From a virus, in IMG/VR virus record IMGVR_UViG_3300024344_000110, positions 1 to 26,314 of that record: a stretch of DNA of 26,314 bases; one strand, written 5' to 3'. Shown piece after piece: positions 1-26,314 of this stretch. How positions within the stretch are numbered: position 1 is the first letter of the stretch; every line of letters begins with the position of its first letter. The notes under the pieces are model-generated. The model saw nothing but the letters and a program-made list of their open reading frames with translations, had not been told where the DNA came from and searched no databases. The position numbers and the translations under genes were made by a program.

Positions 1-71
1 ATGGTTTAAAAACAAAACCAAAGGCAGAAACACTTGAAGATTGTAAAAAATTTTTAGATAAATTAAATTAA
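1..71 (+). CDS. C-terminal end of an unidentified plus-strand gene (partial)
   Basis: Reading from base 3, the frame is open from the window edge to a TAA at 69-71 and encodes a lysine- and glutamate-rich tail ending in KFLDKLN. The composition (KPKAETLEDCKKFLDKLN) looks like a normal helical protein end rather than random AT-rich translation. Only about 22 codons are visible, so no function can be given. The next gene (213-434) is on the opposite strand, so this is a convergent gene end. The frame could be open by chance. Confidence 0.5.
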   Translation, partial: GLKTKPKAETLEDCKKFLDKLN

Positions 72-130
72 TTTTTTTCTTTTTTTCTTTTTTTCTTTTT
101 TTCTTTTTTTCTTTTTTTCTTTTTTTTTTA
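72..130. repeat. T7C octamer tandem array (copy 1)
   Basis: Cytosines fall at 79, 87, 95, 103, 111 and 119 in an otherwise pure T tract, giving an exact 8-bp period. The array starts right after the stop codon of the upstream plus-strand gene and ends in a short T9A7 stretch. It lies between convergent gene ends, so a U-rich transcription pause or end for the plus-strand gene is possible, but no GC-rich hairpin precedes it. The rest of the gap to 212 is AT-rich. It holds the repeated word AAAACACAC and a TCAAAATTTTGA dyad at 176-187, with no gene that I can support. Confidence 0.9.
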
Positions 131-212
131 AAAAAACACACTTATAAATAAAAATTTTAAAAACACACCCATAACTCAAAATTTTGAAGATTGTTTGTTA
201 TGTTTAGAAAAG

Positions 213-434
213 TTATGATTTAAGATTTGTTTTAATTAACTTTAATAAATGTTTACCTTCTCTTGTTAAGCTACAATTGTCATCTATAAATTTTTCTAAA
301 TCTGAATCACATAAAAATTCAAAGAAGATATTAATTAAATCATTAGCTTGTGTATCTAATTTTTTATTGCGCTCGTGCGCTTGAGCCTTATTCTTACTAT
401 CTCTAAAATCGTGTCCCTCATCTCGTTGTGTCAT
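213..434 (-). CDS. Small protein of unknown function, 73 aa
   Basis: I do not recognise a family. The first 30 residues are highly charged and polar (MTQRDEGHDFRDSKNKAQ). The rest looks helical, with a LINIFFEFLCDSDLEKFI segment and a basic end. There is no signal peptide or clear membrane segment. The start is supported by a good GGAGG ribosome-binding site 7 nt upstream, and the ATG overlaps the stop of the preceding gene as TAATG, so translation is probably coupled. It is the last gene of the minus-strand block. The small size and position suit an accessory early protein, which is inference. Confidence 0.65.
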   Translation of the reverse strand: MTQRDEGHDFRDSKNKAQAHERNKKLDTQANDLINIFFEFLCDSDLEKFIDDNCSLTREGKHLLKLIKTNLKS

Positions 435-616
435 TACTCATCCTCCCATACATCATCAATTACAAATCCATTCTCATTTGAGTTTTGTAATTCACTCCAT
501 TTTTCAACAGGTATTTTTTCTGCTTTTTTAATTGCCTCTTTATCATCTTTAGCTTGTACATTTATTTCATACTGCTCGTAAACTGTATAACCACCTATGA
601 CTTTGTATGTTTTCAT
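434..616 (-). CDS. Small acidic protein of unknown function, 60 aa
   Basis: The sequence opens with an apparent beta hairpin (MKTYKVIGGYTVYEQYEINV). A lysine- and glutamate-rich helix (AKDDKEAIKKAEK) and an acidic end (VIDDVWEDE) follow. This beta-beta-alpha pattern recurs in many tiny phage and plasmid proteins, including the DpnD/PcfM-like group, but the similarity is impressionistic and I give no function. The ATG overlaps the upstream stop (ATGA), and a GGGGAG lies only 3 nt upstream, inside the C-terminal codons of the preceding gene. It belongs to the minus-strand mini-gene operon. Confidence 0.65.
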   Translation of the reverse strand: MKTYKVIGGYTVYEQYEINVQAKDDKEAIKKAEKIPVEKWSELQNSNENGFVIDDVWEDE

Positions 617-804
617 TTACTCCCCGCTTGTTGATTGTAATCATACCATCCAGAATTTTCTAAATAGTCTACCGCCTCTTTTAGATGTTCTCTAAAATGT
701 TTTGTTCTATACTCGCTAGGGCAATCTTCATCAGCGTGGCAACATACCCACGCTAGCATTGACGCTAGCTTGTTCTCTTCGCTTGTCCATTTTTTCTTTT
801 TCAT
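613..804 (-). CDS. Small protein of unknown function, 63 aa (internal start chosen)
   Basis: The frame is open up to an ATG at 840, but the start at 804 is preferred because AGAAGGGA lies just upstream of it within the repeated start module. The extra 12 codons (MKMNKRASRRDS) are only that module read in another frame. The protein starts MKKKKWTSEENKL and contains a Cys/His cluster (CCHADEDC) near residues 20-28, followed by a charged helix. The Cys/His cluster might bind metal, but this is not diagnostic. The stop overlaps the next start (ATGA). Function is unknown. Confidence 0.65.
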   Translation of the reverse strand: MKKKKWTSEENKLASMLAWVCCHADEDCPSEYRTKHFREHLKEAVDYLENSGWYDYNQQAGSK

Positions 805-830
805 ACTATCCCTTCTGCTCGCTCGCTTGT
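805..830 (-). repeat. Repeated start module, copy 1
   Basis: Read on the minus strand, this is ACAAGCGAGCGAGCAGAAGG followed by GATAGT and the ATG at 804. It supplies the Shine-Dalgarno sequence (AGAAGG) for the 63-aa gene and at the same time encodes the QASEQKG tail of the preceding gene. It matches copies at 1043, 1300 and 1511 almost base for base, while the flanking genes are unrelated. Confidence 0.9.
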
Positions 831-1042
831 TCATTTTCATCTATATCAAATTTTCTAAAATCAAAATGTTCTTGAAAATCTTTTAAGCTCCAATCTTCCA
901 TAGATTTCATATATTCATCATTTTGTTTTTTAGCTTCTTCCCAAGTTATTGGTTTTCCACTTTGTTCTGCAGAATAGTGAAAATCTTCTGTATAATCAAA
1001 GGCGCTTGCATACTCTAAAAACATTTTTTTATTGTATTTCAT
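806..1042 (-). CDS. Acidic small protein of unknown function, 78 aa, QASEQKG tail
   Basis: The N-terminus is MKYNKKMFLEYASAFDYTED. The body is rich in Glu, Asp and aromatic residues (WEEAKKQNDEYMKSMEDW, then DFQEHFDFRKFDID). There is no Cys motif or membrane segment. The last seven residues, QASEQKG, are encoded by the repeated start module and recur at the end of the gene at 1301-1510, so they are probably a by-product of that module rather than a functional tail. The start is set by the module copy immediately upstream (AGAAGGGATAAT then ATG). Function is unknown. An acidic phage mini-protein could be a DNA mimic or inhibitor, but nothing here shows that. Confidence 0.65.
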   Translation of the reverse strand: MKYNKKMFLEYASAFDYTEDFHYSAEQSGKPITWEEAKKQNDEYMKSMEDWSLKDFQEHFDFRKFDIDENEQASEQKG

Positions 1043-1080
1043 ATTATCCCTTCTGCTCGCTCGCTTGTTAGTTTTTTCAT
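1039..1080 (-). other. Possible 13-codon leader ORF (MKKLTSERAEGII)
   Basis: A purine-rich GGGGGAAGA sits directly before an ATG at 1080. The frame runs 13 codons through module copy 2 and ends in a TGA that overlaps the ATG at 1042 (ATGA). This geometry is typical of translational coupling. It may be a leader peptide or only a consequence of the module. No protein function is implied. Confidence 0.3.
1043..1068 (-). repeat. Repeated start module, copy 2
   Basis: This is the same 26-bp module as at 805-830. Here it is not the end of an annotated gene: the preceding gene stops at 1096, so the copy lies in a 53-nt spacer. It carries the AGAAGGG ribosome-binding site for the gene starting at 1042. 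Confidence 0.9.
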
Positions 1081-1095
1081 TCTTCCCCCTTATAT

Positions 1096-1299
1096 TTAGT
1101 GATTATTTTTTCTAGGTATTAAATCTAAATTATCACCTTCTCTACTTAAATAAGAAATAAAACCCTCTTTTAGTTTATAATTATCATCAAAACCACTTTC
1201 TATATGTTTTTTGTAATCCAACCAATCTTTATAGAGATATTTAATTGCCAATTCTTTATGTTCTGGATTTCTTAATTCAAGTTTTATTTTCTTTTTCAT
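1096..1299 (-). CDS. Basic small protein of unknown function, 67 aa
   Basis: The protein begins MKKKIKLELRNPEHKELAIKYLYKDW and looks alpha-helical after a short strand. It ends in a basic tail (LIPRKNNH). I see no known motif. The start at 1299 has AGAAGGG upstream inside module copy 3 and lies one base after the stop of the preceding gene. Its own stop is followed by the spacer with module copy 2. Function is unknown. Confidence 0.65.
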   Translation of the reverse strand: MKKKIKLELRNPEHKELAIKYLYKDWLDYKKHIESGFDDNYKLKEGFISYLSREGDNLDLIPRKNNH

Positions 1300-1325
1300 A
1301 TTATCCCTTCTGCTCGCTCGCTTGT
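1300..1325 (-). repeat. Repeated start module, copy 3
   Basis: The 26-bp module gives the ribosome-binding site for the gene starting at 1299 and encodes the QASEQKG end of the gene at 1301-1510, exactly as copy 1 does for its two neighbours. Confidence 0.9.
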
Positions 1326-1510
1326 ATGTCTATAATTTCGTACTCTTCTGGAATTACTAAATTATTTTTCCAACTATTATCAAAATTTTTATAGTGGGTT
1401 TCGTGAAAGTGGTCATTAACATAATCTCTTATGTCTTCTACATCATCAGGAATTTTTATATCTTTAGTCCATTCCTGAGTGGTTTTAATTACTGCTTTAT
1501 ATTTTTTCAT
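1301..1510 (-). CDS. Small protein of unknown function, 69 aa, QASEQKG tail
   Basis: The order is a strand (MKKYKAVIKTTQEWTKDI), an acidic middle (PDDVEDIRDYVNDHFHE) and a second strand (IPEEYEIIDI). This resembles other tiny beta-alpha-beta phage proteins. The final QASEQKG comes from module copy 3. The start is set by the AGAAGGG of copy 4. The gene opens a run of four genes that all use module copies as ribosome-binding sites. No function can be assigned. Confidence 0.65.
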   Translation of the reverse strand: MKKYKAVIKTTQEWTKDIKIPDDVEDIRDYVNDHFHETHYKNFDNSWKNNLVIPEEYEIIDIQASEQKG

Positions 1511-1544
1511 ATCATCCCTTCTGCTCGCTCGCTCGCTCGCTTGT
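1511..1544 (-). repeat. Repeated start module, copy 4, with expanded GCTC microsatellite
   Basis: The copy is 34 bp instead of 26 because the GCTC/GAGC tetranucleotide has two extra units (plus strand CTGCTCGCTCGCTCGCTCGC). It lies in noncoding DNA upstream of the start at 1510 and supplies its AGAAGGG. The length difference suggests replication slippage. Confidence 0.9.
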
Positions 1545-1555
1545 TAGTTTAATAA

Positions 1556-1619
1556 GCGGGTTAACATCAGCCCGCAACTGATAACAACATAATTTTATAC
1601 TCTTGAAGTTAAAGAGTAT
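1556..1619 (-). other. Two hairpins in the gap between minus-strand genes
   Basis: GCGGG (1556-1560) pairs with CCCGC (1571-1575), and ATACTCTT (1597-1604) pairs with AAGAGTAT (1612-1619) across a 7-nt loop. They follow the stop of the 233-aa gene on the minus strand. Neither has a clear U tract, so they look more like RNA processing or stability elements than a strong terminator. I see no gene in 1545-1629. Confidence 0.45.
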
Positions 1620-1629
1620 CCGCACAAAA

Positions 1630-2331
1630 TTAAACATCTTGCACAAATCCTGTATTGTCTTTTAATGCTCGACCCTTCGCATAAAGGCCCGCAATTCCTC
1701 TTGGGTCTTTAAACCTTAAATCTGTTTTATCTGCATTAAAGACTTTATAATTTAAAAATTTTTTAGGTAGTTTTTTATTTCTAAAAACAGCGCTCACGTT
1801 GCCGCCACGTTTTAATATATCAAGCGCTTGCGCTCTATTATCTTCATTTAAGCTATATGTAAGATGATAATTTTTTGGATATTCACCATTAACAAATTTT
1901 AATGCTCGTTTGTAAATTTTTGTGTAGTCGTACCATTTGACTTTTGGAAACTCTTCATATAGCCCGTAAATATTCCAATCTATATCACTCGTGCCGTTTA
2001 AACGTATTGCGGGTTTAAATCCTTTTTTCTTACATCTTAAAATATGTCTTTTTATTTCTTCTCTTAATTGTTTTAAAAAACTTTCACGTTCTATAAAATA
2101 CCATTTTGTTTTATTAATACGTCCTAATTGAACTGAACCCATTTGACCCCGCCCCGCCGTGTTTAAACAGCTTGCCATACATCCCGCGCTTGCCATAGCG
2201 CAAGTATTAAAGCCGCTTGTCCGTTGTGGCGCTAAATATAAAATTGCGGTCATATATTTATATTTTCGACCTTTAATTGTTTTGGCGTTGTTATCTATGT
2301 TAAGAAGTTTTTTTGATTTGTATAATTTCAT
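1630..2331 (-). CDS. gp88-like phage protein with Cys-x6-Cys-x3-Cys motif, 233 aa
   Basis: This resembles the phage gene product 88 type family, whose function is unknown. Visible landmarks are a strand-rich N-terminus with MTAILYLAPQRTSGFNTC, and cysteines 44, 51 and 55 followed by LNTAGRG. Barrel-like stretches RLNGTSDIDW (110-119), YDYTK (134-138) and YSLNE (159-163) come next, and the protein ends in KDNTGFVQDV. The evenly spaced strand motifs suggest a TIM-barrel-like enzyme that uses a Cys-bound metal or cluster. The cysteine spacing does not fit the classical radical-SAM CxxxCxxC. The ATG directly follows the TAA of the preceding gene, and no ribosome-binding site is evident, so translation is probably coupled. 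It is the largest gene of the minus-strand block. The family call is from memory and the enzymatic idea is inference. Confidence 0.7.
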   Translation of the reverse strand: MKLYKSKKLLNIDNNAKTIKGRKYKYMTAILYLAPQRTSGFNTCAMASAGCMASCLNTAGRGQMGSVQLGRINKTKWYFIERESFLKQLREEIKRHILRCKKKGFKPAIRLNGTSDIDWNIYGLYEEFPKVKWYDYTKIYKRALKFVNGEYPKNYHLTYSLNEDNRAQALDILKRGGNVSAVFRNKKLPKKFLNYKVFNADKTDLRFKDPRGIAGLYAKGRALKDNTGFVQDV

Positions 2332-2637
2332 TTAACAATCTTGGCAATAATTTTTGTATTTAATATAATCCGGCTTTAATAGTTTAAAACAATTAAAACA
2401 ATGTCCAAAATTATTAACATAGTGAATTTCTTTATCGGACGTTATTTTATGAGTAATTTTTAAAATTTCTCTTAATTCTGATACTTTCATTTTTTTAAAA
2501 TTATCTATGTTTAAATTAGGGTTATTAACAATAATATTTAATAAATCTTTTTTTGTTATTAATTCAGTTTTATTCATTTTTGTTAAATTCTTTTTTTCAA
2601 TATAATTCTGTATGTTTGTGTATTCTCTAACTTTCAT
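2332..2637 (-). CDS. Small protein with C-terminal zinc-ribbon-like cysteines, 101 aa
   Basis: The first 70 residues are helical and basic, including MKVSELREILKITHKI (50-65), which is faintly SAP-like. The C-terminus has two Cys pairs, C80-x2-C83 and C98-x2-C101, separated by KLLKPDYIKYKNY, which is the layout of a small zinc ribbon or knuckle. A role in binding DNA or RNA is plausible but unproven. The start overlaps the upstream stop (ATGA) with only a weak GAAAAAAT upstream, so coupling is likely. Its stop directly abuts the ATG of the gp88-like gene. Confidence 0.65.
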   Translation of the reverse strand: MKVREYTNIQNYIEKKNLTKMNKTELITKKDLLNIIVNNPNLNIDNFKKMKVSELREILKITHKITSDKEIHYVNNFGHCFNCFKLLKPDYIKYKNYCQDC

Positions 2638-2819
2638 ATTTTTTCTAACATATCTAATTCAATACTTTCTGTAATATATTCTAACGGCTTAAATCTTATT
2701 CCGTCTTTTAATCTGTAAATTATTTCATTGCCGTTTTTATCTGTTTTTATATTGCCGTCATCATCTATTAAATAAAATGATATATCAGACACTCCTATAT
2801 AATAATTTTTTTCTGTCAT
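2634..2819 (-). CDS. Small protein of unknown function, 61 aa
   Basis: The sequence looks beta-rich (MTEKNYYIGVSDISFYLIDD). A D-x-D-G-N loop pair (DDDGNIKTDKNGNEIIYRL) and an acidic end follow. The loops look like a hairpin and do not clearly match an EF-hand. It is the first gene behind the promoter and inverted repeat at 2835-2871, with only a weak AGAAA-type ribosome-binding site. Function is unknown. Confidence 0.6.
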   Translation of the reverse strand: MTEKNYYIGVSDISFYLIDDDGNIKTDKNGNEIIYRLKDGIRFKPLEYITESIELDMLEKI

Positions 2820-2834
2820 AATTTCTAACTTTCT

Positions 2835-2871
2835 AATATGGGATATTATATTCTAATATCCCATATTGCAA
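2835..2871 (-). promoter_or_regulatory. Promoter with perfect 14-bp inverted repeat (operator candidate)
   Basis: AATATGGGATATTA (2835-2848) and TAATATCCCATATT (2854-2867) are perfect inverted arms around a 5-nt centre. On the minus strand, TTGCAA (2871-2866) and TATAAT (2850-2845) lie 15 nt apart, a short spacing, and the dyad covers the spacer and the -10. This is the expected layout for repression of the operon starting at 2819. The same half-site recurs at 3693 and 4976. Confidence 0.6.
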
Positions 2872-2879
2872 CATTTTAA

Positions 2880-3074
2880 TTAAGCCACCTCATCTTTTAA
2901 AATTAAAGGCGGTTCATAGTTTAAAATAGAATATGTTATATATTCTTTTGTATTAATTGTATTGTGAGCGTTCAATAATCTATTAGCGTTTTTTATATTT
3001 TCTGCTCTACCCACTATATAAAAATCGTCCTCTAAATTACTTTCATATTTAACTTGTTTTAAAATTAAATACAT
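2880..3074 (-). CDS. Small protein of unknown function, 64 aa
   Basis: The protein starts MYLILKQVKYESNLEDDFYIV, continues with a helix (AENIKNANRLLNAHN) and ends in LKDEVA. It has the same strand-helix-strand impression as the other tiny proteins of this block. AAAGGA lies 10 nt before the ATG, and the gene starts one base after the stop of the 196-aa gene, so the two form one transcript. No motif is recognised. Confidence 0.65.
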   Translation of the reverse strand: MYLILKQVKYESNLEDDFYIVGRAENIKNANRLLNAHNTINTKEYITYSILNYEPPLILKDEVA

Positions 3075-3075
3075 A

Positions 3076-3666
3076 TTAATTATATCCTTTATTCTCTAAT
3101 TGAAGCGCTTTAGTTTTATTCCAGATAATCCCAACACCGGATAGAACCTTCTCTAAAACAGTGTTTAATTGTTCTGGTACGCCACACTCAAAAACTGAAT
3201 TTATTGCGCTTTGCTTATACAATTTCAGTTCCTTAACCTTTTTTCCTTCTGGTGTTTTTTCTGCTTCAATTTGTGCCAGATATTGCGCCCAATCTCTTAA
3301 TTGTTCTCTACAATCGGACGGTTGAATTCCACGTCCATAATTATCACGTGAGTAATAATTATCACCATCAGATTTTTTAAACTTATAGCTTAAATTTTCT
3401 TTTAGTTCTTTATTATTAATTTTACCAAAAAATGTTATTGCTTTACGTTGTTTAATTTCTAGTTCAGCAATAGCGCTTTCTAGTTCTTTTATAACAACAT
3501 CAGCTTTTATTTTTTTGGCAAGTTTCAATTCAGCGCTTTCAGTTAAATCCGCCACAATAGATTTTACGCTTAATTGCGCTTGATCTATTAACGGATCAAT
3601 TTCTGAATTGATACGGTCTTTTAAATGTTCCAACTGATATTTAGTTGGGTATGTTGATTTACTCAT
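3076..3666 (-). CDS. Helical coiled-coil protein of unknown function, 196 aa
   Basis: The sequence is almost entirely helical. Residues 10-75 have heptad-like hydrophobics with many Lys and Glu (LKDRINSEIDPLIDQAQL, then VVIKELESAIAELEIKQR). A polar, glycine- and tyrosine-rich loop (SDGDNYYSRDNYGRG) follows near residues 100-115, and then a second helical half. No catalytic motif is visible. A clear promoter (TTGCAA-18-TATAAT) and an AGGAG ribosome-binding site 10 nt upstream indicate it is the first gene of its transcript, followed by the 64-aa gene. It is probably an oligomeric early phage protein, which is inference. Confidence 0.75.
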   Translation of the reverse strand: MSKSTYPTKYQLEHLKDRINSEIDPLIDQAQLSVKSIVADLTESAELKLAKKIKADVVIKELESAIAELEIKQRKAITFFGKINNKELKENLSYKFKKSDGDNYYSRDNYGRGIQPSDCREQLRDWAQYLAQIEAEKTPEGKKVKELKLYKQSAINSVFECGVPEQLNTVLEKVLSGVGIIWNKTKALQLENKGYN

Positions 3667-3692
3667 AAGATATTTACTCCTATTTGTTAAGT

Positions 3693-3734
3693 TAATATCC
3701 TATAATTATATAATTATTTTTAAATTAATTGCAA
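3693..3734 (-). promoter_or_regulatory. Promoter of the 196-aa gene with operator-like element
   Basis: On the minus strand, GCTTGCAA contains the -35 TTGCAA (3734-3729), and TATAAT (3710-3705) follows after 18 nt. TAATATCCTATAAT (plus strand 3693-3706) overlaps the -10 and differs by one base from the element at 4976-4989. The promoter lies inside the 3' end of the 57-aa gene. Confidence 0.65.
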
Positions 3735-3879
3735 GCGGTTTTTTCTTTTTTTCTTTTTTTCTTTTTTTCTTTTTTTCGCTTGTAGATTGTATATTTTTTA
3801 CGGGGTATCCGTTGGCCTTTAACCACTCAATATGTAGCGCCAATAGCTTTCGCATTGGCGGGCCTGCTTTGCGGGTCAT
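3706..3879 (-). CDS. Small protein with octamer-encoded Lys-rich tail, 57 aa
   Basis: The ATG overlaps the stop of the preceding gene as TAATG. The first 33 residues look like genuine protein (MTRKAGPPMRKLLALHIEWL, then KANGYPVKNIQ). The next 14 residues are a Lys/Arg/Glu run produced by the T7C array read on this strand, and the last ten (PLAINLKIII) run through the downstream promoter. Because the repeat unit is 8 bp, gain or loss of a unit would change the reading frame of the tail. I see no homologue from memory. The basic tail could bind nucleic acid, or the functional part may end before it. The gene is short enough to be missed by common length filters. Confidence 0.5.
   Translation of the reverse strand: MTRKAGPPMRKLLALHIEWLKANGYPVKNIQSTSEKKKKRKKEKKKKPLAINLKIII
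3739..3777. repeat. T7C octamer tandem array (copy 2)
   Basis: Cytosines at 3745, 3753, 3761, 3769 and 3777 give the same 8-bp period as the array at 72-130. The unit is identical at the two loci, 3.6 kb apart. Here it lies within the frame of the 57-aa gene and just upstream of the promoter for the 196-aa gene. Confidence 0.9.
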
Positions 3880-4172
3880 TAATAATTTTGAATTACTAAT
3901 TTTTCAGAATTAGGTATTTTTAAAACGGTTGTTTTGTCTTGTAATTCTTCAAGCGTTTTAACATCATAATTTTGCTTAATTTCTTTAAAGTTTTCATATT
4001 CTGAAAATTCGCAACAGTAGGCAATCGGGTCGAATTCTAATTCCGTGCCACAATCTTCTTCATGTTGAATTAAATAGTCATATAAAGTCTTTAAACCGTC
4101 ATAACTAAAATTATCTGGTCTAATCTTTTTGAATTCGTTTTCAAAATCAAATTCACTCATTGTTTTCTTCAT
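3879..4172 (-). CDS. Acidic protein of unknown function, 97 aa
   Basis: The protein is rich in Asp, Glu and aromatic residues (MSEFDFENEFKKIRPDNF). A helical middle (LKTLYDYLIQHEEDCGTELE) and a run with DPIAYCCEFSEYENFKEIKQ follow. It resembles small host-interacting phage proteins in style only, and I recognise no family. The start at 4172 has AGGAA 9 nt upstream, with a second in-frame ATG four codons later as an alternative. Its stop overlaps the start of the 57-aa gene. Confidence 0.65.
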   Translation of the reverse strand: MKKTMSEFDFENEFKKIRPDNFSYDGLKTLYDYLIQHEEDCGTELEFDPIAYCCEFSEYENFKEIKQNYDVKTLEELQDKTTVLKIPNSEKLVIQNY

Positions 4173-4177
4173 GTTTT

Positions 4178-4342
4178 TTAATTCCTTTTTATATATAAAG
4201 TTGGTACTAGTGAAAATGGATTGTCATATTCACAAGTAAATAATAAATCTTTTAATTTTATTTTAGGATTTATTAATTTTTCTTTTTTAAAAAGATTTTT
4301 TGCTTGTCTTTTTAAATATTTGTTTAAGTTTTCATATTTCAT
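4178..4342 (-). CDS. Basic small protein of unknown function, 54 aa
   Basis: The frame runs from an ATG at 4342 to a TAA at 4180-4178. It encodes a basic helical N-terminus (MKYENLNKYLKRQAKNLFKK), then LKDLLFTCEYDNPFSLVP and a basic end. It fills the gap between two neighbouring genes with 10 nt and 5 nt spacing, and its last codons carry the AAAAGGAA that serves the next gene. The tight packing and sensible composition support it as real despite its length. The ribosome-binding site (GAAAGAAA) is weak. Function is unknown. Confidence 0.55.
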   Translation of the reverse strand: MKYENLNKYLKRQAKNLFKKEKLINPKIKLKDLLFTCEYDNPFSLVPTLYIKRN

Positions 4343-4352
4343 TTTTTTTCTT

Positions 4353-4631
4353 TCATTTGTTTATTCTTGAAAATACAGGTTTATCAAAGTAATAGCAATT
4401 AACATGTTTAGTATCAAAATTGACTTTGTAACCATTATTATTGAGTTTATCTATTAATAGAGATGCATCACAATCTTCTTCAAAATAATAACAACCGTTT
4501 TCATAATTGTAATATGAATATTTTGAAAAATCTTTTATATTTATATCAAAAGCTTGGAGGTCATATTTTGATATTTTAATATATCCATGACTTTCGTTGT
4601 CATAGAATTTTAATGTTATTTCTTTATCCAT
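4353..4631 (-). CDS. Protein of unknown function, 92 aa
   Basis: The protein is rich in Tyr, Asn and Asp (MDKEITLKFYDNESHGYIKI). A cluster of acidic and aromatic residues (YYNYENGCYYFEEDCDASLL) lies around 40-60, and the end is FSRINK. It looks like a mixed alpha/beta protein, and I recognise no family. AGGAG lies 9 nt before the ATG, and a GCTTGCAA promoter candidate lies further upstream at 4688-4660, making it the first gene of the minus-strand block next to the divergent control region. Confidence 0.65.
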   Translation of the reverse strand: MDKEITLKFYDNESHGYIKISKYDLQAFDINIKDFSKYSYYNYENGCYYFEEDCDASLLIDKLNNNGYKVNFDTKHVNCYYFDKPVFSRINK

Positions 4632-4646
4632 TTTTTTATTCTCCTA

Positions 4647-4688
4647 TATTATCTTATAATAAATACATTAATTAAAAATTGATTGCAA
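4647..4688 (-). promoter_or_regulatory. Promoter candidate of the 92-aa gene
   Basis: On the minus strand, GCTTGCAA holds the -35 TTGCAA (4688-4683), and TATTTA follows at 4665-4660 after 17 nt. TATTATCTTATAAT (plus strand 4647-4660) is a degenerate form, 11 of 14 bases, of the element at 4976-4989. AGGAG and the ATG at 4631 follow downstream. Confidence 0.5.
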
Positions 4689-4891
4689 GCAATTTGTACT
4701 CTAAAAATAAACTTATTTTTACGTTGTTTAATTGTGGTATTTATTCAATTAAAACTAGAGTTTTATTAACTTATAATCATTCTAATCTATAAAGTTATTA
4801 CAAGTCATTATTAAGCGGCCGCTCGTCTCTCGATACTCGCTTAAACTTTTTGAGAGAAGGGAAACTAGAGACTTGGCGCACAACTCCAGAT

Positions 4892-4907
4892 TGTTTCACG
4901 TGAAACT
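4892..4907. promoter_or_regulatory. Chromosomal-type parS-like site
   Basis: TGTTTCACGTGAAACT contains the perfect 14-bp palindrome GTTTCACGTGAAAC and matches 15 of 16 bases of the bacterial centromere consensus TGTTTCACGTGAAACA bound by ParB/Spo0J. It is the only copy that I see in the window, and no parA or parB gene is present here. It sits in the noncoding divergent region, flanked by other dyads. Confidence 0.65.
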
Positions 4908-4952
4908 AGAAGCGCGCTAGTTTAGAATTATTCTAAAATAAAATAATAACGC

Positions 4953-4989
4953 TTGCAAAAAAAATAATTTTCCCTTAATATCCCATAAT
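4953..4989 (+). promoter_or_regulatory. Rightward promoter with operator-like element
   Basis: GCTTGCAA contains the -35 TTGCAA (4953-4958), and TAATAT (4976-4981) follows after exactly 17 nt. TAATATCCCATAAT (4976-4989) starts at this -10 and matches the arms of the inverted repeat at 2835-2867 in 13 of 14 bases. GAGGAAAAT and the ATG at 5008 follow. Confidence 0.65.
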
Positions 4990-5007
4990 AAAGAAAGTGA
5001 GGAAAAT

Positions 5008-5232
5008 ATGAAAAAAGAAAAAAAACTAGAAATACACTTTGATGATGGAAGCGGGGATAAATGGTTTTATGAATTTACAGACCATAACTATGCTATTAAT
5101 TTAGTTAATGTAAAAAATTGTATTTTCAGAAATACTTTATCTGAAAATTGGATAACTAAAATTATTTCAAATAATAAAACTTATCAAAGTGATAAAGAAA
5201 TCATTAACTTTTTAGATGGTAAATTAGTTTAA
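5008..5232 (+). CDS. Small protein of unknown function, 74 aa
   Basis: The protein begins MKKEKKLEIHFDDGSGDKWF. Two strand-like segments and a C-terminal SDKEIINFLDGKLV follow. I do not recognise it. The start is supported by GAGGAAAAT just upstream and the promoter at 4953-4989. As the first rightward gene opposite the minus-strand block, it could be a regulator, but no helix-turn-helix is evident. It shares its ribosome-binding site and first codons (MKKEKK) with the next gene, suggesting a duplicated start segment. Confidence 0.65.
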   Translation: MKKEKKLEIHFDDGSGDKWFYEFTDHNYAINLVNVKNCIFRNTLSENWITKIISNNKTYQSDKEIINFLDGKLV

Positions 5233-5245
5233 CAAATAGCCGAAA

Positions 5246-5291
5246 CCAGCGGATTTAATTCTGCTGGTCTATCTATCGTGGTTGATAGATA
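5246..5291 (+). other. Two tandem hairpins in the leader of the 96-aa gene
   Basis: CCAGCGGA (5246-5253) pairs with TCTGCTGG (5260-5267) across a 6-nt loop with one G-U pair. TATCTATC (5270-5277) pairs perfectly with GATAGATA (5284-5291) across GTGGTT. The stems are only 2 nt apart and lie between two co-transcribed genes. There is no U tract, so this is more likely an RNA structure affecting stability or translation than a terminator. Confidence 0.5.
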
Positions 5292-5333
5292 CTGACGATG
5301 GCAGACCCATTAATTATAACTAGAAGGAAAATC

Positions 5334-5624
5334 ATGAAAAAAGAAAAAAGAGTAACTTACATTGACGGCTTAAAGTTAGGTTACAAAAATGGTGCTGACT
5401 TATTAAACTTAATTAATAAGCAGATTAAGACAGCATCAAATAAACAAATTAAACCTGAAATTAATCTTATTAAGATAGTAGGTTTAATTCATGAGTATTT
5501 GGCACAATGGGAGAATGTTCAATTAGGAGATAAGGTTGAATATAAACCGCAAATAATAGTTATGAAGAATTTATTCGAAAATAAAAAACCAGAACCAGAA
5601 CAACTAGAATTAAATTTTAATTAG
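5334..5624 (+). CDS. Small protein of unknown function, 96 aa (internal start chosen)
   Basis: The frame opens at an ATG at 5298, but the start at 5334 is preferred because AGAAGGAAAATC precedes it and the extra 12 residues look like leader translation. The protein begins MKKEKRVTYIDGLKLGYKNG. A helical core (LLNLINKQIKTASNKQIKPE, then IVGLIHEYLAQW) and an acidic Pro-rich end (KPEPEQLELNFN) follow. It precedes a strong terminator and then the terminase gene, so a small terminase subunit was considered, but I see no motif for it. Function is unknown. Confidence 0.65.
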   Translation: MKKEKRVTYIDGLKLGYKNGADLLNLINKQIKTASNKQIKPEINLIKIVGLIHEYLAQWENVQLGDKVEYKPQIIVMKNLFENKKPEPEQLELNFN

Positions 5625-5639
5625 TCTAGTTCCTCGATA

Positions 5640-5678
5640 CCCGCCGCGCGTTAAGAATAGCGCGCGGCGGGTTTTTTT
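5640..5678 (+). terminator. Strong rho-independent terminator
   Basis: CCCGCCGCGCG (5640-5650) and CGCGCGGCGGG (5661-5671) form a perfect 11-bp GC stem with a 10-nt loop, followed at once by seven Ts (5672-5678). It lies 15 nt after the stop of the 96-aa gene and separates the early rightward unit from the packaging genes. Confidence 0.93.
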
Positions 5679-5811
5679 ATTTCAATAGAGGTACCAACAC
5701 TCTTCCAAAATATTAAAAGTTCTTTTTAATTAATTCTATTTTTCGAGAAAGATGTAACTAACTGATGATAATATTGTCGGATTTGTACGGTTTATGACCT
5801 CAAATTCGTTA

Positions 5812-5840
5812 TTGCTTTCTAGGACAATACCGAATACAGT
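5812..5840 (+). promoter_or_regulatory. Weak promoter candidate before the terminase gene
   Basis: TTGCTT (5812-5817) and TACAGT (5835-5840) lie 17 nt apart in the 214-nt gap between the terminator and the terminase start. Both boxes are imperfect. Some promoter is expected here because the upstream terminator is strong. The rest of the gap holds no convincing gene. Confidence 0.3.
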
Positions 5841-5892
5841 AATAATCGTTGGAAACATTAACTAAAAAATTTTACAAAAAATTTTTTTCAAA

Positions 5893-7362
5893 ATGCAAAT
5901 TGATCTAGATAAAATAAAAAAACTCCCACCTGATATAAGAAAAGATTTCATGAAAATGGCTGTAAAGCTTGATGAAAAGAAAAAGATATCCAAAGTTAAA
6001 GATGACTTCCTGTCATTTGCCAAACACATGTGGCCAGAGTTTATCGAAGGTCGACACCATAAAATTATTGGAGATAAGTTTAACCAGATAGCACAAGGCA
6101 AAATCAAGAGATTGATCGTCAATATGCCGCCAAGACATACAAAGTCCGAGTTCGCCAGCTCCCTGCTGCCCGCTTGGATGATCGGTAGAAACCCGAAACT
6201 AAAAATTATTCAAACGACCCACACCGGAGAACTAGCTATTAGATTCGGGCGTAAAGCTAAAACACTAATGGACACAGAAGATTATAAAAAAGTCTTTGAG
6301 ACAAGATTGAGGGAAGACAGTCAAGCAGCGGGTCGCTGGGAAACAGCACAGGGCGGTGAATACTTTGCATCTGGTGTAGGTGGAGCAATTACTGGTCGGG
6401 GTGCAGATTTATTAATCATTGACGATCCACACTCAGAGCAAGATGCGCTTAACATGACAGCATTAGAGCGAGCGTATGAATGGTATACATCCGGTCCACG
6501 TCAAAGGTTGCAGCCAGGTGGTGCGATCGTTTGTGTAATGACAAGATGGAACGTTAAAGATCTAACAGGTCAATTATTAAAACATCAAAAAGAAGCAAAA
6601 GCAGATCAGTGGGAGCTGATAGAGTTTCCTGCAATCATGCCTTCGAATAAACCAGTATGGCCTGAGTATTGGCAGCTAAAAGAATTAGAAACAGTTAAAG
6701 CATCACTATCAATTGGTAAGTGGAATGCACAATGGATGCAGAACCCAACTAGTGAAGAAGGCGCAATCATCAAAAGAGAATGGTGGAACGTTTGGGAGAA
6801 AGATGAAATGCCAGCTTTAGAACATGTCATACAATCATACGATACTGCATTCATGAAAAAGGAAACAGCCGACTATAGTGCAATTACAACATGGGGTATC
6901 TTTAGAGAATCTGAAGACAGCCCGCAGCAGTTAATATTGGTTGATGCATTAAAAGGTAGATACGAGTTCCCCGAACTTCGTCGCGTTGCAAAAGAACAAT
7001 ATGACTATTGGAAACCTGAAACGGTATTAATTGAAGCTAAAGCCAGTGGATTGCCACTAACCTACGAGCTTAGAAATATGGGGATACCGGTAGTTAATTT
7101 CACACCGTCAAAAGGAAACGATAAGCATGCCCGTGTAAATGCAGTTGCACCTTTGTTTGAATCTGGTATGGTGTGGGCTCCTGAAGAAAAGTTCGCAGAA
7201 GAGGTTATTGAAGAGTGTGCAGCTTTTCCATACGGGGATCATGATGACTTGGTTGATAGTATGACCCAAGCTGTTATGCGGTTTAGACAAGGAGGGTTGG
7301 TACCGCATCCTGAAGACTATGAAGAAGAAAAAATTATAAAAACAAAAAGAACTTATTACTAA
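5893..7362 (+). CDS. terL: Terminase large subunit (ATPase and nuclease)
   Basis: This is the motor that cuts concatemeric DNA and pumps it through the portal. The ATPase domain shows a Walker A-type MPPRHTKSE (78-86), a Walker B LLIIDD (173-178) and a coupling-type MTRWN (216-220). The RNase H-like nuclease domain shows SYDTAF (D317), LIEAK (E381) and GDHDDLVDS (D451/D452/D455). The length of 489 aa is normal for the family. Unusually, there is no Shine-Dalgarno sequence: the ATG follows TTTTTTTCAAA, and an in-frame TAA lies close upstream. The next in-frame ATG (codon 20) is an alternative start. The stop overlaps the next gene (TAATG). No small terminase subunit is recognisable beside it. 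Confidence 0.95.
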   Translation: MQIDLDKIKKLPPDIRKDFMKMAVKLDEKKKISKVKDDFLSFAKHMWPEFIEGRHHKIIGDKFNQIAQGKIKRLIVNMPPRHTKSEFASSLLPAWMIGRNPKLKIIQTTHTGELAIRFGRKAKTLMDTEDYKKVFETRLREDSQAAGRWETAQGGEYFASGVGGAITGRGADLLIIDDPHSEQDALNMTALERAYEWYTSGPRQRLQPGGAIVCVMTRWNVKDLTGQLLKHQKEAKADQWELIEFPAIMPSNKPVWPEYWQLKELETVKASLSIGKWNAQWMQNPTSEEGAIIKREWWNVWEKDEMPALEHVIQSYDTAFMKKETADYSAITTWGIFRESEDSPQQLILVDALKGRYEFPELRRVAKEQYDYWKPETVLIEAKASGLPLTYELRNMGIPVVNFTPSKGNDKHARVNAVAPLFESGMVWAPEEKFAEEVIEECAAFPYGDHDDLVDSMTQAVMRFRQGGLVPHPEDYEEEKIIKTKRTYY

Positions 7363-7640
7363 TGTCAGAACTAACAGATAAATATTCAAAAAATTTTAGT
7401 CCAGAACGAAAAAAAGAATTTGAAAAACGTGTACGTGAGATAGGTGCTGATATGTCAGAACTATCAGCTATACAATATGTTTTAGCAGAAATGAGAAGTG
7501 AAATGAAATTAGGCGGTAGAGTAGACAAGCCACTAGGAGCGGGTGGCAAGAAATCAGGACCACCACCTAAATCAGGACCTAATCCACAGGGCTTGAATAT
7601 TAAGAGTAATACTGTTAAGACAGTGAAACTGGAGAAATAA
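7362..7640 (+). CDS. Small protein between terminase and portal, 92 aa
   Basis: The first half is a charged helical region (KNFSPERKKEFEKRVREIGA). The second half is glycine-, lysine- and proline-rich and disordered (LGGRVDKPLGAGGKKSGPPP). The GGRVDK element resembles GGMVDK in the 62-aa gene at 10507, and similar short Gly-rich peptides are common in marine phages. The start overlaps the terminase stop (TAATG) with no good ribosome-binding site, so coupling is likely, and the stop directly abuts the portal ATG. Its place suggests a packaging accessory role, but no family is recognised. Confidence 0.75.
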   Translation: MSELTDKYSKNFSPERKKEFEKRVREIGADMSELSAIQYVLAEMRSEMKLGGRVDKPLGAGGKKSGPPPKSGPNPQGLNIKSNTVKTVKLEK

Positions 7641-10121
7641 ATGGCAGAAATAGACAAAGCCTTACCCAATGAGGTAAGAAAAGAAATAACTATTCCTAGT
7701 GAAGATGATTTACAAATAGATATAGAACAGGAACAAGAAACAAAAGGCCCTGTTGAAGTTCAAGAAAACGAAGACGGAAGTGTTGACATAGACTTTGACC
7801 CATCTGCGGTAAACGTTGAAGGCACTGAAGGACATTTTTCTAATTTAGCTGAATTGTTACCTGACGATGTTTTAGATCCGTTAGGAAGTAAAATGTATGA
7901 AGACTACACAGATTATAAATCTTCAAGAAAAGATTGGGAAAGAACTTATACACAAGGATTAGAACTGTTAGGTTTTAATTATGACGACAGAACAGAACCA
8001 TTTAAAGGCGCATCGGGCGCGACGCATCCAGTATTAGCAGAAGCTGTTACACAGTTTCAAGCTTTAGCTTATAAAGAATTATTACCAGCGCAAGGTCCAG
8101 TTAGAACTCAAATAATTGGCATGCCAACACCTGATAAAGAAGCGCAGTCGCAAAGAGTAAAACAGTTTATGAATTATCAGATTATGTCTGAAATGAAAGA
8201 ATATGAAGCAGAGTTTGATCAGATGTTATTTTATTTACCACTTGCAGGTTCTGCATTTAAAAAAGTTTATTACGATGAGATTATGCAAAGAGCTGTTTCA
8301 AAATATGTTCCTGCAGATGATATCGTTGTACCATATACTGCAACATCATTAGATGATTGCGAGTCTGTAATACACAGAGTGCGTATGACAGAAAACGAAT
8401 TAAGAAAACAACAAGTTGGAGGATTTTATAGAGACATAGAAATTAACCCATCGTACATGGATGAGACTGCTTCTGAAAAAGCAGAAAGAGAATTAGACGG
8501 GACATCTAAAGGAAGAGATCAAAGAATGTATACACTTTTAGAATGTCACGTTACTTTAGATCTAGAAGGCTTTGAAGATTTAGGTCAAGACGGCGAAGCT
8601 ACAGGAATTAAATTACCATACATTGTAACAGTTGAAGAAGGAACTAGAAAAGTATTATCAATTAGAAGAAACTACGAAGCAGGCGACGTATTAAAAAGTA
8701 AAATTAATTATTTTGTTCATTTTAAATTTTTACCTGGTTTAGGATTTTACGGTTTTGGTTTAACTCACATGATTGGTGGATTATCAAGAACAGCAACAGC
8801 TGCATTAAGACAGCTGTTAGATGCTGGAACTTTGTCTAACTTACCCGCTGGATTTAAAATGCGTGGTATTAAAATGAGAGACGAGGCACAATCAATTCAA
8901 CCCGGTGAGTTTAGAGATGTCGATGCACCTGGAGGAAATTTAAAAGATGCATTTATGACATTGCCATTTAAAGAACCATCACAAACTTTATTATCACTTA
9001 TGGGTGTCGTGGTACAAGCAGGGCAAAGATTTGCATCTATTGCCGACCTGCAGGTAGGAGACGGGAACCAACAAGCAGCAGTGGGCACGACAGTCGCTAT
9101 GTTGGAAAGAGGATCGCGTGTAATGTCAGCGATCCACAAAAGAATGTACGCCGCGATGAAAAAAGAATTTACAATTTTGGCTAGAGTATTTAAAACATAC
9201 TTACCTCCAGTTTACCCCTATGATGTTATTGGTGGACAGAATCAAATTAAACAATTAGATTTTGACGACCGTGTAGACATCTTACCAGTTGCAGATCCCA
9301 ATATCTTTAGCCAAACGCAAAGGATATCTTTAGCTCAAACTGAAATGCAATTGGCTGCCTCGAACCCTCAAATACATAATCAATACGAAGTGTATCGAAA
9401 TATGTATGAGGCATTGGGGGTAAAAGATATTGACTTAATTTTAAAAAAACCACCTCAACCTATGCCAAAAGATCCTGCATTGGAACACATTGATGCATTA
9501 GGTGGTATTCCGTTTCAAGCATTTCCTGGTCAAGACCACCAAGCACATATTACAGCGCATTTAAACTTTATGGAAACTAACATGGTTAAGAATTCACCTG
9601 CAATTGGCGCTTCAATACAAAAAAACATACTTGAACATATAAGTTTAATGGCACAAGAACAGATTGAAGTAGAGTTTAGAGATGAGTTACCTCAATTACA
9701 ACAAATGATGCAGATGGCACAACAGAATCCACAGCTACAACAACAAGCAAGAATGCTGCAAGAGAGAATAGACGGCAGAAAAGCAGTGTTAATATCAGAA
9801 ATGATGGATGATTTTGCAAAAGAAGAGAAGAAAATTACTTCACAGTTCGATAATGACCCAATAGCGAAGCTAAGATCAAGAGAATTAGACCTTAAAGCTA
9901 AAGATGATGCTAGAAAACAGAAAGAAGGCGAAGAAAAAATGAACTTAGACCGAATGAAGGCTATGATGAACCAAGCAAACACTGAAGAAAAACTAGATCA
10001 GAACGAAGAATTAGCACAATTAAGAGCTGATACGTCAATTCAAAAAACAATTTTAGGTAAAACGATACCTTCTAGCGATAAAGTGCCAGATAGTGTGTCA
10101 ATTATTAGAAAAGGAGATTAA
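7641..10121 (+). CDS. Portal protein, 826 aa
   Basis: The dodecameric portal forms the DNA entry vertex of the head. The first 80 residues are acidic. The central region has the portal-like features expected of large podovirus portals, including THMIGGLSRTATAALRQLLD around residue 375, LPAGFKMRGIKMRDE, and a long helix-rich stretch with LMGVVVQAGQRFASIADLQV. The C-terminal 190 residues are Gln/Met-rich and charged coiled coil (QQMMQMAQQNPQLQQQARML), compatible with a P22-type barrel. The length far exceeds HK97-type portals and fits the P22-like or marine podovirus kind. GGAG lies 8 nt upstream of the ATG. It is placed directly after the terminase, as usual. Confidence 0.88.
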   Translation: MAEIDKALPNEVRKEITIPSEDDLQIDIEQEQETKGPVEVQENEDGSVDIDFDPSAVNVEGTEGHFSNLAELLPDDVLDPLGSKMYEDYTDYKSSRKDWERTYTQGLELLGFNYDDRTEPFKGASGATHPVLAEAVTQFQALAYKELLPAQGPVRTQIIGMPTPDKEAQSQRVKQFMNYQIMSEMKEYEAEFDQMLFYLPLAGSAFKKVYYDEIMQRAVSKYVPADDIVVPYTATSLDDCESVIHRVRMTENELRKQQVGGFYRDIEINPSYMDETASEKAERELDGTSKGRDQRMYTLLECHVTLDLEGFEDLGQDGEATGIKLPYIVTVEEGTRKVLSIRRNYEAGDVLKSKINYFVHFKFLPGLGFYGFGLTHMIGGLSRTATAALRQLLDAGTLSNLPAGFKMRGIKMRDEAQSIQPGEFRDVDAPGGNLKDAFMTLPFKEPSQTLLSLMGVVVQAGQRFASIADLQVGDGNQQAAVGTTVAMLERGSRVMSAIHKRMYAAMKKEFTILARVFKTYLPPVYPYDVIGGQNQIKQLDFDDRVDILPVADPNIFSQTQRISLAQTEMQLAASNPQIHNQYEVYRNMYEALGVKDIDLILKKPPQPMPKDPALEHIDALGGIPFQAFPGQDHQAHITAHLNFMETNMVKNSPAIGASIQKNILEHISLMAQEQIEVEFRDELPQLQQMMQMAQQNPQLQQQARMLQERIDGRKAVLISEMMDDFAKEEKKITSQFDNDPIAKLRSRELDLKAKDDARKQKEGEEKMNLDRMKAMMNQANTEEKLDQNEELAQLRADTSIQKTILGKTIPSSDKVPDSVSIIRKGD

Positions 10122-10123
10122 TT

Positions 10124-10507
10124 ATGTGGTTAAGTGCAATTAAACTAGCTGTAAATGCAGGTTCACACATTTATAAGAAAAAACAAGAGACTAAAATGAT
10201 GATGGCTAACGCACAAGCTAAACATGCAGAAAAAATGGCCTCCGGTGAGCTGGAATATTCTGGAAAACTACTAGAAGCTAGACAATCGGACTGGAAAGAC
10301 GAGGCAGTCCTTGTAATTCTCACGTTGCCAATTTTGGTGATTGCTTGGGGTGTTTTTAGTGATGATCCAAATGCTTCTGCAAAGATAAAAGAGTTTTTTG
10401 AGCAGTTCCAACAGCTGCCGAGCTGGTTTACAAATTTATGGATCCTTGTCGTGGCGAGCATTTATGGTATAAAGGGAACTCAAATATTTAAGGGAGGAAA
10501 AAAATAA
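10124..10507 (+). CDS. Holin-like membrane protein, 127 aa
   Basis: An amphipathic N-terminus (MWLSAIKLAVNAGSHIYKKK) leads into a charged helix. Two hydrophobic segments at about 61-78 (AVLVILTLPILVIAWGVF) and 101-117 (WFTNLWILVVASIYGIK) are joined by a loop with FFEQFQQLP, and the C-terminus is basic. This resembles the three-TM holin family known from gene transfer agents and phages, where the loop before the last membrane segment has a similar pattern. The role would be timed permeabilisation of the inner membrane. GGAG precedes the ATG. A holin between portal and capsid genes is not rare in marine phages. A non-lytic membrane role cannot be excluded. Confidence 0.6.
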   Translation: MWLSAIKLAVNAGSHIYKKKQETKMMMANAQAKHAEKMASGELEYSGKLLEARQSDWKDEAVLVILTLPILVIAWGVFSDDPNASAKIKEFFEQFQQLPSWFTNLWILVVASIYGIKGTQIFKGGKK

Positions 10508-10695
10508 TGAAAAAAAAGAAAAATAACGGATTTCCAGATTTGTCTGGAGATGGCAAAACTACTTTTAAAGATGTTTTAATAGGTAGAGGAGTCAAACTTA
10601 ACATGGGCGGAATGGTAGATAAAAGATCACCTTTTATGGGTGGTGGTATCGCTTACGCAGGTGGTGGAAAAGCAATGAAGAGAGGAAAAAAATAA
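10507..10695 (+). CDS. Small Gly- and Lys-rich basic protein, 62 aa
   Basis: The protein begins MKKKKNNGFPDLSGDGKTTF. Low-complexity glycine runs with GGMVDK and GGGIAYAGGGKAMKRGKK follow. It is probably disordered and could bind DNA or a structural partner. The ATG overlaps the upstream stop (TAATG), and its ribosome-binding site (GGGAGG) lies in the C-terminal codons of the holin-like gene. The same junction design is repeated at its own end. Function is unknown. Confidence 0.7.
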   Translation: MKKKKNNGFPDLSGDGKTTFKDVLIGRGVKLNMGGMVDKRSPFMGGGIAYAGGGKAMKRGKK

Positions 10696-10907
10696 TGCCA
10701 GGAAAAGAAATAAAAGGAAGAAGTAAAAGAGTAATGTATAAAAATGGATCAGGTAAAGATACACATGTAACTAAAGATGGACGCACAGTTAAAAAAGGTC
10801 TTTATTATTATATGAACAGAGCCAAAAAAAGAGGGACTAGTAAACCTGGAAAAGGTTCTGTAACTGACAAAGCTTTAAAGGAATCAGCTAAGACTGCTAA
10901 AAAATAA
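10695..10907 (+). CDS. Small basic protein of unknown function, 70 aa
   Basis: This is strongly basic throughout (MPGKEIKGRSKRVMYKNGSG, and KKGLYYYMNRAKKRGTSKPG), with an alanine-lysine helical tail. Such proteins in late phage operons may be packaged with DNA or help head assembly, but no family is recognised. The ATG overlaps the upstream stop (TAATG), and AGAGAGGAAAA in the preceding C-terminal codons serves as the ribosome-binding site. Confidence 0.7.
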   Translation: MPGKEIKGRSKRVMYKNGSGKDTHVTKDGRTVKKGLYYYMNRAKKRGTSKPGKGSVTDKALKESAKTAKK

Positions 10908-11185
10908 TGGCTGAAAATCCAATTTCAAGAAATAAAAAAAACTACAGATCTACAAAATCTGGAGCGGGTATGACACGAGCCGGTGTCGCTGCCTATAGAA
11001 GAGCAAATCCCGGCTCAAAACTAAAAACAGCTGTGACAGGAAAAGTGAAGCCTGGATCAAAAGCTGCTAATCGTAGGAAGTCATACTGCGCTAGATCACT
11101 AGGACAATTAAAACGGTCATCAGCAAAAACAAGAAACGATCCAAACTCACGTATTCGTCAAGCTAGAAGAAGATGGAAATGTTAA
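10907..11185 (+). CDS. Arg/Lys-rich small protein, possibly DUF6321-like, 92 aa
   Basis: The core AVTGKVKPGSKAANRRKSYC and the ending RIRQARRRWKC match from memory a conserved family of small phage proteins of unknown function, often labelled DUF6321. The label is uncertain. Conserved Cys (near 72 and the last residue) and the high positive charge suggest nucleic acid binding or a virion role. The start overlaps the upstream stop (TAATG), and no ribosome-binding site lies within the usual distance, so coupling is likely. It closes a run of three basic mini-genes. Confidence 0.7.
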   Translation: MAENPISRNKKNYRSTKSGAGMTRAGVAAYRRANPGSKLKTAVTGKVKPGSKAANRRKSYCARSLGQLKRSSAKTRNDPNSRIRQARRRWKC

Positions 11186-11186
11186 T

Positions 11187-11423
11187 ATGATGGACCCATT
11201 AACTGTTGTTTCTAAAATACAAAAAAACATGAGGGACAACTTACAAAGAATCGGCGACACCATGATTAGTGGTGGAGTTGACAACATGGAAAAATATCAG
11301 TATATGTTAGGACAAGCAAGAACTTATCAATATCTATTACAGGAAATCTCTAACCTGCTAGAAGAAAAGGAGCAAAAAAATGAAGGAAACGTCGTCGGAA
11401 TCAACGGAAGTACCAAAAATTAA
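11187..11423 (+). CDS. Small helical protein of unknown function, 78 aa
   Basis: The protein starts MMDPLTVVSKIQKNMRDNLQ. A helical segment with KYQYMLGQARTYQYLLQEIS and a short acidic stretch follow. The pattern is common in marine phage head modules, but I know no function. The ATG follows the upstream stop by one base. ATG 11187 and ATG 11190 are both possible. The last 44 bases overlap the co-chaperonin gene in a different frame, and the AAGGAG of the co-chaperonin lies within this gene. Confidence 0.7.
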   Translation: MMDPLTVVSKIQKNMRDNLQRIGDTMISGGVDNMEKYQYMLGQARTYQYLLQEISNLLEEKEQKNEGNVVGINGSTKN

Positions 11424-11838
11424 ATTTGGTCTTCAAGACAAATACAAAAAAGAAGCTAAAGGTGAACCAGAACCTTTAAATCCAGAAAATATTAAAAAAC
11501 AAAAAGAACAGCTGCCCGATCCTAGTGGCTGGCGACTACTTGTGTTACCATTTACACCTAAAGAAAAAACTAAAGGTGGTATAATTATTGCACAAGAGTC
11601 TTTAGAAAAATTAAGAATTGCAACTAACTGTGGTTACGTTTTAAAAGTAGGGCCATTAGCTTATTTTGACAAAGAAAAGTTTCCAACAGGAGCTTGGTGT
11701 AAAAAAGGAGATTGGGTAATTTTTGCTCGTTATGCAGGATCAAGATTACCTATCGAAGGCGGCGAAGTCCGTCTATTAAATGACGACGAAGTTTTGGGTA
11801 CAATAAGTAATCCAGAATCCGTGCTGCATAATATTTAA
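11380..11838 (+). CDS. GroES-type co-chaperonin, 152 aa
   Basis: Residues 47-152 read as a GroES fold: a first strand WRLLVLPF (51-58), a mobile loop TPKEKTKGGIIIAQES (59-74) with GGIII in place of the usual GGIVL, then GYVLKVGPLAY (85-95), KKGDWVIFARYAGSRL (108-123) and a final strand VRLLNDDEVLG. GroES is about 97 residues, and the extra N-terminal 45 residues here are charged and probably flexible. The protein should cap host GroEL, as T4 gp31 does for its capsid protein. It sits directly before the scaffold-like and capsid genes. AAGGAG lies 7 nt upstream of the ATG. The start overlaps the preceding gene by 44 nt. Confidence 0.88.
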   Translation: MKETSSESTEVPKIKFGLQDKYKKEAKGEPEPLNPENIKKQKEQLPDPSGWRLLVLPFTPKEKTKGGIIIAQESLEKLRIATNCGYVLKVGPLAYFDKEKFPTGAWCKKGDWVIFARYAGSRLPIEGGEVRLLNDDEVLGTISNPESVLHNI

Positions 11839-11855
11839 CATAGAAGGAGATAACT

Positions 11856-12845
11856 ATGCCAGAAACAGAAGAAAACAAACAAGATCTAGTTGACATTGAT
11901 ACATCGGGTCCCGGTGCTGAAGTTGAGCTAGAAGAAGAAAAAGTAAAACAAGTAGTAGAAGAAAAAACAGAATCTGAAAAAGAAACTGTTGTAGAAGAAA
12001 CTAAACCAGTTGAAACAACTGAGGTAGAAGAAACTAAAGAAGAGAAAAAAGAAACAAGCAACGAGAAGCAAGAAACTAAAAAAGAAGAACTAGAGCAATA
12101 TAGTGAAGGCGTTCAAAAAAGAATTGCAAAACTAACTAAAAAATGGCGTGAAGCAGAAAGACAAAAAGAAGCTGCTTTAGAATATGCTAAAGGTGTGCAA
12201 GTTGAACAAGAAACTTTAAAAAATAAATTATCAACTATTGAGCCAAATTATGTAAGTGCTATGGAAGGTAGAGTTATTTCTGGTCTTCAAGCAGCACAAT
12301 CTCAATTAGCAAAAGCTAGAGAAGATGGAGACATAAACGCTGAAGTGCAAGCACAAAAAATGATAGCGAGATTAGGCGTAGAAGAAGCAAGAGTTGCAAA
12401 TTTAAAAAAACAAACTGAGTCTAAACCTGCAGAAGTTAAAACTCCTACATTAGATCAAGCGATTGCACCTAAACAAGCTAAACCCGATCCAAAAGCTGAA
12501 GAGTGGGCTGAAAGAAATCCTTGGTTTGGTCAAGATTCTGCTATGACTTATACTGCTTTTGATCTACATGACAAATTGACTAAAGAAGAAGGCTTTGATC
12601 CTAATTCAGATGAATACTATACTGAAGTAGATCGTAGAATGAAGCTTGACTTCCCACACAAATTTGCTAAAACTGAACCAAAGGAAACGACTAAACCTAC
12701 TCAAACTGTAGCGTCAGCTACGCGGAGTGTAAAACCTGGTCGCCAAACTGTGAGACTCACTTCATCACAAGTAGCAATTGCTAAAAAATTAGGAGTGCCA
12801 CTAGAAGAATATGCGAAACAACTAAAAATCACGAAGGAGGCATAA
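11856..12845 (+). CDS. Scaffold-like head assembly protein, 329 aa
   Basis: The first 85 residues are extremely rich in Glu, Lys, Thr and Val (for example VEEKTESEKETVVEETKPVE). Residues about 85-190 form a charged coiled coil (RIAKLTKKWREAERQKEAAL). A Trp-containing middle (EEWAERNPWFGQDSAMTYTA) and a short basic C-terminal helical end follow. This architecture, the size and the position before the capsid gene are typical of internal scaffolds that shape the procapsid and then leave. GAAGGAGAT precedes the ATG. A fused protease domain is not evident, and none is seen elsewhere in the window. Confidence 0.72.
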   Translation: MPETEENKQDLVDIDTSGPGAEVELEEEKVKQVVEEKTESEKETVVEETKPVETTEVEETKEEKKETSNEKQETKKEELEQYSEGVQKRIAKLTKKWREAERQKEAALEYAKGVQVEQETLKNKLSTIEPNYVSAMEGRVISGLQAAQSQLAKAREDGDINAEVQAQKMIARLGVEEARVANLKKQTESKPAEVKTPTLDQAIAPKQAKPDPKAEEWAERNPWFGQDSAMTYTAFDLHDKLTKEEGFDPNSDEYYTEVDRRMKLDFPHKFAKTEPKETTKPTQTVASATRSVKPGRQTVRLTSSQVAIAKKLGVPLEEYAKQLKITKEA

Positions 12846-12849
12846 GCAT

Positions 12850-13311
12850 ATGAGTACAGATAAAATAAAAACTTCCCGTGCGAGTCAAACAAGAGCTAAA
12901 ACAGCTAAAAAAACTGTTTGGACTCCACCATCATCTTTAGATGCACCCCCTGCACCAGACGGGTACCATCACAGATGGATAAGAGCCGAGACTATGGGTT
13001 TTGATGATACAAAAAACATGGCAGGTAAATTAAGATCAGGATATGAGTTAGTAAGAGCTGATGAATACCCAGATCAAGATTATCCAGTTCTGGATCAAGG
13101 TAAATACAAAGGGGTCATCGGAGTTGGCGGCCTATTGCTGGCTAGGATATCTAACGAGCTTGTTAAATCGCGTGAGGAATATTTTAATAACCTTACAAAA
13201 CAAAAAGACGAAGCGATTGATAACGATCTTCTGAAGGAACAGCATCCAGGTATGCCGATCAATAATGATCGACAGACTCGTGTAACCTTCGGTGGTACAA
13301 AAAAGAGCTAA
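12850..13311 (+). CDS. Head-module protein of unknown function, 153 aa
   Basis: A basic, probably disordered N-terminus (KTSRASQTRAKTAKKTVWTP) leads into DAPPAPDGYHHRWIRAETMG. A compact domain with LRSGYELVRADEYPDQDYPV and a glycine-rich strand (YKGVIGVGGLLLARIS) follow, then a charged tail. I have seen similar proteins beside capsid genes of marine phages, but no function is established to my knowledge. AAGGAGG precedes the ATG. It is probably a minor head or assembly protein, by position only. Confidence 0.72.
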   Translation: MSTDKIKTSRASQTRAKTAKKTVWTPPSSLDAPPAPDGYHHRWIRAETMGFDDTKNMAGKLRSGYELVRADEYPDQDYPVLDQGKYKGVIGVGGLLLARISNELVKSREEYFNNLTKQKDEAIDNDLLKEQHPGMPINNDRQTRVTFGGTKKS

Positions 13312-13350
13312 TAATTTTTTAGCAATTTTTGCCAACGAATTAAATTAATC

Positions 13351-13367
13351 GTCTACCTTCGGTAGGC
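13351..13367 (+). other. Hairpin abutting a ribosome-binding site
   Basis: GTCTACC (13351-13357) and GGTAGGC (13361-13367) form a 7-bp stem with a TTC loop (one T-G pair). The stem ends exactly where the ribosome-binding site AAAGGAG begins. There is no T run, so a role in mRNA protection or translation of the next gene is more likely than termination. Confidence 0.55.
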
Positions 13368-13380
13368 AAAGGAGATAAAT

Positions 13381-13953
13381 ATGGCAAACCAAGACGCAGC
13401 CTTTGGATTAAAACCCCTAGGCAAAATTGGAGGGTCACCTGATAACAACGCAGCTACTGAATACGAAGTAGCAGCTTGCGCTTCAGCTTTTGCTCAAAAC
13501 GACCTTATGGTTGCTTTAGCAGCAGGAACAGTTGGAATAGGCGCAGCTACTGATAATGGAGTTCTTTTAGGCTCTTGTCAGGGTGTGTTTTTTACAGACT
13601 CTTCAACAAGTAAACCAACCTTTGCTAATCACTTAGTTGCTTCAAACGCAGCTACTGATATCAAAGCGTTTATTACTGACGATCCGCATCAAGTTTATGA
13701 AGTACAATCGGATGCATCAGGCGCAACACAACAACTAGACGTTTTCACAAACGCTGATGTTGCTGTTGGAGCAGGTGTAACTCCGCATTTTGTTTCTAAA
13801 ACTGAAATTACGGATACTCAATCAACAACTACAGCTAACTTGCGAATTATCGGAGTTTCTGATGATCCTGACAATAGCGATTTAACATCTGCTAATTGTA
13901 ACTTTAAAGTGATCATTAACGAACACTTCTATATGACCGCAACTGGCGTATAA
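13381..13953 (+). CDS. Virion structural protein, head decoration candidate, 190 aa
   Basis: The sequence is Ala/Thr/Asp-rich and mostly beta. It opens MANQDAAFGLKPLGKIGGSP, a start that I associate with abundant marine phage structural proteins encoded beside the capsid gene. It ends NFKVIINEHFYMTATGV. AAAGGAG and a hairpin precede the ATG, suggesting high expression. The position immediately before the capsid gene suits a decoration or minor head protein. The family function is not certain. Confidence 0.72.
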   Translation: MANQDAAFGLKPLGKIGGSPDNNAATEYEVAACASAFAQNDLMVALAAGTVGIGAATDNGVLLGSCQGVFFTDSSTSKPTFANHLVASNAATDIKAFITDDPHQVYEVQSDASGATQQLDVFTNADVAVGAGVTPHFVSKTEITDTQSTTTANLRIIGVSDDPDNSDLTSANCNFKVIINEHFYMTATGV

Positions 13954-13975
13954 TAGCGGAATAGGAGAATAAAAT

Positions 13976-14881
13976 ATGGCTATATCAAGAGGACAACTAG
14001 TTAAAGAACTAGAGCCAGGTTTGAATGCACTATTCGGCTTGGAATATAACAACTATGCTAATGAGCATGCGGAAATTTTCGACACTGAAAACAGTGACAG
14101 AGCTTTTGAAGAAGAAGTTATGTTATCTGGTTTCGCAAATGCACCAATCAAAGCTGAAGGAACTTCAGTTTCATTTGATAATGCACAAGAAACTTTCACA
14201 GCTCGTTACACACATGAAACACTTGCACTAGCATTCGCGATTACTGAAGAAGCAATCGAGGATAACTTGTATGACAGACTTGCGTCTAGATATACAAAAG
14301 CTTTAGCAAGATCAATGGCTAACACTAAACAAGTGAAAGCTGCTAATGTGTTAAACAACGCGTTCAGTTCATCTTCTGCAGGCGGTGATGGTAAAGAGCT
14401 TTGTGCTACTGACCACCCAATCGCTTCAGGAACAGAGCAGAATGAATTATCTACTGCGGCGGACCTTAACGAAACATCATTGGAGCAATCTTTAATAGAT
14501 ATCGCTGCAATGACTGACGAAAGAGGTCTTAAAATTGCTGCTAAAGGTACTAAGTTAATTATACCTTCAGCTTTGCAATTTACAGCTGAGAGATTAATGA
14601 AATCTTCTCAAAGAGTTGGAACAGCTGATAATGATATCAATGCAGTTGTGTCAAAAGGAATGATTCCACAAGGTTATACTGTGAACCATTACTTAACTGA
14701 TACAGATGCGTTTTTCATTAAAACAGACGTGCCTAATGGTCTAAAACATTTTGTTAGAGCACCGATGAAAACATCTATGGAAGGCGACTTTACAACTGGT
14801 AACGTAAGATACAAAGCTAGAGAGAGATATTCTTTTGGATTCTCAGACTGGAGAGGTATTTTCGGATCACCGGGAGCATAA
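13976..14881 (+). CDS. Major capsid protein (HK97-fold, Mu gpT-like), 301 aa
   Basis: The protein forms the icosahedral shell. It resembles the Mu gpT-like capsid group. Landmarks are AEIFDTENSDRAFEEEVMLS (30-50, N-arm region), a long helix with ALAFAITEEAIEDNLYDRLA and a glycine-rich loop before ELCATDHPIASG. TKLIIPSALQFTAERLMKSS follows, then YTVNHYLTDTDAFFIKTDVP, and the ending is NVRYKARERYSFGFSDWRGI. The length of 301 aa suits an unprocessed HK97-fold protein. GGAGAATAAAAT precedes the ATG, and a GC-rich hairpin follows the stop. Scaffold and co-chaperonin genes lie just upstream. Confidence 0.92.
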   Translation: MAISRGQLVKELEPGLNALFGLEYNNYANEHAEIFDTENSDRAFEEEVMLSGFANAPIKAEGTSVSFDNAQETFTARYTHETLALAFAITEEAIEDNLYDRLASRYTKALARSMANTKQVKAANVLNNAFSSSSAGGDGKELCATDHPIASGTEQNELSTAADLNETSLEQSLIDIAAMTDERGLKIAAKGTKLIIPSALQFTAERLMKSSQRVGTADNDINAVVSKGMIPQGYTVNHYLTDTDAFFIKTDVPNGLKHFVRAPMKTSMEGDFTTGNVRYKARERYSFGFSDWRGIFGSPGA

Positions 14882-14891
14882 TCATTAAATT

Positions 14892-14922
14892 AATATGGCG
14901 GGACACAATCCCGCCATATTTT
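14892..14922 (+). terminator. Hairpin after the capsid gene (possible partial terminator)
   Basis: AATATGGCGGGA (14892-14903) pairs perfectly with TCCCGCCATATT (14909-14920) across CACAA. Only four Ts follow (14919-14922), so termination may be partial. It may also protect the 3' end of the capsid message, giving more capsid than downstream product. Confidence 0.65.
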
Positions 14923-14939
14923 AAATATAGAAAGAAAAA

Positions 14940-15212
14940 ATGCACCAAAAAACCTTTAGAATACAAATATCAGCGTATCAATATCATGCAGATTTTAATA
15001 TAAACTGCATTGAAACCTCATTAGATATTGAAAACGCAATAGTTGACAAATTGGGAAAAGGTGATATAAAATGGGAGTATCTTGGAGAAATGAACGATCC
15101 CAAGATAAATAGAATAACCTATGAGGAGGTTATAAATGATGCAAACACATCTACAAGACCTTTACAAACAGAAAAAGGTATTGGATCTAGAATGGGAGCA
15201 GGAGCATCTTAA
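14940..15212 (+). CDS. Small protein of unknown function, 90 aa
   Basis: The N-terminal half is strand-like (FRIQISAYQYHADFNINC). A helix (DIENAIVDKLGKGDIKWEYL) and a disordered end (LQTEKGIGSRMGAGAS) follow. AGAAAGAAAAA precedes the ATG, close behind the post-capsid hairpin. The last 77 nt overlap the next gene in another frame. No family is recognised. By position it could be a head-completion accessory protein. Confidence 0.6.
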   Translation: MHQKTFRIQISAYQYHADFNINCIETSLDIENAIVDKLGKGDIKWEYLGEMNDPKINRITYEEVINDANTSTRPLQTEKGIGSRMGAGAS

Positions 15213-15357
15213 CGAGGGTAAATATACTCTCAATATGGTTAAAATTGACAGAAAAGTCAGAGAAGTAATTAGCCATATAAAAATGGCAGAAGCTAAAAAA
15301 GAGCATCTGTTAAATAAAGTAGAAGACGCTGCCCCCGAAGTTTCTGTAGCTACTTAG
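15136..15357 (+). CDS. Small helical charged protein, 73 aa
   Basis: The protein is predicted helical and highly charged (QTHLQDLYKQKKVLDLEWEQ, then KIDRKVREVISHIKMAEAKK). A strong AGGAGG precedes the ATG by 7 nt, inside the preceding gene, which supports this start despite the 77-nt overlap. The middle and C-terminal sequence reads as a short coiled coil. Function is unknown. Confidence 0.65.
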   Translation: MMQTHLQDLYKQKKVLDLEWEQEHLNEGKYTLNMVKIDRKVREVISHIKMAEAKKEHLLNKVEDAAPEVSVAT

Positions 15358-15404
15358 TAAAAAGCTACATCGTTGGAAAAGTTCTATCCACACTACACGC
15401 CCTC

Positions 15405-15433
15405 TTGCACTCTATTTAAAACTAGTATACAAT
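15405..15433 (+). promoter_or_regulatory. Promoter candidate for the connector and tail genes
   Basis: TTGCAC (15405-15410) and TACAAT (15428-15433) are separated by exactly 17 nt in a 167-nt noncoding gap. It differs from the early promoters by lacking the GCTTGCAA and TAATATCCC elements. It would start a transcript for the genes from 15525 onward. Confidence 0.55.
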
Positions 15434-15459
15434 TTTGTTACTATACAAAAATAAAAAAT

Positions 15460-15503
15460 AAATGTAGACGCGTATAGTCGACATGCCCCTAGGGACTACA
15501 TTT
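15460..15503 (+). other. Leader inverted repeat before the 168-aa gene
   Basis: AAATGTAG (15460-15467) and CTACATTT (15496-15503) are perfect complementary arms. An alternative inner pairing TAGTC (15475-15479) with GACTA (15494-15498) overlaps them. It lies between the promoter candidate and the AGGAGG of the next gene, so alternative leader folds are possible. Confidence 0.4.
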
Positions 15504-15524
15504 AAATATTCTAGGAGGAATATT

Positions 15525-16031
15525 ATGGCTAAAACAACTTTTTCAGGTCCAGTAAGATCTGAAGATACATTTAAAACAGTAAGTAAAAACTCTAGCACTG
15601 GAGCAATTACTGAAGTCATCACTTTAGGTGATGGACCAGTTGCATTAGGAGATGAAAACAAAACTCTTGATAACGCAACACACAGTGGAAGAACTCTTGT
15701 AGTTCCTGCACTTGGATCAAACAGAACAATTACATTACCTGCACCAGTTGCTGGCTCACACTTTAAATTTATTTATGGTGGTGCTGCAGAAGAAGCAGAG
15801 AATTTAATTATAATAACACCAGGAAATACTAATTTCTTTATTGGTGGAATTGTTCACTTAGATTCAAATGCTGATAACGTATCTGTTTATTCTGATGGAA
15901 ACTCTAACTCAAAACTAACTCTTACAGATTTTGGTATATTTGAGATAAATATTTTGGCTAAAGATAGCACAAATTATTACATTTGGGGTACAGCAGAAGG
16001 TGCAGACGTACCTGCATTTGCAGATCAATAA
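15525..16031 (+). CDS. Virion structural protein of unknown role, 168 aa (internal start chosen)
   Basis: The frame opens at 15483, but the ATG at 15525 is chosen because AGGAGGAATATT precedes it. The protein is beta-rich with a neutral, Gly/Asn-rich composition (MAKTTFSGPVRSEDTFKTVS). RTLVVPALGSNRTITLPAPV and a C-terminal IFEINILAKDSTNYYIWGTA follow. The ITLPAP stretch and final strands resemble the C-terminal beta domain of the large fibre at 18544 (ITITLPAG and later strands), so a related fold is possible. It is probably a head or tail surface protein. Confidence 0.72.
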   Translation: MAKTTFSGPVRSEDTFKTVSKNSSTGAITEVITLGDGPVALGDENKTLDNATHSGRTLVVPALGSNRTITLPAPVAGSHFKFIYGGAAEEAENLIIITPGNTNFFIGGIVHLDSNADNVSVYSDGNSNSKLTLTDFGIFEINILAKDSTNYYIWGTAEGADVPAFADQ

Positions 16032-16044
16032 TAACTAACTTTAA

Positions 16045-16074
16045 TTAGAGCGGGGCTTTGGCCCCGTTCTCTAA
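16045..16074 (+). other. GC-rich intercistronic hairpin
   Basis: TTAGAG-CGGGGC (16045-16056) pairs with GCCCCG-TT-CTCTAA (16061-16074) across TTTG, with a 2-nt bulge. The ribosome-binding site AGGAGA of the next gene begins 2 nt later. No T run follows, so it is likely a message-stability or translation element. Confidence 0.55.
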
Positions 16075-16086
16075 CAGGAGAAAAAA

Positions 16087-16506
16087 ATGGCAGACGCAGT
16101 AACAAGTCAAACAATAATTGACACAGATAAAAGAGCAGTAATTAAACTTACTAACATATCCGATGGAACAGGAGAAAGTTCTGTAAAAAAAGTTGATGTT
16201 TCAGCTTTAAATGCAAGATCAGCTGATTCAGCTGCTTGTTCTAGAGTTACAATAGATCAAGTTTGGTACGATGTTGGAGGATTAAGAGCAGCATTAGAAT
16301 TTGATGCAACTTCAAACGTTGTAGGTTTAGTTTTAGGTGGAAGTGCAGCAGCAGGCAATGTTTCAGGACATTGGGACTATAGATCATTTGGTGGAATTAA
16401 AAATAATGCTGGCAGTGGAATTACTGGTGATATTGATTTGACGACACATGGTCATACAGCTCATGATCATTACACAATAGTATTAGAGTTAAGAAAATCG
16501 TATTAG
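16087..16506 (+). CDS. Structural-module protein of unknown function, 139 aa
   Basis: The protein begins MADAVTSQTIIDTDKRAVIK. A beta-rich middle (VTIDQVWYDVGGLRAALEFD) and a His-containing end (LTTHGHTAHDHYTIVLELRK) follow. I recall similar proteins in tail or head-completion modules of phages, with no known function. AGGAG precedes the ATG and the hairpin at 16045-16074 lies just before it. The cluster of His residues near the C-terminus might bind metal, as in some tail spikes, but this is speculation. Confidence 0.7.
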   Translation: MADAVTSQTIIDTDKRAVIKLTNISDGTGESSVKKVDVSALNARSADSAACSRVTIDQVWYDVGGLRAALEFDATSNVVGLVLGGSAAAGNVSGHWDYRSFGGIKNNAGSGITGDIDLTTHGHTAHDHYTIVLELRKSY

Positions 16507-16517
16507 GGAGGTAGCTG

Positions 16518-17273
16518 ATGGCCAATACAACTTCCGGCACAGTTACTTTTGACAAAACTTTTGCTGTAGATGATTTAATAGCAGAAGCATACGAGAGAAT
16601 AGGCTCACAAGTAACTTCTGGATATCAATTAAAAACGGCAAGACGTTCTTTAAACATAATGTTTCAAGAATGGGGTAATAGAGGTTTGCACTATTGGGAA
16701 ATAGCTGAAAGTAATATTGATTTAATTGAAGGACAAGCTGAGTATACTTTTTATAGAGCTAGTGGAGATGGCACAAGTTCTGGCACAAATGCAACATCAA
16801 ACGTTTATGGAGTTGCTGATATTTTAGAAGCCACACTTAGAACAGATAGAACATCTACTTCACAAGCAGATCAAGCATTAACAAAAATAGACAGATCAAC
16901 ATATTCTGCATTATCAAATAAATTATCTAAAGGAACACCTTCACAATATTTTGTACAAAGATTTGTTGATAAGACAACATTAACAGTTTATCCAACAGCA
17001 GATTCATCTAATGCATCTAAAGATTTACATTTTTATTATGTAAAAAGAATACAAGATGCAGATTCAACTTACACAGATGCAACAGATGTACCATTTAGAT
17101 TTGTACCTTGTATGGTATCAGGACTTGCATTTTATTTAGCACAAAAGTTTGCACCAGATAGAATTCAAGCTATGAAACTTTATTATGAAGATGAACTAGC
17201 AAGAGCATTATCAGAAGATGGTTCTTCTACTAGTGTTCACATAACCCCTAAAACTTATTATCCAGGAACATAA
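16518..17273 (+). CDS. Head-to-tail adaptor-like protein, 251 aa
   Basis: The N-terminal helices (DDLIAEAYERIGSQVTSGYQ, then ARRSLNIMFQEWGNRGLHYW) resemble the adaptor proteins that close the portal in podoviruses (P22 gp4, T7 gp11-like or SU10-type). A beta domain with LIEGQAEYTFYR follows, then a C-terminal helical segment (FRFVPCMVSGLAFYLAQKFA) as in that group. The role would be a ring below the portal. GGGAGG precedes the ATG. The stop overlaps the next gene (TAATG). Confidence 0.7.
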   Translation: MANTTSGTVTFDKTFAVDDLIAEAYERIGSQVTSGYQLKTARRSLNIMFQEWGNRGLHYWEIAESNIDLIEGQAEYTFYRASGDGTSSGTNATSNVYGVADILEATLRTDRTSTSQADQALTKIDRSTYSALSNKLSKGTPSQYFVQRFVDKTTLTVYPTADSSNASKDLHFYYVKRIQDADSTYTDATDVPFRFVPCMVSGLAFYLAQKFAPDRIQAMKLYYEDELARALSEDGSSTSVHITPKTYYPGT

Positions 17274-17827
17274 TGGCAAGAGGAAAATATTCAAAAGCAA
17301 TATCAGATAGATCAGGAATGGAGTTTCCATATAATGAAATGATGAAAGAATGGAACGGTTCTTTTGTACATAGATCTGAATATGAAAAAAAACACCCACA
17401 ACTAGAATTAAGAACAAGAGGTGGAGATGCAGAAGGTTTACTAAATGCTAGACCAGATAGAACTGAAAATGAAGTAATTGCAATATTAAGGCCTAATCCT
17501 TTTGAAACTATTGCAGCTAGTTCTGGCATAATAAACGTATTTGAAAAATCACATGGAAGATCGACAGGAGACACAGTTAGATTTAGAGGAGCCCCTTCAA
17601 CTTCAACATCATTTAACAATCCATCTAATTTTGATGGAATTACAGGTTCTAATGTAGCAAAATCTGCTGGCTACTCAATTACAGTTGGCAAACGAGATTC
17701 AAGCGGAAATATTACTAACACAGATGATTTCTATCACTTTACTGTAGACACAAACACTGCTACAAGTGGGGAAGTATCAGGAGGAGGCAATAATTGCTCG
17801 GCTGGTCCGGCAACATTGACAGCATAA
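17273..17827 (+). CDS. Tail-module structural protein, 184 aa
   Basis: The first 60 residues have a style I recognise from marine phages (SDRSGMEFPYNEMMKEWNGS, then HRSEYEKKHPQLELRTRGGD). A beta-rich C-terminal region (GIINVFEKSHGRSTGDTVRF) and an Asn/Ser/Gly-rich end follow. The gene lies between two adaptor-like genes with TAATG coupling to the first, so it is probably part of the connector or tail. The exact function is unknown. Confidence 0.7.
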   Translation: MARGKYSKAISDRSGMEFPYNEMMKEWNGSFVHRSEYEKKHPQLELRTRGGDAEGLLNARPDRTENEVIAILRPNPFETIAASSGIINVFEKSHGRSTGDTVRFRGAPSTSTSFNNPSNFDGITGSNVAKSAGYSITVGKRDSSGNITNTDDFYHFTVDTNTATSGEVSGGGNNCSAGPATLTA

Positions 17828-17828
17828 T

Positions 17829-18533
17829 ATGGCAGGATTAAGTGCATCAGGATTAAAAACACAAATAAAAAGCTATACAGAAGTTAGCTCTACAGTGCTA
17901 TCTGATAGTGTTTTAGAAAACATAATATTAAATGCACAGTATAGAATTTTTAGAGATATTCCTGTTGATGCTGATAGAAAAACATCTACAGGTAATTTTA
18001 CATCTGGAACAGGCACTGTAACAGTTCCTGCAGGAGCTGTATTTGTTAGAGCAGTGCAAGTTTATACTGCAACTGGATCTACTTATACTGGAGCTAATAC
18101 ATATTTAGAAAAAAGAGATTTAACATTTTTAGAGGAATATATTTCAGCAACTACATCTACTGGCACACCAAAATATTATGCAATGTTAGATACTGGGGCT
18201 ACTGGAGAAAGCTCATCAAACTCTGGATCTATAATTGTATCACCAACACCAAGCGGGACGTTTGCTTATAAAATTCACTACAACGCAGCTCCAGCATTAT
18301 TAGAAAATAATGATACTAATTATATTAGTATGAATTTTCCAAATGGTCTGCTATATTGTTGCCTAGCAGAAACTTATGGTTTCTTGAAAGGCCCAGCTGA
18401 TATGCTGCAATTATACGAACAAAAATACCAACAAGAAGTACAAAAATTTGGAGGAGAACAACTAGGTAGAAGACGAAGAGATGACTATACAGATGGAACA
18501 GTTAGAATACCAGTCAACTCACCAACACCTTAA
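17829..18533 (+). CDS. Second adaptor-like tail protein, 234 aa
   Basis: The N-terminus (LSDSVLENIILNAQYRIFRD) and the beta-sandwich-like middle (GTVTVPAGAVFVRAVQVYT) resemble the first adaptor at 16518. C-terminal helices (LLYCCLAETYGFLKGPADML, then YEQKYQQEVQKFGGEQLGRR) also match that pattern. It is likely a second ring protein of the tail machine, similar in role to tail tubular or SU10-type adaptors. No good ribosome-binding site is visible one base after the upstream stop, so coupling is likely. Confidence 0.68.
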   Translation: MAGLSASGLKTQIKSYTEVSSTVLSDSVLENIILNAQYRIFRDIPVDADRKTSTGNFTSGTGTVTVPAGAVFVRAVQVYTATGSTYTGANTYLEKRDLTFLEEYISATTSTGTPKYYAMLDTGATGESSSNSGSIIVSPTPSGTFAYKIHYNAAPALLENNDTNYISMNFPNGLLYCCLAETYGFLKGPADMLQLYEQKYQQEVQKFGGEQLGRRRRDDYTDGTVRIPVNSPTP

Positions 18534-18543
18534 GGAATAAATT

Positions 18544-21500
18544 ATGGCATCAAGTTATACAGATATTGGAACAGAGTTAATGGCAACTGGCGAAAATGCC
18601 GGAACTTGGGGAACAAAAACTAATACCAATATACAGATTTTAGAAGAAGCAATTAATGGTTACGTGTCACAAGCTTTAACAAGTGGTGGTACAGTATCTT
18701 TAACTTATACAGATGGCTCAACAGGAGACGTAGCTCGTCACGCGGTTATAGCATTAACAGGGACAATTACTGGTAATGCAGTAGTTACAGTTCCAGCTAA
18801 TGAAAAAGTTTGGATTATAGATAACCAAAGTTCAGGTGCATACACTGTTACAGTAAAAGTATCTGGCCAGACTGGAGTTACTTGGGGAGCATCAGATAAA
18901 GGAACAAAAATTTTATACGCTAATGGTACAGATGTTGTTGACACAAGTATCGGAGGTGTGGGCGCTTATGATTTAAATGGCGGAGAATTAATTTTAGATG
19001 CTGATGCTGATACAAGTATTACAGCAGATACAGATGATCAAATAGATATTAAAATTGCAGGAGCTGATGATTTTCAATTTACTGCAAATACTTTTACAGC
19101 GCAATCAGGTAGCACGATTGCTGCACAAGCACTAACTGCTACTACAGTTACAGCTAGTGGTATTGTAAAAACAGATGATACTACTGAAGCAACTTCTACA
19201 ACAGATGGCTCATTACAAACTGATGGTGGTTTATCTGTAGCAAAAGATGCTGTTATAGGCGATGATCTTAAACTATTAAGCGACTCTGCAGTATTAAGTT
19301 TTGGTGCAGATTCAGATACAACTTTAACTCACACAGATGGTACAGGATTAACTTTAAATAGCACTAACAAACTTCTTTTTAGAGATACTGGTTTATATAT
19401 TAATTCATCTACAGATGGTCAATTAGATATTGTTGCAGACACAGAAGTACAAATAGCAGCTACGACAATAGATATTAATGGTGCTGTTGCACTTAACGGT
19501 GCAATTACTGGCGCTACTAATATTACTTTATCAGGTGAATTAGATGCAGCTACAGGAGATTTTTCTGGTGATGTTGATGTAGATGGAACTTTAGAAACAG
19601 ATGCATTATCAATAAATAGCACAACAATAACTACAACAGCAGCAGAAATTAATTTAATAGATGGTGGTACTGCAAGAGGTACTACAGCAGTTGCAGATGG
19701 AGATGGTTTACTTGTAAATGACGCTGGCACAATGAGAATGACTAATGTCACAACATTAAAAACATATTTTCAAGAAGGAATATCAACTGCGTTTGATGAT
19801 TTAACTGCAGGAGATGCTGCTGTTACTATATCAACTACGTCTGGAAACATTACAATTGATGCTACAGCAAATGATACAGATATTATATTTAAAGGAACAG
19901 ATAACAATTCCGATATTACTATGCTTACACTTGATGGTAGTGAAGCAGGAGCAGCTACATTTAACAATAAAGTTGTAGCTACAGAATTAGATATTTCAGG
20001 GGATGTTGATATTGATGGTACATTAGAAACAGATGCTATAACTCTTGACGGATCAGCTTTTATTAAACTTGCAGGGACAAATTTTACAGGATCATTATTA
20101 CTTGGTCATGCAACAACAGGAACTTTAGATGCAGCTCAATATAATACTGGAGTTGGTCTTACAGCTTTAGATGCTATTACTAGTGGAGATAATAATACAG
20201 CACTTGGTTATGGTGCTTTAACAGCTGTTACATCAGGAGGAAGAAATGTCGCTCTTGGAGTTAATGCAATGGTAGCTTTAACAAGTGGTCAACAAAACGT
20301 AGCAATAGGTCATGGTGCAGTTGATAATACTAATGCTAGCTATAATGTTGGCGTTGGTACTGATGCTTTAACAGATGCAACAGGGACTTCTAATACTGCT
20401 TTTGGACATAGGGCTGGATATGACATTTCTAGTGGAGATTATAATATTACTGTTGGTTATTTAGCTGGCGATAATATTACATCAGGTTCTGGTAATGTTG
20501 TTATTGGAAAAGCAGATGTTTCAAGTGCAACAGGTGATGACCAATTATCAATATCCGATGGTGAAGATGGATCAGTTGCTTGGATAACTGGTGACAGTTC
20601 AGGAAATTTAACTTTTGCTGCTGATGTTACGGTTGGCGATGATTTAAATTTAACAACAGATTCTTCAGTAATTACTTTTGGTGCAGACTCAGATACAACA
20701 TTAACTCACACTGATGGTACAGGTTTAACTTTAAATTCTACAAACAAATTATGTTTTAATGACGCTTCACAATTTATTCATGCTCCAAGTGCAACAGTAT
20801 TAGATATTGCTGCTACAGATGAAATAGAATTGACTGCTACCGAAGTAGAAATAAATGCAACATCAATAGATATAAATGGAAATACAGATATTCAAAACGA
20901 TTTAAATATTGGTGGAAATACGCAATACACCGCTGATGGAGTAGAAGTTAAATTTGGAGCAAATAGTGATGTAAGATTAATACATGAACATGATGTTGGG
21001 TTAAAATTAAAACATACAGCTACAGGCGATGATAAACCTGTTAAACTTACATTACAAACTGGTGAAACAGATATTGCAGCAGATGATGTAATAGGAGCTA
21101 TAAACTTTCAAGCACCCGATGAAGCAACAGGCACTGATGCAATATTAGTTGCAGCAGGTATTGAAGCAGTATCAGAAGGTGACTTTAGTTCATCAAGTAA
21201 TGCTACAAAACTAAGTTTTAAAACAGGAGCAAGTGAGGCAGCAGCTGAGAAGATGTCATTATCTTCTGCTGGTGTGTTAACAGTTTCAAGTACAATAACA
21301 GCAAACAGTCAAGATGTTATTTTAGGAAAATTTGGTGGAACTAATTTTTCAAACTCAATGTTAATTGGTCATGCAACAACAGGAACTTTAAGCACAGCTA
21401 CAAATAATATTGGTATTGGAGTTACAACTTTAGACGCATTAACGTCAGGAGATAAAAATGTGGCAGTTGGTGTTTCTGCTCTTACCGCTTGTACTGAAGG

Positions 21501-22458
21501 ACTTCGTAATTTAGCGTTTGGAAATGAATCTTTAGAAGGTGTTACAACTGGTGATGATAACGTTGGTATAGGTGATAGCGCTGGTTATTACAATTCAACT
21601 GGTGATTTAAACGTTGCAATTGGAAAAAGTGCTATGCAAGGTGCATCAGGTCAAAGTAATTCTCACAATACTGCTATAGGAGGAGATGCTTTTAAAGTTA
21701 TAACTACTGGAGGTCGTAATATTGGAATTGGTTATCAAGCTGGGGATAATTTAACTTCTGGTTCTGGTAATGTTATAATTGGAAGTGTTGATGCTGGTAG
21801 TGCTACTGGATCAAGACAATTACTAATTTCTGGTAACGATGGCTCAACAACTACAACTTGGATATCAGGAGATAATAATGGTGTTGTAACACTTGCAGAT
21901 GATTTAGTAATTAAAGATGGCGGTACGATAGGTGTATCTAGTGATGCAGATGCAATAACAATAGCATCAAATGGTGCTGTAACATTTTCACAAACACCTG
22001 TATTTCCAGATGGAAGTATAGCTGTAGCAGATTTAGATATTGATGGTGCAACAGATATAGGTGAAGATTTAGTTGATGCAGATTTATTTATAGTTGATAA
22101 TGGAGCAGGTGGAACTAATAGAAAAGTTGCTGCATCTAGAGTTAAGACATATATTGGTGGTGGTACATCATGGCAAGCAGTTAAGACAGGAAATTTTACA
22201 GCATCAGCAGGACAAGGTGTATTTGTAAATACAACGTCAGCTGCAATTACAATTACACTTCCAGCAGGAACTATTGGAGATGAAGTATCTATTGTAGATT
22301 ACGCTGGAACTTTTGATTCTAATGCATGCACAATAGCAGCTAATGGTTCAGAAAAAATATTTGGATCTACAGATGATTTAACAGTATCAACAGAAAGAGC
22401 TGCCTTTACTTTAGTATTTACTGATTCAACACAAGGTTGGCTATTCAAGAATGATTAA
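18544..22458 (+). CDS. Large repetitive tail fibre, 1304 aa
   Basis: The N-terminal 40 residues (YTDIGTELMATGENAGTWGT) match the virion-attachment segment common in marine phage fibres. The body is Thr/Asp/Gly-rich beta repeats. A block beginning FGADSDTTLTHTDGTGLTLN occurs near residues 253 and 712. A block beginning with (L/F)xGTNF and GHATTGTL and containing NTALGYGALTAVTSGG-like repeats occurs near 509-690 and 930-1117. These short repeats resemble the beta-roll heads of trimeric adhesins. The last 95 residues (from WQAVKTGNFTASAGQG) form a C-terminal beta domain. No peptidase or hydrolase motif is visible. AAGGA precedes the ATG. The probable role is host recognition or carrying the kelch proteins. 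Confidence 0.82.
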   Translation: MASSYTDIGTELMATGENAGTWGTKTNTNIQILEEAINGYVSQALTSGGTVSLTYTDGSTGDVARHAVIALTGTITGNAVVTVPANEKVWIIDNQSSGAYTVTVKVSGQTGVTWGASDKGTKILYANGTDVVDTSIGGVGAYDLNGGELILDADADTSITADTDDQIDIKIAGADDFQFTANTFTAQSGSTIAAQALTATTVTASGIVKTDDTTEATSTTDGSLQTDGGLSVAKDAVIGDDLKLLSDSAVLSFGADSDTTLTHTDGTGLTLNSTNKLLFRDTGLYINSSTDGQLDIVADTEVQIAATTIDINGAVALNGAITGATNITLSGELDAATGDFSGDVDVDGTLETDALSINSTTITTTAAEINLIDGGTARGTTAVADGDGLLVNDAGTMRMTNVTTLKTYFQEGISTAFDDLTAGDAAVTISTTSGNITIDATANDTDIIFKGTDNNSDITMLTLDGSEAGAATFNNKVVATELDISGDVDIDGTLETDAITLDGSAFIKLAGTNFTGSLLLGHATTGTLDAAQYNTGVGLTALDAITSGDNNTALGYGALTAVTSGGRNVALGVNAMVALTSGQQNVAIGHGAVDNTNASYNVGVGTDALTDATGTSNTAFGHRAGYDISSGDYNITVGYLAGDNITSGSGNVVIGKADVSSATGDDQLSISDGEDGSVAWITGDSSGNLTFAADVTVGDDLNLTTDSSVITFGADSDTTLTHTDGTGLTLNSTNKLCFNDASQFIHAPSATVLDIAATDEIELTATEVEINATSIDINGNTDIQNDLNIGGNTQYTADGVEVKFGANSDVRLIHEHDVGLKLKHTATGDDKPVKLTLQTGETDIAADDVIGAINFQAPDEATGTDAILVAAGIEAVSEGDFSSSSNATKLSFKTGASEAAAEKMSLSSAGVLTVSSTITANSQDVILGKFGGTNFSNSMLIGHATTGTLSTATNNIGIGVTTLDALTSGDKNVAVGVSALTACTEGLRNLAFGNESLEGVTTGDDNVGIGDSAGYYNSTGDLNVAIGKSAMQGASGQSNSHNTAIGGDAFKVITTGGRNIGIGYQAGDNLTSGSGNVIIGSVDAGSATGSRQLLISGNDGSTTTTWISGDNNGVVTLADDLVIKDGGTIGVSSDADAITIASNGAVTFSQTPVFPDGSIAVADLDIDGATDIGEDLVDADLFIVDNGAGGTNRKVAASRVKTYIGGGTSWQAVKTGNFTASAGQGVFVNTTSAAITITLPAGTIGDEVSIVDYAGTFDSNACTIAANGSEKIFGSTDDLTVSTERAAFTLVFTDSTQGWLFKND

Positions 22459-22470
22459 TAGGAGAATAGT

Positions 22471-23493
22471 ATGTCAACTTACAGACAAGTAAAAGGTTAC
22501 AATATAAAAAAAGTATCAAGTGATCCTTCTAACGTTAAAGAAGGACAAGTTTGGTATAATAGTTCTACTCAAAAATTAAATCTTGGACATCGTCTTGAAT
22601 CATGGTCTAGTGGTGGTAATTTAGGAACCGCTGGAACAGGTGTAGGCGGAGCTGGAACACAAACTGCTGGGCTAGCTTTTGGTAGAAGACAACCACCTGC
22701 AAGTCCAAACTACGTAGGTTTAACAGAAGAATATAATGGATCAAGTTGGACTGAAGTAAATAATTTAAATACAGGAAGAGCATACTTATCTGGCTGTGGA
22801 ACACAAACTGCAGCAATTGCGGCTGGAGGACACACAGGAGGAACGACTACTGATAAAACAGAATCTGAAGAATATGATGGAACCAATTGGGCAGAAGGAG
22901 ATGATTTAAATACAAATCGAAGACAGTATTCTATGTTTGGAATACAGACAGCGGCAGTTGGAGCTGGTGGATATGCAAGCCCAGGAAGTCCTGGACCACT
23001 TGGCGGTTTTTTAGTTAAAACAGAAGAATATAATGGTTCAAGTTGGACTACAGTTGAAGATTTACCAACAGCATTAAATAACCATGGAGCTGCGGGAACG
23101 TTAACAGCAGGTCTTGTATTTGGTGGTGAAGGAGGATCACCTCACCCAGAAGGAGCAGGAAATGTAGTTAGTTTAACTTGGGAATATGATGGAACTAATT
23201 ATGCATCTGGAGGTGCTTTAAATACAGGAAGAGGAAGTTTACTTACTGCAGGTGGAACACAAACTGCAACATGGGCAGCAGGTGGAGGAACACCTCCTGG
23301 AGCTTCAACTAATGTTGAACATTATAATGGCTCTACTTGGGTACTAGCACCTAGTATAGCATCTGGAAGAACTTTTGCTGGTCCAGCAAATGCAGCAGCA
23401 CAACCAGCAGGAATGATTTTTGGTGGAGGAAATTCTAATGCAACAGAAGAATTTTCATCTGCAGTATCAACAAGATCGGTGGATGTATCATGA
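22471..23493 (+). CDS. Kelch-like beta-propeller adhesin, six repeats, 340 aa
   Basis: The first 45 residues (SSDPSNVKEGQVWYNSSTQK) form an anchor shared with the two following paralogues. Six repeats of about 45 residues follow. Each has a GTQTAxxAxGG strand, then a TEEYNGSSWTEVNNLNTGR-like segment, with the sixth degenerate (AAQPAGMIFGGG). This is the pattern of kelch or galactose-oxidase-like propellers, and six blades make a closed domain. No catalytic residues are evident, so a glycan- or protein-binding receptor-recognition role is likely. GGAGAATAGT precedes the ATG. The stop overlaps the next gene (ATGA). Confidence 0.8.
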   Translation: MSTYRQVKGYNIKKVSSDPSNVKEGQVWYNSSTQKLNLGHRLESWSSGGNLGTAGTGVGGAGTQTAGLAFGRRQPPASPNYVGLTEEYNGSSWTEVNNLNTGRAYLSGCGTQTAAIAAGGHTGGTTTDKTESEEYDGTNWAEGDDLNTNRRQYSMFGIQTAAVGAGGYASPGSPGPLGGFLVKTEEYNGSSWTTVEDLPTALNNHGAAGTLTAGLVFGGEGGSPHPEGAGNVVSLTWEYDGTNYASGGALNTGRGSLLTAGGTQTATWAAGGGTPPGASTNVEHYNGSTWVLAPSIASGRTFAGPANAAAQPAGMIFGGGNSNATEEFSSAVSTRSVDVS

Positions 23494-25397
23494 CGGATTA
23501 TAAAAATATACACGGGAAAAGAGTTAAGTTTTTTACAAGTGATTTGGATAATACACAAGCAGAAGGACAAATATTTTATAGTGGTATAGACGCAACTGCA
23601 AGCGCCGTAGGTGCTTTTAATTTTAAAACAGCAGTAGCTATTTCTGCGTGGTCTAGTGCTTCACCATTTCTTACTGGAAGAACAACAGCTGGTGGAGCAG
23701 GGACTCAAACAGCGCATATAGGTTTTTCTGGATACTTATCAACTAATACACCAACTAATGTTACTGAAGAATATAATGGATCAGGTTGGTCAAATGGTGG
23801 TAATATGAACAATGGAAGAAAAGACCCCGCTGGAGCAGGCACACAAACTGCAACACTTGCTTTTGGTGGAGATGAAAGACCTCCAGGATCTAATAACGTA
23901 GCTCTTACAGAAGAATACAATGGAACTTCATGGTCCCCGCAAAATAATATGAATACAGGAAGAACTTCTGTAGGGTCTGCAGGAACTCAAACTGCAGGAC
24001 TTGGATTTGGAGGACCGGGTAGTTCAACGGCTACAGAAGAATACGATGGAACAAGTTGGACAAATAGTGGGGCTTTAAACTCTGGTAGAAATGGTATTAT
24101 TGGAATTGGCACTCAAACAGCCGCTGTAGGAGCTGGAGGATATACACCAGGTTATTTAGCTAATGTAGAACATTATAATGGATCAACTTGGACAGCAGCC
24201 ACTGCATTACCATCTGCTCAAGGAACTGGTGGTGGTGCTGGTATACAAACAGATGGTTTAATTTTTGGAGGATATGTTCCTCCAGGTCATACCGTAACAA
24301 ACAGAACATTAAATTATAATGGAACTTCTTGGACTGTTTCTCCAGCTACATTAGGAACTGCAAGAGGGTTAAGTGCTAATACGAGTTCAGCACCTTCTAG
24401 TGCAGCAATAGCCATGATGGGAGAAACAACTCCCACTAATACTTTAACAGAAGAATTTAATACAACTGCAAGCACAATTACAGGTGCTGCATGGGCAAGT
24501 GGTGGAAATATGCCTACTACTAAACTTAATGGTGGTCAAGGAATTGGAACAGAATTAGCAGCAGCAGTTTTTGGTGGAAACCAAACAACTATTACTTATC
24601 CTTATGTAAATACAACATATGAATATGATGGTTCATCTTGGGGCAGTGGTGGAAATATGAATAACACTGGATCATCTCATGGTGCTTTTGGAACTCAAAC
24701 AGCGGGAACTAAAATAGGTTCTTACATGTATCCACCAAATGTATCTACAACAAATGTTGAAGAGTATGACGGTAGTTCTTGGACAGCTAAACCAGCAATG
24801 AGTCAAACAAGATATGGAGCAGGTGGCGCTGGAATATCTACAGCAGGATTAGCTATGGGTGGAACAGCTAAATCTCCAGTAGTTGCTCTTACTGCAGTTG
24901 AAGAGTATGATGGTGAGGGATGGACTTCTGGAGGAGCCTTACCAGCTCATCATGAAAATTTTGCTTCAGGTGGAACTCAAACAGCGGCAATAGTTGCAGG
25001 AGGTCAAGACCCTGCTCCTCAATCAAATGGAGCTTCTGTTACTTCATACGATTATAATGGTTCAAGTTGGACATCAAATCCAAATATGAGTATAGATAAA
25101 GTTTATAATTTTGGAAATGGTGGTCCTGTTTCACAAACATCTTTTTTATCTGCTACAGGAAATACTGGTCCTGGAACAGCATCAAACAATTGTGAATTAT
25201 TTGATGGAACAAGTTGGGCTACAGCAGCAAGTGTTTCAACAGCAAGAAGTCAACACATGAATGCTCAACACGGCACTACGGGCACAAATGGAGCACTTAT
25301 AGCTGGTGGTAGACCACCTCCTACAGGAGTAAATACTTCTGAAGTATTTACAGCTGAAACAACAGCAGTAAATTTAAAGACTATAACAGATAGTTGA
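23490..25397 (+). CDS. Double kelch-like beta-propeller adhesin, twelve repeats, 635 aa
   Basis: The N-terminal anchor (IHGKRVKFFTSDLDNTQAEG, then QIFYSG) is homologous to that of the neighbouring genes. Twelve repeat strands can be counted (GTQTAHIGFSG, GTQTATLAFGG, GTQTAGLGFGG and so on). A linker near residue 340 (AAWASGGNMPTT) separates two sets of six, so the protein probably folds as two six-bladed propellers. Blades 6, 11 and 12 are degenerate, as expected at domain closure. It overlaps the previous gene by 4 nt. The likely role is receptor binding. It seems to be a duplicated version of the 340-aa protein. Confidence 0.8.
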   Translation: MTDYKNIHGKRVKFFTSDLDNTQAEGQIFYSGIDATASAVGAFNFKTAVAISAWSSASPFLTGRTTAGGAGTQTAHIGFSGYLSTNTPTNVTEEYNGSGWSNGGNMNNGRKDPAGAGTQTATLAFGGDERPPGSNNVALTEEYNGTSWSPQNNMNTGRTSVGSAGTQTAGLGFGGPGSSTATEEYDGTSWTNSGALNSGRNGIIGIGTQTAAVGAGGYTPGYLANVEHYNGSTWTAATALPSAQGTGGGAGIQTDGLIFGGYVPPGHTVTNRTLNYNGTSWTVSPATLGTARGLSANTSSAPSSAAIAMMGETTPTNTLTEEFNTTASTITGAAWASGGNMPTTKLNGGQGIGTELAAAVFGGNQTTITYPYVNTTYEYDGSSWGSGGNMNNTGSSHGAFGTQTAGTKIGSYMYPPNVSTTNVEEYDGSSWTAKPAMSQTRYGAGGAGISTAGLAMGGTAKSPVVALTAVEEYDGEGWTSGGALPAHHENFASGGTQTAAIVAGGQDPAPQSNGASVTSYDYNGSSWTSNPNMSIDKVYNFGNGGPVSQTSFLSATGNTGPGTASNNCELFDGTSWATAASVSTARSQHMNAQHGTTGTNGALIAGGRPPPTGVNTSEVFTAETTAVNLKTITDS

Positions 25398-25437
25398 TTT
25401 ATGATATTAATAAGCTATAAAAGGAAGGAGGATTAAT

Positions 25438-25767
25438 ATGGCACTATTTATATACGGCACAGCAAACAATACCGGAAAAGGATTTTTTACTCATGAAGAT
25501 AGATTAAACTTTTTCTTAAGAGGTTATTCAGGGCACGATGGATCTAATTATGTAGATACATGGGTTATTGGTAACAATGAAAAAGGAGCACTTTGGTTAG
25601 CTGAAAAAAGTGGAACCGAAAAAACTAAATCAGAAGCACAAGCTTTAGTTAAAGCATCTGATGATCTAGCCAGAACAGCTTGGGATAATGATAATGTTAG
25701 CGGTGAATCTGCAGATGAAAAAATTGCAAGAATTGGTGCAAAGCCTGGTTTCATAACAATCCCCTAA
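25438..25767 (+). CDS. Small protein of unknown function between kelch genes, 109 aa
   Basis: The protein begins MALFIYGTANNTGKGFFTHE. A mixed region (NFFLRGYSGHDGSNYVDTWV, then NNEKGALWLAEKSG) follows, then a charged helix (SEAQALVKASDDLARTAWDN) and a short end. It is not kelch-like. AAGGAGG precedes the ATG. Placed between adhesin genes, it may be a fibre chaperone, a connector or an independent morphon. I recognise no family. Confidence 0.72.
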   Translation: MALFIYGTANNTGKGFFTHEDRLNFFLRGYSGHDGSNYVDTWVIGNNEKGALWLAEKSGTEKTKSEAQALVKASDDLARTAWDNDNVSGESADEKIARIGAKPGFITIP

Positions 25768-25778
25768 AGGAATTTTAA

Positions 25779-26314
25779 ATGTCTACATATGAAGAATTAA
25801 AAGGACTGAAGGTTAAATATTTATCTTCTGATACTTCAGGAGATAGAATACAAGAAGGTGAAGTCTTTTATAATTCTTCTGATTTTAATCTTAAATCTTT
25901 TATAGCCACTGCTGCTTGGCATTCTGGTGCTAATATGTCTAATTCTAGAGATTCTGCAGCAGGAGGATGTGCTGCACCTACAGCAGCAGGAATAATTTTT
26001 GGTGGAGGAGATAGCACAGGTCATTTAGCTAAAACAGAAGAATATAATGGTTTAGGTTGGGGTTCTGGTGGAGATTTAAATACAGCAAGAGAAATTTTAG
26101 GAGGTGCAGGAACTCAAACTGCAGGTTTAGCTTTTGGTGGGCAAAAAGGAAGTCCTAACGCAAATGCAAATGAATCAGAAGAATATAATGGATCAAGTTG
26201 GACTGAAGGAGATAATCTAAACACAGCAAGATATATAGCAGGTGCAGGAACTCAAACAGCTGGATTAGGTTTTGGTGGTTATTCAATACCTGAAACTCTT
26301 CGAGCACATTCAGA
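25779..26314 (+). CDS. Third kelch-like adhesin (5' part; runs off the window)
   Basis: The frame is open from the ATG at 25779 to the window end, 178 full codons. AAAGGA lies 7 nt upstream. The N-terminus (EELKGLKVKYLSSDTSGDRI, then EGEVFYNSSDFNL) is homologous to the anchors of the two preceding kelch genes. At least three repeat strands are visible (APTAAGIIFGG, GTQTAGLAFGG, GTQTAGLGFGG), with EEYNGSSWTEGDNLNTAR between. The length and blade number beyond the window are unknown. Confidence 0.8.
   Translation, partial: MSTYEELKGLKVKYLSSDTSGDRIQEGEVFYNSSDFNLKSFIATAAWHSGANMSNSRDSAAGGCAAPTAAGIIFGGGDSTGHLAKTEEYNGLGWGSGGDLNTAREILGGAGTQTAGLAFGGQKGSPNANANESEEYNGSSWTEGDNLNTARYIAGAGTQTAGLGFGGYSIPETLRAHS

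Follow-up and report, generated by a model that had tools for sequence, protein, structure and literature searches.

A 27-nt linker between mini-genes of uncultured viral contigs: a probable junction for the exchange of single genes

The DNA analysed here is a viral sequence of 26,314 nt (IMG/VR record IMGVR_UViG_3300024344_000110, positions 1-26,314), which as a whole is referred to as the window. It encodes a terminase, a portal and capsid proteins. The best named relatives of the window are the Pelagibacter phages HTVC027P and HTVC023P, with 67-71% nucleotide identity in terL and the portal gene, over parts of these genes only. On the minus strand, a gene of the GP88 family is followed by a leader and by an array of four mini-genes (cassette genes), each preceded by a copy of a short linker. 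In the order of reading, the locus comprises the following features:

1630-2331, minus strand: gene before the array, family match to phrog_1617 / Pfam GP88 (PF17338)
1546-1629, minus strand: leader, from the end of the GP88-family gene to the first linker; stem-loops predicted at 1598-1618 and 1556-1575 (the latter GCGGG/CCCGC)
1511-1545, minus strand: first linker of the array, four GCGA-type units plus GATGAT, noncoding, two differences in the 20-mer
1301-1510, minus strand: cassette gene 1 (ORF), 69 amino acids, tail QASEQKG
1300-1326, minus strand: linker upstream of the ATG at 1299, exact 20-mer; also the QASEQKG end and stop of the ORF 1510-1301
1096-1299, minus strand: cassette gene 2 (from the ORF list), 67 amino acids, without the linker tail
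1043-1069, minus strand: linker upstream of the ATG at 1042, exact 20-mer, noncoding; the upstream gene stops at 1096
806-1042, minus strand: cassette gene 3 (ORF), 78 amino acids, tail QASEQKG
805-831, minus strand: linker copy before the gene starting at 804, exact 20-mer and profile site; also the QASEQKG end and stop of the gene 1042-806
613-804, minus strand: cassette gene 4, 63 amino acids, ending NQQAGSK

The linker comprises 27 nt, AACAAGCGAGCGAGCAGAAGGGATAAT, and lies directly before the minus-strand ATGs at 804, 1042, 1299 and 1510. A sequence-only reading of the window had claimed one module at these four starts, and this was confirmed. On the minus strand, the 20-mer ACAAGCGAGCGAGCAGAAGG occurs without mismatch at 811-830, 1049-1068 and 1306-1325 and with two differences at 1517-1536, which are due to extra GCGA units there, while 100 shuffles yielded no occurrence with up to three mismatches. 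The further statement that all four copies are nearly identical is true for the three exact 20-mers; the fourth copy (27-nt part 1511-1537) extends to about 1545, ends in GATGAT and is not identical. It had also been recognised rightly that two copies form the QASEQKG end of the preceding gene and two are noncoding. Both of the latter are located outside plausible genes, and a TTG-started ORF (1646-1512) running through the last copy looks spurious.

After removal of the tails no relatedness among the four window proteins was detectable (best cross-hit E=0.8 over 12 residues). The genes are unrelated, as had been stated, and tandem gene duplication, the finding that was to speak against a swapping of genes, is thereby ruled out. 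The cassette proteins scanned against Pfam and PHROG gave no confident family match, and cassette gene 2 has no relative among the fetched loci. The junction behind cassette gene 4 consists of a half-linker, AATCAACAAGCGGGGAGTAA; the homologue of this gene in contig L048 carries the full tail NQQASEQKG.

An 18-mer of the linker was found in 79 viral contigs, one of which (L058, GC-rich) was left out as a chance match, and a 22-mer in 105 viral stretches. A profile search identified 190 copies in 77 loci, with no match in the reversed-sequence control, and a larger set comprised 246 copies in 114 loci of uncultured viral contigs. With about 250 copies in more than 110 such contigs, the distribution of the linker is much broader than the window. 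Each contig has only one linker orientation, and copies on both strands of a locus were never found (114 loci). All linker-bearing contigs are metagenomic, and most were retrieved via the linker itself. Among loci picked by terL and independently of the linker, presence is patchy: of the 14 with 4 kb or more upstream of terL, three are carriers, all of which have the GP88-family gene. Contig L172 has a terL 94% identical to that of the window, yet lacks the linker; its mini-gene row is similar, with ordinary AGAAAGGA-type sites at the starts instead. At 4000-6200 of L172 (minus strand) mini-gene starts recur as TAGAAAGGA-type sites, and a cassette gene, MKKYENYVVITD..., is common to this contig and to the linker-bearing L043 and L074. 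HTVC027P and HTVC023P gave no profile match to the linker, and BLAST against the INPHARED cultured phages gave no convincing match, of which the low-complexity filter may hide some. An origin from the host was rejected, as the 18-mer occurs at 10 scattered, chance-like places in bacterial genomes, none of them with an ATG context. Literature searches retrieved no description of the linker; in the main text of a study of 80 uncultured HTVC023P-type genomes, neither ribosome binding nor intergenic sequence turned up in a term search (PMC9599517).

Five longer linker-bearing contigs have genes for helicase, primase, PolA and exonuclease in common with HTVC027P. Four of the five also contain terL and the portal gene, with amino acid identities to the window from about 92% down to about 46%. 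G005 is the most diverged long contig by terL and portal, yet its linker is exact, and it shares the cassette family MITNDMIHDEDF... with G001, the least diverged one. Homologous terminase, portal and replication genes, as expected for pelagiphages of the HTVC023P/HTVC027P type, are thus present, and judged by sequence the linker-bearing contigs whose core genes were examined resemble these phages; the likeness refers to those contigs, the shorter ones being unplaced. SAR11, whose members count among the most numerous bacteria in the surface ocean, would accordingly be the probable host of the window phage.

Within the 190 copies, the consensus is followed by an ATG at the expected position in 184. 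Read in the frame CAA GCG AGC GAG CAG AAG GGA TAA, the linker provides the tail QASEQKG, and in 132 copies the upstream ORF stops at this TAA; in 16 it stops in the other open frame, at ATGA. The linker contains the Shine-Dalgarno (SD) octamer AGAAGGGA, which ends 4 nt before the ATG. Eight base pairs, including one G-U, are possible in silico between this octamer and the 16S tail UCCUUUCU, which we take to be the 3' end of alphaproteobacterial 16S rRNA, and by this complementarity near the start codon the octamer qualifies as an SD sequence. Predicted anti-SD pairing averages -9.6 kcal/mol at linkers, -6.1 kcal/mol at other tight gene starts and -2.2 kcal/mol at random places. The role in translation proposed in the sequence-only reading fits these values, and the linker would act in translation as predicted. 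A scan for known RNA families gave only a sub-threshold miRNA hit.

Across the linker, about 80 mini-gene families are combined in 126 pairings. At least two partners across the linker were found for 23 upstream and 30 downstream families, where the largest upstream "family" is partly a pseudo-family made of a spurious leader ORF. Where homology between two contigs breaks off, the block border falls on a linker in both of them 53 times on the left, 23 times on the right and six times on both sides; for other gene starts in the same loci the means were 7.5, 8.5 and 0.42 and the maxima 20, 20 and 4, respectively. As L100 and L103 are near-copies, the six double-ended cases come down to five separate events. 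In the corresponding five contig pairs genes were gained, lost or replaced with linkers as borders: in four events a single linker in the shorter contig stands against extra DNA of 237-647 nt in the other, and in the fifth the middle between the linkers is replaced. The genes of the window show the same kind of break, measured against an alignment baseline of about 58% identity for unrelated DNA. Cassette gene 4 is 99% identical on the nucleotide level to a copy in L069 that likewise lies behind a linker (96%), with unrelated DNA and an unrelated gene in front. For cassette gene 1 and its copy in L129 (95%) as well as for cassette gene 3 and its copy in L055 (93%) the linker behind the gene is 96% identical and is followed by a different, unrelated gene.

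The picture of mini-genes swapped like beads on a string is supported by these borders, while the notion of the module itself as a mobile element is not: it is the gene flanked by two linkers that changes, with the linker as the overlap. Partner change amounted to 72% at linkers and to 64% at ordinary junctions of the same loci. Frequent change at the control junctions rules out the linker as sole shuffling site; it is one of several routes of gene shuffling. Linkers within a contig are no more alike than linkers of different contigs, and hence no sign of a recent homogenisation of copies was seen.

We consider it likely that the linker is a shared stop/SD/start junction in a hypervariable mini-gene array, which enables the exchange of single genes by homologous recombination. 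Its 27 nt would supply the last seven codons and the stop of the upstream ORF, the SD octamer and the spacing to the next ATG. Since sequence and phase are identical from junction to junction, recombination between two linkers, whether of one phage genome or of different ones, could delete, insert or replace genes and leave reading frames and translation starts unbroken. The process would be homologous recombination or strand annealing, and the phage exonuclease, encoded in the five long linker contigs and homologous to that of HTVC027P, could feed either. A recombinase acting on the linker was not identified, nor was an integrase among the genes examined. Borders of phage mosaics mostly show no shared sequence, and the gain of single small genes is debated; with one sequence at about 250 junctions, homology-driven gene exchange could be tested directly in relatives of SAR11-infecting phages. 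The linker would also be a sequence handle for accessory genes, by which an ORF behind it becomes a candidate member of the exchanged pool. Selection presumably keeps the linker for translation, for recombination or for both. That near-identity is kept by selection for recombination itself, which would make the array an evolved plug-and-play locus with stop, SD and start fused into a homology block, where accessory mini-genes are sampled from a pool shared by diverged phages with frames and translation intact, is a tentative extension to which we give limited credence.

Conservation could also be a matter of expression only. The linker would then be the site of a factor, a phage or host protein or an RNA, which controls the translation of the genes jointly, and recombination would be a by-product. 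The GAGC part of the linker is nearly invariant despite its lack of pairing with 16S rRNA. Pairing with the ribosome leaves this conservation unexplained, and selection for homology or for a bound factor could each account for it. The fixed position relative to the ATG fits a factor site as well, and the start-associated sequences of cluster K phages have been interpreted along these lines (PMC3203893). Copies differ, however, in how many GCGA/AAGCGAC units they contain, most of all those that open an array, so that an exact site is not strictly kept, and cassette genes also have homologues with ordinary SD sites. No factor was found, and we know of none that binds the linker. Control of expression alone is in our opinion unlikely, if worth keeping in mind.

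The exchange of genes at linkers might instead be largely apparent, if short-read assembly had joined unrelated DNA at an identical repeat of about 24-30 nt. The metagenomic origin of all linker-bearing contigs is in line with such artefacts, as are the 92 of 126 pairings seen in a single sample. The other 34 recur in at least two samples, and even with the leader pseudo-family excluded, five upstream and four downstream families have at least two replicated partners; assembly error is less likely for these families, since their partners are replicated across samples. Moreover, misassembly cannot give the linker its constant position and reading phase. Artefacts as the main source of the alternative neighbours are very improbable.

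Exchange through a shared junction also accounts better for the linker than a selected QASEQKG tail, for instance a protein tag, from which nucleotide conservation would merely follow. The strong preference of upstream ORFs for the tail frame over the other open one agrees with a tag. G-to-A variants, in contrast, are about equally common at nonsynonymous and synonymous positions, the latter not being free to vary, and a pattern test found ten families with both tailed and tailless members (e.g., GWKNQQASEQKG and GWKNQQARNNDTTR), some of these families being loosely clustered. A tag is unlikely because of this similar variation and these mixed families, and with some linker copies noncoding, two of them in the window, we give it hardly any weight. 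The least credible alternative is a promoter before every gene (CTAACA or TCAACA, 17 nt, GATAAT): one copy reaches 9/12 in a consensus scan, but promoter-like sites are at chance level (13 against 11.4, with phage-specific promoter types outside the scan), the variable repeat tract of first copies breaks the 17-nt spacing, and by its geometry GATAAT as -10 element would start the message about at or behind the ATG, without SD or start codon.

As a junction for exchange, the linker can be compared with several known systems. The SAS of cluster K mycobacteriophages (13 bp, consensus GGGATAGGAGCCC) is a short asymmetric repeat a few nucleotides before the ATG of non-structural genes that are unrelated to each other, with one prevailing orientation; it includes the SD, is conserved beyond 16S pairing and in about half of the cases is accompanied by an upstream inverted repeat, and in the extended SAS (ESAS) repeats the arms do not keep complementarity (PMC3203893). 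Like SAS, the linker has a fixed place before the ATG, precedes unrelated genes and keeps a single orientation. It differs in its consensus, AACAAGCGAGCGAGCAGAAGGGATAAT against GGGATAGGAGCCC, in the host and in its length of 27 nt, usually encodes the end of the upstream gene and marks borders of gene exchange; unlike ESAS, the stem-loop precedes the array and its arms stay complementary. Boundary sequences of lambdoid phages were reportedly proposed by Susskind and Botstein in 1978 and by Clark et al. in 2001. As cited in PMC3029335, they are short conserved sequences at gene borders proposed for the exchange of modules by homologous recombination. So described, they share with the linker that homology between genomes starts or ends at a short sequence, whereas here one sequence recurs at nearly every junction of the array and unites stop, SD and the spacing to the start. 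For T4-type phages, PeSLs were reportedly described by Arbiol et al. in 2010 and Comeau et al. in 2014. As cited in PMC4503421, these are repeats of an early promoter and a stem-loop between small genes and are linked to modular shuffling. Measured against this description, the linker is similar as a repeated sequence between small genes that is tied to shuffling, but it shows neither an early promoter, within the types covered by the scan, nor complementary arms, the stem-loop being restricted to the leader. Integron cassettes form arrays of single small genes in one orientation with a common separating sequence and depend on an integrase and attC. The linker array has the same layout; it differs in that no gene has a structured attC-like site, the linker overlaps coding sequence and no integrase was identified. 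By analogy, the linker may work like mycobacteriophage SAS combined with lambdoid boundary sequences. It was not filed as a member of SAS or PeSL, because the SAS consensus is unmatched and no promoter is detectable.

In many arrays a stem-loop lies ahead of the first linker, downstream of the GP88-family gene; its arms differ in sequence and stay complementary. This leader, with constant flanks, variable arms and a long variable loop, was seen in L014, L027, L029, L065, L071, L109, L119, L132, L133 and others. A helix score of at least 9 was reached by 18 of 24 non-redundant leaders, which are not independent cases as some arms are related, compared with 14% when arms from different leaders were paired. 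The leader of the window scored only 6 in the same test; in place of its second stem, GCGGG/CCCGC, L062 has TGTGGG/CCCACA, a matching change that leaves the loop the same. The stem-loop is a possible processing site, terminator or stabilising 5' end. Two contigs, L064 (1385-1613) and L069 (194-356), contain a tandem of two leaders (GATTTGTGCAAGATGTTTAATTTTGTG plus stem-loop) that differ in the stem-loop, which looks like an exchange or stacking of leaders as well.

Other sequences shared by otherwise unrelated genes were observed. Genes starting with MTQRD(D/E)GHDYRDSKNKAQAYER in the window (434-213), L129, L133, L134, G004 and G006 have this N-terminus in common and continue with unrelated sequence, which is apparently another recombination joint near the array end. 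On the reverse strand of G006 (2028-2301) a second, unrelated ORF has the GFVQDV tail known from the GP88-family gene, and this suggests another shared junction sequence. Finally, the window contains two tracts of an 8-nt tandem repeat, CTTTTTTT (plus strand), at 71-130 and 3737-3777, the latter of which lies within a small ORF and encodes a lysine-rich stretch.

Follow-up and report, generated by a model that had tools for sequence, protein, structure and literature searches.

A phage-encoded GroES with a lengthened mobile loop and a conserved, clade-specific N-terminal extension in a head-building gene block

Phage co-chaperonins and the head module of the window

T4 gp31 is the well-studied comparison for phage head modules that keep a private GroES. 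According to the available text of its structural comparison with GroES, the mobile loop of gp31 comprises 22 residues as against 16 in GroES, the resulting cage is about 8% larger, and the roof segment is lacking (PMC6318259). Both gp31 and RB49 CocO are working co-chaperonins, and in T4 the phage lid can be essential for the capsid protein, for which size may not be the sole reason (available text of PMC3012670). Among the pelagiphages, the GroES co-chaperonin is one of 13 core genes of the HTVC023P-type phages, a type delimited by a PolA at least 45% similar to that of cultured phages, and the available text of that study does not describe a tail or a loop of this GroES (PMC9599517). Likewise, the accessible portions of the open-licence full texts that we searched contain no description of either feature. 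While a pelagiphage GroES as a core gene is already known, the modestly new elements reported here are a longer mobile loop across a wide head-module family and a conserved tail that is specific to one clade.

The window analyzed here is a stretch of 26,314 nucleotides from IMG/VR virus record IMGVR_UViG_3300024344_000110, probably belonging to a phage family that is very common in the sea and carries its own GroES inside the head-building gene block. A small gene is followed by GroES, a scaffold-like gene, two genes without annotated function and the capsid gene (Table 1).

Table 1. Head-module genes of the window and segments of its GroES gene; positions are those of the 26,314-nucleotide window.
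Feature	Position	Strand	Basis or remark
Terminase large subunit	5893..7362	+	Profile matches
Portal protein, 826 aa	7641..10121	+	Profile matches
Small upstream gene, 78 aa, phrog_32603 (function not annotated)	11187..11423	+	PHROG match
Ribosome-binding site AAAGGAG before the ATG at 11380	11366..11372	+	Sequence; kept in relatives
GroES/Cpn10 co-chaperonin gene, 152 aa	11380..11838	+	Complete ORF, ATG start; Cpn10 and PHROG 3188 profile matches, fold matches
Extension part 1, residues 1-15	11380..11424	+	44-nt overlap with the end of the upstream gene (to 11423), other frame; pN/pS 0.39, lowered pS 0.41
Extension part 2, residues 16-30	11425..11469	+	Predicted disordered; motif P12 K13 .... 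L18 .. K21 Y22 enters from part 1
Extension part 3, residues 31-46 (EPLNPENI...QLP)	11470..11517	+	Predicted ordered, helix 37-44; pN/pS 0.32
Mobile loop region, residues 59-85	11554..11634	+	Tripeptide I68-I69-I70, then 14 residues to Gly85 (cellular GroES 10)
Roof segment, residues 91-110	11650..11709	+	20 residues vs 19 in cellular GroES
Scaffold-like protein, 329 aa, phrog_28737 (function not annotated)	11856..12845	+	Weak similarity to phrog_8865 (head scaffolding), E 6e-4; conserved position
Head-module gene, 153 aa, phrog_36003 (function not annotated)	12850..13311	+	PHROG match
Head-module gene, 190 aa, phrog_37556 (function not annotated)	13381..13953	+	PHROG match
Major capsid protein, 301 aa, 32.8 kDa	13976..14881	+	Profile and sequence matches

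The window gene is ordinary in kind, being a phage co-chaperonin. Pfam Cpn10 (PF00166) matches residues 48-142 of its product with 40.6 bits (cut-off 21.1), and PHROG 3188, 'co-chaperonin GroES', scores 64 bits and is the sole PHROG at E up to 0.1. The protein carries the hydrophobic tripeptide directly after Gly-Gly (GG-III) that marks a GroES, and its AF2 model adopts the GroES beta-barrel, with pLDDT of 91-95 in the ten-residue blocks of the core outside the mobile loop and 66-72 within it. GroES chains, including GroEL-bound ones, are the top fold matches of the model (Foldseek E 1.9e-7; VIA-align Z up to 9.8); the lower VIA-align rows were alcohol dehydrogenases with a common barrel and were treated as fold background. 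The ATG of the window gene has AAGGAG 7 nt upstream, and the same element lies 4, 7 or 10 nt ahead of the chosen start in 80/80 loci of the first relative search (L002-L081). Since the window gene offers no further ATG ahead of the core, the N-terminal extension of about 45 residues is very probably translated. The initial identification of a phage GroES so extended, beside scaffold and capsid genes, was borne out in its domain match, its secure start and its neighbors. A start was chosen for all 327 loci; the later counts are restricted to genes that are complete and sequences that are distinct, namely 194 phage proteins and 76 coding sequences. Across these 76 coding sequences the Cpn10 core has a pN/pS of 0.11, indicating strong constraint, and because the tripeptide is intact as well, the sequence argues for a working GroEL lid.

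The named phage closest to the window by both capsid and GroES is 023Pt_psg01 (79.5% and 69.5% identity, respectively), followed for GroES by HTVC027P (60.5%), DSL-LC04 (53.4%) and HTVC023P (49.0%). For the capsid protein, the lake phage DSL-LC04 (75.7%) is as near as HTVC027P (75.6%) and HTVC023P (75.9%), and for GroES it is nearer than HTVC023P. Candidatus Pelagibacter HTCC1062 was the culture host of the HTVC phages, whereas for the window phage the host is inferred. No DNA polymerase match was found among the 19 window ORFs searched, which are part of the ORFs of the 26.3-kb record. The same GroES gene occupies the same slot before a scaffold-like gene in HTVC027P, HTVC023P and 023Pt_psg01, and Roseobacter phage CRP-902, Planktothrix phage Pag-Yong1, Caulobacter phage RW and Manatee Spring phage also have GroES in this slot, before a gene in the scaffold position (six records).

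This arrangement extends well beyond the named phages. Of the 313 loci that could be tested, 310 have a scaffold-like match no more than 1.5 kb downstream of GroES, and of 205 loci tested for the capsid, 204 have a match 1-5 kb downstream; the counts are summed over groups, include ten named phages and contain many loci that are close kin and not independent. Recognition of the other neighbors was less complete, some groups lacking a near query: the small upstream gene was recognized in 4/49 loci of the L086 group, and the portal gene in 163/236 testable loci overall and 0/57 of the L087 group. According to the gene tables of 14 named phage records, GroES sits in the head slot in 12 and elsewhere in two. 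Profile searches of 14 related phage records detected Cpn10 in all and Cpn60 (PF00118, GroEL) in none, and therefore such a lid would need the host chaperonin.

Two distant capsid relatives, one of them assigned to an archaeal host, have a head slot without GroES (alignment A1 recovered one of the two). The idea that GroES is absent from phages of archaeal hosts was rejected, as a whole-record search located Cpn10 elsewhere in both. In a virus assigned to Methanomicrobiales (L376, BK063670.1), GroES lies at 627-983 on the minus strand, near the terminase gene and outside the head slot, and its loop is of normal length by eye.

The mobile loop and its relation to T4 gp31

Comparison with cellular GroES revealed a shared core fold and a shared III tripeptide (profile-profile probability 99.5%), together with two differences. 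The first concerns the start: in all 32 sampled cellular genes the nearest ATG stands just 1-3 residues ahead of the core, as against about 45 in the window. The second concerns the mobile loop, where the tripeptide is separated from the next conserved Gly by 10 residues in 32/32 cellular proteins and by 14 in the window. Among 194 distinct phage proteins, this spacing is 14 in 182, 15 in 11 and 10 in one, so that the loop is 4-5 residues longer past the tripeptide in 193/194 phage proteins and in 0/32 cellular ones. The same lengthened loop of 14-15 residues is present in CRP-902, Pag-Yong1, RW and Manatee Spring phage; the single phage protein with a loop of normal length (L233) may be another kind of GroES. 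The cellular sample comprised 30 genes drawn from the class of a MAG titled Alphaproteobacteria, that MAG's own gene and one from a SAR86 MAG; the class label rests on the MAG title. The class draw covered 58 genomes, 53 of which gave a match, and the 30 loci rank among its top scorers, which biases the sample toward typical GroES. The MAG titled SAR86 (G002) contains, besides its own GroES, four phage-type GroES genes (L334, L336-L338) on 3-9 kb contigs, which points to phage contigs within the bin.

The tripeptide itself is unremarkable. The first-pass annotation had singled out the GGIII loop as unusual, which did not hold up, given that III occurs in 31/32 sampled cellular GroES (the SAR86 one has IVL). 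In the window clade, III is found in 41 of 68 distinct proteins, and the rest have ILI, IIF, IIM, VIF, LII, ILF and, once, IFY. In the L086 group, which holds the Planktothrix-type GroES, the third position is Lys or Arg in 32/33 distinct proteins (IFK, LFK, IIR, IIK etc.), as against Ile or Leu in the 32 cellular proteins.

The suggested likeness to T4 gp31 stands in part. Both proteins are phage co-chaperonins with a longer mobile loop (for gp31, available text of PMC6318259), and gp31 structures are among the fold matches of the window model (2cgt, Z 7.8; 1g31, Z 7.0). However, in an alignment judged by eye the extra residues of gp31 lie mainly before the tripeptide and those of the window family after it, because of which the two lengthenings look independent. 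Furthermore, the roof segment is present in the window protein, a statement about its length only since the AF2 model has no strands at this position, and is absent from gp31 (PMC6318259, available text). Sequence comparison revealed no close kinship: the best PHROG is 931 for gp31 and 3188 for the window protein, and a profile built from seven gp31 sequences yields 0.1 bits for the latter. At 111 aa, gp31 is without a tail of the window type, and gene 31 does not adjoin the capsid gene in the T4 stretch examined. Descent from the gp31 lineage was considered and rejected, as hhalign places gp31 nearer to cellular GroES (probability 85.9%) than to the window family (17.3%). A 'QLP' arm and a 'PEGFC..GD' stretch are common to T4 gp31 and some proteins of the window family, the latter not being kept across the seven gp31 proteins.

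The N-terminal extension

The first-pass annotation would have been undermined had the extension been absent from all close relatives; it is present in all 81 that were collected (80 IMG/VR loci and phage 023Pt_psg01), and the protein length is 149-158 residues in 82/82 complete genes of the window clade, window included. In 77 of the 80 loci a core search peptide is present and no extension search peptide occurs, and therefore the conservation of the extension is no search artefact. The pN/pS values computed over the 76 distinct coding sequences, 0.39 for the part that overlaps the upstream gene and 0.43 for residues 16-46, are consistent with purifying selection about four times less strict than on the core. 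Residues P12, K13, L18, K21, Y22, E31, P32, L33, N34, P35, I38, L45 and P46 are each at least 95% conserved, while the linker at residues 24-30 differs in length among relatives. The AF2 model leaves residues 1-30 mostly disordered and is confident over residues 31-50 (block pLDDT means 88 and 93), including the helix 37-44; a comparable helix (29-38) is predicted with lower confidence in an HTVC023P-type relative that is 50% identical.

Within the disordered part, the motif PK....L..KY is nearly invariant in the window clade. The pattern LxxK[YWF] occurs in 65/65 distinct window-clade tails (mean of 1.0 in shuffles) and in 4/5 HTVC027P-type tails, but in 0/25 of the HTVC023P type; where the junction pattern misfits (L088, L089, L091, L230 and some CRP-901-type proteins), some tails were cut arbitrarily or wrongly. 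In line with these counts, HTVC027P and 023Pt_psg01 carry PKIK....L..KY and HTVC023P does not. Among more distant phages that share this gene order, including CRP-902, Pag-Yong1, RW and Manatee Spring phage, tails differ in length and sequence, and the L090 group has only 7-8 residues ahead of the core junction. As this group is nearly tail-less, the basic function does not require the tail, which is, on comparative grounds, a clade-specific add-on.

Searches with the extension returned no similarity to PDB sequences at E up to 5, none to PHROGs, and only GroES itself among the ORFs of the window and four related loci. A partial Mantel analysis of the co-divergence of the tail with five neighbors (41-69 loci) gave similar values for all (partial r 0.29-0.47), the highest for the overlapping small upstream gene, and singled out no partner.

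Possible roles of the loop and the extension

We propose that the protein is a phage GroES that caps host GroEL in infection and serves the folding of head proteins, its tail motif docking a head protein and its loop altering the seating of the lid, a proposal to which we would give somewhat better than an even chance. The protein would act as a heptamer on host GroEL, and its conserved place before the scaffold-like gene suggests head proteins as clients, the capsid protein or its partners being the likeliest. With its four additional residues, the loop may change how the lid is seated on GroEL or retained by it. In a heptamer, the disordered tail would be present in seven copies per ring, and its PK....L..KY motif could keep the scaffold, the capsid protein or the product of the small upstream gene close to the folding cage, while helix 37-44, which adjoins the core, would serve as the tail base. 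The tail is best read as a flexible tether with a candidate short binding motif, and the extension may, as suggested earlier, deliver the capsid protein or set specificity. Several observations weigh against this proposal: the two distant capsid relatives carry Cpn10 outside the head block, the motif is absent from HTVC023P-type tails, the tail is nearly missing from the L090 group, the extension is under weaker constraint than the core, and the co-divergence analysis names no partner. Two small features open to testing, the loop insertion of the collected proteins and the tail motif of the clade, can help to tell a bigger cage from a targeted lid.

The bigger cage is the first alternative. 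Here, as in gp31, the longer mobile loop would lift the lid and enlarge the cage for a phage client, with the tail being secondary. The near-universal insertion in the phage proteins (193/194, against 0/32 cellular) agrees with this explanation. A bigger cage is, however, not obviously required for the 33-kDa capsid protein, because its 32.8 kDa falls within the generally held capacity of the normal GroEL-GroES cage. The loop of gp31 is likewise longer (22 vs 16 residues) and its cage about 8% larger (available text of PMC6318259), yet its lengthening lies mainly on the other side of the tripeptide (by eye), and the roof segment that gp31 lacks is kept here at 20 residues, as against 19 in cellular GroES. 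Taken together, we regard retuning of the cage in the manner of gp31 as unlikely.

Alternatively, the tails may face the interior of the cage and alter its wall or volume to suit the client. Seven tails of 5.3 kDa each would make a substantial lining, and the motif is conserved. Their joint volume was estimated with a standard mass-to-volume factor. In a cage of about 194,000 cubic angstrom (available text of PMC6318259), seven inward tails would take up roughly 45,000 and so achieve the opposite of an enlargement, and we consider such a role of the tails quite unlikely.

The extension could also be a by-product of gene overlap, the upstream start keeping translation coupled to the small gene before GroES. 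The GroES gene overlaps this small gene by 41-65 nt in 80 of the 81 window-clade loci measured, window included, and pS is lower in the overlapped part than in residues 16-46 (0.41 vs 0.57), in agreement with such an origin. However, just residues 1 to about 15 overlap in the window, and residues 16-46 are themselves constrained (pN/pS 0.43), with L18, K21, Y22, E31-P35, I38, L45 and P46 each at least 95% conserved. As a full explanation, the overlap is already contradicted by the sequence pattern of residues 16-46, and we hold it to be very improbable. Finally, it is very unlikely that the protein has left chaperonin work and become a structural or assembly factor of the head, as its conserved place in the head block might suggest, given a Cpn10 core with pN/pS 0.11, a hydrophobic tripeptide in the window clade, and the precedent of gp31 and RB49 CocO as working co-chaperonins (available text of PMC3012670).

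The proposal of a host-GroEL lid that docks head proteins can be widened to a large head lineage that spans pelagiphages, freshwater phages and Roseobacter phages and has a built-in, self-targeting lid, in which the loop insertion would retune host GroEL and clade-specific tails would hand over the head protein. This wider version is speculative and on balance rather unlikely; if true, folding and head assembly would be coupled at the chaperonin in that lineage.

Several further features were observed in the window around the head module. A type II hammerhead ribozyme is encoded at 5238-5310 (+), upstream of the terminase gene and overlapping the beginning of the ORF at 5298, and matches Rfam RF02276 over the full model length with 48.2 bits (gathering score 37). 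The gene at 10907-11185 (+) encodes a basic 92-aa protein with DUF6321 (PF19846) that aligns with several longer PHROG profiles at their C-terminal ends, and the gene at 1630-2331 (-) encodes a Gene product 88 family protein (PF17338, 164 bits). Two adjoining genes at 22471-23493 and 23490-25397 (+) share the repeat family phrog_27227, and by eye similar repeats continue in the open ORF at 25779 (region to 26312, +), so that 22471-26312 possibly holds duplicated fibre-like genes.

Follow-up and report, generated by a model that had tools for sequence, protein, structure and literature searches.

Whole six-blade propellers as apparent exchange units in a putative kelch adhesin locus of pelagiphage relatives

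Results

A kelch locus downstream of the tail genes of a pelagiphage relative

We analysed one linear virus record of 26,314 bases from IMG/VR (GC 35%), referred to here as the window. Its terminase is 74% identical to that of Pelagibacter phage HTVC027P and 63% identical to that of HTVC023P, its portal is 70% and 53% identical to the respective proteins, and its structural gene order resembles that of both phages. Judged by these markers of HTVC023P-type phages (terminase, portal and structural order), the window phage is a relative of pelagiphages HTVC027P and HTVC023P. The known host of both phages is Pelagibacter strain HTCC1062. In addition, a SAR11 single-cell contig (L206) carries a homologue of the small gene described below (E 1e-25) followed directly by a six-blade kelch protein (E 2e-31). 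Since both cultured phages infect HTCC1062 and L206 carries the same gene pair, a SAR11 host is likely for the window phage as well.

The genes of interest lie at the right end of the window, with those described from the fibre-like protein onwards all on the plus strand. An SU10-type adaptor (17829-18533) is located upstream of a fibre-like structural protein of 1304 aa (18544-22458; phrog_31104, E 6e-63), which has weaker matches to virion-structural and tail-spike families and directly precedes the kelch genes. Two relatives share the C-terminal 101 aa of this protein, L010 at 73% and L211 at 71% identity. Kelch gene 1 (ORF1, slot U2; 22471-23493) encodes 340 aa and matches phrog_27227 (E 8e-55). 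It consists of an N-terminal anchor (22471-22596), which ends a conserved island common to 11 relatives, and one six-blade propeller (22597-23457 by the borders of our propeller HMM). The start of kelch gene 2 (ORF2, slot U1; 23490-25397, 635 aa) overlaps the stop of gene 1 in an ATGA at 23490-23493. Gene 2 has its own anchor (23490-23642), a first propeller (23643-24461), an inter-propeller linker (24462-24485) and a second propeller (24486-25349), the latter recognised by both the propeller HMM and a fold match. A small conserved gene of 109 aa, here called gene S (25438-25767), separates slot U1 from slot D1, which is occupied by kelch gene 3 (ORF3; 25779-26312). Gene 3 is open at the contig end and contains an anchor and about 2.5 blades, matching the first 126 columns of the propeller HMM with 122 bits. 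The C-terminus of gene 2, gene S and the anchor of gene 3 together form a second conserved island (25326-25929) that is bounded on both sides by propeller borders. An earlier note, made from the sequence alone, correctly had gene 3 running off the window but gave it the same N-terminal anchor as the other two; the anchors do form one family, but they differ by slot, and this slot specificity is found across relatives. One relative, L205, has an apparent 100% match to part of ORF3.

Gene S was overlooked in the earlier note. It is well conserved, with a mean column identity of 66% across 65 members, and its AlphaFold2 model has high confidence (pLDDT 94.9). Fold searches of PDB and BFVD with this model gave no convincing match (best Z 4.0), Pfam returned nothing convincing, and neither sequence nor fold searches detected similarity to known chaperones. 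An hhalign hit to HTVC027P gp71 (probability 23%) was too weak, and we do not claim homology. With low confidence, we regard gene S as a candidate fibre chaperone or cap.

The kelch proteins are predicted to form closed six-blade propellers

We counted blades with two profiles, a blade HMM built by iteration and a propeller HMM of 269 columns. One full propeller was found in gene 1 and two in gene 2, far above chance, in agreement with the six and twelve (2 x 6) repeats first read from the sequence. Each set comprises six repeats of about 45-50 residues with a GG, a conserved Tyr and a conserved Trp, as in kelch domains. A Pfam search gave no family for the kelch proteins; in a comparison of profile A1 with PDB sequences, the designed propeller SAKe6FR (E 2e-18) and KLHL2 (E 2e-17) were recovered. 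The near-identical DNA word that had been noticed in the repeats is likewise real: GGAACWCAAACNGC occurs 11 times with at most one mismatch, against 0.06 expected, and encodes a conserved GTQTA strand.

The AlphaFold2 model of ORF2 (pLDDT 83.7, from a 50-sequence alignment) has two runs of four-stranded blades. Its second propeller superimposes on solved six-blade kelch domains, namely SAKe6 designs, NS1-BP, Keap1 and KLHL2, with Z of 30-32 and an rmsd of 2.0-2.4 Å over about 250 residues, while the first is identified from the strand pattern of the model and a KLHL12 match at residues 68-285. The structure prediction proposed as a check in the earlier note thus yields two closed six-blade propellers for ORF2, and homology to the propeller HMM predicts one for ORF1. 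Residues 1-43 of ORF2, within the anchor, have low confidence in this monomer model, as would be expected if the anchor needs an oligomer or the virion in order to fold.

Propellers come in whole sixes and blades do not appear to be exchanged

The kelch family corresponds to phrog_27227, which has no name, and relatives of ORF1 occur in at least 598 viral contigs according to our viral-contig scan. A tblastn search of ORF1 and ORF2 against 50,697 phage records, with the low-complexity filter on, gave nothing useful and no close relative at that sensitivity. The loci of relatives follow a recurrent plan of kelch, kelch, a conserved gene of about 100 aa, and kelch. Writing the number of propellers per gene as a digit and the small gene as S, the commonest plans among 200 loci, redundant loci included, are 1-2-S-2 (47 loci) and 2-2-S-2 (20 loci). 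Nearly all closed ORFs hold one or two propellers; two relatives (L017 and L114) have ORFs with five, and no three-propeller ORF was parsed among the loci examined. Apparent swaps between one and two propellers in L010, L135 and L196 were set aside, as these genes are cut by contig ends. Blade number comes in multiples of six, and the few odd counts look like parsing losses.

The earlier note proposed that the shared DNA words favour recombination between blades and genes, and that the locus diversifies by propeller duplication and blade exchange. The words do recur in most blades, and some relatives have blades that are alike, with mean amino acid identity of up to 74%, both of which fit such a process. 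Against it, our survey of shared DNA tracts found none of at least 100 nt at 90% identity inside a propeller, blade-to-blade DNA identity stays below 90% inside all 524 propellers compared, and blade number is fixed at multiples of six. A blade-register test gave no information at identities below 75%, since blades near the consensus occur in some propellers. Given that there are no interior tracts and no blade pairs at 90%, the shared words do not visibly drive recombination between blades. Blade exchange would thus be rare or absent in this sample, and we consider blade-by-blade evolution of the locus highly improbable. Duplication of a propeller inside a gene is not the usual route either: propellers of the same gene have a median identity of 38.8%, compared with 37.8% for propellers of different genes, and the two propellers of one gene reach 60% in only 9 of 201 cases.

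Complete propellers are replaced while the backbone is retained

To see which parts of the locus are inherited together, we compared 52 pairs of loci in which the small gene and flank are conserved. The small gene was kept in place in 100% of these pairs, the downstream flank in 89%, the C-terminal tails in 77% and the slot-specific anchors in 75%, as opposed to only 13% for the propellers. An example is the pair L149 and L150, which are 90-97% identical over the locus except at two propeller positions; one of the L149 propellers turns up in another slot of L150.

Shared DNA tracts of at least 85% identity among 153 non-redundant loci fall into discrete size classes that correspond to an anchor (100-200 nt), a propeller (780-900 nt) or an anchor plus propeller (900-1100 nt), with almost no sizes in between save those cut by contig ends. 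Matches shorter than 100 nt are numerous inside propellers and reflect conserved motifs. For tracts of at least 700 nt, 58 of the 74 endpoints are no more than 25 nt away from a propeller border, against 7.2 expected, in pairs that are partly non-independent; as tracts of this length contain most of a propeller by construction, this statistic should be read beside the absence of interior tracts at 90%. The propellers also move between slots. The U2 propeller of L116 and the D1 propeller of L086 are 98% identical, with anchors only 29% alike, and the same propeller can occur in single- and double-propeller genes (L047 U1.P2 and L079 D1, 90% DNA identity). Nearest-neighbour propellers keep their rank in the gene, first or second, more often than their slot. 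The compared sequences are metagenome contigs, so that single cases could be assembly chimeras.

The window itself is such a mosaic: each of its three complete propellers is closest to a propeller of a different phage, and for two of them this relative occupies another slot. The gene 1 propeller is closest to those in second position in slot D1 of L027 and L028 (85-86% DNA identity), and the second propeller of gene 2 is closest to D1.P2 of L211 (68% at the amino acid level). The first propeller of gene 2 (U1.P1) is 98% identical to L010 DNA over 811 nt with diverged flanks, and L010 has the backbone of another lineage, close to L086 and L076. This tract begins at about the first Trp codon and stops at the TEE codons in the last blade. 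From the structure, the strands at its two ends would close the propeller ring, which suggests that what is exchanged is a closed fold complete in itself. The edges of the conserved islands fall at similar places: the right ends in gene 1 lie at 22527-22623 in 11 relatives (propeller start 22597), and the S island ends on the left at 25326-25383 (n=20; border 25349) and on the right at 25816-25929 (n=19; border 25911).

We conclude from these comparisons that whole propellers, rather than blades, are replaced by recombination with other phages and slots, with breakpoints at propeller closure, and that anchors, tails, the small gene and flanks are inherited with the backbone. The recombination "between blades and genes" suggested earlier thus holds for genes, positions and phages, among which propellers move, and is not supported for blades.

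Two other accounts of these tracts differ in what drives the exchange. It could be ordinary homologous mosaicism in the anchors, linkers and flanks, with propellers that are merely structural. Anchors, tails and the small gene are indeed conserved enough to recombine within a lineage, and 26 of the 42 tracts of at least 700 nt at 90% include the anchor. The other 16 exclude it, however, and the cross-slot moves take place between anchors only 26-50% alike; moreover, the propellers are the most variable element and vary in their loops, which fits a binding role. We rate this account as rather doubtful. Alternatively, a dedicated recombinase, endonuclease or retroelement could act at propeller borders and shuffle the cassettes. 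The very precise breakpoints that recur over many lineages and slots fit this idea, as does a propeller common to two slots of the same phage (L090, 89% DNA identity). Yet the borders show no higher sequence conservation than motifs within each blade and contain no unique site that stands out, none of these enzymes is annotated in the examined regions of cultured relatives, and no dedicated recombination enzyme was identified, the window covering part of a genome. Selection for closed folds predicts the same breakpoints as a border-directed enzyme. A dedicated system is quite unlikely in our estimation. Targets of diversity-generating retroelements, which go with a reverse transcriptase and a template repeat, have adenine-directed changes in a variable repeat; the variation here, which consists of whole tracts of about 800 nt, is unlike that pattern. 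Because selection would keep only closed-propeller recombinants, ordinary phage recombination could suffice and a dedicated enzyme would not be needed.

Variable loops and gene position point to a binding role

Over 544 propellers, the entropy is 3.21 bits in the BC loop (after GG) and 3.59 bits in the DA loop (after TAR), compared with 1.76 bits in the core (p 1e-28). In Keap1, a single face carries both the BC and the DA loops, which form the peptide pocket. In 54 pairs of recently shared propellers, pN/pS amounts to 0.70-0.76 in loops, compared with 0.45 in the core, under a rough loop assignment; the loop values stay below 1, which we count against our preferred explanation. The variability of the loops supports a binding face without proving one.

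The position and architecture of the kelch genes are those expected of receptor-binding proteins: they belong to the tail or fibre module, with the SU10-type adaptor, matches to tail families and the fibre-like protein upstream of them, and their N-terminal part is conserved (anchors 75%) while the distal part is variable (propellers 13%). Receptor binding is thus plausible from position and loop variability. Since no kelch propeller was found in the examined regions of cultured HTVC027P and HTVC023P, nor of 023Pt_psg01, the tail position of the kelch proteins is assigned by synteny only. Propellers are generic binding scaffolds, and the kelch proteins could instead sit on the head, as fibres or capsid decorations, and bind mucus, particles or glycans. 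This is an improbable reading, as the genes come after a tail adaptor and a fibre-like protein and before other virion and accessory genes, and HTVC023P has, in its own structural module, predicted tandem glycine-rich paralogues resembling fibre tips, without kelch propellers in the regions examined.

Discussion

The explanation that best fits our data is that a podovirus-like pelagiphage has modular adhesins at the tip of its tail fibres and diversifies them by exchange of whole propellers, and we think it probable that the kelch proteins are such putative receptor binders. In this model, each kelch protein would dock on the virion through a slot-specific N-terminal anchor; behind the anchor come one or two six-blade propellers, each closed on itself, and then a short tail. 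The propellers would bind host surface receptors through one loop-lined face, swapped propellers would change or broaden the attachment range of the phage, and selection would retain only recombinants with a complete closed propeller. Propeller swapping thus probably lets the virus change what it attaches to. A stronger version, in which these phages draw on a common pool of interchangeable closed cassettes, and each genome presents a combination of three to six propellers in conserved slots that a border-directed process reshuffles across slots and lineages, would amount to combinatorial host recognition, unlike known point-mutation or whole-fibre swaps. We regard this version as unlikely.

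Our search of the open-access literature, with most subscription papers outside its scope, found no description of this cassette. Among phages with related proteins, the Rak2-like phage vB_PcaM_CBB also has three nearby kelch-type propeller genes (CBB_550, CBB_552 and CBB_554), and CBB_552 was found in the virion (PMC5259590). CBB is a jumbo myovirus, compared here by its description; the slot architecture, small companion gene and propeller exchange seen here do not appear in the parts of that paper available to us. The tail receptor-binding protein Gp45 of phi11 has a platform of beta-propellers (PMC4901313). These have five blades rather than six and belong to a homotrimer with a helical stem and tower encoded by one gene, and the portions of that account we consulted describe neither tandem propellers nor cassette exchange. 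In crAssphage, tandem BACON repeats are tail-associated binding domains whose evolution combines duplication with the horizontal transfer of individual domains (PMC6949934). They have another fold, not a closed propeller, and conserved slot anchors with cross-slot exchange were not seen in the sections of that source at hand. Finally, the host-recognition module of Alteromonas phages combines a tail fibre and a chaperone and is common to distant phages (PMC10579305). Its small fibre partner parallels gene S, but there the whole module moves and the folds are different, and gene S resembles no known chaperone that we could detect. What sets the present locus apart from these systems is its fixed three-slot plan with a companion gene, its propellers in whole sixes, and the exchange of complete propellers across slots and lineages.

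We found no account in the literature of how SAR11 phages recognise their hosts, which are among the very abundant bacteria of the ocean, and this locus provides candidate receptor-binding domains with defined exchange units. It also offers a clean natural case, seen in many environmental phages, of recombination that respects a closed protein fold with near base-pair precision. The natural single-propeller swaps between near-identical phages make receptor specificity directly testable.

Structural module and neighbouring genes

A GroES (Cpn10) gene lies within the structural module of the window (11380-11838), a feature shared with the pelagiphages HTVC027P and HTVC023P. The interval between terminase and portal differs: HTVC027P carries two large genes here, gp41 and gp42, whereas the window has a single gene encoding 92 aa (7362-7640). 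Elsewhere in the window, an 8-base T-rich unit forms perfect tandem runs at 72-129 and 3739-3777 (TTTTTTTC, TTTTTTCT).

Kelch and fibre-like proteins

Directly upstream of the first kelch gene, the 1304-aa fibre-like protein (18544-22458) contains recurring motifs of the NTALGYGAL...TSG type, which, judged by sequence, resemble the repeats of trimeric surface proteins. Among the compared loci, two contigs each encode five six-blade propellers in one ORF of ~1900 aa (L114:7559-13270 and L017:8186-13996). A homologue of the small gene S, the conserved gene found between kelch genes in relatives, occurs together with a kelch protein on a contig of the SAR11 single-cell genome SAG-MED28 (L206:9083-10659).

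HTVC023P carries four glycine-rich paralogues in tandem (L209:19742-25438) with the C-terminal end IRYKFQ. From their sequences, these paralogues look like fibre-tip proteins in a tandem array parallel to that of the kelch genes.
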